Source: an uncultured Caryophanales bacterium
Lineage (GTDB): Bacteria; Bacillota_I; Bacilli_A; RFN20; CAG-449
Assembly (NCBI GenBank): GCA_945929875.1
Contig: CAMEOO010000006.1
Location: 1 to 49,328 of the forward strand
Length of the DNA stretch: 49,328 nucleotides
Reading direction: 5' to 3'
Shown: one piece after another, positions 1-49,328 of the stretch
Layout: every line of letters starts with the position of its first letter
How positions within the stretch are numbered: the stretch's first letter is position 1
Program-made: the position numbers and the translations under genes
The notes under the pieces: model-generated
Seen by the model: the letters and a program-made list of their open reading frames with translations, nothing else
What the model was told of the DNA's origin: nothing
Database searches by the model: none

Positions 1-63
1 TCCTCACCTGGTATTCTTTATCATATCATCTATATGAAGTTTTATAAAGTTTTATAGGTTTTA

Positions 64-240
64 TTATACTGTTTTCGAACCTTTTCTTGTTTAATTTTCT
101 TCTATAAGTTCATTGTATCTACTTTCAGCATCATTATGTCTTTTTACTAATGATTAATATTCTTCTATATTATGTTTCAAAGATAAAGAATAACTAATAG
201 CTTTTTCAAAACATTTTTGGATTAGTTCAAATGCGTAATC
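64..240 (-). pseudogene. Decayed coding remnant, possibly C-terminal coiled coil of a serine recombinase
   Basis: Read on the minus strand from 240 to 64, one frame gives 59 codons of protein-like sequence interrupted by two in-frame TAA stops (after ...NIEEY and after ...NELIEEN). The residues are charged and helical (for example VKRHNDAESRYNELIEE). This resembles the helical C-terminal region of large serine recombinases, which often carry a 'RYN...L...' heptad pattern. The family assignment is from memory and weak. That the stretch is decayed coding DNA is better supported. Stops also lie immediately upstream, so no complete gene can be restored here. Confidence 0.35.
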
Positions 241-377
241 TTGTTACAAATAAAGCAATAAAATAATATAATATGGTTATAAAAGAAAACTTGGTTAATA
301 CTGAAATCATCAAAGCCACTTAATTAAAAACTCGCTTGAAAAGAAAATGTAAAAATCATCAGAAAGGTGGAAAGAAA

Positions 378-1286
378 ATGAACTATGAAAGAAGAGCGTT
401 AATTATTGGAATATTTATTAATATTTTCTCGGCAATATGTGGAATAGTTTTTTTTGTAATTACTAATTCTAAATCTCTTTTATTAGATGGCTTAATTTCT
501 ACTATCTTAGTTATCTCAACGATTTTTTCTTTGTATATTTCTAAAAAGTTAGAAAATAAAGAATCCCATCAATATCCACTTGGAAATTGGCCGATAGAAA
601 ATTTGTTTTTATTATTTAGATCCATCTTAATGATCTTAACCATTTTACTATCATTAGTAAGTGCTATAGCAACCATCATACTATACATCATTAATAATGA
701 AATAGTGGAAGTAGATGCCAGTTTACTACCAATGCTAATCTATGGAATATTGATGGTTGGATCATGCTTGCTGATAACTATTACTTACTCTTACTTTAAC
801 AAAAAAATTAAAAATGGAAGTGAAATCATAAAGATTGAGATTAAGTCAAGTATATACGATGGCCTAGTAACTCTTTTTACCGTCAGCGGATTACTTCTTT
901 TTAATAATCTATCTTCTATAGAATGGCTTTCAAAAACTGGCGACTCGATAATCGTTATTATTTTGTCTATAATTTATATAATTTCTCCAATTAAAGAAAT
1001 ATATAATCAAACCAAAGTATTAACTGATAAAAGAAGAGATGAAATGGCAGAAATGAAGATATATGATTCACTTTCAAGCAAATTTCCACAATTTACTATT
1101 TTTGATGTATACTATTCTTTTTCTCACCTTGAAGGAGCAATCTATATTTGCTTATTCCCTAATTCATTAATGGATTCTGATAAAATTGATCAAGAGTTTA
1201 TTGCAATTAGAGACTATTTATATAAAGAATATCACGATCCAAAAGTTATATTGCTTTTATCAAAAACTAAATTGCATCGTCTATAG
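378..1286 (+). CDS. Cation diffusion facilitator (CDF)-like transporter
   Basis: A 302-residue membrane protein with about six transmembrane helices (roughly 7-29, 34-55, 77-107, 119-140, 159-177, 189-205) and a cytoplasmic tail of about 95 residues. This is the architecture of CDF metal/proton antiporters. The loop after helix 2 has the family-like pattern HQYPLGNWPIENL, matching the usual HPYGHGR.E. Asp37 in helix 2 (LLLDGLIS) and an Asp in helix 5 (SSIYDG) fit metal-site positions. The second helix-2 acid and the helix-5 His of zinc exporters are not seen, so substrate is uncertain. I start at ATG 378, not at an ATG 42 bases upstream, because AAAGGTGG lies just before it. It stands alone and its promoter is not evident. 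Confidence 0.72.
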   Translation: MNYERRALIIGIFINIFSAICGIVFFVITNSKSLLLDGLISTILVISTIFSLYISKKLENKESHQYPLGNWPIENLFLLFRSILMILTILLSLVSAIATIILYIINNEIVEVDASLLPMLIYGILMVGSCLLITITYSYFNKKIKNGSEIIKIEIKSSIYDGLVTLFTVSGLLLFNNLSSIEWLSKTGDSIIVIILSIIYIISPIKEIYNQTKVLTDKRRDEMAEMKIYDSLSSKFPQFTIFDVYYSFSHLEGAIYICLFPNSLMDSDKIDQEFIAIRDYLYKEYHDPKVILLLSKTKLHRL

Positions 1287-1409
1287 ATAAATAATAAATT
1301 ATTTATTATCAAGAAATAGACTTATTTTATCTTTTTATTGTATATTATATTTGTCGAAAGAAAGAAAGAAAAAATAATCATTTTATTTAATATCTAGGAG
1401 GAAATAAAA

Positions 1410-2483
1410 ATGGGTCTTTTTGGAAAAATGAAAAAGCAAATCTTAAAAGTAATCGAATGGGAAGATAATACAAAAGATACCTTAGTGTATAGGTACCCAT
1501 TAACCGATCGAACTGAAATCATGAACAGTTCCACTTTAGTGGTGCGTCCTTCACAAGTAGCTCTATTTGTTCATAAAGGGCAAGTATGCGACGTCTTTGC
1601 CCCAGGAACATATAAATTATCTACAGAAAATATACCAATCATTACTAAACTATTATCTTTACCTACTGGTTTTGATAGTCCAATTAAAGCGGAAGTATAC
1701 TATGTAAATACCAAGCAAATGACCGGAATTAAATGGGGTACAGCAAATCCAATAATGATGCGCGATAAAGATTTTGGCACCGTACGGTTAAGAGCTTATG
1801 GCGTATTCTCAATCAAAGTTGAAAATGCCAAAAAATTCATGGAAGAAGTCTTTGGAACTAATCAAATTTATAAAACTAGCGATATTTGTGAACAAGCAAA
1901 ACCAATGGTTCTACAAGCTTTCACCGATGCAGTTGCAGAAAGTAAGATCTCAGCATTAGATCTTGCGGCAAACTATAAAGAATTTAGTCAAACTATCGTT
2001 GATACCAGCATAGAAGATTTTGCAAAATTTGGTTTGAAATTATGCACGATTGTCATTGAAAACATTTCTCTACCAAAAGAAGTTGAAACTGCTCTTGATG
2101 AAAGATCAAAATTAGGTATTTTAGATGATAAGATGGGGACTTATACTCAATATCAAGCTGCGAATGCGATGAGAGATGCCGCGAAAAATCCAAATGGAAA
2201 CAATATGGCAGGCCTTGGCGTTGGACTTTCTTCTGGAATGACTGTAGGAGGAATGTTTGCTCAAGCAGTTAATGGAGTAAAAAATAAAGATACTGGCTTA
2301 AGCCAAAACCAAGAAAACGAAGAACTAAAAGAATGTCCTGAATGTCATAAAAAGATTAAAAAATCAGTGAAGTTTTGTCCTGAATGTGGAGCTAAACAAC
2401 CTCAAGCGAAGTTTTGTCCAAATTGTGGAGCAAAAGTGAGTGAAAATAACAAATTCTGCCCTGAATGTGGAGAAAAATTATAA
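1410..2483 (+). CDS. SPFH/Band-7 domain protein with C-terminal zinc ribbons (YdjI-like)
   Basis: 357 residues. The first ~230 match the SPFH-type 'virion core' family that includes Bacillus subtilis YdjI: a short N-terminal amphipathic segment (MGLFGKMKKQ), then conserved segments such as VVRPSQVALFVHKG and the FGTVRLRAYGVFS region. The C-terminus has two zinc ribbons, each with paired CPEC/CPNC motifs at about 309-328 and 336-354. In Bacillus, YdjI works at the membrane with YdjG/YdjH and PspA in envelope-stress response. Here it is followed, with a one-base overlap, by a YdjG-like gene, so the two are translationally coupled. The RBS TAGGAGG is strong. No PspA gene is in the window. Role at the membrane is inferred from the family. 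Confidence 0.8.
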   Translation: MGLFGKMKKQILKVIEWEDNTKDTLVYRYPLTDRTEIMNSSTLVVRPSQVALFVHKGQVCDVFAPGTYKLSTENIPIITKLLSLPTGFDSPIKAEVYYVNTKQMTGIKWGTANPIMMRDKDFGTVRLRAYGVFSIKVENAKKFMEEVFGTNQIYKTSDICEQAKPMVLQAFTDAVAESKISALDLAANYKEFSQTIVDTSIEDFAKFGLKLCTIVIENISLPKEVETALDERSKLGILDDKMGTYTQYQAANAMRDAAKNPNGNNMAGLGVGLSSGMTVGGMFAQAVNGVKNKDTGLSQNQENEELKECPECHKKIKKSVKFCPECGAKQPQAKFCPNCGAKVSENNKFCPECGEKL

Positions 2484-3544
2484 TGGCCACGAAAGAAAGT
2501 CAAATTGACACTACTACTGTTCAATGTGATAACTGTGGAGGAGGACTATTCTTCGACCCTAAAACCGCTGGATTAAAATGTAAAAACTGCAATAGTCTAT
2601 TCCCTTTTTCTAAGCAAAGGGACCTACTTAAGAATGATTTTGTTGATTCTTCTATTCAAAATCGAAATTGGTCGCAAGAATCACGGGTATTTCATTGTGA
2701 CTCTTGTGGAGCAGAAATCATTGTTACAGGTTATGATGTTACTACTGTCTGTCCTTATTGTGGAAATGGATACGTTTCTAAAGTAGATAAATTGCCTGGA
2801 TTAAAGCCAGATAAAGTTGTGCCATTTAAATTTGATGAAACCCAAGCTCAAGAGTTATTTCAAAAAGGGGTTAAAAAGCATTTCTTTGCTCCAAGCGTCA
2901 TCAAAAAGAAAATTCCTGAAAGCAAAATTCGCGGATTATTAATTCCCTCATTTCTCTTTGATTCAAATACGATTTCTTCTTATGATGGAGTGCTAGAGAA
3001 AGTAACTACCACCACCGATTCAAAAGGACGAGTACAAAGAAACGTTCGTCGCTTTTCTATAAAAGGAACAAAAAAACTTTCCTTTAATGACATCGTTGTC
3101 GAGTCAAGTTCAAAATTCGAGCAAAGTCAAGTTAATAGCTTACTTCCATATAATTTAAACGAATCTTATCATTTCGATTATAATTTTCTAAGAGGATATT
3201 TTGTTGAACACTATCAAGATTCATTAGATGTTTGCTTTTCTAAAGCAAAAGTAGCGATGGATAGTAAAATTAAAAGTAGTATTTTATCCGAGTACAATTA
3301 CACAAATGTTGTCAAGTTAGATATTAATACTAGTTACCTTGATCGCAAATATTCTTATACCCTTTTACCAGTTTACACCATCGAATATGAATATAAAAAA
3401 AAGAAGGTCATCAATATCATGAATGGGCAAACAGGAAGGATTGGAAAAGGGTTACCTGTCAGTCCATTAAAAGTTTCTTTAACCGTTATAAGCGGAATTA
3501 TCATAATAGTCTTATTATTTATCTTAATATTTGCATTTAATTAG
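2483..3544 (+). CDS. TFIIB-type zinc-ribbon membrane protein (YdjG-like)
   Basis: 353 residues when started at ATG 2483, which overlaps the preceding TAA as TAATG. An in-frame ATG 18 bases upstream would lie inside the previous gene's zinc ribbon and is not preferred. N-terminal Cys pairs (CDNCGG, CKNCNS, then CDSCGA, CPYCGN) form two zinc ribbons within the first ~105 residues. A beta-rich middle domain follows, and a single C-terminal helix (about 329-351) anchors it. This is the layout of Bacillus YdjG, a partner of the SPFH protein encoded just upstream. A role in membrane stress is inferred from that pairing. Confidence 0.75.
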   Translation: MATKESQIDTTTVQCDNCGGGLFFDPKTAGLKCKNCNSLFPFSKQRDLLKNDFVDSSIQNRNWSQESRVFHCDSCGAEIIVTGYDVTTVCPYCGNGYVSKVDKLPGLKPDKVVPFKFDETQAQELFQKGVKKHFFAPSVIKKKIPESKIRGLLIPSFLFDSNTISSYDGVLEKVTTTTDSKGRVQRNVRRFSIKGTKKLSFNDIVVESSSKFEQSQVNSLLPYNLNESYHFDYNFLRGYFVEHYQDSLDVCFSKAKVAMDSKIKSSILSEYNYTNVVKLDINTSYLDRKYSYTLLPVYTIEYEYKKKKVINIMNGQTGRIGKGLPVSPLKVSLTVISGIIIIVLLFILIFAFN

Positions 3545-3555
3545 GAGGAATCATT

Positions 3556-4011
3556 ATGGCAAATAAAATTGAAAAACAAAAAGGAGGCTTATTAGCCCTA
3601 AGCATCGTCTCAATTGTTCTTGGCGTTTTATCTTTAGTAGGTGGGATATTACTAATCGTCTTTGGAGCAAAAAGTGTAAGTGGTGAAGTAGCTAAAGGAG
3701 TTGTTATGTTAGTCTTTGGAATTCTTTTAGTTTTACTTGGATTATTCTTAGTTCCATTAGGATTGTACATGTTATTTATAGGAGCCTCAGTAAAAGCCAC
3801 AAAGGGATCACTTAAAGAAGACAATATCGCAATAAACGGAACTGTCAATATGAAGAAATGTAAAAAATGTGGGCACGAAGTAAGTGAAAATGACTTATTC
3901 TGCCCTAAGTGTGGTGCTTCATTACTAGATAAAAAAGTATGTCCAAAATGTGGTGCAACCAATATGAGTGAAAACATCAAGTGCTCTTCTTGTGGCGCTG
4001 ATTTAAATTAA
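3556..4011 (+). CDS. Small membrane protein with two C-terminal zinc ribbons
   Basis: 151 residues, preceded by a strong AGGAGG. Two hydrophobic helices (about 12-36 and 48-76) form a hairpin in the membrane. They are followed by a zinc-ribbon pair: CKKCGHEVSENDLFCPKCG and then CPKCGATNMSENIKCSSCG. It sits 11 bases after the YdjG-like gene and before a terminator, so it is the third gene of the same operon. Its ribbons resemble those of the SPFH protein, and the three products may interact at the membrane. No specific function is known to me. A protein of similar build is encoded at 35951-36436. Confidence 0.75.
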   Translation: MANKIEKQKGGLLALSIVSIVLGVLSLVGGILLIVFGAKSVSGEVAKGVVMLVFGILLVLLGLFLVPLGLYMLFIGASVKATKGSLKEDNIAINGTVNMKKCKKCGHEVSENDLFCPKCGASLLDKKVCPKCGATNMSENIKCSSCGADLN

Positions 4012-4031
4012 TTTACTATCTATTATATAAT

Positions 4032-4085
4032 AAAAAGAGAATCCGAAAGACCTAGATAACAATTCTAGAAAAAGATTCTCTTTTT
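4032..4085. terminator. Bidirectional rho-independent terminator
   Basis: Perfect 12 bp inverted repeat AAAAAGAGAATC (4032-4043) / GATTCTCTTTTT (4074-4085), with a nested CTAGA/TCTAG stem (4052-4056, 4064-4068). The A-run on one side and T-run on the other let it work in both directions, closing the plus-strand zinc-ribbon operon and the minus-strand lactate dehydrogenase operon. Confidence 0.9.
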
Positions 4086-4091
4086 ATTTAC

Positions 4092-5099
4092 CTATTTAAT
4101 TAAACTATTCTTACATTTTCCTGTAAGAAGATATTCATCCATATTCTTTAATGATACTTCAATCATATCAATTAACGCTTTATCGGTAGAAGAAGCTACG
4201 TGAGGAGTAACTAATACTTTTGGATATAAATCAATCAAATCTTGATGTAATGGTGTATCCATATGCTTTGGATCATCAAAGTTCTTAAAGAAGATTGTTT
4301 TTTCTTGTTCAATAACATCAATAGCAAGTCCAGCTAAGTGATTAGATTTAATTGCTTCAACTGCCGCTTGTAAATCGAGAACTTCTCCTCTAGCCACATT
4401 GACTAATATTGATTGATCTTTCATCTTGGAGATAAAGTCTTTATCGATGAAGTGATCGTTTTTACCAGGAATATAAGCAAGGTGAACTAAGATGATATCT
4501 GACTCCGCAATAAATTTTTCAAGTGGTAAGAATTCAACCACTTCTTTTGCATAATCAGATTGATAAACATCATAGCCAACCACTCTTGCGCCTAGTCCTT
4601 TAAATAGTTTTGCGCTGGTGCAGCCAATTCTTCCACATCCGAGAATTCCTACTGTGCAGCCTCTTACTTCTCTAGAAAACATTTGATTAGTTACTTTAAA
4701 TTGTCCTCTATGAGTTAGATCGGTAGTGTAGCCAGTATTTCTTAAAAGCATCATTGCAAGAGTTAAAGCAAGTTCTGAAATTGAATTAGGAGAATATCCA
4801 GGGACATAAGCACTTTCAATATGAAAATCTTTACACGCTTTTAAATCGACATGGTTAAATCCAGCCGTTCTAGTTAAGTAATATTTTAATCCATGATCTG
4901 CAAGATCTTTCATCGCTTCATAATTTACGACGCAATTACCTCGAACCATAACTATTTCATAACCTAAAGCGTCCTTATAGTTTTCAGTATTTAAAAATTG
5001 TGATTTTAAAACTAACTCGTAATTATATTTTTTTCCTAATTCTTCAAAGTAAGGTTTTTCATAATCTCTTACTCCAAAACAAATAATTTTTCTTTCCAT
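4092..5099 (-). CDS. D-isomer 2-hydroxyacid dehydrogenase, probably D-lactate dehydrogenase
   Basis: 335 residues, full length for the family. It has the NAD-binding motif GCGRIG at about 152-157. The three catalytic elements are present: Arg in NVARGE, Glu in the IDVIEQE segment and His in TPHVASS. The overall pattern (FGVRDYE at the N-terminus, RTAGFNHVD, YVPGYSPNS) is that of fermentative D-lactate dehydrogenases (LdhA/VanH group), which reduce pyruvate to D-lactate and regenerate NAD+ in the cytoplasm. It has an AGGAGG RBS and is the last gene of a five-gene operon. The carrier encoded just upstream could export the acid product; that link is inferred. Confidence 0.82.
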   Translation of the reverse strand: MERKIICFGVRDYEKPYFEELGKKYNYELVLKSQFLNTENYKDALGYEIVMVRGNCVVNYEAMKDLADHGLKYYLTRTAGFNHVDLKACKDFHIESAYVPGYSPNSISELALTLAMMLLRNTGYTTDLTHRGQFKVTNQMFSREVRGCTVGILGCGRIGCTSAKLFKGLGARVVGYDVYQSDYAKEVVEFLPLEKFIAESDIILVHLAYIPGKNDHFIDKDFISKMKDQSILVNVARGEVLDLQAAVEAIKSNHLAGLAIDVIEQEKTIFFKNFDDPKHMDTPLHQDLIDLYPKVLVTPHVASSTDKALIDMIEVSLKNMDEYLLTGKCKNSLIK

Positions 5100-5108
5100 A
5101 ATGACCTC

Positions 5109-6224
5109 CTAACCAAAGATTGCTGCACTTTGAATAATTGTTAATAATACCATATATACTGGAATAAATATTACCGCTACAAATGTTGAAATAAGTGAGC
5201 AACTTGAAGCAAATGTCGCCTCTTTATTTGCGTTGATGCAATAGGTTACTGCGACAGTTGCAGGTGGAACCGCCCACATGATGGTCGTGGCCGCTAGAGT
5301 GGAGAACGTCACATTAATTCCAGGAATTAAATCAATTAGTAGAAGTACAACAAAATTAATTACTGGTGCAGAAATTAGTTTGGTAAATGAATAAATCCAA
5401 ACCATCTTATCACTTGCGGCTTCTTTAAATGAGACTTTTCCTAAGGTGCAACCAATTGCAAACCAAACTAAAGGAGAAGCTAAACTTCCTAGTAACTTAA
5501 GAGTTTGATAGAGCCAAGGAGCAGAAACTGAAATATTCCAAAACGCTCCAGTAGAGCCATTAACACTAACAACCCACCAATTAGAAGAATCACTAGCATC
5601 ACCAACTAATTGAAGTGACCAAAAGATAAATCCTAAGAAAGTAGCGATAATAATTGGATTAACAAATATCTTCTTTAATATTGGTTTAATCTTATCAAAA
5701 CTAAAGCCTTTCTTTTCACTTTCTTCACTTGTTGAAGAAGAACAAATCGCATAGTAAGCATAAGAATATAAGAACACCCGATAAGCCACATTAAACATAC
5801 TTGAATCATTGTATGCAGATGGGAAAACCGCTTGAATTAATGGTTGACCAAAGAAAGTAGTTGAACCAAAGACAAATAAGATTTCCATTACTTTTCTTTT
5901 GTCTTTATCTTTCACCCACATAAAGATTACTTTAGATAAGAAAATAAATAAAACATAGATAATAAAGCCATATATAAAAGAGAATAGCGCAGAACTAAAC
6001 GATTCTTTTGTTATGCCAGTCATAAAAGATTCAAACGCTAAGCAAGGTAAAGCCACTAACATGACAAATTTTGTTAATATCTTTCCCGTTTGCTCTGGCA
6101 TAGATTTCATTTTTGTTAGGATAAAGCCAAGTAAAATGATAAACACGCTTTTACATATGGAAACCCATAAATCCATGGATGATATGGCATTTATCAAATT
6201 ATCTTTCATACTTAAAAATAACAC
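5109..6224 (-). CDS. AEC-family (auxin efflux carrier/malate permease-like) transporter
   Basis: About 371 residues with roughly ten hydrophobic helices and an 'ILTKFVMLVALPCLAF' segment typical of the AEC family, which includes bacterial malate permeases. I place the start at GTG 6224: AAGGGGG lies six bases before it, inside the last codons of the upstream gene, giving a 13-base overlap and likely translational coupling. A longer reading to 6260 would start deep inside the neighbour, and the next ATG (6209) is too far from the RBS. Position next to D-lactate dehydrogenase suggests an organic-acid carrier, but the substrate cannot be read from sequence. Confidence 0.75.
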   Translation of the reverse strand: MLFLSMKDNLINAISSMDLWVSICKSVFIILLGFILTKMKSMPEQTGKILTKFVMLVALPCLAFESFMTGITKESFSSALFSFIYGFIIYVLFIFLSKVIFMWVKDKDKRKVMEILFVFGSTTFFGQPLIQAVFPSAYNDSSMFNVAYRVFLYSYAYYAICSSSTSEESEKKGFSFDKIKPILKKIFVNPIIIATFLGFIFWSLQLVGDASDSSNWWVVSVNGSTGAFWNISVSAPWLYQTLKLLGSLASPLVWFAIGCTLGKVSFKEAASDKMVWIYSFTKLISAPVINFVVLLLIDLIPGINVTFSTLAATTIMWAVPPATVAVTYCINANKEATFASSCSLISTFVAVIFIPVYMVLLTIIQSAAIFG

Positions 6225-7129
6225 GAATTTCCCCCTTCTTTCGATATTTTCTCGTAACACTCATCAATATTATTAAAATATGAAATATAGCACTTATAAA
6301 ATCCTTTGCTATTATCATTAATATATGGATGATCAATTTTATCTTCTTTCCACATCATATCTAAATTATAATAGCTATGAACTCTCCAGTTTTCTAATAG
6401 GCCAATGTGAATGGCTTTTTTAGGGCAATAGAACGAACACCTCATGCACATTGAGCAAGAGTGATGAAATTTTACTGTACCTTTATTCATTTCAATATTA
6501 TGCTTAGGGCAGTTTTTCACGCATAACCCGCACTTATTACATTTCTTTTTATCTACTTTATAAAAGAAGGAATTAACATTTCCTCCAATATACTGAATAG
6601 ACACAAAGAAAGAGCCTATATTATAAAAGATATTGCTTTTTGTTTTATTAATGATTCCATTAGATAAATTGTAGAACATGACATCTAATAATTTCTTATC
6701 TTGAATAATAATTTGCTTAATAAAGTCTTGATCAAACTCAAAATGAATATTATATGGCATTACAAAGTGATATTCACCGCAAAAAGTGGCATTAAATCTT
6801 CTCATTCTTCTAAGTATTTTTCTACTTGAAGCATTATTCATCGCCATAGTTTCACCGCTATTTTTAAAGATGAAATATTTTTGCCCTTTATTGAATTTTA
6901 GCTTCTTAAAATATTTCATAAAAGGCAAAGGAGCATTAAAACCATAGATTGGATAAGAAAAGCCTACATATTCATAATCATTTATTTCAATAGGAAGGCA
7001 GTCGTCATCAATCTCTATCTTATCTACTTGATATCCTAAATCAACAAATCGTTCTTCAACTTTGTTTGTTAGGAATCTAGTATTATATGTTCCAGTATAA
7101 TAAATCAACAAGACTTTCATAAAAAACAT
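6212..7129 (-). CDS. EFR1-family flavodoxin-ferredoxin fusion protein
   Basis: 305 residues. The N-terminus (KVLLIYYTGTYNTRFL) is a flavodoxin FMN phosphate loop; the next ~150 residues complete a flavodoxin-like domain (YPIYGFNAPLP, FKNSGE). The C-terminal third carries two [4Fe-4S] ferredoxin motifs, CNKCGLCVKNCPK and CSMCMRCSFYCPK. This is the EFR1 layout, a cytoplasmic electron carrier of unknown physiological partner in anaerobic Firmicutes. The start at 7129 is seven bases after the upstream stop; an alternative ATG is nine bases in, and neither has a strong RBS. Its end overlaps the transporter gene, so it is mid-operon. Confidence 0.82.
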   Translation of the reverse strand: MFFMKVLLIYYTGTYNTRFLTNKVEERFVDLGYQVDKIEIDDDCLPIEINDYEYVGFSYPIYGFNAPLPFMKYFKKLKFNKGQKYFIFKNSGETMAMNNASSRKILRRMRRFNATFCGEYHFVMPYNIHFEFDQDFIKQIIIQDKKLLDVMFYNLSNGIINKTKSNIFYNIGSFFVSIQYIGGNVNSFFYKVDKKKCNKCGLCVKNCPKHNIEMNKGTVKFHHSCSMCMRCSFYCPKKAIHIGLLENWRVHSYYNLDMMWKEDKIDHPYINDNSKGFYKCYISYFNNIDECYEKISKEGGNSCYF

Positions 7130-7135
7130 TTTTCT

Positions 7136-8194
7136 TTAATTATTCTCTTGTTCTTCTAGACCTTCTGAAGCGATTTTTTGTTCATCAACAAAATCGTCAG
7201 CTTCTTTCTTAATCCTTTTAGTGGACTTAATTTCACTTTTTACCGGTTGATTAATTACAACTTGGTCGTAACTTAGATCAATTCCATTTGCAACGAATAA
7301 TTGACGATATTCTCTTAATAAATCTCTTTGTACTTGGTATCTATTTTCTTCTGAACATTTAGCCATTAATTTGACCGCTACATTACTTGCTCCATATCCA
7401 GAAACGCCTTTATAGAATGGTCCTTCAACAATTGCAGGGATTCTTTCTTTAAATTTCTCTAAATTGTCTTTTAATAGTTTTTCCACAAATTCTAATGGTA
7501 CATCATAAGGGAATTCACAATCAACGATAGCAAGAGATAATTCTCTAGACAAGTTAACTACATTTTTAATATCAGAGTTATTGACAATCTTGATGTTTCC
7601 TGCCATATCTAAAATCTTTGTCGCTCTTATTCCAATTTCTGAAACTGTACCTCTAAAATCATCGATAGAAATAATTTCTCCGACGCTATATTCATCTTCA
7701 AAAATAATAAAAATACCAGCGATGATATCCGCGATTAATGGTTGAGCGCCTAAGCCTACGATTAAGGTGAGGATTCCAACTGATTCCCATATTGCTCCTG
7801 TATTTACCCCGCATGCTTGAAGAACTAAAAATATGAATGCGATTGCTGAACCATATTTTACAATCCCATCTAATAGCGTAAACACTGTTTTTGCTCTATT
7901 GCTCTTCTTCATTACTTTTCTAAAGATTAATCTTAAAATCTTGCTTATTCCAAGGATAATAACAATCACTAATATGCAATGAATTACTACTTTCTTATGA
8001 GCGTTCCACGCATTTGGAAAAGTAGTTATATCCCAGATATTTTCCTTTGTCCAAATAGCAAAAGGATTTTCTGGCGCGGCTAGTTCAAAAATCACACCTA
8101 GAGCAAAAACTAATAAAACCGCTCCAATTAAAACTATGCCTGAAATCGAAAGAATTTTTTTAACTAGTTTTTTCTTGTCAACATTGTTTGTCAT
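7136..8194 (-). CDS. MscS-family small-conductance mechanosensitive channel
   Basis: 352 residues. Three membrane helices: about 16-38, 68-90 and 110-130. They are followed by the MscS pore helix and vestibule segment (SVGILTLIVGLGAQPLIADIIAG), then the beta domain signature EDEYSVGEIISI and FRGTVSEIGIRATKI. The last ~40 residues are charged and probably disordered. Such channels sit in the cytoplasmic membrane and release solutes on hypo-osmotic shock. RBS TAAGGAGG is strong. The gene lies 11 bases downstream of the large surface protein and is cotranscribed with it and with the redox/lactate genes, an unusual partnership. Confidence 0.9.
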   Translation of the reverse strand: MTNNVDKKKLVKKILSISGIVLIGAVLLVFALGVIFELAAPENPFAIWTKENIWDITTFPNAWNAHKKVVIHCILVIVIILGISKILRLIFRKVMKKSNRAKTVFTLLDGIVKYGSAIAFIFLVLQACGVNTGAIWESVGILTLIVGLGAQPLIADIIAGIFIIFEDEYSVGEIISIDDFRGTVSEIGIRATKILDMAGNIKIVNNSDIKNVVNLSRELSLAIVDCEFPYDVPLEFVEKLLKDNLEKFKERIPAIVEGPFYKGVSGYGASNVAVKLMAKCSEENRYQVQRDLLREYRQLFVANGIDLSYDQVVINQPVKSEIKSTKRIKKEADDFVDEQKIASEGLEEQENN

Positions 8195-8205
8195 TTTTTA
8201 CCTCC

Positions 8206-11200
8206 TTAGACAGTTACAAATTCTACGTCATATTCTTTATATTTATTACCTTTTACAGGTATTGTATCTTTAAATGAATCATAATTTGAACAATACTCAC
8301 TCCAATAAATTTTAATTGATGTGATTGCATCTAATGAATTGATTGTTAATGATGGACTAGTATCATATCCACCTGTGTATGAAGTAAATTGATATTCTAC
8401 ACCATTACATACAACTTTATTTTCAAGATTTCCACCATAACTACTCAATGTGAAATTTAATGTTGTGCTATCTATAGAAGTAGACACTTCGCAAGTAGCG
8501 AGGGAATCAACAATACTTATTCCTCCTGAAGGATACTCCATATACATTAAATAAGTTACGTTTTCATATTCAAAGTAAGTATAATAATGGAATCCATAAT
8601 ACATTAACGGAATATCTTCTATCACTGCGTAAGCTCCATTTACCATAACATCGTAATAGTTTGTAAATACTTCTCTTCCATCAACCACATCTGACGAGTT
8701 AAATATAAACGCGTTATATGTGACCCTAGGGTCTTCTGTTTGGAAATCTACTTTTCTATAAATATTTATTGTTCCATTATCATTATAAGTAACTACACTA
8801 TCATAAGGATTTGTCGCAATCATCGAATATGAAATAGAGCTAAATGTTTCTTTTGCTTCTGATTGAGAAATATGAATTACCTGGGCTTCTCCATATAGAT
8901 TATTGTCACCATCTAATGGTTGAATAGAAAGGTTAATATCACTACTTATATCAATTGTATTAAAGTAATAACTATTCGTTAAATCAGTAGTAATTCCCAC
9001 ACCATTAGCTTCATCTATAATTGATAGTTTGAAATTGCTTGGCAATAAATAGTCATACACAATTTCTATTGGCATTTTCTCAGTTGAAGAATACAAATCA
9101 GCATTTACTTTTTCTATTGAAAGTACATAATTCATTAAGTATATGGACTTTCCACTAGATAAAGTATGTGTCAATCCATCACTTTGATTGTCTTTAAAGT
9201 GTAATTTTAATTCGACTGTAACGTTTCCTAAAGCTCCGTCAATATTATCCAAGGTAATAGTGCCTACGCTTGACACGCTTGAAACGTTTTTAATGTAATC
9301 CTTCACTCCATCGTTTACAATCAAATCCATACTAGCTAAAGCATAATCATAAACCATGTTTACAGTATATCCTAATGTAAAGTAATCTCCGTCAAATCCA
9401 AAGTCATCAGCTAGGGTAATAGAAGGCACACAGAATGCCACGCCAGCTACTTCATAAGAAGCGTAAGTTACTTCTTGATCAGTAAATGTACCTATATCAT
9501 GATACTTGAAGTTAATTTCATCTAATCCAACAAGATTATTTATTGTAATAGTTGCTTTATCTTGTCCTTGATAAGTACCATATACAACCCCTGAAGAATT
9601 TACTACTTCTAGCTTATAACTATAATTATCGTAACTAGAACTAAATGAAGGGTCTACTTCAATTACTACGTGGTCTTTGAAATATGTGATTGTTGAATCT
9701 TTTGGTTCAACTTTTGTATAACTTCCTTGATATTCTTGAGTTGAAGTGTAGTTTATCAGTTCACTTTCATACAAGACTACTTCTTCTAGGTTTTCATCTA
9801 GGATATAAACTACATATTGATATTTACTTATTCCATAGTAGGCATTACATGTTATCTCTAGTTGATCAAGACCTATAGAGTCTAAAGGTTGTTCAATAAT
9901 ATTAACCGAAGCTTCTTCTCTAGTTATCTCTTCTTGTGCATCATTATATTGGATGACATAAGATAGAAGTGTGTAACTTGAATCATAGCAAGTTAAATCA
10001 GCAATTAAATGAATCTCTGTAGGTGAACTTGTATCAACACTTGTCCCTTCTACTATTTCTAATACTGGTATTCCAAAGGATCCTCCAGTTACTTCATAAG
10101 AAGCGTAAGTTACTTCTTGATCAGTAAATGTACCTATATCATGATACTTGAAGTTAATTTCATCTAATCCAACAAGATTATTTATTGTAATAGTTGCTTT
10201 ATCTTGTCCTTGATAAGTACCATATACAACCCCTGAAGAATTTACTACTTCTAGCTTATAACTATAATTATCGTAACTAGAACTAAATGAAGGGTCTACT
10301 TCAATTACTACGTGGTCTTTGAAATATGTGATTGTTGAATCTTTTGGTTCAACTTTTGTATAACTTCCTTGATATTCTTGAGTTGAAGTGTAGTTTATCA
10401 GTTCACTTTCATACAAGACTACTTCTTCTAAGTTATCATCTAAAATATAAACTACATATTGATATTTACTTATTCCATAGTAGGCATCGCAATTAATTAC
10501 ATAAGAATTATTAGAAATAGTAATTGGGGCTTCTTTTTTTGAAACTAAATTTTTACCTACAGAATCATATTCATTAATATATGATCTAAGTTCATAATTT
10601 TCATCATAGCTATTTAAATTTGCTTTTACGTTAATTTTTGTAGGAGTGCTCAAATCTACTTCGCTACCTTCTACTACCTCTAATATAGGTTTATCTATCT
10701 CTTCCCAATCACTTGGATACTCAACTGTAGTTTGACGACTAAATAGAAGCTTATTGTTATATGATCCATCTACTTTATCGCCTATTAAGTATAAGTATAG
10801 ATCTTCATTTTTAATATTATCTATTTGACCGAGTAAATAGTTTTCTTCATTAATATAAGCAATAGTGCCAATTACATTTTTAATGTTAGCTAAATCATTT
10901 TGCTCTTTATTACATAAATATAATCTTACATTCTCATATTCTTTATCATAATCTGAAAAATAGACTGATATGTTATAAAGTGCACTTTTTGTATTCTCAT
11001 CAAAGGTGATGAAACTATTTATTTCATCGTATATACCTTTAGCATCTTCATAATCGATTGTAGTTATTGTATCTGAATAGTAATTAGAACTAGTGCCTAA
11101 ATTTATATTAGTGCAATTAACCTTATACTTGTATGTTTTATTAGGCATTAGTCCAGTAAATAGATAAGTATGGTCTCCTTCTTGTAAATCAATCTTTTTG

Positions 11201-11760
11201 TTTTCATCAACTAATTCGATAGAAAAATCTTTCGCGCTTAATTTTAAAGAAGTATCGAGTGAAGAAATAAAATCCTCAGAATTAATGCTTATAGAAATAT
11301 AGTCTCTTCCACATAAAGGTTTAATGGATGGTTTAATATTAGTAAAAATGCCACTTGAAGCCGCGACAATTGCAATTGATGCAGCCACGACAGTGGCTCC
11401 CCCTGAAATAGAAGCGGTTGCGACAGTGCTTGCGCTTTGACTCCCAGCGATAGTAGATTGAGATACGCTAGAAGAGGAGCTAACTGAAGAACTAGAAGAA
11501 GTAGAGCTAGAAGTAGTAGAAGAAGAATTCTCTAATCTATCCATTTGCTTCTTTAATTCTTTAAAATCAGATTTATCATTTGATAATCTTTTTTTTGTAT
11601 TTGTTTTTGTATTAGAAAAAGACTCGTTTAAAGAAATTACTTCATCAGAAGATTCCGCTTTCTCAAATGTGTAATATTGTTCTGCGCTGAAGGGTTTAAA
11701 TTCTTGGAACTCATTTTCTAATTTTGAATTAAAAAATTCTCCATCGTCTACTTTTTTCAT
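8206..11760 (-). CDS. Large single-span surface protein with near-identical internal repeats
   Basis: 1184 residues. There is no N-terminal signal peptide. Residues 1-75 are charged and probably cytoplasmic; 79-105 are almost all Ser/Thr; one helix (about 113-138, GGATVVAASIAIVAAS) crosses the membrane. More than 1000 residues of beta-rich, Tyr/Ser/Asp-rich sequence then lie outside, with segments resembling fibronectin type III-like folds (for example TYLFTGLMPNKTYKYKV). Two blocks, residues ~424-557 and ~638-771, are almost identical at DNA level (period 642 bp = 214 residues). No LPXTG motif is seen. Adhesion or envelope function is inferred. RBS AAAGGTG and a strong promoter precede it; it is the first gene of a five-gene operon. 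I do not recognise a specific family. Confidence 0.75.
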   Translation of the reverse strand: MKKVDDGEFFNSKLENEFQEFKPFSAEQYYTFEKAESSDEVISLNESFSNTKTNTKKRLSNDKSDFKELKKQMDRLENSSSTTSSSTSSSSSVSSSSSVSQSTIAGSQSASTVATASISGGATVVAASIAIVAASSGIFTNIKPSIKPLCGRDYISISINSEDFISSLDTSLKLSAKDFSIELVDENKKIDLQEGDHTYLFTGLMPNKTYKYKVNCTNINLGTSSNYYSDTITTIDYEDAKGIYDEINSFITFDENTKSALYNISVYFSDYDKEYENVRLYLCNKEQNDLANIKNVIGTIAYINEENYLLGQIDNIKNEDLYLYLIGDKVDGSYNNKLLFSRQTTVEYPSDWEEIDKPILEVVEGSEVDLSTPTKINVKANLNSYDENYELRSYINEYDSVGKNLVSKKEAPITISNNSYVINCDAYYGISKYQYVVYILDDNLEEVVLYESELINYTSTQEYQGSYTKVEPKDSTITYFKDHVVIEVDPSFSSSYDNYSYKLEVVNSSGVVYGTYQGQDKATITINNLVGLDEINFKYHDIGTFTDQEVTYASYEVTGGSFGIPVLEIVEGTSVDTSSPTEIHLIADLTCYDSSYTLLSYVIQYNDAQEEITREEASVNIIEQPLDSIGLDQLEITCNAYYGISKYQYVVYILDENLEEVVLYESELINYTSTQEYQGSYTKVEPKDSTITYFKDHVVIEVDPSFSSSYDNYSYKLEVVNSSGVVYGTYQGQDKATITINNLVGLDEINFKYHDIGTFTDQEVTYASYEVAGVAFCVPSITLADDFGFDGDYFTLGYTVNMVYDYALASMDLIVNDGVKDYIKNVSSVSSVGTITLDNIDGALGNVTVELKLHFKDNQSDGLTHTLSSGKSIYLMNYVLSIEKVNADLYSSTEKMPIEIVYDYLLPSNFKLSIIDEANGVGITTDLTNSYYFNTIDISSDINLSIQPLDGDNNLYGEAQVIHISQSEAKETFSSISYSMIATNPYDSVVTYNDNGTINIYRKVDFQTEDPRVTYNAFIFNSSDVVDGREVFTNYYDVMVNGAYAVIEDIPLMYYGFHYYTYFEYENVTYLMYMEYPSGGISIVDSLATCEVSTSIDSTTLNFTLSSYGGNLENKVVCNGVEYQFTSYTGGYDTSPSLTINSLDAITSIKIYWSEYCSNYDSFKDTIPVKGNKYKEYDVEFVTV
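9448..9845. repeat. Long direct repeat, copy A (inside surface-protein gene)
   Basis: This 398 bp block matches 10090-10487 at an offset of exactly 642 bp. By eye I find only four differences, all between about 9788 and 9803. It encodes the second protein repeat (residues ~638-771). The reading frame is kept because 642 is a multiple of three. Confidence 0.95.
10090..10487. repeat. Long direct repeat, copy B (inside surface-protein gene)
   Basis: Partner of the block at 9448-9845. Encodes the first protein repeat (residues ~424-557). Silent sites are conserved as well as coding sites, which points to recent duplication or gene conversion rather than selection on protein alone. Confidence 0.95.
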
Positions 11761-11780
11761 TCACTGCACCTTTTTTTCAA

Positions 11781-11809
11781 ATTATATAGAAAAAAGAGAG
11801 TATGGACAA
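11781..11809 (-). promoter_or_regulatory. Sigma-70-type promoter of the surface protein/mscS/lactate operon
   Basis: On the minus strand TTGTCC (11804-11809), 17 bp spacer, TATAAT (11781-11786), placed about 20 bases before the ATG at 11760. A perfect -10 and ideal spacing make this one of the strongest-looking promoters in the window. Confidence 0.8.
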
Positions 11810-12099
11810 CAAAATAGTTATTTTTATTTAATAATTGTAAGTAAAACCTGAAGTGAAAAGTCAAATTCCTGTTACGTTTTTAAATATAAACAACAAACAG
11901 AAATTAGTCTTACACTTTTATTGTTAGGTCGAGTTAGTAGTAGTCAAAGAAAGTAATAGTGGTTTCATTCATAAGATAATTGATTTAAGATATGCTGTTT
12001 TATTTTCCAATGCTTAAAAAGATAACCATATATATGTCTTTTAGTAAAAAAAGATAGTTTTGCCTCATAAAAGCAATTAGATTTTTCAGATCCACATTT
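11810..12099. other. Intergenic stretch without a recognisable gene
   Basis: Between the surface-protein promoter and the XRE gene end I see AT-rich sequence with stops in all frames and no clear RNA gene. There is no convincing terminator for the XRE gene. Confidence 0.6.
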
Positions 12100-12822
12100 T
12101 TAAACTCTTTTTTTGATTGTTTTCATTTGCCTAGCAAAAACATATACTAAAGATTGATATGCTGCAACATTAACTAAAGATAATACGGTTTCACAATAAT
12201 TTTTAGATAGATTTTCTAACGCCTTATCATTTATTTTTTGTTTAGCAAAACATATTCCTAGAAGAAAAGAGGAATTTATAACGTGAAATTTATTGATAAA
12301 ATCAATTGCTTCAGAATATTTTTCTTTCTTTAAATAAATATTGATTATATCAATTTTAATTTCTTCTGAATATACTATATATTCTTCATTAGTATTCATT
12401 AATTCAAGTGCTTTAAAAAATAAAGTAAGAGAATAATCTAATTCTTCATCTTTATCATCTTCAAAACCATAATTAAATAAGTATCTAGCTAATGTATAGA
12501 TTACTAAAAAACTATTAGAAAACTTAAACTGAATTTCCTTTACTTTCTTGATATCAAATTGATAGGAGGCATTTTTTATCATCTCTTCTAAATTAGTTAA
12601 AACTTGGCTTTCACTTTCTTTTAATAAGTTATTATCTAACAAGTAATCTACAGAAACGTTAAATAAATTCGCTAAAAGGACAAGATTATTTAAATCTGGA
12701 TAAGATAAAGAACTTTCCCATTTACTAACTGCACAGCTTGAAACATTCATTAATTCCGCGAGAACTTCTTGTGAATAACCTCTATTCTTTCTTAACTCTT
12801 TAATCTTTTTTCCTAAATTCAT
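12100..12822 (-). CDS. XRE-family transcriptional regulator with helical C-terminal domain
   Basis: 240 residues. Residues 1-65 are a classic Cro/CI helix-turn-helix: IKELRKNRGYSQEVLAELMNV then SSCAVSKWESSLSYPDLNNLV. The remainder (about 75-240) is all-helical, with a repeat-like look that may be TPR-like, possibly for sensing or dimerisation. RBS AAAGGAG is clear. Upstream DNA carries TTAACTTC repeats that may be its own operator. It lies downstream of, and in the same direction as, the SNF2 gene, but a terminator at 13031-13070 separates them. Target genes are unknown. Confidence 0.85.
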   Translation of the reverse strand: MNLGKKIKELRKNRGYSQEVLAELMNVSSCAVSKWESSLSYPDLNNLVLLANLFNVSVDYLLDNNLLKESESQVLTNLEEMIKNASYQFDIKKVKEIQFKFSNSFLVIYTLARYLFNYGFEDDKDEELDYSLTLFFKALELMNTNEEYIVYSEEIKIDIINIYLKKEKYSEAIDFINKFHVINSSFLLGICFAKQKINDKALENLSKNYCETVLSLVNVAAYQSLVYVFARQMKTIKKRV

Positions 12823-12865
12823 AAATGCTCCTTTTTTAACTTATCAATAATAATAAAATAACTAT

Positions 12866-12925
12866 AAGTTAACTTCCATAGACTAATAATACTATTATTT
12901 AATAAAAAAATTAACTTCTAGTTAA
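12866..12925. promoter_or_regulatory. Candidate operator pair upstream of the XRE regulator
   Basis: Two palindromes share TTAACTTC: AAGTTAACTT (12866-12875) and TTAACTTCTAGTTAA (12911-12925, perfect 6+3+6). The shared octamers start 42 bp apart, four turns of the helix, so they lie on the same DNA face. This fits autoregulation by the XRE protein; binding is inferred. Confidence 0.5.
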
Positions 12926-12961
12926 AATCTGTGTATTACAAAACTATTTTACTGAGATTAT

Positions 12962-12998
12962 TTAGTAAAATTAAGCGATAATTAGTTGATTTTACTAA
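12962..12998. repeat. Inverted repeat upstream of the XRE gene
   Basis: TTAGTAAAA (12962-12970) and TTTTACTAA (12990-12998) are a perfect 9 bp inverted repeat with a 19 bp centre. No T-run follows on either strand, so it is more likely a protein site than a terminator. Confidence 0.5.
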
Positions 12999-13030
12999 CC
13001 GTTTAGTTGAGTGATTTTTCACCTTATAAT

Positions 13031-13070
13031 AAAAATGTATCAATTCTACTTAACTAATAGTACTGATACA
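13031..13070 (-). terminator. Rho-independent terminator of the SNF2 helicase gene
   Basis: On the minus strand TGTATCA (from 13070) pairs with TGATACA (13042-13036), followed by TTTTT (13035-13031). It begins 11 bases after the SNF2 stop codon. Confidence 0.7.
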
Positions 13071-13080
13071 CTTTAATTAT

Positions 13081-16000
13081 TTATTTTAATAAGAACTCGA
13101 TATCTTCTTTTGATAAGCCAGTAATTGAAGAATCATCGTTAGAAATAACTTTATCGATCAAATCTTTTTTAATCTGTTGAAGTTCAATTACTCTTTCTTC
13201 AATGGAATTCTCGCAAATTAATTTAATCACTTCAACATTTCTAGTTTGACCGATTCGATAAGCTCGATCTGAAGCCTGATTTTCGCTAGAAACATTCCAC
13301 CATGGATCAAGGTGAATTATCGTATCTGCGCCAATTAAGTTTAATCCAGTTCCTCCGGCTTTTAAGGAAATCAAATAGACTTTGATTTCTTCATTGCTAT
13401 TAAAGCTATTCATATCTTTAATTCTTTTTTCTGCAGGAGTATCGCCGGTTAATTTATAGTATTTAATCTTTAGTTTCTTTAATGGATCTTCAATAAGTTC
13501 AAGAGCTTTAACAAATTGAGAGAACAATAAGATTCGATGGCCTTGACTAATATAATCTTGAATTAGTTCTAATAAAGTAGCTATCTTTCCACTAGTTTCA
13601 TGATAGTCTTTGACAAATAAACTTGGAGAAACGCATATTTGTCTTAATCTAGTAAGTAGATATAATACATTAAAGGCTTTGCCACTTTCTTCTAATTCTT
13701 CTTTTGCTTTTAAACAAATAGCATCGTAATTTTTTCTTTGCTCTTTAGTCATCTCGGAAGTGACAATTCTTTCCACTTTATTTGGTAAATCGGTTAATAC
13801 TTCCTTCTTGGTTCTTCTTAGAATGAATGGAGATACTTTTTTAGATACGAGATTAATATATTCTTCATCTTGGCATTTTTCTTTAAAAGAAGTAATTCCA
13901 TCTAAATACTTTGGCATAATAAAATCAAAAATCGACCAAAGATCAAGAAGATTATTCTCAATTGGAGTTCCAGTTAAAGCTAGTTTATGATTAGCATTTA
14001 ACTGTTTTACTTTTCTAGTTTTTAACGCTTCGATATTTTTAATATATTGAGCTTCATCGATAATCAAGAATTCAAATTCCATTTGATATTTATCAATGTC
14101 GTTTCTTAATGAATCGTAGGAAGTTATATAAGTAACTTTCTTATTTGGATCAATTTGTGAAATAATCATACCTCTTTCAAAACTGTTTCCATAAATCTTA
14201 ACCACTTTTGCATTTGGATCAAACTTATAAAATTCATTGACCCAGTTAAATATTAAACTCTTTGGGCAGACGATTAAACTAGGCTTTTGAATACTTGAAC
14301 TTTTCAATAGGCAAATGATTTCTAAAGATTTTCCAAGTCCCATATCATCGGCTAAAATTCCTCCTAGATTATAATTCTCTAAGACTTTAAGCCATTTATA
14401 TCCTTCTACTTGATATTTTCTTAATTCGCCATTTACTTGAGGAACTTGATAATTTGAATTTTTAAAATTTGCTAAACTATCAATCATTTTTAAAATGTAG
14501 CCATCCACTTCACCTTTATCTAAATAATTACTGATCTTTAAGGATTTATATAAAGGTTCATGTTCTTCAGTATATAAATGTTTAGGATCTAAATCTAAAT
14601 CTTTAACGATTTGACTAAAAACTTTAGATTCTTCACTATCTAGATCGATAATACGATCACCTTTTAACATCACATACTTCTTTTTATTTCTAATCGAACT
14701 TAATATTTGATAAAGTTCTTCTTCACTATATTCAGATTTTTCAAAAAAGCAATCCATTAGATTATTATCGTATACTAGTTTAAATTTGGGAGAGACAAAC
14801 TGACTGATTTTTTTATTAAGAATTGAATCTGACAAAAACACATTTGTTATCTTTTTTAAAGTAGAAAAATCTAACTTAAAGAAAGAATAAATATATTCAT
14901 CATCCATTATTTTCTTTGTTTGTAAGTCAAATCCAAGGTTTTCTAAAGTTCGTCTATATTGCATCAACTTATTATAATTAGCTCCATCGATAATGCTATC
15001 TACCTTTACTTCATTCTCGCCAATTCGATACTTAGTATCAACTTTTATCACTTTATCTTCATAATCGAAATATGAATCGATTTCTAAGACCGATAATTTA
15101 AATTCATCTTTAATCTTTTCATCTACTTGAATTTTATCTGCGACTAAAGGATATATCTGATTGATAAATTCATCTTTTACTAATTTAATATCATCCTTAT
15201 CCATTTTTAAAAAGAATCTTAAAAATTCAAGAGAAGTATCTTTTACATAACAATAATCTATTCTTGAATCGTGAATAATTAAAAGTTTATCTAGAATTTG
15301 ATAACACATATCAAATTTTGGGGTAATTTCAATTTGATATTCTTGATTTAATTTAGTATCGAAAGAGATTTCTTCTAAGCTGACAAATAGTTCCTTTTTA
15401 TCAATAGAGATATATTCTCCTTTATATAATTGTAATATCTCTAAAAAAGCACTTTGAGAAACGCTTAACGAGGAAAGTGAATTATAAATCTCAGGGTTTA
15501 CTAGACCGCCGAGGATTTTTAGAAATTTTTGCCCTCTTTCGGTAAGATTATCGATATTACAATGGAATATTTCGTTTTTTCCAAGTTCAATTGAACCATT
15601 TGAGTAAAATTTACTTACTAAGCTTTGAATATTTTTAATTACATAGTACTTCTTACTTCCCAGTTTGACCTTCATATCGAAAAATGAATGGCTATTCTTT
15701 GTAAAATAAGGTAGAAAATCATATTTATAGTTATCTTGATAAGTACTTGCGATATTACTTGAATAGTAATTTCTAAAAGAAGCAAAAGAATTTAAAAGTT
15801 TTTCTCTTTTCTTATTAAGATAAGCTTTATCTCTTTCTTTTTCTAAACTTTTAAGTATTGTTCCTAGTCCATTAATATCTAATTCTTTAATTCTTTGAAA
15901 TAAGTAATCTAGATCTTGTTCACTCATCTTAGACACATATTCATCGTTGAAAGAATAAATTCTTTTTAAATCATCATGTAATTCTGTCTTTTGAACAATA

Positions 16001-17415
16001 TGCATCTTTTCTTTGCCTAGAATAATATCTAGGTAAATCATATAATCATCAGATTCATTATACCAACTATTTATTAACTGCCCGCTTATTTTTAAAGAAA
16101 AATATGAGAAATCCTCTTTTTCTAATACTTCAAAGTTTACCTTATCTTTATATAAACGCATTAATATCCTAACTAGATTATTGTGAGGGATTAAATCTAC
16201 TAGATGGTCTAAATTATAATCGCTATCGACATAAAAATTAAAAACTAAAAAGTTGATGTATTCATTTAGATTTTCCTTTGCAATAGAAGGAGCGCGTAAG
16301 GAGAATTCTTTTAGTAATTTTGGATTATCATTTACTGAATTATCACCAAGGATTTTTAAAAATTCTTCACTCGTTAATTTTTTTAATAAAGAGTTGTGCT
16401 TACAAATGCTTTCTCCACAGAAATATATGCCTTTTGAAGTAGAACAAACATAATGAAAATAAGAATCATCATATTCAGTAACAATTAATAAAAATGGGGT
16501 GATTTTATCGCCATAATGCCAACTTTTGCCAAGTTCTAAATCGATTGCATAATAAATAAAAGAAGATAAATGTTTTAAAATAAGAGTATCTTTAGAATCT
16601 TTAATGTAATCTTTTAAAGCAATTAAAAAATCATCAAAATCATATTCAATTACATTAGTAATCATCTCATAAAAATAATTGCTATATTTTGGATTGACGT
16701 ATATTGTTAACTCAGGAAATTTTACTAATAATTTATTTATTTGAGTATCAAAATCTTCACGTTCTAATCTCATTTTTCTCTTTAAAATTAATATGAGGAG
16801 ATACTCTTTAATGTTTAGCTCATCTTTAGCGGTTAAATATGAAAAAACATTATTTAATTCAATCGAAGAGATGCAGTTATTTAATTCTTTAATCCATTCA
16901 TAATCGACATTGTCTTTTTCCATCAAATTATTAAAAACGACACTTTTTTCTACCTTTGTCTTTTGTGCAGTACCAGCAATAACTATTTGTCTATTAAGGA
17001 GGTTAAGCAATGCGTAACTATGTTTACAATTTATTCCTACAGGGCAAGAGCAAGAAGGGACGACTCTATCATTAACAAAAGTAATTTTAGTTTTATAAGT
17101 ATTATTCCCTTTTACATCTGCGCTAATGCAGTTATCTTTACAAACAAAGTTATTTATTTTATCTAAATTATCATATCCTCTTGATCTACTTATAGTTGCT
17201 TGAGAAAAATGATATTTATTAGCCATTTCATCATTGATTAGTTTTACAAAACGATCAGGAACTTCAGATAAATAATCATTTCCATTAGGTTCATATAGAA
17301 AACATCTTTCACTTTTTCCAAAATTAACGTTTACAAATTTATCCCCTGAAAAGCTAGAAAGAATCCCTAACCCAAAATTTCTCACTAAAATATAACTACC
17401 TACTTTAAATGCCAT
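13081..17415 (-). CDS. SWIM zinc finger-SNF2/RapA-type helicase
   Basis: 1444 residues, at the large end for bacterial SNF2 proteins. Near residue 125-137 a SWIM motif is visible (CSCPVGINCKH). Residues ~140-980 are a long, mostly helical SNF2-associated region. The helicase core follows: Walker A DDMGLGKS (~1023), DEAQ box in LIIDEAQYIKN (~1120), GTPIENNL motif, and the C-terminal RecA domain with GGTGLNL and QASDRAYRIGQT (~1384). It should be a cytoplasmic double-strand DNA translocase that remodels protein-DNA or polymerase complexes. Its biological role is not established; such genes also occur in some defence contexts, but no nuclease or partner lies beside it here. RBS AAAAGGAT; own extended -10 promoter. 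Confidence 0.9.
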   Translation of the reverse strand: MAFKVGSYILVRNFGLGILSSFSGDKFVNVNFGKSERCFLYEPNGNDYLSEVPDRFVKLINDEMANKYHFSQATISRSRGYDNLDKINNFVCKDNCISADVKGNNTYKTKITFVNDRVVPSCSCPVGINCKHSYALLNLLNRQIVIAGTAQKTKVEKSVVFNNLMEKDNVDYEWIKELNNCISSIELNNVFSYLTAKDELNIKEYLLILILKRKMRLEREDFDTQINKLLVKFPELTIYVNPKYSNYFYEMITNVIEYDFDDFLIALKDYIKDSKDTLILKHLSSFIYYAIDLELGKSWHYGDKITPFLLIVTEYDDSYFHYVCSTSKGIYFCGESICKHNSLLKKLTSEEFLKILGDNSVNDNPKLLKEFSLRAPSIAKENLNEYINFLVFNFYVDSDYNLDHLVDLIPHNNLVRILMRLYKDKVNFEVLEKEDFSYFSLKISGQLINSWYNESDDYMIYLDIILGKEKMHIVQKTELHDDLKRIYSFNDEYVSKMSEQDLDYLFQRIKELDINGLGTILKSLEKERDKAYLNKKREKLLNSFASFRNYYSSNIASTYQDNYKYDFLPYFTKNSHSFFDMKVKLGSKKYYVIKNIQSLVSKFYSNGSIELGKNEIFHCNIDNLTERGQKFLKILGGLVNPEIYNSLSSLSVSQSAFLEILQLYKGEYISIDKKELFVSLEEISFDTKLNQEYQIEITPKFDMCYQILDKLLIIHDSRIDYCYVKDTSLEFLRFFLKMDKDDIKLVKDEFINQIYPLVADKIQVDEKIKDEFKLSVLEIDSYFDYEDKVIKVDTKYRIGENEVKVDSIIDGANYNKLMQYRRTLENLGFDLQTKKIMDDEYIYSFFKLDFSTLKKITNVFLSDSILNKKISQFVSPKFKLVYDNNLMDCFFEKSEYSEEELYQILSSIRNKKKYVMLKGDRIIDLDSEESKVFSQIVKDLDLDPKHLYTEEHEPLYKSLKISNYLDKGEVDGYILKMIDSLANFKNSNYQVPQVNGELRKYQVEGYKWLKVLENYNLGGILADDMGLGKSLEIICLLKSSSIQKPSLIVCPKSLIFNWVNEFYKFDPNAKVVKIYGNSFERGMIISQIDPNKKVTYITSYDSLRNDIDKYQMEFEFLIIDEAQYIKNIEALKTRKVKQLNANHKLALTGTPIENNLLDLWSIFDFIMPKYLDGITSFKEKCQDEEYINLVSKKVSPFILRRTKKEVLTDLPNKVERIVTSEMTKEQRKNYDAICLKAKEELEESGKAFNVLYLLTRLRQICVSPSLFVKDYHETSGKIATLLELIQDYISQGHRILLFSQFVKALELIEDPLKKLKIKYYKLTGDTPAEKRIKDMNSFNSNEEIKVYLISLKAGGTGLNLIGADTIIHLDPWWNVSSENQASDRAYRIGQTRNVEVIKLICENSIEERVIELQQIKKDLIDKVISNDDSSITGLSKEDIEFLLK

Positions 17416-17437
17416 AAATAAATCCTTTTCTTTTTCG

Positions 17438-17466
17438 ATTATAGCATAGCAATTAACACATATTAA
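17438..17466 (-). promoter_or_regulatory. Promoter of the SNF2 helicase gene
   Basis: Minus strand TTAATA (17461-17466), 17 bp, then TGCTATAAT: a perfect -10 (17438-17443) with the extended TGn element. Confidence 0.7.
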
Positions 17467-17506
17467 TTCATTTTTTTTATTTATTTTTTCTAAATATTAA
17501 TTAAGT

Positions 17507-17534
17507 TTGTCAATTATAGATGAATATTTATAAT
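17507..17534 (+). promoter_or_regulatory. Promoter of the fused ABC transporter gene
   Basis: TTGTCA (17507-17512), 16 bp spacer, TATAAT (17529-17534). It lies about 70 bases before the ATG at 17604. The -10 is part of the left arm of a long inverted repeat (17524-17591). Confidence 0.75.
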
Positions 17535-17591
17535 CATTAGTAATTAACTTGAAAAACGTTCCATCTAGAATAATAATGATTATGAAATATT
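17524..17591. repeat. Long inverted repeat spanning the ABC transporter promoter and leader
   Basis: AATATTTATAATCATTA (17523-17539) faces TAATGATTATGAAATATT (17574-17591) with about 34 bp between. It is near perfect over 16-17 pairs with a small bulge. The left arm contains the -10 box, so it probably acts on DNA (operator) rather than as an mRNA hairpin. Confidence 0.6.
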
Positions 17592-17603
17592 AAGGAAATA
17601 ATT

Positions 17604-20285
17604 ATGATCGAAGTCAAGCATTTAAAGAAAACATATCTTGGTAAGAAAAAAGAAAAATCAAGAGGGTTAGTCGATGTTTCTTTTTCTCTTCCTTCCAATG
17701 GATTTGTCTTTGTTCTGGGTAAATCTGGAAGTGGTAAATCTACTCTTTTAAATTTACTTGGAAAACTTGATGAAAAAACTTCTGGAACCATCTTAATTGA
17801 AGGAAAAGACTTAGATACCTTTACTGAAAGTGAAATCAATTATTATCGTTCGACTTATTGTGGTTTTATCTTTCAAGATTATCAATTAATCAACGAATTG
17901 AGCGTTAAAGAAAATGTCGCTTTAGCCTTAGAAATTATTGATGATGAAGAAAATAAAGAAGAGAGAATCAAAGAAATCCTAGAAAAAGTTCAACTAACGG
18001 GATATGAAAATCGCTATCCAAACGAACTTTCTGGAGGCCAAAAGCAAAGGGTTAGTATAGCGAGAGCTTTAATCAAAAAACCAAAGTTAATCCTTTGTGA
18101 TGAGCCTACTGGCAATCTAGATATTAAAACTTCCATTTCTATCTTAAATCTACTTAAAGAAATTAGTAAGACTTGCTTAGTATTCGTGGTTAGCCACGAT
18201 GAAAAGGCCTCTTTAAGATATGCCCAAAGAAGAATTATCTTAGAAGAAGGATTAGTTATTAAAGATGAATATCGAGACTCTTCTTATTCTAATAATTTTA
18301 AAATTGTTGATAATGTCGCTTATTTACCTTATGAAAAAGATCTAAATAAAGAAGAAATGCTTGTATTAAATCAATATCTAACAGGAAACCAAATTTCTAA
18401 AATCGAACAAATTGGTAATGGTTTTAGACCTTTTGATAAAGAGATAAAAGGTGAAAACTCATTTTTAGCAAAGAAAGAAAAACTTAATAATAATTCTAGA
18501 AATAAACTCACTAAAACTTACTTGAAATCAGGATTAGCCTCTTCTTCAGTAAACGTCGTTCTTTTTTCTCTTCTTACTATTCTAATAATTTTAATTCAAA
18601 CTTTATTATCGTTTAATTCTAATAAAATATTTTTAGATAATGTCGATTTCTCAAATCAAGATGTGTTATTGATCAATAAAGTAAATGATACGGCCAATAA
18701 GAATAATGGCTCCTATTTAAGGTTAAACCCTAATGATAAGGATACTTTATTTAATAACTACAACGAAGAGAAATACCCTATAGTTAACTTTTGTCCCTCT
18801 ATCAACACTTTTGAAGAAGAAAAGCAATTAGAAGCTGGATATGTTAAGTTTAGAGAGACCTATGTAAATAGCCACTTAGTTTACGCCTCTTCTTGCCTTG
18901 GAACATCCATTGTAGATGAAAATTATTTAATAGACCGCTTTAAAAATGAAAATGGAGAGTTAGAAATTCTTGCTGGCTCACTAGATAATTGCAAAGATTC
19001 AACTTCTGTTATTTTAACTGACTATCTTGCTGATTGTATTTTAGATTCTCGCTATGAGAAAAATCTTAGTTTATCAATAAATGAAAACTATGAATCATTA
19101 GTAAATTCTAGAAATTACATTTTTTTCAATAATAACACAACATCTCCATTAAATAATTCTCTAATTGGTTGTATCATCAAAACAAATTATAAAGAGTCAT
19201 ATAAGGATCTTTTTCAACAATACGATGCAATTCTTAAGGAAGAGTCAAACACATCATCTATAAAAGAACTGATTAATTCTAAAGAATATGAAGCTTATTA
19301 CAAAGATATAGTAAATGGCCAATTAACCTTAGCTTTCAGTTTAAATAAAAACTTTCTAAATGATATAAAATCATCGTATTCTTCTTCGCGCGATTATGTA
19401 GTATTATACGGATTATTCGCTTGTAAAGAAGGAATAGTAACCGATTCAAGTATCCAATACGATTGGGGTTCCTTTTTTGTGGATAAGTCCTTAAAAGGAA
19501 ACCAAATAAAGATCGCTGCAACAAGAATACAAGAATACGCTCATCTACTAGGCGTTAAAACAAATGAGTTAATCGGTCAAACATTTACTTTAGCAAAAAC
19601 TGATGGAAATACTCTTCAAGGTCAAAAACTTTGTTCAGAAGAATTTACTATTATCGGTATTAGCGATGGCTATACCTACGTTAGTGAAGAAGGCTTAAAT
19701 CTCATCAGTGCATTGCAAATGAATGAATATAGCTACTTAGTGCCTTTAACAAATGAAGCTAAAATAGTTATTAATAATGCCTTAGATAATTCTTTTTCCA
19801 TAAACGATTATAATTCTTCTATATATACTTTAGTCTCTAAAACAGTATTTCTATTTGGAGATATATTTAGGGTATTAGAAGTTCTACTTGTCATCGTTCT
19901 AATTCTTTTCTTTTCTACCTATTCGATTAAATCAATTAAAAGCAAGAATTATCAAATTGGCGTATTTAAGTCTTTAGGAATGAAAGATAAAGATATCACA
20001 TTCATCTTTCTATCAAAAAATATAGTATTTGGAATTGCTTCATTGCTACTAACATCGATTTTAGCTTATCCATTCTTAGTTCTAGCCAATTCGCTAATTA
20101 TTAAAGCATATGCAGCTTTTCTAGAGAAAACTCTATCCAAACTCAATATATTCTATTTTCATTTTGATATCTTCGCTTATAATTATCTTCTAGTTATTTT
20201 AACTTTTATCATCTTTACAATCATTCCATTAATCCTAACTAAAAAAGTAACTCCAGCGAAAATTGTAAATAACAAGAATGAGTGA
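17604..20285 (+). CDS. ABC transporter, fused ATPase and FtsX/MacB-like permease
   Basis: 893 residues. The N-terminal ~220 are an ABC ATPase: Walker A GKSGSGKST (~40-48), signature LSGGQ (~142), Walker B LILCDEPT (~160), His switch VVSHD. A linker leads to TM1 (~312-335). About 400 extracytoplasmic residues follow, then three helices (about 755-775, 805-835, 860-882). One ATPase plus a 4-helix FtsX-type permease with a large outer domain is the MacB layout, working by mechanotransmission and often serving peptide or lipoprotein handling or resistance. Here both parts are on one chain. RBS AAGGAAA. It ends one base before a convergent gene, with no terminator between. Substrate unknown. Confidence 0.85.
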   Translation: MIEVKHLKKTYLGKKKEKSRGLVDVSFSLPSNGFVFVLGKSGSGKSTLLNLLGKLDEKTSGTILIEGKDLDTFTESEINYYRSTYCGFIFQDYQLINELSVKENVALALEIIDDEENKEERIKEILEKVQLTGYENRYPNELSGGQKQRVSIARALIKKPKLILCDEPTGNLDIKTSISILNLLKEISKTCLVFVVSHDEKASLRYAQRRIILEEGLVIKDEYRDSSYSNNFKIVDNVAYLPYEKDLNKEEMLVLNQYLTGNQISKIEQIGNGFRPFDKEIKGENSFLAKKEKLNNNSRNKLTKTYLKSGLASSSVNVVLFSLLTILIILIQTLLSFNSNKIFLDNVDFSNQDVLLINKVNDTANKNNGSYLRLNPNDKDTLFNNYNEEKYPIVNFCPSINTFEEEKQLEAGYVKFRETYVNSHLVYASSCLGTSIVDENYLIDRFKNENGELEILAGSLDNCKDSTSVILTDYLADCILDSRYEKNLSLSINENYESLVNSRNYIFFNNNTTSPLNNSLIGCIIKTNYKESYKDLFQQYDAILKEESNTSSIKELINSKEYEAYYKDIVNGQLTLAFSLNKNFLNDIKSSYSSSRDYVVLYGLFACKEGIVTDSSIQYDWGSFFVDKSLKGNQIKIAATRIQEYAHLLGVKTNELIGQTFTLAKTDGNTLQGQKLCSEEFTIIGISDGYTYVSEEGLNLISALQMNEYSYLVPLTNEAKIVINNALDNSFSINDYNSSIYTLVSKTVFLFGDIFRVLEVLLVIVLILFFSTYSIKSIKSKNYQIGVFKSLGMKDKDITFIFLSKNIVFGIASLLLTSILAYPFLVLANSLIIKAYAAFLEKTLSKLNIFYFHFDIFAYNYLLVILTFIIFTIIPLILTKKVTPAKIVNNKNE

Positions 20286-20286
20286 T

Positions 20287-20829
20287 TTATCTATTTAAAA
20301 AGTTACTAATTTTAGTAAATAAATTTTCATCATTTTGATAAGAAAAATTAGTTGCATCAATAGAAATTACCTCTAGTCCTTTAAAATCTACATCTCTTGA
20401 TTTTTTAATATATGAAGAAAAAGAAGCTAGATCATTTAATCCTATAGAAAGGTGGACTTTATGGCGATTTTCATTTTCTATTCTATTAATAAATCTCTTA
20501 AATAGAATTTCTTCATTTCCATATAAATTTAAAACTAGCACATCGTCTTTATATTTTTTTAGATAGTCTATTTCTTCTTGGTGAAAATTTGCTTCTAAAA
20601 TAATATTTGTATTAGAATTATTAGTGTTTTCTAAGGCATAAAACATGATATGCATACTAGCTTTCGATAGTTTTAAATTTTCTTCACGATTAGTAAAGCC
20701 GATTCTATCTGAAAGAACTTCTTTAATGTGGTCTTTAGTTAAAAATAAAACATTAAATCTCTTTGAAATAATATTTGCAAATGTTGATTTACCTGTAGCT
20801 AAATCTCCTGTAATAATTATTGCTTTCAT
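20287..20829 (-). CDS. P-loop kinase-like NTPase (AAA_33 type)
   Basis: 180 residues from ATG 20829, chosen because AGGGGAG lies just upstream; the longer frame to 20904 runs into the TraX-like gene. Walker A GDLATGKST is at about residues 8-16, followed by a kinase-like LTKDHIKEVL segment and a lid-like FKRFINRIENENRHKVH region. These features fit small-molecule or nucleoside/aminoglycoside-type P-loop kinases of the AAA_33 group. Substrate cannot be assigned. It starts eight bases after the TraX-like gene and is the last of a three-gene operon. Confidence 0.72.
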   Translation of the reverse strand: MKAIIITGDLATGKSTFANIISKRFNVLFLTKDHIKEVLSDRIGFTNREENLKLSKASMHIMFYALENTNNSNTNIILEANFHQEEIDYLKKYKDDVLVLNLYGNEEILFKRFINRIENENRHKVHLSIGLNDLASFSSYIKKSRDVDFKGLEVISIDATNFSYQNDENLFTKISNFLNR

Positions 20830-20837
20830 ACTCTCCC

Positions 20838-21611
20838 CTAAATAAATAAGCCGATTATCCCTAGCACTAATAAATGTAATGGATAATAAATATAGAAGGC
20901 CCATTTCATCACTTTATTTATTTTCTCATTATCACTCTTTTTTCCATTATATAAAGAAAGAGGAATGATTGAAATGATTACTCCTAGTTGCAAAATGCCA
21001 TAGATGACATTTAAGGTTAAAGAATAAACTAATGCATATAATGAAACATAAAACATCGACCAAATAATTTGCTTAAGAGGTTTCCCTCTATTAGTACCGA
21101 TAGAAAGGACCACTAAAGAGGCGATGCAACTCCAATCAGAAGGAAAAGATAAGATGCAAAGAAGAAAAACTAAAACAATTTTTTGATATTCTTTTAGTTT
21201 CGAAGAATCATTGACTCTAAGCATTAATAAACCGATAAAATAAGCCCAAAGAACACTTGCTTGATTCATAAATCTAGTAATTCCTCGCCCTGTTAAAAAA
21301 GGAATCAAGCTCATCCATCCATATTCGTTAAATACTTGTGACTGTAGCATGTAAGGAACATGAGAAATAAGAGCAAATATTAGTATTCTAATCATATATT
21401 TATTTTTATTTCTCGTGTAGTGATAACCTTCTGCGATAAAATAGGCCATGATTGGGAAAGCAAGTCTTCCTAGAATATGAAAGAAGATTGGTAAGAAGCT
21501 AGTTGGATAACCCGGGAACAATAACCAAGTTAAATGATCAAGGGTCATCGCTAAGATGGCAATCAATTGTAAATGTATTTTATTTAAAGGTTTCTTTAAT
21601 TCTTTTTCCAT
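20838..21611 (-). CDS. TraX-family membrane protein
   Basis: 257 residues with about seven or eight hydrophobic helices. It matches the TraX family: early LDHLTWLLFPG, GRLAFPIMAYFIAEGYHYTRNKNKY, and a C-terminal YYPLHLLVLG, which resembles acyltransferase-like membrane proteins. F-plasmid TraX acetylates pilin, but chromosomal Firmicutes homologues have no proven substrate and no conjugation genes are nearby. The ATG is one base after the stop of the upstream ASCH protein gene (TAATATG), so translation is probably coupled. Confidence 0.85.
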   Translation of the reverse strand: MEKELKKPLNKIHLQLIAILAMTLDHLTWLLFPGYPTSFLPIFFHILGRLAFPIMAYFIAEGYHYTRNKNKYMIRILIFALISHVPYMLQSQVFNEYGWMSLIPFLTGRGITRFMNQASVLWAYFIGLLMLRVNDSSKLKEYQKIVLVFLLCILSFPSDWSCIASLVVLSIGTNRGKPLKQIIWSMFYVSLYALVYSLTLNVIYGILQLGVIISIIPLSLYNGKKSDNEKINKVMKWAFYIYYPLHLLVLGIIGLFI

Positions 21612-21612
21612 A

Positions 21613-23106
21613 TTAATCTACGCTTATCTCTATGGCTAATACTCCATATTTCTCTATATTTTCTTTATTATAGTATACTTCCATATCTTCCGGTTTTGCT
21701 TCTTCGTTTTCTTTATAACCAATTGATATTTTATCGTGATTTAAGTAAAGTTCTTGAAAGGATTTATAATGATACAAATTAGTCACTTTAACGATTAATT
21801 TTTCTTTACTTACATTATTGGTAAACTCGATTTTATCTCCAACTTTAATTTTGCTTCTCTTCTCATCATTTAGTCGCATTTCTATCGTCTTAGAGCCATC
21901 TTTAATTAAAACATATGGTTCATCATTTAGATTCATTTTATGATATGTTACTCCATTTTCTAATTCATCTACGACTTGTATAGCAAAGCTAATATAGTAG
22001 GTAAAATCGCTATGATAATCTAATAGTTTATGTGCGTAAACTAAAGCTTTTTCTTTATTTCCCCTAGTATAATAATATTTCATTAAGCAAAAACAATTAC
22101 TCACGCTGGTAAAAAGAATCTTATTTTCTAAAGGGTAAAAACTTTCAACATTCTCTATGATTTCATTAGAGGAAGAAATGATGATTTCTCTTTCTAAAGA
22201 TTGAATTAATTTTTCATTCTTTTTATTTCTTCTAAGCTTAGAGATAAGTTTTTTTGCTTCATCAAAATTATTGCTATTAATATAATAATTGATTTGTATG
22301 ATTTTATATATTTTAACATAGCTTTTAATAGTTGGTTCTTTACATGTTTTAAAATATTCAAATGACTTATTTTTATCTTCAACAACAGAATAATTAGCCA
22401 TAATAATATTTAAATAGTTTTCACTTTCCGGATGGATATTATTCTTTCTTAAATCATCAATTTTATTTTTTAAATCATGGTATGACAGGTGGTTATTAAT
22501 TGAATTAATCGCTTCATTCAATGGGTTTTTAATTACTAAAACATAAAACAACATTCCTATACTAAAAATAGCGATTAGTATAGATAAAACAATAGACAAA
22601 ACTAATGAATCGAGGTAAGAAGTAAGAATAACAGTGCCTAATATAAGAAAAACAAAAATAATAAGAGACAGATTTCTAATCTTAACTTGCTCAATAGAAA
22701 AATAGCCTATAGGCAAAGTTTTTTTACCTTCATTATTTGACGAATCTTTTATACTTGAATTTCTAATGATAGTAACAATAACGATAACCACAAAAGGAAT
22801 AGAAAATAACCATAAAGTAACATTATATAAAGAAAGTAGTTTTCCTTCATTATACATAAAAAAAGCAACCACGAAGGTAGAGACTAGATATAGCCCTTTT
22901 CTAAGAGGAGATTTCTTTTCTATAATCCATTCTAATATTAACAATACTAAAATAATCAAATAAATAACACTTGGTATAAATTGTAAAAAACCACTTAAAA
23001 TCAATCCATTATCTTCATTCATTTGCCCAAAAAAACAAAATAAAGATAAAATAACCGCTAGAAATAATTCAATAAAATATAAACTTTTCGCACTGATTCT
23101 TTTCAC
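21613..23106 (-). CDS. Multi-span membrane protein with C-terminal ASCH domain
   Basis: About 497 residues. The N-terminal ~200 have six hydrophobic helices. Residues ~205-385 are helical, with a TPR-like look (repeated LRKNN, NYYINSNNFDEAKKL, YYYTRGNKEKALVYA). The last ~105 form an ASCH domain: GSKTIEMRLNDEKRSKIKVGDKIEF and the VTNLYHYKSFQELY tail. ASCH domains have a PUA-like RNA-binding fold and are usually soluble small proteins, so membrane attachment is odd. I start at GTG 23106, since GAGGTGG precedes it; the ATG at 23118 would be only about five bases from the predicted transcript start. It is first gene of an operon with TraX-like and kinase genes. Confidence 0.75.
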   Translation of the reverse strand: MKRISAKSLYFIELFLAVILSLFCFFGQMNEDNGLILSGFLQFIPSVIYLIILVLLILEWIIEKKSPLRKGLYLVSTFVVAFFMYNEGKLLSLYNVTLWLFSIPFVVIVIVTIIRNSSIKDSSNNEGKKTLPIGYFSIEQVKIRNLSLIIFVFLILGTVILTSYLDSLVLSIVLSILIAIFSIGMLFYVLVIKNPLNEAINSINNHLSYHDLKNKIDDLRKNNIHPESENYLNIIMANYSVVEDKNKSFEYFKTCKEPTIKSYVKIYKIIQINYYINSNNFDEAKKLISKLRRNKKNEKLIQSLEREIIISSSNEIIENVESFYPLENKILFTSVSNCFCLMKYYYTRGNKEKALVYAHKLLDYHSDFTYYISFAIQVVDELENGVTYHKMNLNDEPYVLIKDGSKTIEMRLNDEKRSKIKVGDKIEFTNNVSKEKLIVKVTNLYHYKSFQELYLNHDKISIGYKENEEAKPEDMEVYYNKENIEKYGVLAIEISVD

Positions 23107-23129
23107 GTTCCACCTCATGCGTCATTTTG

Positions 23130-23138
23130 ATTATAGCA
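23130..23138 (-). promoter_or_regulatory. Extended -10 promoter of the ASCH operon
   Basis: Minus strand TGCTATAAT (23138-23130): a perfect -10 with TGn extension and no good -35. Transcription would begin near 23123, leaving a very short leader that supports the GTG start at 23106. Confidence 0.65.
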
Positions 23139-23268
23139 AAGAAAACATTATTTTTCAGTAATATCGTCACTAATTAGCATTTAACATTATAAATAATACT
23201 ATTTTTTCAATTAAACTCTTTTTTTTATTTTTAGTGTTAACTAATGTTATACAAAAGGAGATGTTTTT

Positions 23269-23753
23269 ATGGCTTATTTTCTTAAAGTTTCTCATTTAAA
23301 AAAAGGTGACTATTTACAAATCTATGATTCTTTTCATGATAAAGAAAAAAACATTCTGTTCATGAATCTTATAAGGCTTTAGGTTATCTTGATGATCTTT
23401 TTTCTTTTTATAAAGCTGAAGTTGATAAGATGAATAAGAAAGTTAAAAAAGATAAAGAAGAACTCGCGATTAGAAAGATTGATGAATCCCCAATTAAGAA
23501 TTTTGGTTATTTTCTCATAAAAGGTATTTTTAATAAATTAGGCGTTGAGTTTCATCTTTATTTATTAGATAAGATTGAAAAAGAAGCGATATCTACTTAT
23601 GATTCCTTATTAAATATGGTTTCCGCTAAAATCATTAATCCTTGTTCAACAATATGAAAGTTTTCGTTCTTCTTTACATACTCCCATTTGTCTTAATCTT
23701 CTATATATTATCTTCAGACATTTAAACTTATTTATTTCTTATGATGTCACTTT
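23269..23753 (+). pseudogene. Truncated, frameshifted IS1634/IS4-like DDE transposase
   Basis: ATG 23269 has a good RBS (AAAAGGAG). It reads MAYFLKVSHLKKGDYLQIYDSF, the typical N-terminus of IS1634-like transposases. The frame breaks at an A-run (GAA AAA AAC, about 23341-23352). Sequence then continues in the -1 frame as HSVHESYKALGYLDDL and on to AKIINPCSTI, matching the same protein. A second frame change follows near 23650 and the catalytic region is absent. The element is therefore inactive. Its 3' part was lost, apparently where it abuts the AAA ATPase gene. Confidence 0.8.
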
Positions 23754-24995
23754 TCAAATTAAACTTATTGGGCATAACCAACAATTCCTATTTATTGGTT
23801 GTAGTTTGTTTGTCATGCAAATGACTATACCAGTTGCAATATCATTTGAATATTTGTTTAATACTGAAAAATTCTTATCCGGATTATTTGGACTTACACC
23901 TTTTTTTATTTCTATAGGATATATAGTATCCCCTTCTATATATAATAAATCAACTTCTTTTTGATCTTTATCTCTATAATAATATAAATTCATTCTAGGT
24001 TCTAAGCCATAACTAGTCATATTTTTAATTATTTCACTAACTACAAAAGTTTCAAATATAGCTCCTGCTAAAGCTCCAACTTCTAATGTTTCTTGATTTG
24101 GATATTTAGCTAAATAGGAACATAATCCAGTATCCATAAAATATAATTTTGGTGATTTTATGATTCTATTTGATAAGTTGCTTGAAAATGGTTGAAGTAA
24201 ATAAATAATCCCTGATGATTCTAAAATACTTATCCAGTTTTTAATTGTCTTTGAATCAACACCAATTTCTTTAGCAATAGTTGAATAGTTTAATTCTTGT
24301 GCTGTTCTTACAGCGATATATTGCATAAAATTATAGAATTCTATTGTTTTACCCACATTCAATAATTGTTTAACATCTCTTTCAATATATGTGTTTATAT
24401 ATGATGAAAAATAGTTATTTCTTTCGATTGTTTTTGTAGCAATGCTTGGCATTCCACCATTAAAAATTCTTTTAAATATTTCTTTTGAATCACAAGCTTC
24501 TATATTTGATTTATTTTTTAATACATCTATTTTAGGCAAAAATAATGTGCCATCATTTCCATTAATTTCTGCATTAGATAATGAATATAAACTTAACACT
24601 CCCACTCTACCTGCTAAAGATTCACTAACGTCTTTCATAACCTTAAATTGTTGTGAGCCTGTTAACCAAAATAAAGATTTTAGTTCAGTATTATTTTTTA
24701 ATGCCTTTAAATTTTCTTCATCAACAATCATTTTAATATATGGTAATAAATTTGGGGCATATTGTATTTCATCAATTAATAATGGAAAAGAGTATTGTTC
24801 TAAAAAATACTTAGGATCAGATAATGCTAAATTTCTAGCATCTAAATCATCTAAAGTTACATAATTCATATTATCTTCTTTAATCATTTGTAGCATTGTT
24901 GATTTACCAACTTGTCTTGCACCTGAAATTACAATTACAGGAAATTCATTTGCCATCTTTTTGATTGTTTTTTCAATTGTTCTTTTAATATACAT
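23754..24995 (-). CDS. AAA_14/DUF4143 ATPase
   Basis: About 413 residues. N-terminal AAA domain: Walker A GARQVGKST (~25-33), Walker B FPLLIDEIQY (~72-81), sensor-like WLTGSQQF. A winged-helix segment (IAKEIGVDSKTIKNWISIL) follows. The C-terminal DUF4143 domain resembles a PD-(D/E)XK nuclease fold: EVDLLY then PIEIKKG. Such proteins are widespread and variably present in Firmicutes; their role is poorly defined. ATG 24995 and TTG 25001 both follow AAGGA, which is slightly long for the first and ideal for the second. It lies between insertion-sequence remnants, so it may have arrived with them. Confidence 0.85.
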   Translation of the reverse strand: MYIKRTIEKTIKKMANEFPVIVISGARQVGKSTMLQMIKEDNMNYVTLDDLDARNLALSDPKYFLEQYSFPLLIDEIQYAPNLLPYIKMIVDEENLKALKNNTELKSLFWLTGSQQFKVMKDVSESLAGRVGVLSLYSLSNAEINGNDGTLFLPKIDVLKNKSNIEACDSKEIFKRIFNGGMPSIATKTIERNNYFSSYINTYIERDVKQLLNVGKTIEFYNFMQYIAVRTAQELNYSTIAKEIGVDSKTIKNWISILESSGIIYLLQPFSSNLSNRIIKSPKLYFMDTGLCSYLAKYPNQETLEVGALAGAIFETFVVSEIIKNMTSYGLEPRMNLYYYRDKDQKEVDLLYIEGDTIYPIEIKKGVSPNNPDKNFSVLNKYSNDIATGIVICMTNKLQPINRNCWLCPISLI

Positions 24996-25001
24996 TATCA
25001 A

Positions 25002-25386
25002 TCACGTCCTTTTCGGATTCTAATTCCATTTTGGTCGTTTTTCTTTCTTAAGTCAATAGAAAAGAATTCATTTTATCATTTTTTATATTATTACTATGAT
25101 TTTAACGAAGAAAATAACCCTGTTCAAGGATAATATTTTTCTGCTATATACATCACCTACAAATAGCATACTTCCATTTTTTGATAAAAATCGATTTTCA
25201 TTTTTTTCTATTTTTATTTTAACTTTTTCCTTCTTCTTATTTTTTTGCTGTATAGATGCGCTGATTTTTTTAAGTTTTCACTGTTCTGCCCAATTTACAC
25301 TTCCCCTAGGGGAAGGCAACATAAAAGATACTACTTAAATAAATATATTAATACACAATTTGATTTGTACTTGTAAATATCATAAT
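25002..25386. other. Non-coding, T-rich stretch in the IS graveyard
   Basis: Open frames here (including one of 80 codons on the plus strand) are T-rich, lack an RBS and look like no protein. The only sharp feature is the GC-rich palindrome at 25300-25315. Confidence 0.55.
25300..25315. repeat. Perfect 16 bp GC-rich palindrome
   Basis: CTTCCCCTAGGGGAAG equals its own reverse complement and is conspicuously GC-rich against an AT-rich background. No T-run follows. It could be a mobile-element end or a protein-binding site; I cannot tell which. Confidence 0.6.
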
Positions 25387-25476
25387 GGAATTGTAGGAAA
25401 TCATCGGTTGAAAATGTTGGTTTCTAACAGTTCCTTTTCTTTTGATTTATAATCTCTATATGGAGGTTTAAACAAA
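25387..25476 (+). mobile_element. IS21-type left-end leader, copy 1 (with hairpin)
   Basis: A hairpin (25387-25400 with 25421-25434, 13 of 14 pairs) is followed by TTTTCTTTT, then an RBS (GGAGG) and the ATG at 25477. The same ordered pieces (CATCGGTTG, TTCCTTTTCTTTT, TAATCTC, AGAAAAGATAT) recur on the minus strand at 26250-26165, upstream of an IstA remnant. I therefore read it as a second copy of an IS21-type 5' end. Confidence 0.65.
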
Positions 25477-25674
25477 ATGAGAAAAGATATCAATATATTA
25501 TTTTCTAATATTAATTCTTATCCAAGGAAATCCTTAAATGGAAAAACTCCTTACCAATGTGTTGAAGAAGATGCACGTTTAGGTAAAGAGTTCCTAGATC
25601 TTATTGGTATCAATAAGGTTGATTGTGATGGTGTGGTATTAAATCCATCATTACTTAAGAAGATTAAAAAGTAG
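25477..25674 (+). pseudogene. Chimeric transposase fragment: IS21 IstA start joined to a DDE transposase tail
   Basis: 65 codons. The first five (MRKDI) and everything upstream match the start of the IstA remnant on the opposite strand. From NILFSNINSYPRKSLNGKTPYQ onward the sequence looks like the C-terminus of an IS30-like DDE transposase (NINSYPRKSLNGK..PY... then LNPSLLKK). No catalytic residues are present. It has an RBS and an intact short frame but should not be a functional transposase. The join suggests deletion or insertion between two elements. The IS30 label is from memory of the family's C-terminal pattern. Confidence 0.6.
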
Positions 25675-25916
25675 TCCACAACTACTAATTAATCATTCCC
25701 CCGAAGAAGTCACTAATCATATATATATTTGTTGCACTTAGTAAAAAAAACATTTTATCTAAGTATTTTTATCATGCTTTCTTCTACCTAAATGTTAATT
25801 GTTTTTTTAAATAATTACAAATAAAAACAGCGATATTTAAGATAATTGATTCAAAAACGCTCGCTTTTTTATCAATTTCGTGTTTATTACTGTTATAGTT
25901 GCAGTTAGTTATTTAA
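25675..25916. other. Intergenic DNA between IS remnants
   Basis: AT-rich sequence with no supported gene or RNA. It separates the plus-strand chimera from the minus-strand IstA remnant. Confidence 0.5.
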
Positions 25917-26177
25917 TCAACCTACTTTCTTACAAATAAATTTATAGATTAAATTATAGGAACAGCATGGTTTAAGCTTTTCATTAATTATCTCTTTATA
26001 AGGATCCAATTTAGAAGGCATTTGTTTTCTTATTAGCGGTTTACTTTCATCTTGATAAAAATACTTTTTAGCAGTTCTATAATCACATCCCCACGCCTTA
26101 GCAAGTTCAGCAAAGTTTGGTTTTATTTAATCCATTTTTAATGTTTTTATCCTCTCATAAATATCTTTTCTAATTTG
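25917..26177 (-). pseudogene. IS21-family transposase IstA, N-terminal remnant
   Basis: On the minus strand the frame reads RKDIYERIKTLKMD, then an in-frame TAA, then IKPNFAELAKAWGCDYRTAKKYF and KQMPSKLDPYKEIINEKLK. This is the N-terminal helix-turn-helix region of IS21-type IstA, whose usual next section is '..SKLDPYK..I...L'. The start codon is lost (the ATG of the other copy corresponds to ATT/TTA here) and the frame ends at TGA 25917-25919, so the catalytic domain and istB are missing. Confidence 0.8.
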
Positions 26178-26204
26178 TTATTACCACCACGATGAGATTA
26201 TGGC

Positions 26205-26247
26205 AAAAGAAAAGGAATTGTTGGCAACCGATGCTTTCCAACAATTC
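26205..26247 (-). terminator. Terminator hairpin in IS21 leader, copy 2; also closes the SGNH operon
   Basis: Minus strand GAATTGTTGG (26247-26238) pairs perfectly with CCAACAATTC (26224-26215), followed by CTTTTCTTTT. It lies 56 bases after the SGNH hydrolase stop codon and just before the IstA remnant. It corresponds in position to the hairpin at 25387-25434. Confidence 0.8.
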
Positions 26248-26302
26248 TTTTATGATATTTACAACTTAATTAGTAAATTAATAGAAGAAGTACAAACTTT
26301 TA

Positions 26303-27088
26303 TTAATAATTCTTATTATCTAGACCAGTACCTATAAAAGGAACTTTAAAGAAATCTTTATAATTCTTTCTAATGATATAATCAATATAGTTTCCAATCA
26401 TTAAAGCATAAATGTAATAACCCATTGCATTAGGATGAAATCCCATTGCAAATTTTTCTCGAGTTTCTTCATCATAGGCTGGACCATATGTTGTCATATC
26501 TATCAAGAATGTATTAGTAAAAAGTTTTGTTACTTTTTCCATTTCTTTTGCAACATATTTTGAAGTTTCATCTTTTTCTTTTGAAAGATGATCGATTTGC
26601 ATAGAAACTAAAAATATAAATGAGTCTTTTTCTAAACTTTTGAGTTTACTGATAACCTTTCCCAAGTAGCCAAAATAAGTGTCAGGGTTAAGACAAGGCT
26701 TATCAATATTAATATCTTTAGCATTTCCGATTTGTTGTTTGTACAAGTATATATCATTATTTCCTAAATCGATGATATAGGCTTGCTTTTTTTGCCAAAA
26801 ATTGTTTTTATCAGCCCATGATTCATAAAATTCTTTAAGAGTCATTCCGCCTCGAGAATAATTAGAATAATTAGTTCCTGTTATTCTTTGTAGAATAGCT
26901 GGCCATGAATATTCATAAAAATCATGGTAAGTAGTTTGACCGTTTTCATCTGTAGCTTCAAATTCGCCACTTGAAAGCGAATCTCCAATAACTCCAATAT
27001 CCTTGAATATTGCAGCAAACCCACAATTTTCTTTAATATTATCAAGTGGTTTTTCATCTGTTTTACAATTAAATATTTTTTGATCCAT
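26303..27088 (-). CDS. SGNH/GDSL-family hydrolase
   Basis: 261 residues from ATG 27088. An ATG nine bases upstream overlaps the Shine-Dalgarno AAGGA itself, so it is rejected. Family blocks are visible: GVIGDSLSSGE with Ser37 as nucleophile, GG near 87, LGNND (~109) and a C-terminal FHPNAMGYYIYA with the Asp/His pair position (H..N). There is no signal peptide, so the enzyme is probably cytoplasmic; it should be an esterase or lipase-like deacylase. It overlaps the MFS carrier gene by 20 bases, and is the last gene of the TrmB-MFS-SGNH operon. It may deacylate an imported substrate. Confidence 0.85.
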   Translation of the reverse strand: MDQKIFNCKTDEKPLDNIKENCGFAAIFKDIGVIGDSLSSGEFEATDENGQTTYHDFYEYSWPAILQRITGTNYSNYSRGGMTLKEFYESWADKNNFWQKKQAYIIDLGNNDIYLYKQQIGNAKDINIDKPCLNPDTYFGYLGKVISKLKSLEKDSFIFLVSMQIDHLSKEKDETSKYVAKEMEKVTKLFTNTFLIDMTTYGPAYDEETREKFAMGFHPNAMGYYIYALMIGNYIDYIIRKNYKDFFKVPFIGTGLDNKNY

Positions 27089-28505
27089 TTTTAACATCCT
27101 TTTTATCCCATTCTGTTCCAGTAACTTTTGATAAATCTAAACCTTTAGTTTCACCTACAAATTTGAAAATCACAATTGTTGATCCTATTAATCCAGGTAT
27201 GGTTAAGCATAAATAGAAGTATCCAAACATACTACTTGGAATATGTGGAACTATAATCATTGAAATTAATAATGCTACTCCTCCAATAACTCCATTTAAA
27301 AGTGTATTAATAACTGTGACTGAAGAACGTAAATTCGTAGGGGCTGATTCAGAAAACATAATTGATCCAATAGTATCTCCGGCTCCCCAATAGCACCCCA
27401 TAAATCCTCCAATAGCAAAGCCAGCAAGATATGGTGACCATGAAAGCATAGAAGAAGCCATAAATAAGGAGTAGCAACAAATAGAAGAGATGCCCATTGC
27501 TATAATAGTCGTTTTTCTTCCGAATTTATCTGAAACGAAACCACTGATTAAAGTGGCAAGAGCATTACCGATAGGGTATAAATATAACGCATTGGTAATT
27601 TGTGCTTCACTCATACCAGCGCTTTCTTTCATGACTGTATTATATGTTGCAGTAGCTAATGATGCTAAATAGAAGAAAGCACAAGCAATGATCAAGCAAC
27701 GAAGTTGATGATGCTTAAAAGAAAACTTAATAGCATTTATAATTCCACCTTGAGCATTTTTTATTTTTTCTTCTTTAGATTTTTTTTCTCTCTCGTCTAA
27801 AGGGGTTTTTAAATAATTAATTCTATTTGTTAAGAAAACATGGGTTTCCTTAGCGCATAAAAGAGCTATAAAAGAAAGGACAAATCCAATTATTGCAGGA
27901 ACTAAATAAACTAAATGCCATCTTTCACTTACATTTTTCATTAAAGTTTCTCTTAAAAGCGGAACAAGAAGTGTTCCAAGAATAGCAATGGCTTTAATGA
28001 TTGAATAATTTCTTGCTCGATTTTTCTCACTAGAACATTCAAGAATATATACAGCTTGCATATCGTGAGAAACCATGAATCCCATTAATGTTCCACCAAT
28101 CATATATACGAATATATCTTTTGAAAGATAAACGATAAATAACCCTAGAGCCATGCAGAAAGTATTTAAAATTAAGAAAGGCTTTCTTCCATATTTATCA
28201 GCAAGAGGTCGATATACGACCATTAATAATGATATTGGATAAGTGAGCATGCCTAAACCAGAAAATAAGGAAAGTCCTTCTCCATAAGTCATTCCTAATT
28301 TATTCACAAAAAATTCATTAACAATGTTACTTTGGAATTGAATAGAAATGGTAGATGCGATCTCATCAGTTATGAATACTAAAGAAAGTATCATAAAAAG
28401 ATAGATTATGTAAAATTTGTGTTCTTTAAATTTTACTTGTCTTTCTCTTCTTGCTAGTTCCTTAGCCTCCCGCTGTTGTTTTTTTTCAATCTTTGTTTGA
28501 TTCAT
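27069..28505 (-). CDS. MFS transporter (sugar-porter-like)
   Basis: 478 residues with about twelve membrane helices in two halves. Both halves have MFS loop signatures: RPLADKYGRKPFLIL after helix 2 and GFVSDKFGRKTTI in the second half. FVGETKGLDL at the C-terminus resembles the PETKG motif of sugar porters. The central loop (KTPLDEREKKSKEEKI) is charged and cytoplasmic. ATG 28505 has an ideal GGAGG; a frame extension to 28520 uses a TTG inside the RBS. Start overlaps the end of the TrmB gene by 20 bases. Substrate unknown; the operon partner suggests a sugar or ester-linked compound. Confidence 0.85.
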   Translation of the reverse strand: MNQTKIEKKQQREAKELARRERQVKFKEHKFYIIYLFMILSLVFITDEIASTISIQFQSNIVNEFFVNKLGMTYGEGLSLFSGLGMLTYPISLLMVVYRPLADKYGRKPFLILNTFCMALGLFIVYLSKDIFVYMIGGTLMGFMVSHDMQAVYILECSSEKNRARNYSIIKAIAILGTLLVPLLRETLMKNVSERWHLVYLVPAIIGFVLSFIALLCAKETHVFLTNRINYLKTPLDEREKKSKEEKIKNAQGGIINAIKFSFKHHQLRCLIIACAFFYLASLATATYNTVMKESAGMSEAQITNALYLYPIGNALATLISGFVSDKFGRKTTIIAMGISSICCYSLFMASSMLSWSPYLAGFAIGGFMGCYWGAGDTIGSIMFSESAPTNLRSSVTVINTLLNGVIGGVALLISMIIVPHIPSSMFGYFYLCLTIPGLIGSTIVIFKFVGETKGLDLSKVTGTEWDKKDVKNGSKNI

Positions 28506-29367
28506 AGTCTTTACCTCCAAATTGAAAATTGAATACTAAATAATTTTTTGTCATGTCAGGAGAAACTCCCAAGTCTTCACGTAATTTGTTTAATAAAGTT
28601 AAAAATTCATCAGAAGTAGCATTATTTTTTAATAAGCCTTTTGATTTGATATATTTTAACCAAAAAATATTGAGAACAATTTCATCAGTAGTCATAGAAA
28701 CAAGAGCGTGATTTTTAGAGAGAACACATATTGATTTATCTCCTTGGTTTTCTCCAATAATTACTTCCTTACCATCAACAACTATGCTTATTCTTCTATA
28801 TGGAAATAAGGAGGTTGGATCTTTAAGTTGATAGGAAAAAATCTCTCCAGCAGGAAAAGTTATATTTGAAAAACTAAAAATATAAATTTTAATACCTTTT
28901 TTAGAAGCGATTGATAAACTTTCCTCGATTTTAGGAAAGTCTTCTTTCCAAATAGAAATAGAAATCTCTTTTTCAGCATTTAATATTAAATCATTTGCCT
29001 TGCTAAAAAATTCATCTATTCCTTTAATATTAAAAATATACTCAGATTCATTTTCTATACGAGAATAATTTTTCAATTTCTCTCTAGCTACGTTTAAATT
29101 ATTAATATTATTATTTCTAATTTTTTCAATAACTTTATCATAAGGTAAAGCACAATAATAATTTATCTGGCCTTCACTTTTTAAAACGAAACCTTTATCG
29201 ACCAACCTATTGATTACGTTATAAACTAAAGAGCGAGATACGTTAGAAAGTTTGCTTATTTCGTACCCGTTTAAGTATCTATTTTGTAATAAAGTTAAAT
29301 AGACTTTCGCTTCATTTAAAGTGAATCCGATTTCTAAGAGAAATTTATAATTCTCATTATCTATCAT
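28486..29367 (-). CDS. TrmB-family transcriptional regulator
   Basis: 293 residues from ATG 29367 (RBS AAGGAG). Residues ~1-70 are a winged helix: LLEIGFTLNEAKVYLTLLQN, then GYEISKLSNVSRSLVYNVINRLVDKGFV. A coiled region (~75-115) leads to a C-terminal sensor domain with a PLD-like fold (for example SISIWKEDF and ISIVVDGKEVIIGE). TrmB proteins usually sense sugars and control sugar uptake genes. It heads the operon with the MFS and SGNH genes and is likely to regulate it; a ~65 bp repeated region overlaps its promoter. Confidence 0.85.
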   Translation of the reverse strand: MIDNENYKFLLEIGFTLNEAKVYLTLLQNRYLNGYEISKLSNVSRSLVYNVINRLVDKGFVLKSEGQINYYCALPYDKVIEKIRNNNINNLNVAREKLKNYSRIENESEYIFNIKGIDEFFSKANDLILNAEKEISISIWKEDFPKIEESLSIASKKGIKIYIFSFSNITFPAGEIFSYQLKDPTSLFPYRRISIVVDGKEVIIGENQGDKSICVLSKNHALVSMTTDEIVLNIFWLKYIKSKGLLKNNATSDEFLTLLNKLREDLGVSPDMTKNYLVFNFQFGGKDYESNKD

Positions 29368-29389
29368 AGTGTTTCTCCTTATAGATACT

Positions 29390-29418
29390 ATTATAAAAAG
29401 GTGTCTTAGATGTTTCAA
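29390..29418 (-). promoter_or_regulatory. Promoter of the TrmB-MFS-SGNH operon
   Basis: Minus strand TTGAAA (29413-29418), 17 bp, TATAAT (29390-29395), 22 bases before the ATG. Its -35 abuts the direct repeat beginning at 29417. Confidence 0.75.
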
Positions 29419-29480
29419 TAGTGATAATGATTAGAGCGTATTGATATAAAAAACATTAATAAAGTAAAGTTGAAATAGAG
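29417..29480. repeat. ~65 bp degenerate direct repeat, copy 1 (at the TrmB promoter)
   Basis: AATAGTGATAATGATT...GCGTATTGATATAAAAAAC... recurs at 29653-29720, 236 bp away, with scattered substitutions and one single-base gap. The copy touches the -35 box, so it may hold regulator sites. Confidence 0.75.
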
Positions 29481-29652
29481 TATATATTACTTTTCGAATA
29501 ATGAATAATAGTGTTTGTGAAAAAAAGTTGTCTAGGCTTTTTTATGCTTTTTAGGGCTAAATTGACATTTTTAGATTAAAATTTTTAATTTTCGTTCGTT
29601 CTTATAATATTTCTTGCTTTGTTCTTTTACAAATGATATAAAACAAAATTTT

Positions 29653-29720
29653 AATAGTGATAACGATTATAGCGTATTGATATAAAAAAACATCAATACA
29701 GTAAGCTTGAAAAAGTGTTC
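29653..29720. repeat. ~65 bp degenerate direct repeat, copy 2
   Basis: Second copy of the repeat above. Here the core is a perfect inverted repeat GTATTGAT / ATCAATAC (about 29674-29699) around an A-run; copy 1 has the same arms with one mismatch. No gene starts beside this copy. The rest of 29481-29852 holds no supported gene. Confidence 0.7.
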
Positions 29721-29851
29721 TAAAGCTTGATACAAATTGTCTACTTTTGCTTGACTATTGCAAAATTTCTATTGTATCAAAGCATCGCTTTCTTTTTGTC
29801 TAGAAACATTACATTTAATACAATATCGTACCTTTGTCGTAGCCCTATAAA

Positions 29852-29885
29852 GCAAAAGAAAAGCCATCCTTGGAGGATGACTTTT
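29852..29885 (-). terminator. Rho-independent terminator of the lipoprotein gene
   Basis: Minus strand AAAAGTCATCCT (29885-29874) pairs with AGGATGGCTTTT (29870-29859) with one G-U pair and a 3-base loop, then CTTTTGC. On the plus strand the same position is a C-A mismatch, so it is built for the minus strand. Confidence 0.85.
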
Positions 29886-29922
29886 ATACGGTTGCCTAGT
29901 GCAATTAGTATTTACAAATCTA

Positions 29923-30846
29923 TTAGTTTTTATTATATGTTCCAAACACCCAAGTTGAATCTTCAATTTCACTTGGACTTTCTGTGTGATGATACAAATC
30001 ATTAATTACAATTTTATTTGGATTACTAAAATCGCCTCTAAGATAGAAATCAGGTGGATAATAAATACCAAATGTCGTATCGTAATGTTCTTTATCAGCA
30101 TCAGTAACTTTATTATAAGGATCATTTTCAATATAAAGATAAATTGTCTTTTTATCTTCTGCTATTGTAATAGTTCCTTCAATAATTGTTTCACCATTTA
30201 TATATTGAAACAATTCATTAGTTACAGGTTTAGTATATAAGAAAATAAATTTTTCTCCAGTTTCTAATGTATAAGTGCCACTTGGAATGCAGAATTGATT
30301 AGAGTATTTATAATTATCAGATTCAACTTTGTATTCATTACCTTCTAAAATATAGCTTCCCATCTTATAAGGCAATTCACTAATTCGATAGATATAAGTA
30401 TGAATAGAACCATCAATAATTCCAAGATCTTCTTCTTCGCTCATAATTGTAAACTGAGTAAAATCGCTATCAAAATCTTCGACATAACATCCAATCCAAT
30501 CTTCTTTATCTTTATCACTTCTTGTGAAAATAAAAGTTAAAGGTGTTAGGACATCTTTACCAGTTCCTCTAGAAACAACTCTATAAGTGCCAGAATATTT
30601 GCTAATACCATCTTCAACATAGCTATAAGTCATAACATTTTTAGAACCGTCAAATGTAAAATAAGTATCTGTATCATCTTGTAATAGCCACTTACCTGTA
30701 GATGATTCTAATTCACTATCGAAGTATTCTTGTTTATTATTTAAATCATTGTCGCCTAATAAATCATTTAGAAAATCGCAACTAGTTAACATACAAGAGA
30801 TTGCAGTTAATAGTAAAGCAGAAAATAAATTGACAATTTTTTTCAT
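29923..30846 (-). CDS. Secreted lipoprotein of unknown function
   Basis: 307 residues from ATG 30846. The signal peptide MKKIVNLFSALLLTAISCML ends in the lipobox LTSC, so the mature protein is anchored by Cys24 on the outer face of the membrane. The rest is beta-rich and acidic, with lipocalin-like short motifs (SGTYRVVSRG, IPSGTYTLETGEKFIFLY, WVFGTYNKN) that suggest two or more copies of a small beta-barrel unit ('W....D...YFTFD'). I do not recognise a family. The upstream extension to 30921 is rejected because it would bury the signal peptide. No strong RBS is visible. It is monocistronic with a terminator at 29852-29885. Confidence 0.72.
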   Translation of the reverse strand: MKKIVNLFSALLLTAISCMLTSCDFLNDLLGDNDLNNKQEYFDSELESSTGKWLLQDDTDTYFTFDGSKNVMTYSYVEDGISKYSGTYRVVSRGTGKDVLTPLTFIFTRSDKDKEDWIGCYVEDFDSDFTQFTIMSEEEDLGIIDGSIHTYIYRISELPYKMGSYILEGNEYKVESDNYKYSNQFCIPSGTYTLETGEKFIFLYTKPVTNELFQYINGETIIEGTITIAEDKKTIYLYIENDPYNKVTDADKEHYDTTFGIYYPPDFYLRGDFSNPNKIVINDLYHHTESPSEIEDSTWVFGTYNKN

Positions 30847-31202
30847 TAATATAGCACCAAACATCAGGTTCTTATGTAAGAGCAAGATATACAGCAAAAT
30901 TATTCTCCATTGTTCAAACATGTAAGATAAACAATATAAACGTTGAATGATATTTTAAGTATGTTTTAGAAAATATCCATTGTGAAAGCGTTGATTCATT
31001 GCTTCCTTATTCAAGTGAAATAAAGATAAAAATATAGTAATAGCCCAATCCCGCCTGGCGTTATTTGGCGGATAAATATAAAAATGAAGGGGTTCTTATG
31101 TGTCTCTTCATTTATTTTTGGGGTAGTGTTATTTTTTGACGTATACGAAATTTGACGTGTATCATGAAGTCATGATAGGTTCAATTTGAGCAGGAATATT
31201 AC
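30847..31202. other. Intergenic region with small inverted repeats
   Basis: No gene is supported. Visible structures: a GC-rich hairpin CCGCC (31051-31055)/GGCGG (31067-31071); AAATGAAG (31082-31089)/CTTCATTT (31106-31113), which on the minus strand is followed by TTTTATA and may be a back-up terminator; and the palindrome ATCATGAAGTCATGAT (31161-31176). Confidence 0.5.
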
Positions 31203-31229
31203 AAAAAAGCTAGCGAAAAATTCACTAGC
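31203..31229 (-). terminator. Terminator of the tmRNA gene
   Basis: Minus strand GCTAGTG (31229-31223) pairs with CGCTAGC (31215-31209), with one G-U pair, followed by TTTTTT (31208-31203). It lies 66 bases past the tmRNA 3' end. Confidence 0.85.
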
Positions 31230-31294
31230 ATTTACTATATAAACCTCATTGGACTTTCGCTTTTTTGCGGTTCAAATAGAGGACTATTCACATT

Positions 31295-31668
31295 TGGTGG
31301 AGATGAGGAGAATTGAACTCCTGTCCGAAATAAGTCCCATATAACCCACTACAGTTTAGTTAACTAGTAAGTTTCATCAAAGGTAAGACTAATTAACGAA
31401 TCAACCTTTGACTATCCTATATTTTTTTTCGTATCTAACTTATAGAAATCATTAGATCTTATTCCCTTAGTTTTACACCACTTCTAAATCAAGGGATCAA
31501 ACTTAGAGTGATGCTTACGATCCCACCTATAGGGACACATCAAGTGGCTTAATTAGCAAGCTGCGTAAGAATAAGATGTTCTGTTGCCAGATATTTGTTT
31601 TTGTCTTTAACGCGACAACCCGACTGCGTTTTATATTCTACCTACCCCGTCGAAACCAAGACATCCCC
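31295..31668 (-). ncRNA. ssrA: Transfer-messenger RNA (tmRNA)
   Basis: 374 nt on the minus strand. The 5' end GGGGATGTCTTGGTTTCGAC and the 3' end GAGTTCAATTCTCCTCATC + TCCACCA are diagnostic. GGGGAUG pairs with CAUCUCC to form the acceptor stem, and CCA is encoded. tmRNA with SmpB rescues stalled ribosomes and adds a degradation tag. Aligning with the Bacillus subtilis layout (AAAUAU..CUGGC) puts the resume codon at GGC 31588-31586. The tag frame then reads GNRTSYSYAAC and stops at TAA 31555-31553. The C-terminal AAC in place of the usual LAA is unusual. The gene is single-copy and standard one-piece (not permuted). Confidence 0.95.
31553..31588 (-). other. tmRNA tag reading frame
   Basis: GGC AAC AGA ACA TCT TAT TCT TAC GCA GCT then TGC TAA encodes GNRTSYSYAAC, so the full tag would be Ala plus these 11 residues. 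The frame is chosen by alignment to the Bacillus resume site. The other two frames either have no stop here or lack a plausible resume codon. Confidence 0.65.
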
Positions 31669-31692
31669 AGTTACTCACGTGGAGTGATATTT

Positions 31693-31721
31693 ATAATATC
31701 ACTTATTAGTATTATATTCAA
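31693..31721 (-). promoter_or_regulatory. tmRNA promoter overlapped by a 21 bp palindrome
   Basis: Minus strand TTGAAT (31716-31721), 17 bp, TATTAT (31693-31698). The perfect inverted repeat AGTGATATT / AATATCACT (31683-31703, 3 bp centre) covers the -10 and the start region. Confidence 0.7.
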
Positions 31722-31818
31722 TAGTCAAAAAATGGCTAAAATTGGTTTTTAATGTATTTTTTTTAAAAAATAATATTTCAATAATGATATTTTCATAATG
31801 AAAAAAATAATGTTCCTA

Positions 31819-31827
31819 TGCTAAAAT
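31819..31827 (+). promoter_or_regulatory. Extended -10 promoter of thyA
   Basis: TGCTAAAAT (31819-31827) about 32 bases before the ATG of thyA, with RBS CAAGGAG between. No good -35 is present. Confidence 0.5.
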
Positions 31828-31859
31828 AGACAAAGAAAAGAACCAAGGAGTGTAAATTT

Positions 31860-32732
31860 ATGCAAAACTATTTAGATTTATGTAGATATGTTTTAGAAAA
31901 TGGGACTAAGAGAGAAGATCGCACTGGAACTGGTACTATTTCAACTTTTGGCTATCAAATGAGATGCGACTTAGAAAAAGGATTTCCTCTTTTAACTACC
32001 AAAAAAGTATATTTTAAAGCTGTTCTTGGAGAACTTCTTTGGATAATTTCGGGTAGCACGAATATTAGGCCATTAGTGTTACAAAATATTCGCATTTGGA
32101 ATGAATGGCCTTATGAAGCATATAAAAAGTCACAAGATTATCAAGGCGAAACTATGGATGAATTCATTCAAAAGATTAAAGAAGATGAAGAATTTGCCCT
32201 TAAATATGGAGATTTAGGTCCAGTATATGGAAAGCAATGGAGAGATTCTTATGGTGTCGATCAATTATTAGAAGTTGAAAAATCCATCAAGGAAAATCCA
32301 TTTTCAAGAAGGCATATCATCTGTGCTTGGAATCCTTCTCAAATCGATCAAATGGCTCTCCCTCCTTGTCACGCTTTTGTTCAATTCTACGTTTCAGGAG
32401 ATGGAAAGAAATTATCTTGCCAACTATATCAAAGAAGTGCTGATCTATTCTTAGGGGTGCCATTTAATATCGCTTCTTATGCAACTTTACTTATTATGAT
32501 GGCTCACGTATGCAACTTAGAACCAGGAGAATTCATTCACACTTTTGGTGATGTTCACATCTATTTAAATCTTGTCGAGCAAGTTAAGACGCAACTCGAA
32601 AGAACCCCTCGCCCTCTTCCTCAGCTCAAAATAAAAAGAAAAGTAAATTCAATTCTCGATTTTAAATTTGATGATTTTGAATTAGTAGGATATGATCCAT
32701 ATCCAAAAATTGAAGGAAAGGTATCTGTATAA
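31860..32732 (+). CDS. thyA: Thymidylate synthase ThyA
   Basis: 290 residues. Makes dTMP from dUMP with methylene-tetrahydrofolate in the cytoplasm. Family blocks are all present: [31 protein letters not shown], the catalytic Cys in ALPPCHAF (~169), [23 protein letters not shown], and the folate-binding [11 protein letters not shown]. Length fits the long bacterial form. RBS CAAGGAG. The folA start is one base after the stop (TAATATG), giving the standard thyA-folA pair, in which FolA regenerates the tetrahydrofolate consumed here. Confidence 0.98.
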
Positions 32733-32733
32733 T

Positions 32734-33195
32734 ATGCTAAAAATTATTGTCGCTCACGATAAAAATCGTTTAATTGGTAATGGCTCATTAATCCCTTGGC
32801 ACATCTCAGAAGATTTCAAACACTATAAAGAAACGACAATGGGCCACAAAATGATTATGGGAAGTGTGACTTTTGAATCTATTGGTAAACCTCTCCCTGG
32901 AAGAACTACCATCGTTCTAAACTATGATAAAAACTATGACGCTCAAGGTTGTGAAGTAGTTACTGACTACATGGAACTTGTAAATAGATATAAAGACTCG
33001 GAAGAAGTAGTGTATGTTTGCGGAGGAGCTTCCATCTACAAATTATTCTTACCTTATTGCGAAGAATTAATTGTTTCAGAAATAAAAGGAGATTATACAG
33101 GAAATGTATATTTTCCTGAATATAAAGATCTCTTTACTCCATATAAAATTGATGAAAGAAAAGAGTTTACCATTATTTATTATAAGAAAAAGTAG
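32734..33195 (+). CDS. folA: Dihydrofolate reductase
   Basis: 153 residues from ATG 32734. An extension to 32692 would overlap thyA and is rejected. IIVAHDKNRLIGNGSLIPWHISEDFKHYK contains the substrate loop with the catalytic Asp of the usual 'PWxxxxDxxxF' pattern (here HISEDFKHYK), MIMGSVTFESIGKPLPGRTTIVL binds NADPH, and VYVCGGASIYKLFLP is the conserved GG...Y block. It reduces dihydrofolate to tetrahydrofolate in the cytoplasm. Translation is probably coupled to thyA. Confidence 0.95.
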   Translation: MLKIIVAHDKNRLIGNGSLIPWHISEDFKHYKETTMGHKMIMGSVTFESIGKPLPGRTTIVLNYDKNYDAQGCEVVTDYMELVNRYKDSEEVVYVCGGASIYKLFLPYCEELIVSEIKGDYTGNVYFPEYKDLFTPYKIDERKEFTIIYYKKK

Positions 33196-33203
33196 GAGGG
33201 TGT

Positions 33204-34082
33204 ATGAGTAAAATAGCAGTATTAACTGACAGCAATTCAGGAATAACTATTGAAGAAGGTAAAAAAAATGGAATCTATGTTATTCCAATGCCATTTATTA
33301 TTAACGGAGAGGAATATTTAGAAGAAATATCTTTATCCCAAAAAGACTTTTACGAGAAATTAAAGCAAAACGCTAATATTTCTACATCTCAACCTTCTGC
33401 CTATACATTGATGGACACTTGGGACAATTTATTAAAAGAATACGATGAGATTATCTTTATCCCAATGTCTAGTGGCCTTTCTGCAACGTGCTCGAATGCA
33501 ACTAGTTTATCTCAACAAGAAGAATATAAAGGTAAAGTCCACGTCGTCGATAATCAAAGAATTTCTGTTACCCAAAAATTAAGTTGCTATGAAGCTAAAC
33601 ATTTAGTTGATTTAGGTAAAAGTTCAACTGAAATTGTTTCTTATTTGATGAACACCAAAATGACTTCTAGCATCTATATTATGGTTGATACTCTAGAATA
33701 TCTCAAAAAAGGAGGAAGAGTTACTCCAGCAGCCGCCGCTTTAGGGGCATTACTAAACATTAAACCAGTTCTTCAAATTCGTGGTCAAAAACTAGACTCT
33801 TATTGCAAAGTTCTTTCAACTAGAGTAGGAAGAATAAAAATGATCAATGCGATCAAACACGATTTAGAAAATGATTTTAAAGAAGCATGCGATCAAGGAA
33901 AAATGGTTCTTTCTATCGCTCACACCGATAATCTAGAGGAAGCTCAAACATTTAAAAAGCAAGTTCAAGAAGCATTTCCTAATTTAAAGATTATGTACTT
34001 AGATTCCTTATCATTAAGTGTATCGTGTCATATTGGTCCAGGTTCATTAGCCGTTACATGTGCAATAAGTAATCTAGATTAA
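33204..34082 (+). CDS. DegV family fatty acid-binding protein
   Basis: 292 residues. N-terminal IAVLTDSNSGI and ISTSQPS are the DegV lipid head-group loop; SSGLSATCSNA and LEYLKKGGRVTPAAAALGALLNIKPVL (the GGR...LGxLLxIKP block) identify the family. DegV/FakB proteins bind fatty acids; FakB partners with the FakA kinase to phosphorylate exogenous fatty acids. No fakA is in the window, so whether this is a true FakB is open. RBS TAGGAGG. It is the third gene of the thyA-folA operon, closed by the terminator at 34117-34165. Confidence 0.9.
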   Translation: MSKIAVLTDSNSGITIEEGKKNGIYVIPMPFIINGEEYLEEISLSQKDFYEKLKQNANISTSQPSAYTLMDTWDNLLKEYDEIIFIPMSSGLSATCSNATSLSQQEEYKGKVHVVDNQRISVTQKLSCYEAKHLVDLGKSSTEIVSYLMNTKMTSSIYIMVDTLEYLKKGGRVTPAAAALGALLNIKPVLQIRGQKLDSYCKVLSTRVGRIKMINAIKHDLENDFKEACDQGKMVLSIAHTDNLEEAQTFKKQVQEAFPNLKIMYLDSLSLSVSCHIGPGSLAVTCAISNLD

Positions 34083-34102
34083 TCAAATAAGATAATCATT
34101 AA

Positions 34103-34118
34103 TTGTAATATATTACAA
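34103..34118. promoter_or_regulatory. Perfect 16 bp palindrome between degV and the ATP-grasp gene
   Basis: TTGTAATATATTACAA is self-complementary. It overlaps the first base of the terminator stem. It could be a DNA-binding site; the binding protein is unknown. Confidence 0.45.
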
Positions 34119-34165
34119 AAGAAGTAACCGATTTCATAATTATATTTATCGTTATTTCTTTTTTT
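34117..34165 (+). terminator. Rho-independent terminator of the thyA-folA-degV operon
   Basis: AAAAGAAGTAAC (34117-34128) pairs with GTTATTTCTTTT (34151-34162) through 12 pairs with one G-U, followed by further T residues. Confidence 0.8.
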
Positions 34166-34211
34166 ATTAATATTTTATTTGTAGAATTATGTCAAAGAGA
34201 GGTAATTATTT

Positions 34212-35399
34212 ATGAATTTTGTTTTTATTTCTCCTGATTTTCCAAAAACTTATTATCGTTTTTGTCAGGAATTAAAAAATTTAGGAATTAACGTATTAGG
34301 TATATCTCAAACGCAATATTTCAATTTAGATGAAGAATTAAGAGGAGCGTTAACTGAATATTATAAAGTTAATAATATGGAAAACTATGATGAGGTATAT
34401 CGAGCAGTTGCTTATTTTGCTTTCAAATATGGAAAAATTGATTACATTGAATCAAACAATGAGTATTGGTTAGAGTTAGATGCCCATTTGAGAACTGACT
34501 TTAATGTCAATACTGGTAAAAAAGATGATCAAATCAATTTCTTTAAATCTAAAGAAGCAATGAAAGTATGCTATAAAAAAGCAGGAGTCCCAGTAGCTAG
34601 ATATCACATCCCTACTACATTAAAAAAAGGAATTGAGTTTGTTAAACAAGTGGGCTTTCCAGTAATAGTTAAACCTGATAATGGAGTAGGAGCTTACAAC
34701 ACCTATAAAATTAACAATATGGAAGAACTTGAAAAATTCTATAAAGAAGATTTCCCTTCAGTCAAATATATTATGGAAGAATATATTAATGGGGATTTAA
34801 TTTCTTTTGATGGAATTGTCGATAGCCATTCTAACCCCGTCTTCTTTTCTAACGAAGTATTCCCTACTCCAATTATGGAAGTAGTAAATAGAGCAAGTGA
34901 TGTGTTCTACTATTCAAATAAAGAATGTCCAAAAGATCTTGAAGAAGCAGGAAGAAAAGTTTTAAAAGGATTTGAAGCAAAAAGTAGATATTTCCATCTA
35001 GAATTCTTTAGATTAAAAGAAAATAAAGAAGGTCTTGGAAAAAAAGGTGATATCGTCGGCCTTGAAGTTAACATGAGATGTCCAGGAGGATATACTCCAG
35101 ATATGATCAACTTTGCAAATAGCGTATCCACCTATCGAATTTGGGCGGAAGTAATGGCGTTTGACTCTACAAGAGAAAACTTATCGCTTCCTCACTATTA
35201 CTGTGGATATTATGCTCGAAGAAAACAAAACACCTATACTCATTCAACATACGACATTTTGGAAAAATATAAAAACAAAATCGTCATGTATGAATGGATG
35301 CCAGAAATCCTTGCTGGAGCAATGGGAAATGAAGCTTTCTTCTTAAAGACTGATTCTTTTGAAGAATTAGAAGAATTTAGAGATTTTTGTAGCAAATAA
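34212..35399 (+). CDS. ATP-grasp domain protein of unknown substrate
   Basis: 395 residues. A Rossmann-like N-terminus (FVFISPDFPKTYYRFCQEL) precedes an ATP-grasp fold: GFPVIVKPDNGVGA is the phosphate-binding strand-loop, YIMEEYINGDLISFDGI binds the adenine, and VGLEVNMRCPGGYTPD carries the metal-binding Glu/Asn. Such enzymes join a carboxylate to an amine or thiol with ATP. I recall close relatives in gut Firmicutes annotated only as ATP-grasp or carbamoyl-phosphate-synthase-like. No pathway gene is adjacent. RBS AGAGAGG. It is monocistronic, flanked by terminators on both sides. Confidence 0.82.
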   Translation: MNFVFISPDFPKTYYRFCQELKNLGINVLGISQTQYFNLDEELRGALTEYYKVNNMENYDEVYRAVAYFAFKYGKIDYIESNNEYWLELDAHLRTDFNVNTGKKDDQINFFKSKEAMKVCYKKAGVPVARYHIPTTLKKGIEFVKQVGFPVIVKPDNGVGAYNTYKINNMEELEKFYKEDFPSVKYIMEEYINGDLISFDGIVDSHSNPVFFSNEVFPTPIMEVVNRASDVFYYSNKECPKDLEEAGRKVLKGFEAKSRYFHLEFFRLKENKEGLGKKGDIVGLEVNMRCPGGYTPDMINFANSVSTYRIWAEVMAFDSTRENLSLPHYYCGYYARRKQNTYTHSTYDILEKYKNKIVMYEWMPEILAGAMGNEAFFLKTDSFEELEEFRDFCSK

Positions 35400-35403
35400 A
35401 ACT

Positions 35404-35440
35404 AAGCCAGATAGTTAATTGATCTATCTGGCTTTATTTA
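35404..35440 (+). terminator. Strong terminator after the ATP-grasp gene
   Basis: Perfect 11 bp stem AAGCCAGATAG (35404-35414) / CTATCTGGCTT (35424-35434) with a T-rich tail, five bases after the stop codon. Confidence 0.92.
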
Positions 35441-35622
35441 TTGCTATCTATTTATCAAATTTGAGCAAAGAAAGAAAATCTTTAATCAAAAACGCGCAAA
35501 AATGAGGGAGTTTTTATTAAATATTCCATTTTTATGAGGATAATCGCATTTTTAGCTAAAAAAGCAATAAACCATTATAGTTTATTTTCCAAAAATAAAA
35601 GAAAGAATTATGTTAAAAAATA

Positions 35623-35943
35623 CTATTTTTTCTCAACAAAATGTTTTAGTGATTCGATTAATTCTTCGCTAAAATCTTCTAAGTCTTTAAAAGTTATTAC
35701 ACCATCATTAAGTAAATCAAGAAGATTAGTAAACATTTTTGCTCTACTCATCTCAACAACAACTCCTGGTTTCTTTTTGTCTTTATCAATTCTATCACAT
35801 AGGTCCCAAAAATTATGTGAAGGATCTTCTTCTCTTTGTAATAAAGAAATATATTCTAAGTTGAGTTTCTCCATATAATCTTCTTGCCAAGAGGCTATTT
35901 TTTTCTTAAATAATTTCCAATCGCTTTCTTTACACTCGTACAT
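35623..35943 (-). CDS. Conserved hypothetical protein, ~106 residues
   Basis: A charged, mostly helical small protein with many Trp/Tyr (CKESDWKLFKKKIASWQEDYMEKL) and a conserved-looking middle (FWDLCDRIDKDKKKPGVVVEM) and tail (LLNDGVITFKDLEDFSEEL). I recall similar unnamed proteins in Firmicutes but no function. There are no membrane helices, so it is cytoplasmic. Its start lies seven bases downstream of the zinc-ribbon gene stop, within the same operon. The AT-rich 180 bases downstream (35441-35622) hold nothing I can support. Confidence 0.7.
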   Translation of the reverse strand: MYECKESDWKLFKKKIASWQEDYMEKLNLEYISLLQREEDPSHNFWDLCDRIDKDKKKPGVVVEMSRAKMFTNLLDLLNDGVITFKDLEDFSEELIESLKHFVEKK

Positions 35944-35950
35944 AACTTAC

Positions 35951-36436
35951 CTACAACTTTCTCCCACATTTAGGGCAATAAGAACTATCTTCATCTACAA
36001 AAGATAAACAGTTTGGGCATCTTCTTTTTAAGATAGGTTGCCCACACCTTTTACAAAATCTATCTCCTTCATCATTTCTCTCACCACATTTAGAACAAAC
36101 GATGACATCTTCTTTTCTTTCGCTACCTTTAATAGTATCGACAAAATCATTAATCTCTGGTTTTAAATCATAATAAGAGTCTTTAACTACTGGAATATCT
36201 TCATCTTTCATATAAGAATTGATTTCTCTTCGATACCCAACTGAAAGAAGACTTCCTCCTATTCCTAAAAGAGGAAAACCAATAAAACATAAGAAAAATA
36301 AAAATGGAAAACCATTTCCAAAAAAGCTAGAAAAGAAAGAGATTAATCCTATTGCGGAACATAATCCACCAATAATAACTAAAATAATGCCTACTTTTTT
36401 TATTTTCTTTTTCTTATTTAAATGTTGATCATCCAT
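35951..36436 (-). CDS. Membrane protein with two C-terminal zinc ribbons
   Basis: 161 residues. Two helices (about 13-36 and 42-66) form a membrane hairpin. A linker leads to CSKCGERNDEGDRFCKRCG and CPNCLSFVDEDSSYCPKCG, two four-Cys zinc ribbons in the cytoplasm. The build matches the protein at 3556-4011. Function unknown. RBS TTAGGAG and its own promoter (36463-36492). It is followed at once by the 106-residue hypothetical gene, with which it is probably cotranscribed. Confidence 0.75.
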   Translation of the reverse strand: MDDQHLNKKKKIKKVGIILVIIGGLCSAIGLISFFSSFFGNGFPFLFFLCFIGFPLLGIGGSLLSVGYRREINSYMKDEDIPVVKDSYYDLKPEINDFVDTIKGSERKEDVIVCSKCGERNDEGDRFCKRCGQPILKRRCPNCLSFVDEDSSYCPKCGRKL

Positions 36437-36462
36437 ATTTTTTCTCCTAACATCTATTGTGA

Positions 36463-36492
36463 ATTATAACAATTATTTGTAAATATAAACAA
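36463..36492 (-). promoter_or_regulatory. Promoter of the zinc-ribbon/hypothetical operon
   Basis: Minus strand TTGTTT (36487-36492), 18 bp, TATAAT (36463-36468) with TGT immediately before the -10 (extended -10). Confidence 0.65.
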
Positions 36493-36516
36493 TATAATAA
36501 TATGTCTTTCTACTAT

Positions 36517-36554
36517 AAAAAAGAAAAAGACTGATGATTATCTCACCAATCTTT
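36517..36554 (-). terminator. Terminator of the perR-rubrerythrin operon
   Basis: Minus strand AAAGATTGGTGA (36554-36543) pairs with TCATCAGTCTTT (36537-36526) over 12 pairs with two G-U, 5-base loop, then TTCTTTTTT. Confidence 0.88.
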
Positions 36555-36573
36555 ATAAATCAATTATAGATTA

Positions 36574-37224
36574 TTAATAATTTTCGTTTCTTACTTCAAA
36601 ATAACTTTGAGCGTGTGCACATACTGGACAAACATCTGGAGCTTTTGTTCCAACGACGATATGTCCACAGTTTCTGCATTCCCAAACTGTAACTCCGCTC
36701 TTTTCGAAGACTTTCTTTTCTTCAACATTCTTCAATAATGCTCTATATCTTTCTTCGTGAGCTTTTTCAATTGCTGCAACGCCTCTGAATTTTTCTGCTA
36801 ATTCGTGGAAGCCTTCTTCGTCAGCTTCTTTAGCCATACGATCATACATATCTGTCCATTCATAGTTTTCACCTTCAGCAGCGTGTTTTAAGTTTTCAGC
36901 GGTATCACCTAATTCACCTAATTCTTTAAACCACATTTTTGCGTGTTCTTTTTCATTATCTGCAGTCTTTAAGAATAATGCAGCAATTTGTTCATATCCT
37001 GCTTTTTTAGCGACGCTAGCAAAATATGTATATTTATTTCTAGCTTGAGATTCTCCAGCAAAAGCGTCTCTTAAATTCTTTTCTGTCTTAGTTCCTGCAT
37101 AAGGATTTTTTACCTTTACTTCTTCAAATACTTTTTCAGAAGGTTGTTTGCAACGAGGGCAAACTGTTGGTAATTCATCTCCTTCGTGAACATAGCCACA
37201 TACTTTACAAACCCATTTTTTCAT
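36574..37224 (-). CDS. rbr: Rubrerythrin with rubredoxin domains at both ends
   Basis: 216 residues. An N-terminal rubredoxin-like knuckle pair (CKVCG at ~6, CPRCK at ~22) precedes the diiron four-helix bundle with its conserved glutamates ([48 protein letters not shown]). A second rubredoxin domain closes the protein ([14 protein letters not shown]). Rubrerythrins reduce hydrogen peroxide in the cytoplasm of anaerobes. Classic forms have the rubredoxin only at the C-terminus and 'reverse' forms only at the N-terminus, so having both is notable. It lies 34 bases downstream of the PerR-like gene, its likely regulator. RBS AGGAGGAAG. Confidence 0.93.
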
Positions 37225-37258
37225 TTTTTCTTCCTCCTATAATGAATGTTCTTGGTTT

Positions 37259-37651
37259 CTAGTTATTTTGATCGCAACAATCCTTACATACTCCTACGAA
37301 TACTAAATCGTGCGATTCAAGTTTAAATCCATCGCAAACATTTGCAATAGAATTTAACTTATTATCATATGGAATCTTAGCGTCCACTAATTTTCCACAT
37401 TTTCGACATAAGCAATGATAATGAGGTTCTAAGATGGAATCGTAATGGTCTGGCCCAAATGGAGCATTATAGTGAGATATTTCACCATCTTCAGCAAGAA
37501 TCGATAAATTTCTATAGACAGTACCACGACTGATTCGATGATCAATTTTTTTAACTTCATCATAGATTTCATCAGCGGTAGGATGGTTAAAATTATCTTT
37601 CATAACCATTCTAATTAGATCTCGTTGATAAGTGTTTCTTCTAGAATCCAT
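37259..37651 (-). CDS. perR: Fur-family regulator, PerR-like
   Basis: 130 residues. Winged helix: NTYQRDLIRMVMK, HPTADEIYDEVKKIDHRISRGTVYRNLSIL. Metal and structural sites: HYDSILEPHYHCLCRKCGKLVD and CKDCC, giving the two CxxC pairs of the structural zinc site. Peroxide sensing by His oxidation is typical of PerR; position beside rubrerythrin supports PerR over Fur or Zur. Its promoter carries TTATTAAAAATAA, a PerR/Fur-like palindrome, between -35 and -10, so it should repress itself and the rubrerythrin gene. RBS AAGGAG. Confidence 0.88.
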   Translation of the reverse strand: MDSRRNTYQRDLIRMVMKDNFNHPTADEIYDEVKKIDHRISRGTVYRNLSILAEDGEISHYNAPFGPDHYDSILEPHYHCLCRKCGKLVDAKIPYDNKLNSIANVCDGFKLESHDLVFVGVCKDCCDQNN

Positions 37652-37672
37652 ATTTCACTCCTTACGTAAAAA

Positions 37673-37700
37673 ATTATAAATTATTTTTAATAAAAGTCAA
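37673..37700 (-). promoter_or_regulatory. Promoter of the perR-rubrerythrin operon
   Basis: Minus strand TTGACT (37695-37700), 16 bp, TATAAT (37673-37678). The spacer is almost filled by one 13 bp palindrome (37681-37693). Confidence 0.82.
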
Positions 37701-37722
37701 TATTAAGACTTATTTTTAATAA
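37681..37722. promoter_or_regulatory. Twin Fur/PerR-type operators
   Basis: The identical 13-mer TTATTTTTAATAA occurs at 37681-37693 and 37710-37722. Each is a perfect 5+3+5 inverted repeat. One lies in the promoter spacer and one just upstream of the -35. The second also overlaps the possible terminator of the ABC exporter operon, whose stop codon is 12 bases away. Confidence 0.72.
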
Positions 37723-37734
37723 GGAAAAACTTGA

Positions 37735-39528
37735 TTAAACTGTTTGAAACTGTGAATTATATAAATCAAAATAGAATCCTTTTTTATCAAGTAATTCCTC
37801 ATGGGTTCCCTGCTCAATAATATCCCCATTATTGATAACTAAAATGATGTCGGCATTTTTGATTGTAGAAAGTCGATGAGCAATAACAAATGATGTTCTT
37901 CCTTTTGTTAATTTGTCCATCGCTTTTTGAATGACAAGTTCAGTTCTTGTATCGACAGAAGAAGTAGCTTCATCTAGGATTAATAAAGGAGCATTTTTAA
38001 TCATTGCCCGAGCAATAGTTAATTGTTGTTTTTGCCCTTCTGATAAACTCAAAGAGTCGTCAAGAATAGTGTCATATCCATGAGGAAGAGATTTAACAAA
38101 GTGACGTAATCCTACTGCTTTACATACCTTATCTAACGTTTCATCGCTTATCCCTTCTTTATTATAGACGAGGTTTTCTCTAAGTGTTCCTTCAAATAGC
38201 CAAGTATCTTGTAAGATCATATCAAATAAGTCGTGAACGTTTTCCCGAGTCAATTCATTGGTGGGAACCCCATCAATTAAAATTTTTCCTTCATTTACTT
38301 CATAAAATCTCATCAATAAATTAACAAGAGTGGTTTTGCCAGCACCAGTAGGGCCTACTATTGCAACCTTTTGTCCGGCTTTTAATTTGATAGAGAAATC
38401 TTTAATTATTAGTTCATCACTATAGCCAAATTTAACGTTTTTAAATTCAACATCTCCTTTGACATCAGTTAATACTTTAGTTTTATTAGATTCATCTTCT
38501 AATTCCTTTTCATCTAGCATTTCAAATACTCTTTTTGAAGCCGCAGAGGCTTGTTGAATTGAAGAAATTGATTGAGCGATTGTATTAAGGGGTTGAGAGA
38601 ATAGTCTACTATACATCGTAAAGGAAATGATCGTGCCAAATCCTACTGCAGTAGATCCATTAATAATTAATGCCACACCAACAATAAAAATTAAAGCGTA
38701 TGATAAATTACCCACAAAGTTCATAACTGGATGAGTCATACCTGATAAAAACTGAGACTTAAAGTTATTTTTAAAAAGGTTATTGTTAATAACTGTGAAT
38801 TTCTTCATTGCTTCTTCTTCACCATTATATGATTTAACTACATTGTGATTAGTGTAGATTTCTTCGATGTGGCCATTCATTTGTCCAAGATTTTTTTGCC
38901 TTCTATTAAAATATTTTTGAGAAATTCCCATGACGATAAACATAAAGGCAAAGCCAAGAATGGATGTTGCAATAGTAACTATGGCCAATATCCAATTCAC
39001 ATAAAACATCATGAACAGAACACCTATAAATAAAGATATAGCATTTACTAAATTTGCTATTGTGCTTCCTAAAGTTTGAGAAATAGTATCAACATCATTA
39101 GTAACTCTAGAAAGGATATCACCTCTTGTCGTAGTATCAAAATATTTTAATGGTAGTTTATTAATCTTTACATCAATATCCGTTCTTAATCTTTTTGAGG
39201 TTCTTTGAGTTACTTCTGCAGTAATAAATTGCTGAGCATACCCAAATAGAGCTCCTAAAACATAAATAATTACAAGAATTATACAGCCGTTTAAAAATTG
39301 ACTCATATCAATTCCATTAATTGAACTAACACCTTCTGTTAAGATATTCATTAAGTTTTCTATTTTTTTAGGACCAATAATTTGTGTTATTGCAGTAGAG
39401 ATGGCTAAAATAATAGATACGATTATCGATGGTAGATAAGCTTTGCAATAGCCTAAAAGTTTTTTTATCGACTTAACATCTAATTTTTCTTTTTTTCCAG
39501 GATGATGTTTTCCCATAGGTCCGTGCAT
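37735..39528 (-). CDS. ABC exporter half-transporter, catalytic-site subunit
   Basis: 597 residues from ATG 39528, which lies one base after the partner's stop with AGGAGG inside the partner's last codons; an extension to 39582 is rejected. Six-helix exporter domain (about 45-350), then an ATPase: Walker A GPTGAGKTT, Walker B LLILDEATSSVD with the catalytic Glu, and a normal switch VIAHRLSTI. Its signature is SLSEGQ rather than LSGGQ. That is the pattern of heterodimeric multidrug exporters (BmrCD, LmrCD), where this subunit's signature serves the inactive site. Acts in the membrane with the product of the next gene upstream. Confidence 0.9.
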   Translation of the reverse strand: MHGPMGKHHPGKKEKLDVKSIKKLLGYCKAYLPSIIVSIILAISTAITQIIGPKKIENLMNILTEGVSSINGIDMSQFLNGCIILVIIYVLGALFGYAQQFITAEVTQRTSKRLRTDIDVKINKLPLKYFDTTTRGDILSRVTNDVDTISQTLGSTIANLVNAISLFIGVLFMMFYVNWILAIVTIATSILGFAFMFIVMGISQKYFNRRQKNLGQMNGHIEEIYTNHNVVKSYNGEEEAMKKFTVINNNLFKNNFKSQFLSGMTHPVMNFVGNLSYALIFIVGVALIINGSTAVGFGTIISFTMYSRLFSQPLNTIAQSISSIQQASAASKRVFEMLDEKELEDESNKTKVLTDVKGDVEFKNVKFGYSDELIIKDFSIKLKAGQKVAIVGPTGAGKTTLVNLLMRFYEVNEGKILIDGVPTNELTRENVHDLFDMILQDTWLFEGTLRENLVYNKEGISDETLDKVCKAVGLRHFVKSLPHGYDTILDDSLSLSEGQKQQLTIARAMIKNAPLLILDEATSSVDTRTELVIQKAMDKLTKGRTSFVIAHRLSTIKNADIILVINNGDIIEQGTHEELLDKKGFYFDLYNSQFQTV

Positions 39529-39529
39529 A

Positions 39530-41302
39530 CTATAGTTCCTCCTTTGATAATTGAGAAAGAGCAATTTCCTTATAAACTTCACATGACTTTAATAACTCTT
39601 CATGAGTGCCCATTCCTACAATTTTCCCTTCATCTAAAACGATGATTTTATCGGCGTTTTTAATAGTTCCAATTCGTTGGGCAACTATTATTATTGTGGT
39701 ATCTTTTAAGTTTTCCTTGATTTGTTTTCTTACTAACATATCGGTTTTGTAATCTAATGCGGAGAAGGTATCATCAAAGATGATTACTTCCGCTTTTTTA
39801 TAAACTGCCCGAGCGATAGAAATCCTTTGTTTTTGTCCACCTGAATAATTTGTTCCACCTTGGCTTACTTCACTATTTACTCCTTTATCAAGTTCTTTAA
39901 CAAAATCTGACTTTGATATTTCTAGAGCTTTAGAGACTCTTGACTCATCTCTTTCTTCACTGCCATAAGTGATGTTATCTTGAATTGTCCCTTTAAATAG
40001 CATTGCTTTTTGAGAGGCTACAGAGATCTTATTTCTTAGCTCTTTTAGTTTATATTCTTTTACATTTATTCCATCGACAAGAATTTCTCCTTCATTAACA
40101 TCGTAAAATCTAGGTATTAAATTTATGAGGGAAGTTTTACCTGAACCAGTCGCTCCAATGATTGCAAGAGTTTCTCCCTTATTTACTTTAAAACTAATAT
40201 TAGTAAGCGATGGTGATACTTCTCCATTATAAGTAAAAGAAACATTTTTAAATTCTATCTCGCCTTTTACTTCAGTTTTAGTGTTACCATTTCCATCTTT
40301 AATTGAAGGAGTAGTTCTTAATACTTCGTATATTCTTTTGCCGGAAACCATAGTTCTTGGCAAAATGATAAATACCATAATTAAAAACATGAATGACATT
40401 ACTACTTGCATTGCATATTGAGAAAAAGCTGCCATGTTTCCAACGACGATTGCTCTTTCTTGTAATAGAAGAAGCATATCGCCAGAATAATCTTCTAAAT
40501 GCATATTGTTGATAAGGATTGCTCCTATCCAATAAATCGCTAAAGATAGACCGTTCATACATATTGTCATAACTGGGCTTAAAAATCCCATTGCTTTACT
40601 AGTAAGCAAATTGTTTTTGGTGATCTCTTGATTGACTGTCTCAAACTTTTCTTCTTGATAATTTTCAGCGTTAAAAGCTCTTACTACTCTTACTCCAGAC
40701 ACATTTTCTCTTGTTACATCATTAATTTGATCGGTTAACTTTTGTATTTTTGTAAATCTTGGTAAACACAAACCTACTAAAATAAGAACGCAAACTACGA
40801 TAATTCCTACACAAATAATCGTTGCAACAGTCCACCTGATGTCAGTAGAGGAGATTTTTAAAATTGCCCAAATAGCCATAATAGGTGCTTTAAAAATCAT
40901 TTGAATTCCCATCGACATAAAATTTTGCATCTGCACTACGTCATTTGTAGTTCTAGTAATTAAACTAGGAGTGGAAAACTTATTCATTTCAGTAGTTGAA
41001 AAACTAGAGATTTTACTAAATAGCTCATTTCTTAAATTCATTGAAAAAGCACTTGATATTCTAGAAATTAAAAAAGCGCAGCAAAAAGCACTAACTAAAC
41101 TACCAAGAGCGCAAAGAAGCATTAAGCCTCCATTTTTTAGCACCTCATTCATCGAGTTAGTTTGCGATTGAACGATTCTAGTTAATTCTTTGGTGTAATC
41201 AGGCATCTTTAGTTCTAAATATACTTGAATAACAATTAAACCAAGAGCAATAAAAAGGCCACACCATTCTTTAGATTTTAAATATTTAAATAAATGGAAC
41301 AT
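39530..41302 (-). CDS. ABC exporter half-transporter, degenerate-site subunit
   Basis: 590 residues. Six-helix exporter domain (about 15-320), then an ATPase with Walker A GATGSGKTS and normal signature YSGGQKQR. Walker B ends IIFDDTFSALD, with Asp in place of the catalytic Glu, and the switch His is Gln (VAQRIGTI). These are the marks of the degenerate nucleotide site in heterodimeric exporters, complementary to the SLSEGQ signature of the partner. RBS AAAGGAT. A MarR regulator precedes it and a 15 bp palindrome lies 26 bases upstream. Drug or lipid export is likely; the substrate is unknown. Confidence 0.9.
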   Translation of the reverse strand: MFHLFKYLKSKEWCGLFIALGLIVIQVYLELKMPDYTKELTRIVQSQTNSMNEVLKNGGLMLLCALGSLVSAFCCAFLISRISSAFSMNLRNELFSKISSFSTTEMNKFSTPSLITRTTNDVVQMQNFMSMGIQMIFKAPIMAIWAILKISSTDIRWTVATIICVGIIVVCVLILVGLCLPRFTKIQKLTDQINDVTRENVSGVRVVRAFNAENYQEEKFETVNQEITKNNLLTSKAMGFLSPVMTICMNGLSLAIYWIGAILINNMHLEDYSGDMLLLLQERAIVVGNMAAFSQYAMQVVMSFMFLIMVFIILPRTMVSGKRIYEVLRTTPSIKDGNGNTKTEVKGEIEFKNVSFTYNGEVSPSLTNISFKVNKGETLAIIGATGSGKTSLINLIPRFYDVNEGEILVDGINVKEYKLKELRNKISVASQKAMLFKGTIQDNITYGSEERDESRVSKALEISKSDFVKELDKGVNSEVSQGGTNYSGGQKQRISIARAVYKKAEVIIFDDTFSALDYKTDMLVRKQIKENLKDTTIIIVAQRIGTIKNADKIIVLDEGKIVGMGTHEELLKSCEVYKEIALSQLSKEEL

Positions 41303-41327
41303 TCTTTATATCCTTTCTATAAATTTA

Positions 41328-41342
41328 TCTAACCAAGTTAGA
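41328..41342. promoter_or_regulatory. MarR-type operator, downstream copy
   Basis: TCTAACCAAGTTAGA, a perfect 6+3+6 inverted repeat, sits directly after the MarR stop codon and before the exporter genes. It has the same arms as the copy at 41852-41866. Confidence 0.78.
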
Positions 41343-41792
41343 TTATTCTATTTCAATTTTTCCTTCTTCTAGTATTTCTTTTAAAGAAGTATTAATTTCT
41401 AAGGAAGTATTAACAAAAGATTCTAATTTTTCAAGCCCTAAATCATCGATTAATCTTTCAACAATTCTAATGATTGCTTCTCTTTTCTTTAGTTCAAGAT
41501 CTCTACCTTTTTTTGATAATACAATAATGGTTTTTCTTGCATCTGCTTTTGAACTATATCGATATATTAGGCCCTTCTTTTCCATTTTATCTAATAAAAT
41601 GGCCACTCGTGCAGTAGATACGTCTAATGCTCTTGCTAAATCACCAGCATTAGTTTCTTCTTCAGAGTTATAAAGATATCTTAAAGCAAAATCCACTCCT
41701 TTTTCATGTTTATTCAATTTATCAAAAAATAGTTTTGGAACGCAAGGAACAGATCTTTCTAAAATATCGATCGCATGTTGTCTTTTATTCAT
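41343..41792 (-). CDS. MarR-family regulator of the ABC exporter
   Basis: 149 residues from ATG 41792 (RBS AAGGAGG). The longer frame to 41846 runs through the promoter and is rejected. Winged helix: ETNAGDLARALDVSTARVAILLDKMEKKGLIYR, then the wing SSKADARKTIIVLSKKG, with flanking helices for dimerisation. MarR proteins usually repress neighbouring efflux genes until a ligand binds. Palindromes TCTAAC-NNN-GTTAGA both before and after the gene fit control of itself and of the exporter. Confidence 0.88.
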   Translation of the reverse strand: MNKRQHAIDILERSVPCVPKLFFDKLNKHEKGVDFALRYLYNSEEETNAGDLARALDVSTARVAILLDKMEKKGLIYRYSSKADARKTIIVLSKKGRDLELKKREAIIRIVERLIDDLGLEKLESFVNTSLEINTSLKEILEEGKIEIE

Positions 41793-41814
41793 AATAGCCT
41801 CCTTATGGTATTGA

Positions 41815-41843
41815 ATTTTATTACTATATAAATATATTGTCAA
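41815..41843 (-). promoter_or_regulatory. Promoter of the marR-ABC exporter operon
   Basis: Minus strand TTGACA (41838-41843, consensus), 17 bp, TAAAAT (41815-41820). The operator copy at 41852-41866 ends eight bases upstream of the -35. Confidence 0.78.
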
Positions 41844-41851
41844 CAAAAAAA

Positions 41852-41866
41852 TCTAACTGGGTTAGA
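41852..41866. promoter_or_regulatory. MarR-type operator, upstream copy
   Basis: TCTAACTGGGTTAGA, perfect 6+3+6 inverted repeat, extended by A/T to 17 bp. It matches the other copy in both arms; only the central triplet differs. Confidence 0.8.
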
Positions 41867-41934
41867 TATTTTTGAGGTATATAAAATTAAAGTTGGTTAA
41901 CAATTTAGGGCGTTCGCAAAGTAGAATAAAATAG

Positions 41935-41980
41935 CAAGATTATTACTATAGGTAAATTTTAGGAATAATCTTGTTTTTTT
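41935..41980 (+). terminator. Orphan plus-strand terminator
   Basis: CAAGATTATT (41935-41944) pairs perfectly with AATAATCTTG (41964-41973) and is followed by seven T. No plus-strand gene precedes it for more than 6 kb, so it may end a small RNA that starts near the MarR promoter region. The remaining DNA to 42205 has only weak inverted repeats (for example ACAACATT/AATGTTGT near 42045-42068) and a 32-codon frame I do not call. Confidence 0.7.
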
Positions 41981-42205
41981 AATAATTTTTGTATTGTTTA
42001 TATTGATAATACTATAGTCCCCCGCATTTTATTGTCAACAACATTCATACAATAATTTCAATGTTGTGAATTCTTAAAGTAAATTTCCATGAATTATGTC
42101 GCTAATTTATTGAGTAGGAAAGTTGAGACTTATGGTCCTAGAAAAGTTCTTCTTATCGATATTTTATATATCCTATTTTTGTTCTGATTATTATCTTAAT
42201 TAAGA

Positions 42206-43855
42206 TTAAAAGATCAAAGTGAATTTAGTCCCTTTATTTAGTTTACTTTCTAAGAATATTTTTATGTTGTTATTAATGCAAATGTGTTTGACGATCGCAA
42301 GTCCAAGTCCGGTCCCACCCATTTCTTTAGATTTAGCTTTATCAACTTGATAAAATCTTTCAAAGACTCTAGTTTGATCTTCTTCAGATATGCCAATTCC
42401 AGAATCTTCAATTATTAGAGATTTATTTTGCTTATTGATAGAAATAACGATTCTTCCTTCTTTTTTATTATATTTAATCGCGTTTTCAATTAAGTTTTTA
42501 ACTAATTCGTATAAATCTTCCCGATTAATATAAATAGATAAATCTGTATAGTATGTTTCTACTTTAATATTTTTTTCTTCAATTAGTTGAGAGTAGCTGT
42601 TTAGTACTTCTTGACATATTTGATATAAGAGAATATTTTCCTTATCTAATTTTATTTGTGTTTCTAATTTTGATAATTCAAGCATTTCAATGATAATTTG
42701 ATTCATTCTTTTAGCTTCTCTAATAGTTTTAGTGGTCGCGGATTCAATTTCTTCTTCGTCGGTGATAATCCCCTCTTTAATCATTTGTTGATATCCAATG
42801 ATGGATGTCAAAGGGCTTTTTAGTTCATGAGAAGCATTTGCGAAAAAGTCTTCTTTCATCTTTTCAATTTTCTTTTCACTAGTGATATTCATAGCAACAA
42901 GAGAAATAGAAAAATCAAATTCTTCATTATCAAAAATGGAAATATTTAATAAATATGTTTCGTTCTTAAATGCATATAAATATCTTGCTTCTTGCTTATT
43001 TTCATACACTTTATTTATAATTTGAATCAACTCGCCAGAAAATAAATAAGAATAATCATTATTTATTACCATTTCATAGGACCGTTCAAAGATATCGCAC
43101 GCTTTTAAATTAATTAATACAATTTTTTTATTTTTATCGATAACAACAAGTGGTTGCTCCATATGATTGATTATGTGATTTAGTTTTCTTTTTTCAAGAT
43201 CGATAGTTTCAATTTTTGAATTGATCAAAGATCTTACTTTTTCAATTTCTTCTTCTAGTTTTGTGATGTTATCTTTATAGTCATTTACATCATCATCAAC
43301 AATTTTTGCAAGGGAATTAACGCTGTCGTTAATTGGCTTTAAGATTTTATTTGAAGTTTTTACAATTGCAATAATTGAAGCTAAAGATAAAACCACTAAA
43401 AGGATGCTACCATAAAGAATCAATGAATTAGTCACTTCATTAACGAGAGTCTCCGCCATGGAGATTCGGATGTATACATTATTTTCAAACCCAGCGATAT
43501 ATACCATTTTCTTTTTTAAGGTATTTGAATAACGATAATATATATTTCCCAAATTTTTAAGTTCAGGACGAGATAAATGGTTTTCTTCACTTTCTTTTTT
43601 ACTGTCGTAAAGAACATTTCCTTCCGGAGAAATAAAAGTGATTCTAATCGAAGAGTCGACTAAATAAATCTCATTCGCGGATTCTTCGTAATTATTTCCA
43701 TCAAAATGATTTTCTACGATATATAAATAATTGGTTATTTCTTTTTTTACCTTATCTTTATTAATTGAATCCACGATTAAAAAAGAAGCTATTAAAAAAG
43801 TTAGCATCGTAAATAATAAAATAATGGTATTAATTAATATATATTTTTTCTTCAT
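42206..43855 (-). CDS. phoR: Sensor histidine kinase PhoR
   Basis: 549 residues. TM1 (~7-28), an extracytoplasmic sensor (~30-145), TM2 (~147-168), a HAMP-like/coiled region, a PAS domain (~225-325, LVVIDKNKKIVLIN), then the kinase: H-box NASHELKSPLTS (~343), N-box NLIENAIKYN, G1 DSGIGI, F-box RVFERFY, G2 GGTGLGLAIVKH. This is the PhoR layout of Bacillota; it phosphorylates PhoP under phosphate limitation. Its ATG overlaps the phoP stop by four bases (ATGA). It is the last gene of the pst-pho operon; no good terminator follows. Confidence 0.92.
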   Translation of the reverse strand: MKKKYILINTIILLFTMLTFLIASFLIVDSINKDKVKKEITNYLYIVENHFDGNNYEESANEIYLVDSSIRITFISPEGNVLYDSKKESEENHLSRPELKNLGNIYYRYSNTLKKKMVYIAGFENNVYIRISMAETLVNEVTNSLILYGSILLVVLSLASIIAIVKTSNKILKPINDSVNSLAKIVDDDVNDYKDNITKLEEEIEKVRSLINSKIETIDLEKRKLNHIINHMEQPLVVIDKNKKIVLINLKACDIFERSYEMVINNDYSYLFSGELIQIINKVYENKQEARYLYAFKNETYLLNISIFDNEEFDFSISLVAMNITSEKKIEKMKEDFFANASHELKSPLTSIIGYQQMIKEGIITDEEEIESATTKTIREAKRMNQIIIEMLELSKLETQIKLDKENILLYQICQEVLNSYSQLIEEKNIKVETYYTDLSIYINREDLYELVKNLIENAIKYNKKEGRIVISINKQNKSLIIEDSGIGISEEDQTRVFERFYQVDKAKSKEMGGTGLGLAIVKHICINNNIKIFLESKLNKGTKFTLIF

Positions 43856-44517
43856 ATCTTAATTTTATAGCCTACCCCGTGAACTGTTTGAATAATTCCT
43901 TCGTTTTCACATTTTTGTCTAATTGACTTAATATGCATATCTACAGTTCTACTTTGATAAGAGGAAGATTCTCCCCAAAGAGTTTCTAGTATCGTATCTC
44001 TTGATACGACTTCATTAACATTTTCTAAAAGAAGTTTCATTATTTCAAATTCTTTATTAGTTAAATCGATTAACTTATTTCTATAAGTAAAAGTATGTTT
44101 ATTAACATCTAATTCCATATCTTCCACTTTGAAGATATCTTTCTTTTTGAATCTTCTAAAATGAGCGTTAACTCTCGACATTAATTCTAAGATATCAAAT
44201 GGTTTTTCAATATAATCATCCGCGCCTAAATCTAATCCTTCAACTTTATCAAGAACCATTCTATTCGCGGAAATGATAATAATTGGAACATTATCGTATA
44301 TTGAATTAGATCTTAGCATTTGAAGGACTTCTCTACCAGGAATATCAGGTAGCATCATGTCTAGAAGAATCATATTAGGAATTTTTTCTTGAATCCGTTT
44401 TAAAAATGAGGTGGAATCAAAAAATGATTCTACTTCATAACCTTGCTTAGTTAATGTTTTGTTAATAATTTTTGAAATATCTTTATCGTCTTCAAGAGAA
44501 TATATTGTAAGTGGCAT
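43852..44517 (-). CDS. phoP: Response regulator PhoP (OmpR family)
   Basis: 221 residues. Receiver domain: acidic pair SLEDDKD, phospho-acceptor Asp in ILLDMMLPD (~53), conserved Lys in DDYIEKPFD. C-terminal winged helix: LTNKEFEIMKLLLEN, RTVDMHIKSIRQK, VHGVGYKI. It should bind TTTACA-type repeats such as those upstream of pstS and activate this operon. RBS AAGGAGG, start 10 bases after phoU. Confidence 0.93.
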   Translation of the reverse strand: MPLTIYSLEDDKDISKIINKTLTKQGYEVESFFDSTSFLKRIQEKIPNMILLDMMLPDIPGREVLQMLRSNSIYDNVPIIIISANRMVLDKVEGLDLGADDYIEKPFDILELMSRVNAHFRRFKKKDIFKVEDMELDVNKHTFTYRNKLIDLTNKEFEIMKLLLENVNEVVSRDTILETLWGESSSYQSRTVDMHIKSIRQKCENEGIIQTVHGVGYKIKI

Positions 44518-44527
44518 ACTTCCTCCT

Positions 44528-45169
44528 TTAGAATATCATCTTATCCTTATGAAAACCGCTGGAAATATAGATAACCCATTCTGCAACATTTACAGCGTGG
44601 TCAGCAATTCTCTCTATATATTTTATCATTAATGTCATATAGATAGCAAAGGAAGGAACACAATTTCCTTTTTCTGTTTCATTAATTAAGTAAGATATTA
44701 TTTGATCGTAAGACTCATCGATAATATCGTCTTTTTTTATAACTTCACTTGCTAATTTATCATCTTTATTAACAAAGCTATTTACGGAGTCGTGGACCAT
44801 TTCAAGAGCTAAGTCGACTGTTGAATCAAAATTAGGGATTTCAATAGATTTCACTCCCACTAATTTTCTTGAAAAAGTAGCGATATCTTCTGCGTGATCA
44901 CCTAGTCTTTCTAAGTCTTCAACTAGTTTTAAAATTCCAGTGACTACTCTTAAATCTTTTGCGTATGGTCGTTCTTTAATCATGATATCTAAGCACATCT
45001 CTTCAATCAGTCTTTCGTGCATATCAACCACATCATCGTTGATTAACTCATATTTTTCTTCATCAAATTCCTTATATAATCCAATCGCATATTTTAAATT
45101 AGTCTCGACGACATCTGCCATTTTAAAGACCATTTGAGTTAAGTGTTCAATTTCTTTTTCTAATTTCAT
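44528..45169 (-). CDS. phoU: Phosphate signalling regulator PhoU
   Basis: 213 residues, all-helical, with two three-helix PhoU repeats and the acidic E/D..D motifs that bind metal clusters (LERLGDHAEDIATFSRK and IERIADHAVNVAEWVIYI). PhoU couples the Pst transporter to PhoR and damps the response when phosphate is plentiful. RBS AGGAG; 11 bases after pstB. Confidence 0.95.
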   Translation of the reverse strand: MKLEKEIEHLTQMVFKMADVVETNLKYAIGLYKEFDEEKYELINDDVVDMHERLIEEMCLDIMIKERPYAKDLRVVTGILKLVEDLERLGDHAEDIATFSRKLVGVKSIEIPNFDSTVDLALEMVHDSVNSFVNKDDKLASEVIKKDDIIDESYDQIISYLINETEKGNCVPSFAIYMTLMIKYIERIADHAVNVAEWVIYISSGFHKDKMIF

Positions 45170-45180
45170 AAATATTTCTC

Positions 45181-45939
45181 CTATCCAAATCTACCAGTAA
45201 TGTAATCTTCTGTCTTTTTATTCTTCGGATTTTTAAATAATTCTGAAGTTTCCCCATATTCAACGATTTCACCTAACATGAAAAATGCCGTGTAATCGCT
45301 AATTCTGGTTGCTTGTTGCATGTTGTGAGTAACGATAACTATCGTATATTCTTCTTTTAGTTTGTCGATCAATTCTTCGATTTTTAAAGTGGCAATTGGA
45401 TCTAATGCACTTGTTGGTTCATCCATCAAAATGACGTTTGGATGCATGGCGATGGCTCTTGCGATACATAGCCTTTGTTGCTGCCCTCCTGATAAAGATA
45501 AAGCAGAATCTTTTAATCGATCGGATATTTCATCATAAAGCGCCGCTTTTTTTAAAGAATCGATCACAATCTCTGAGAGAATTTTTTTATTTTTTATCCC
45601 TTGGCAACGTGGCCCATAAGCCACATTATCAAAAATAGACATTGGAAAAGGATTTGGATTTTGAAATACCATTCCTACATTTGTCCTTAAACTCATTGGA
45701 TTAAGAGAAAAAACATCGTTATCTATATAATTGATCGTTCCAGTAATCTTACAATTATCTATTAAGTCATTCATTCTATTTAAACATCTTAATAGAGTTG
45801 ATTTTCCACATCCCGAAGGCCCGATAAAAGCCGTAATCTTATTCTTATAGATATCTAAATTAACATCTTTTAAAACATGCTTTTCTCCATAAGATAAATT
45901 TAAATTTTCAATATGAAACACAATACTATTTTCACTCAT
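45181..45939 (-). CDS. pstB: Phosphate ABC transporter ATPase PstB
   Basis: 252 residues. Walker [21 protein letters not shown] is the hallmark of PstB, with Q-loop [21 protein letters not shown], signature LSGGQQQR, Walker [13 protein letters not shown] and switch IVTHNMQQA. Powers phosphate import through PstC/PstA. Start overlaps the pstA stop by four bases. RBS GAGGT. Confidence 0.97.
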
Positions 45940-47159
45940 GATTTTACCTCAAATCTATTTAGTTTTTTACTAACTAACTTTACTAAAACATTTAATACCA
46001 AGACGATGATAATAATTAAAATACTAATTGCACACGCTTGTTCATAATTAGGGTTTTCACCAGAAAGCACGCTCCAAATATGAACTGCAAGAGTCGTTGA
46101 TGAACCAGTTAAGGAAATGCTATCTTTAATCGAGCTACCTATTGCAAAGATCAATGCGGCACTTTCCCCTATAATTCTACCAAGAGCAAGTAGAGTAGAA
46201 GTTAAAATCCCTGGAATAGAATTTGGAAGTATCACTTTCATAATCGTTTGAGTTTGACTTGCCCCTAAAGCTAAAGAAGCGTGAGTATATGATTTAGGTA
46301 TGGCTCTTAATGATTCTTCGCAAGTTCTAATAATTGTAGGAAGAAGCATAATAGTCATCGTTAAAGCACCTGAAATGATGTTTCCACCACTAGAAGAAGT
46401 CACACCATTTACAATTGGAATAAAGACGATAACTCCCACTAAACCAAAGATAATTGAAGGAATACCGCTAGTCATATCGATAAATGATCTAATTATTTTT
46501 GTCAGTTTGTTATCTTTAGCAAATTGACTTAAATAAAGAGAAGCAATTATTCCAAGAGGTAGAGAAATAATTAAGGTCAAAAATATTAAATATAGCGTCG
46601 TAAGTAAAGATCCTCTTATTCCCCCACCCATAGTTGCATAATATAGTTCATTTATTTGATATGAATTATCTAATGCGTCAACGATAGCTTGAGAGCCATA
46701 TTTTGCGCTGATGATTGATCTTTCACCATTTGTATTAACCATTTGTATCCTTTTAATTATTTGGCCTTTTAGTACTAGTATTCTTTCATTAGTGTTTTGA
46801 TCTAAAGCGTTCTTTAATGGCGATAGATTATCAATATAAACAATTTTTACTACTGGATTGTTTTCTAAATCTTTAGAATCTTTTAACCCAATTCCCCACA
46901 CTTTTGAATAATAGATATCATTCCCATCTTCTAAAGAAAAAGTAAGCTCTTCATTAGTTTCACACTTTGCAAAATATGCTTCTTCATAATAATTTGAAGT
47001 GATAGTTTTCCATGATAAACTCTTAGCTCCATTTGAAAAAATAAAAGTTAATAACACAATTAAAATAACAATTCCAAAAGAAGAGAATATGTAGGTTATT
47101 CCATTTAATAAGATATCTTTAATTTTTCTTATTTTTAGTTTCTTTTCATTATTGTCCAT
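45936..47159 (-). CDS. pstA: Phosphate ABC transporter permease PstA with large extracytoplasmic insert
   Basis: 407 residues, about 110-120 longer than usual PstA (about 280-300). The extra part lies between TM1 (~20-43) and the permease core that begins near 175: residues ~48-170 are hydrophilic ([33 protein letters not shown]), so should lie outside the membrane. The core is normal: helices, then [20 protein letters not shown] (the EAA loop that contacts PstB) and [15 protein letters not shown]. It overlaps pstC by 11 bases. The insert may contact the unusual PstS. Confidence 0.93.
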
Positions 47160-48096
47160 AACGTTTACCGATTCTATTATTTATGAAATTTAAAAGGAAA
47201 TTAGTGACTAAAATTATTATAATCAATAACACTCCTACGCTAAACCTAATATCGTAATCTAACCCAGAAGTTTCGTGGATAGAATTAAGCATTGTCGAGG
47301 TCAAGGTTCTAGTTATATCAAAAGGATTAAAGCTAGGTCCTGATCCAGCATTACCACAAACCATGCTAACTGCTGTTGCTTCTCCAAGAGCTCTTCCTAC
47401 TCCAAGAATGATTCCAGAAAAAATACCTGATCTAGCACTGGTTAACACTACTTTAAAATTTGTTTGAGTTTTACTTGCGCCTAAAGCTAAAGAACCTTCA
47501 ATAAATTTCTTGTCAACAGCGTTTATTGAAGTGTTAGAGACCATCGTAATTGTAGGTATAATCATTATTGCTAAAACAATTGCCGCGGATAAACTAGATA
47601 TTCCACCTGCACTTTGATAGTTGAATAAAGATGATAAATTTTTTACAAATTTAGTAATTATTCCCATTCCAAATAGGCCAAATATTACCGAAGGAATACT
47701 AGCTAATATTTCTATGGCATAATTTAATACCTTCGATATTTTTTTAGGGGCTATTTTACATATAAATAAACTAGATAAAATCGATACTGGAATTGCAATA
47801 ACTAAAGCCATAAGAGTGACAAAAATAGTATTGATTATAACAAAGCCAGCGCCATAATTATTTGGGCTAACAAACCAAGTAGTTCCAAATAAGAATTTAA
47901 AAAAATTAACGCTATAAGATCCTTCACCAATTTGATATTTTTTAACAAAAGGAGTTATACCTTTAATTAGAATAAAGAATGTAATAAAAACTATTATAGA
48001 AGCGCAAAAAATAGTAATTGCCATGAAAATTAGCCTTACTATTTTATCTTGCATAGTTTTTCTTTTTATTCTTTTATTAGTTGAATCACTATTCAT
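47149..48096 (-). CDS. pstC: Phosphate ABC transporter permease PstC
   Basis: 315 residues with six helices. PstC-type segments: TTWFVSPNNYGAGFVIINT, IPVSILSSLFI, LASIPSVIFGLFG, EAA loop GASKTQTNFKVVLTSARSGI, and GRALGEATAVSMVCGN. It forms the membrane channel with PstA. It starts five bases after pstS. Confidence 0.95.
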   Translation of the reverse strand: MNSDSTNKRIKRKTMQDKIVRLIFMAITIFCASIIVFITFFILIKGITPFVKKYQIGEGSYSVNFFKFLFGTTWFVSPNNYGAGFVIINTIFVTLMALVIAIPVSILSSLFICKIAPKKISKVLNYAIEILASIPSVIFGLFGMGIITKFVKNLSSLFNYQSAGGISSLSAAIVLAIMIIPTITMVSNTSINAVDKKFIEGSLALGASKTQTNFKVVLTSARSGIFSGIILGVGRALGEATAVSMVCGNAGSGPSFNPFDITRTLTSTMLNSIHETSGLDYDIRFSVGVLLIIIILVTNFLLNFINNRIGKRYGQ

Positions 48097-48101
48097 AAAA
48101 T

Positions 48102-49022
48102 TTACTTAACTTCGCTCCATTTTGTATAGGTTCCATCGTAAATTTTCTTTAATTGATCTTTAGTAATAGAGTTTATACTATTTGATTTATTTACTACCGC
48201 GACAATTGCATCAATGCACATTTTACCTTTTAAAGACTCATCCATTGGTTCAGAATCATTTTTAAATTCTCTTGAAGCAAAAGCTAAATCGCATGCGTTT
48301 ACTCCATCTTTTTCGCTACCATTAGTTCTTTTGTATGCATCTCCTGAACCAGTAGGATTATGTTCATAAACAAAGTTTCCACATTTTGCAGAAAATTCAT
48401 TTAACAAATTAGAAACGATGCTTTTAACTGAAGTAGATCCTCCAACAACTATAGTAACTTTACTATTGTCTTTGCTTGCAATATCATAGTTATCTTTTAT
48501 TTCTTCCCATGATTTATCGCTATTACTATTTTCTACAATTCCCCCGTGTTCTTGAATTGTAGATTTTCCTTCAATAGTTCCCATGTAAGAGATAAACGCT
48601 TCTACGATTTCTTTTTTAGCTACATCGGAATAACTTTCTCTTATACAATAATTAAAGTTTCTTGTTAATTGATAAGTTCCATTTAGAACGTTTTCTTCAC
48701 TAGGAACAACACCTTCATATGTTAACCCTTTTAAAGATGATTCCTTTAATGAAGAAAGAGAAATGTAACCGATTCCGTTTTCATCTTGTTTTACTCCGCT
48801 GATCATCGTATCATTTCCAGATACTTCAACATAACCTTTCGCTAATAAAGAATTGTCCTTCTTTGCGTCATTAAATCCAATTCCTTCAAAAAAACCTTCT
48901 CTTGTTCCACTAGTAGTGTCTCTTGTATAAACCTTAATTAGTGCTTCTTTATTACATGAGCCCATCGTTAAGAATAATCCTAATGAGCAGCCTAGCATTA
49001 AGATATTTTTTATTTTTTTCAT
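48102..49022 (-). CDS. pstS: Phosphate-binding lipoprotein PstS, domain halves in permuted order
   Basis: 306 residues from ATG 49022 (RBS GGAGG). Signal peptide with lipobox TMGSC; Cys23 anchors it outside. In ordinary PstS the order is GST..., SR, VVVN, ITNW, then R..SGTR.AF and a closing helix. Here residues ~30-165 carry the usual second half first (YTRDTTSGTREGFFEG, GYISLSSL, FISYMGTIEGKSTI). Residues ~188-306 carry the usual first half last (VVGGSTSVKSIV, FASREFK, IVAVVNKSNSI, IYDGTYTKWSEV). The motifs are intact, so phosphate binding is likely, but the chain appears circularly permuted. It heads the pst-pho operon. Confidence 0.9.
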   Translation of the reverse strand: MKKIKNILMLGCSLGLFLTMGSCNKEALIKVYTRDTTSGTREGFFEGIGFNDAKKDNSLLAKGYVEVSGNDTMISGVKQDENGIGYISLSSLKESSLKGLTYEGVVPSEENVLNGTYQLTRNFNYCIRESYSDVAKKEIVEAFISYMGTIEGKSTIQEHGGIVENSNSDKSWEEIKDNYDIASKDNSKVTIVVGGSTSVKSIVSNLLNEFSAKCGNFVYEHNPTGSGDAYKRTNGSEKDGVNACDLAFASREFKNDSEPMDESLKGKMCIDAIVAVVNKSNSINSITKDQLKKIYDGTYTKWSEVK

Positions 49023-49080
49023 TTTAATTTCCTCCATCGACACATAAATTTTAATACGAATAAAAAAAATAAATCCTACA

Positions 49081-49113
49081 TGTCAATGTAAAAAAATGTA
49101 AAATAAAAGTAAA
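49081..49113 (-). promoter_or_regulatory. Pho-box-like repeats and -35 of the pst-pho operon
   Basis: Minus strand TTTACT (49113-49108), TTTACA (49102-49097) and TTTACA (49092-49087), spaced 11 and 10 bp, then TTGACA (49086-49081) as a -35. This matches the TT(A/T)ACA repeat pattern bound by PhoP in Bacillus. The -10 (near 49058-49064) is poor, as expected of an activated promoter. Confidence 0.75.
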
Positions 49114-49328
49114 TTTATATATTATTTTTTCATTATACGAAAACATGAATTAATATCGAAAAAGTGTAAAAATTGGGAGAAGATCCATGATCTTTTACCC
49201 TTGAAAATCTAAATCCTTTATGCTAAATTATAGTTGATGATGTGAATGGTAAGCAAATTATTGCTTATCATTCTTCTTATCTTTGGAGAAATAATGATTT
49301 TATAAAAATTGAAAAACATCAAAAAAAG
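49114..49328 (+). other. Upstream region with a possible partial coding fragment at the window edge
   Basis: Past the Pho boxes I see no gene until 49233, from where a plus-strand frame stays open to the window edge (VDDVNGKQIIAYHSSYLW...). It follows an in-frame TAA at 49224-49226 and has no RBS or ATG. It could be a fragment of a transposase or other decayed gene; the part visible is too short to name. Confidence 0.3.

Follow-up and report, generated by a model that had tools for sequence, protein, structure and literature searches.

The window analysed here, a stretch of 49,328 nucleotides from an uncultured Caryophanales gut bacterium (contig CAMEOO010000006.1), carries a pst operon whose first gene raises a question of topology. 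An earlier note had read the sequence motifs of its product, the phosphate-binding protein PstS, in reversed half order; is this protein a circularly permuted PstS, or does the order reflect a faulty assembly or a member of another family? The analysis showed that the window PstS is a genuine circular permutant, and that this variant of a known family is widespread but has drawn little notice.

Gene content and layout of the pst locus

The genes of the locus and the parts of pstS and pstA discussed below are as follows.

48102..49022, minus strand: pstS, circularly permuted phosphate-binding lipoprotein, 306 aa from the ATG (profiles, PDB alignment, AlphaFold model)
48957..49022, minus strand: pstS, signal peptide up to the lipobox LTMGS (sequence)
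48954..48956, minus strand: pstS, predicted lipidated cysteine, Cys24 when 307 codons are counted (the Cys is invariant among 20 relatives)
48531..48944, minus strand: pstS, canonical second half placed first, residues 28-165 (TIGR02136 profile 160-291 against residues 26-161)
48456..48530, minus strand: pstS, new linker between the former C-terminus and the former N-terminus, residues 166-190 (between the two matched halves)
48105..48455, minus strand: pstS, canonical first half placed last, residues 191-307 (PF12849 profile 10-125 against residues 190-305)
47149..48096, minus strand: pstC, permease (TIGR02138, 231 bits, cut-off 196)
45936..47159, minus strand: pstA, permease of 407 aa with an extra extracytoplasmic domain (TIGR00974, 211.6 bits, cut-off 193; length comparison)
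46626..47006, minus strand: PDZ-like domain after the first transmembrane segment (TM1) of PstA, residues 52-178 (alignment, AF2, Foldseek)
45181..45939, minus strand: pstB, ATPase (TIGR00972, 410.8 bits)
44528..45169, minus strand: phoU (TIGR02135, 161 bits, cut-off 130)
43852..44517, minus strand: phoB-like response regulator (TIGR02154, 178.9 bits, below cut-off)
42206..43855, minus strand: phoR/pnpS-like histidine kinase (NF046044 PnpS, 279 bits, below cut-off)

The gene order is thus pstS-pstC-pstA-pstB-phoU, followed by the genes of the PhoB-like regulator and the PhoR/PnpS-like kinase; pstB, like pstC, pstA and phoU, scored above its curated cut-off. The pstS open reading frame comprises 307 codons from position 49025 on the minus strand, with an ATG at 49022 after GGAGG and a stop codon at 48104-48102. 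It is intact, encodes a lipoprotein signal with the lipobox LTMGSC and heads the operon, as the earlier note had stated. All of the motifs named in that note could be located in the claimed order: RDTTSGTREGFF and GYISLSSL are followed by GGSTSVKS, FASREFK, VVNKSNS and finally YTKWSEVK, which directly precedes the stop codon. Residues 28-165 contain the ligands R35, S39, G40 and T41, the GYISLSSL block and the C-terminal helix of a normal PstS, while residues 191-307 contain the ligands S197, T198, S227 and D246. Past the position of YTKWSEVK, where the window protein ends, normal PstS chains enter their second half within 7-8 residues. The counterpart of the new linker has a length of 15-33 residues in relatives.

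Circular permutation of PstS

Profile and PDB searches were performed with the window PstS, and repeated after its halves had been rejoined in silico in the normal order. Both TIGR02136 (113.9 bits) and PF12849 (86.9 bits, cut-off 27) match the native protein as two stretches in swapped order, and both halves of the PBP_like_2/TIGR02136 domain are present. The canonical PDB chains 1twy, 4q8r and 4gd5 likewise align in two pieces whose order is swapped; 4h1x is instead co-linear with the window PstS over residues 28-307. The un-permuted sequence gave single full-length canonical matches, with scores rising from 72.8 to 89.3 bits for 1twy, from 66.9 to 84.5 for 4q8r and from 86.9 to 102.9 for PF12849; the match to 4h1x shrank to one half. 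One PstS match only was found in the genome of the window, so there is no second copy completing the gene, and no second PstS domain was found within the chain. A second domain completing either half was what the earlier note had named as contrary evidence.

The window PstS remains below the curated TIGR02136 cut-off of 206.6 bits both as it is and when un-permuted (128.7 bits). The idea that the half order alone accounts for the missed annotation was therefore rejected; divergence is the larger cause and order the lesser.

Structure and phosphate site

A model of the window PstS was built with AlphaFold2 from 20 permuted relatives (mean pLDDT 92.3). Compared with the PDB, its only strong sequential match was 4h1x (SP_2084, released 2012), with an E-value of 1e-24, a TM-score of 0.87 (target) and an rmsd of 3.0 over 283 columns. 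This match is sequential over the full length, while canonical structures match by halves, as with 1twy, for which only 148 columns in one half could be aligned. The structural comparison thus gave no sign of a normal order, and together with the profiles and the un-permutation test it bears out the circular permutation that the earlier note had proposed. The permuted topology is already present in a solved structure, 4H1X.

The phosphate ligands of E. coli PstS, which we take to be T10, S38, D56, R135, S139, G140 and T141, all have equivalents in the window PstS (S197, S227, D246, R35, S39, G40 and T41, respectively). In an alignment of 74 permuted with 33 canonical units, the columns of R35, S39, G40, S197 and S227 are invariant and that of T41 is nearly so. 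The equivalent of D56 is Asp in the window; roughly half of its permuted relatives have H, M, T, A or Q at this position, so that affinity or specificity may vary among them. Counted by unit, this column holds Asp in 35 of the 74 permuted units and His in 19. The His variant may have an altered phosphate selectivity.

An artefact (mis-assembly, a chimera, or half a gene whose missing part another PstS supplies) could be suspected because the window comes from a draft assembly and pstS is close to the end of its contig. However, the same order occurs in over 100 independent loci, complete genomes included, the crystal structure 4H1X shares it, and the single PstS of the genome has both halves complete; this candidate was rejected and deserves practically no credence. 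It is also very improbable that the protein is a binding protein of another type with a different native topology, for example OpuAC-like. OpuAC chains do rank directly after 4h1x among the structural matches, but with a TM-score of about 0.4 and an rmsd of 8-9, while every sequence match is a PstS, the phosphate ligands are conserved and the gene heads a pst-phoU operon.

A working, circularly permuted PstS is the preferred reading, and we hold it to be highly probable that such a protein is exported, lipidated, takes the usual fold, hands over phosphate and arose by duplication and trimming. It would be exported and lipidated on Cys24 and would adopt the two-lobed fold normal for phosphate-binding proteins, its ligand residues unchanged. 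The conserved ligands and the operon context point to phosphate binding and transport by the window PstS, which would pass phosphate to PstCAB, with signalling through PhoU/PhoBR. In canonical PstS both termini lie in lobe I and the link between the halves lies in lobe II. The old termini would be joined in lobe I by the linker of about 25 residues and the new termini would lie in the former 7-residue inter-half link in lobe II, so that the anchor changes lobe. From the known PstS topology we infer that the lipid anchor would now hold lobe II.

Distribution among bacteria

Of 395 genomes sampled from the class to which the window belongs, about 114 proved to have a permuted PstS, with Anaeroplasma, Acholeplasma laidlawii, Izemoplasma and Peloplasma among the named hosts; a scan of the phylum gave the same class only. 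Two cases outside Bacilli, both taken from plasmid records, are Monoglobus pectinilyticus (Clostridia) and Treponema saccharophilum (Spirochaetota); their genes bear no annotation beyond 'substrate-binding domain-containing protein'. The permuted pst operon on the Treponema plasmid and that of the Monoglobus record (L197 and L196) fall in the group of permuted loci with a short PstA; horizontal transfer of these operons is likely. Both PstS forms occur together in some genomes, as in G215 (loci L062 and L063), and for S. pneumoniae structures of both PstS1 and PstS2 exist. The occurrence of pst is uneven in the genus of the window: a PstS match was found in only two of eight genomes, although several of the others are about 95% complete.

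The suggestion of the earlier note that this is a lineage-wide variant, seldom remarked on, agrees with these numbers. In a literature search without most subscription journals, neither a paper describing permuted PstS nor one mentioning 4H1X was found, and the rearrangement is apparently undescribed.

Tandem and re-permuted forms

Among 197 domain-bearing ORFs, counts that include some loci fetched twice, 151 have the halves in the order C-N and 31 in the order N-C, while nine are CNCN, three are CNCNCN and one has the canonical C-terminal end in front of N-C. Tandem PstS proteins in which two or three permuted units are fused (L034, L035, L036, L037, L038, L039 and L156) occur in several families. 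Their units are 80-97% identical, which makes the fusions recent, and the link from the first N half to the second C half has 10-22 residues, against 7-8 for the canonical link, which it resembles. A canonical precursor fused as N-C-N-C was not among the ORFs; canonical genes occurred only side by side (L056, L057, L158 and L207). In the complete genome of strain zrk7 a two-unit tandem pstS lies in overlapping frames (L136:6031-7840), a split due to a frameshift or a sequencing error.

A second circular permutant of PstS, found in a single genome (G212, L040:6846-7772), has its breakpoint before the C-terminal helix. The signal peptide is followed by the canonical C-terminal helix, the first half and the rest of the second half, and profile positions C 1-100 and 102-135 and N 1-113 are each covered exactly once. 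Aligned to the tandem protein L035 of genome G158, which is the only other genome of that genus with a match, it corresponds to one piece, residues 133-412, with 48% identity. The second permutant is thus apparently a slice of the tandem protein of its congener, as the model of permutation by duplication predicts.

By this model the window PstS would have been permuted when the gene was duplicated and the outer halves were then trimmed away, a process that may still be visible in the relatives with two- and three-unit fusions and one re-permuted protein. We infer that the original permutation event took the same duplication route.

PDZ-like domain of PstA

PstA is about 380-440 aa long in the clade of the window, against 271-310 aa in loci with canonical PstS, and alignment places the surplus of about 115 residues after TM1. 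The AF2 model of the insert (pLDDT 88.8) has the secondary-structure order of a PDZ domain, b1-b2-b3-aA-b4-b5-aB-b6. The first 17 Foldseek matches were all PDZ domains, with probabilities of 0.84-1.00, TM-scores (target) of up to 0.72 and E-values of 0.05 or worse. At the level of sequence families, PDZ_2 was matched with an E-value of 0.045 in two of 31 members, and a PDB profile search gave weak matches. No paper on a PDZ-like domain in PstA was found in the literature search. PstA proteins of about 505 aa (L116:2876-3574 and L195:5490-6179) carry an insert of about 230 residues that looks like two PDZ-like copies.

Permuted PstS accompanies PDZ-PstA in 104 of 105 genomes, the remaining one being cut by a contig end, and PDZ-PstA with a canonical PstS was never seen among the loci compared. 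With permuted PstS, 97 PstA proteins are long and nine are short; with canonical PstS none is long and 25 are short. The Fisher p-value for PstS order against PstA length (1e-19) is not counted as evidence of coupling, because the PDZ loci all belong to one clade. A C-terminal PDZ-ligand motif on the permuted PstS was considered and rejected, because the chain ends in different residues (K, E, A, L, Q and others).

Origins of the permutation and possible coupling with PstA

Permuted loci with a long PstA lie on one side of a branch with a support of 88-90 in PstS trees and 98-99 in transporter trees; those with a short PstA form a single group in the transporter trees (support 97-98), and the PstS tree places 4H1X with this second kind, whose PstA lacks the PDZ-like domain. 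The permutation could have arisen in two separate events, both at the same link between the halves, one in the PDZ-PstA clade and the other in the clade of L068, Monoglobus and Treponema (with 4H1X by the PstS tree), and we give this a little less than an even chance. In its favour, trees of PstC, PstA and PstB separate the permuted groups by canonical loci, and a single permuted clade is rejected by the concatenated proteins without outgroups (p-AU 0.004; borderline at 0.06 with outgroups) and by PstB alone (p-AU 0.005). PstS (p-AU 0.34), PstA (0.22) and PstC (0.72, with one clade scoring higher), however, do not reject a single clade, and transfer of pstS between operons would account for the tree conflict.

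An adaptive pairing, in which the PDZ-like domain of PstA co-evolved with permuted PstS as a dock for its re-anchored lobe II or its free C-terminus, appears unlikely. The strict company of PDZ-PstA with permuted PstS and the distribution of long and short PstA favour it. Every PDZ case lies in one clade, however, and may reflect a single coincidence; permuted PstS occurs without the domain in another clade, in Monoglobus and in Treponema, no conserved PDZ ligand motif is found at the PstS C-terminus, and a similar insert is also present in OppC permeases. The data therefore describe an association and are not proof of coupling. The OppC insert was observed in the extracytoplasmic loop of the oligopeptide permease in some Izemoplasma-like genomes (L200:6550-8145 and L201:5219-6793).

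A broader picture, which we offer as a tentative one with odds of about one in three, would make PstS a recurrent permuter. Its inter-half linker would have been opened at the same place at least twice independently, tandems would recur, new permutants would be cut out of them and the anchor would switch lobes, with the PDZ-like domain of PstA perhaps an adaptation of the partner.

Comparison with known systems

The tandem fusions, the second permutant and the PDZ-like domain of PstA go beyond the earlier note, as does 4H1X, the crystal structure in which the permuted topology was already present. Natural circular permutations rarely come with clear homology of both parts, with intermediates that still exist and with a second product of re-cutting. 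As canonical, permuted, tandem and re-permuted forms occur in one receptor family for an essential nutrient, the duplication-and-trimming model is directly testable, as is the effect of anchor position on the docking of binding protein and transporter. Permuted PstS may also partly explain bare 'substrate-binding domain-containing protein' annotations.

The closest known system is PstS2 of S. pneumoniae (SP_2084, 4H1X), which shares with the window PstS the permuted order, the breakpoint, co-linearity of the whole chain and the fold. It differs in being about 26% identical and in grouping with loci whose short PstA has no PDZ-like domain. Pst2, the system of SP_2084, is reported to be an active Pi transporter (PMC4913102). 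Canonical PstS proteins (1TWY, 4Q8R and pneumococcal PstS1, 4EXL) have the same halves, ligands and operon, but the halves stand in the opposite order and, by known topology, the termini lie in lobe I.

Two further cases come from other binding proteins. OpuAC and ProX form a circular permutation pair (PMC2395249) in which, as with the window PstS, the chain is permuted while the overall fold of the binding protein stays alike; unlike the window PstS, they bind another ligand and their relation, at less than 24% identity, was detected by structure only. MglB-2 of Treponema pallidum (Tp0684), a circularly permuted sugar-binding protein (PMC4990184), is likewise a naturally permuted, lipid-anchored binding protein, and it retains function. 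It has a Type I fold, another ligand and another breakpoint, and the permuted part was found by its authors to be poorly conserved in sequence (PMC4990184), whereas both halves of the window PstS are clearly homologous to canonical PstS. With permuted PstS, the proposal made for TpMglB-2 (PMC4990184) that a permuted topology is suited to a tethered binding protein gains a Type II case.
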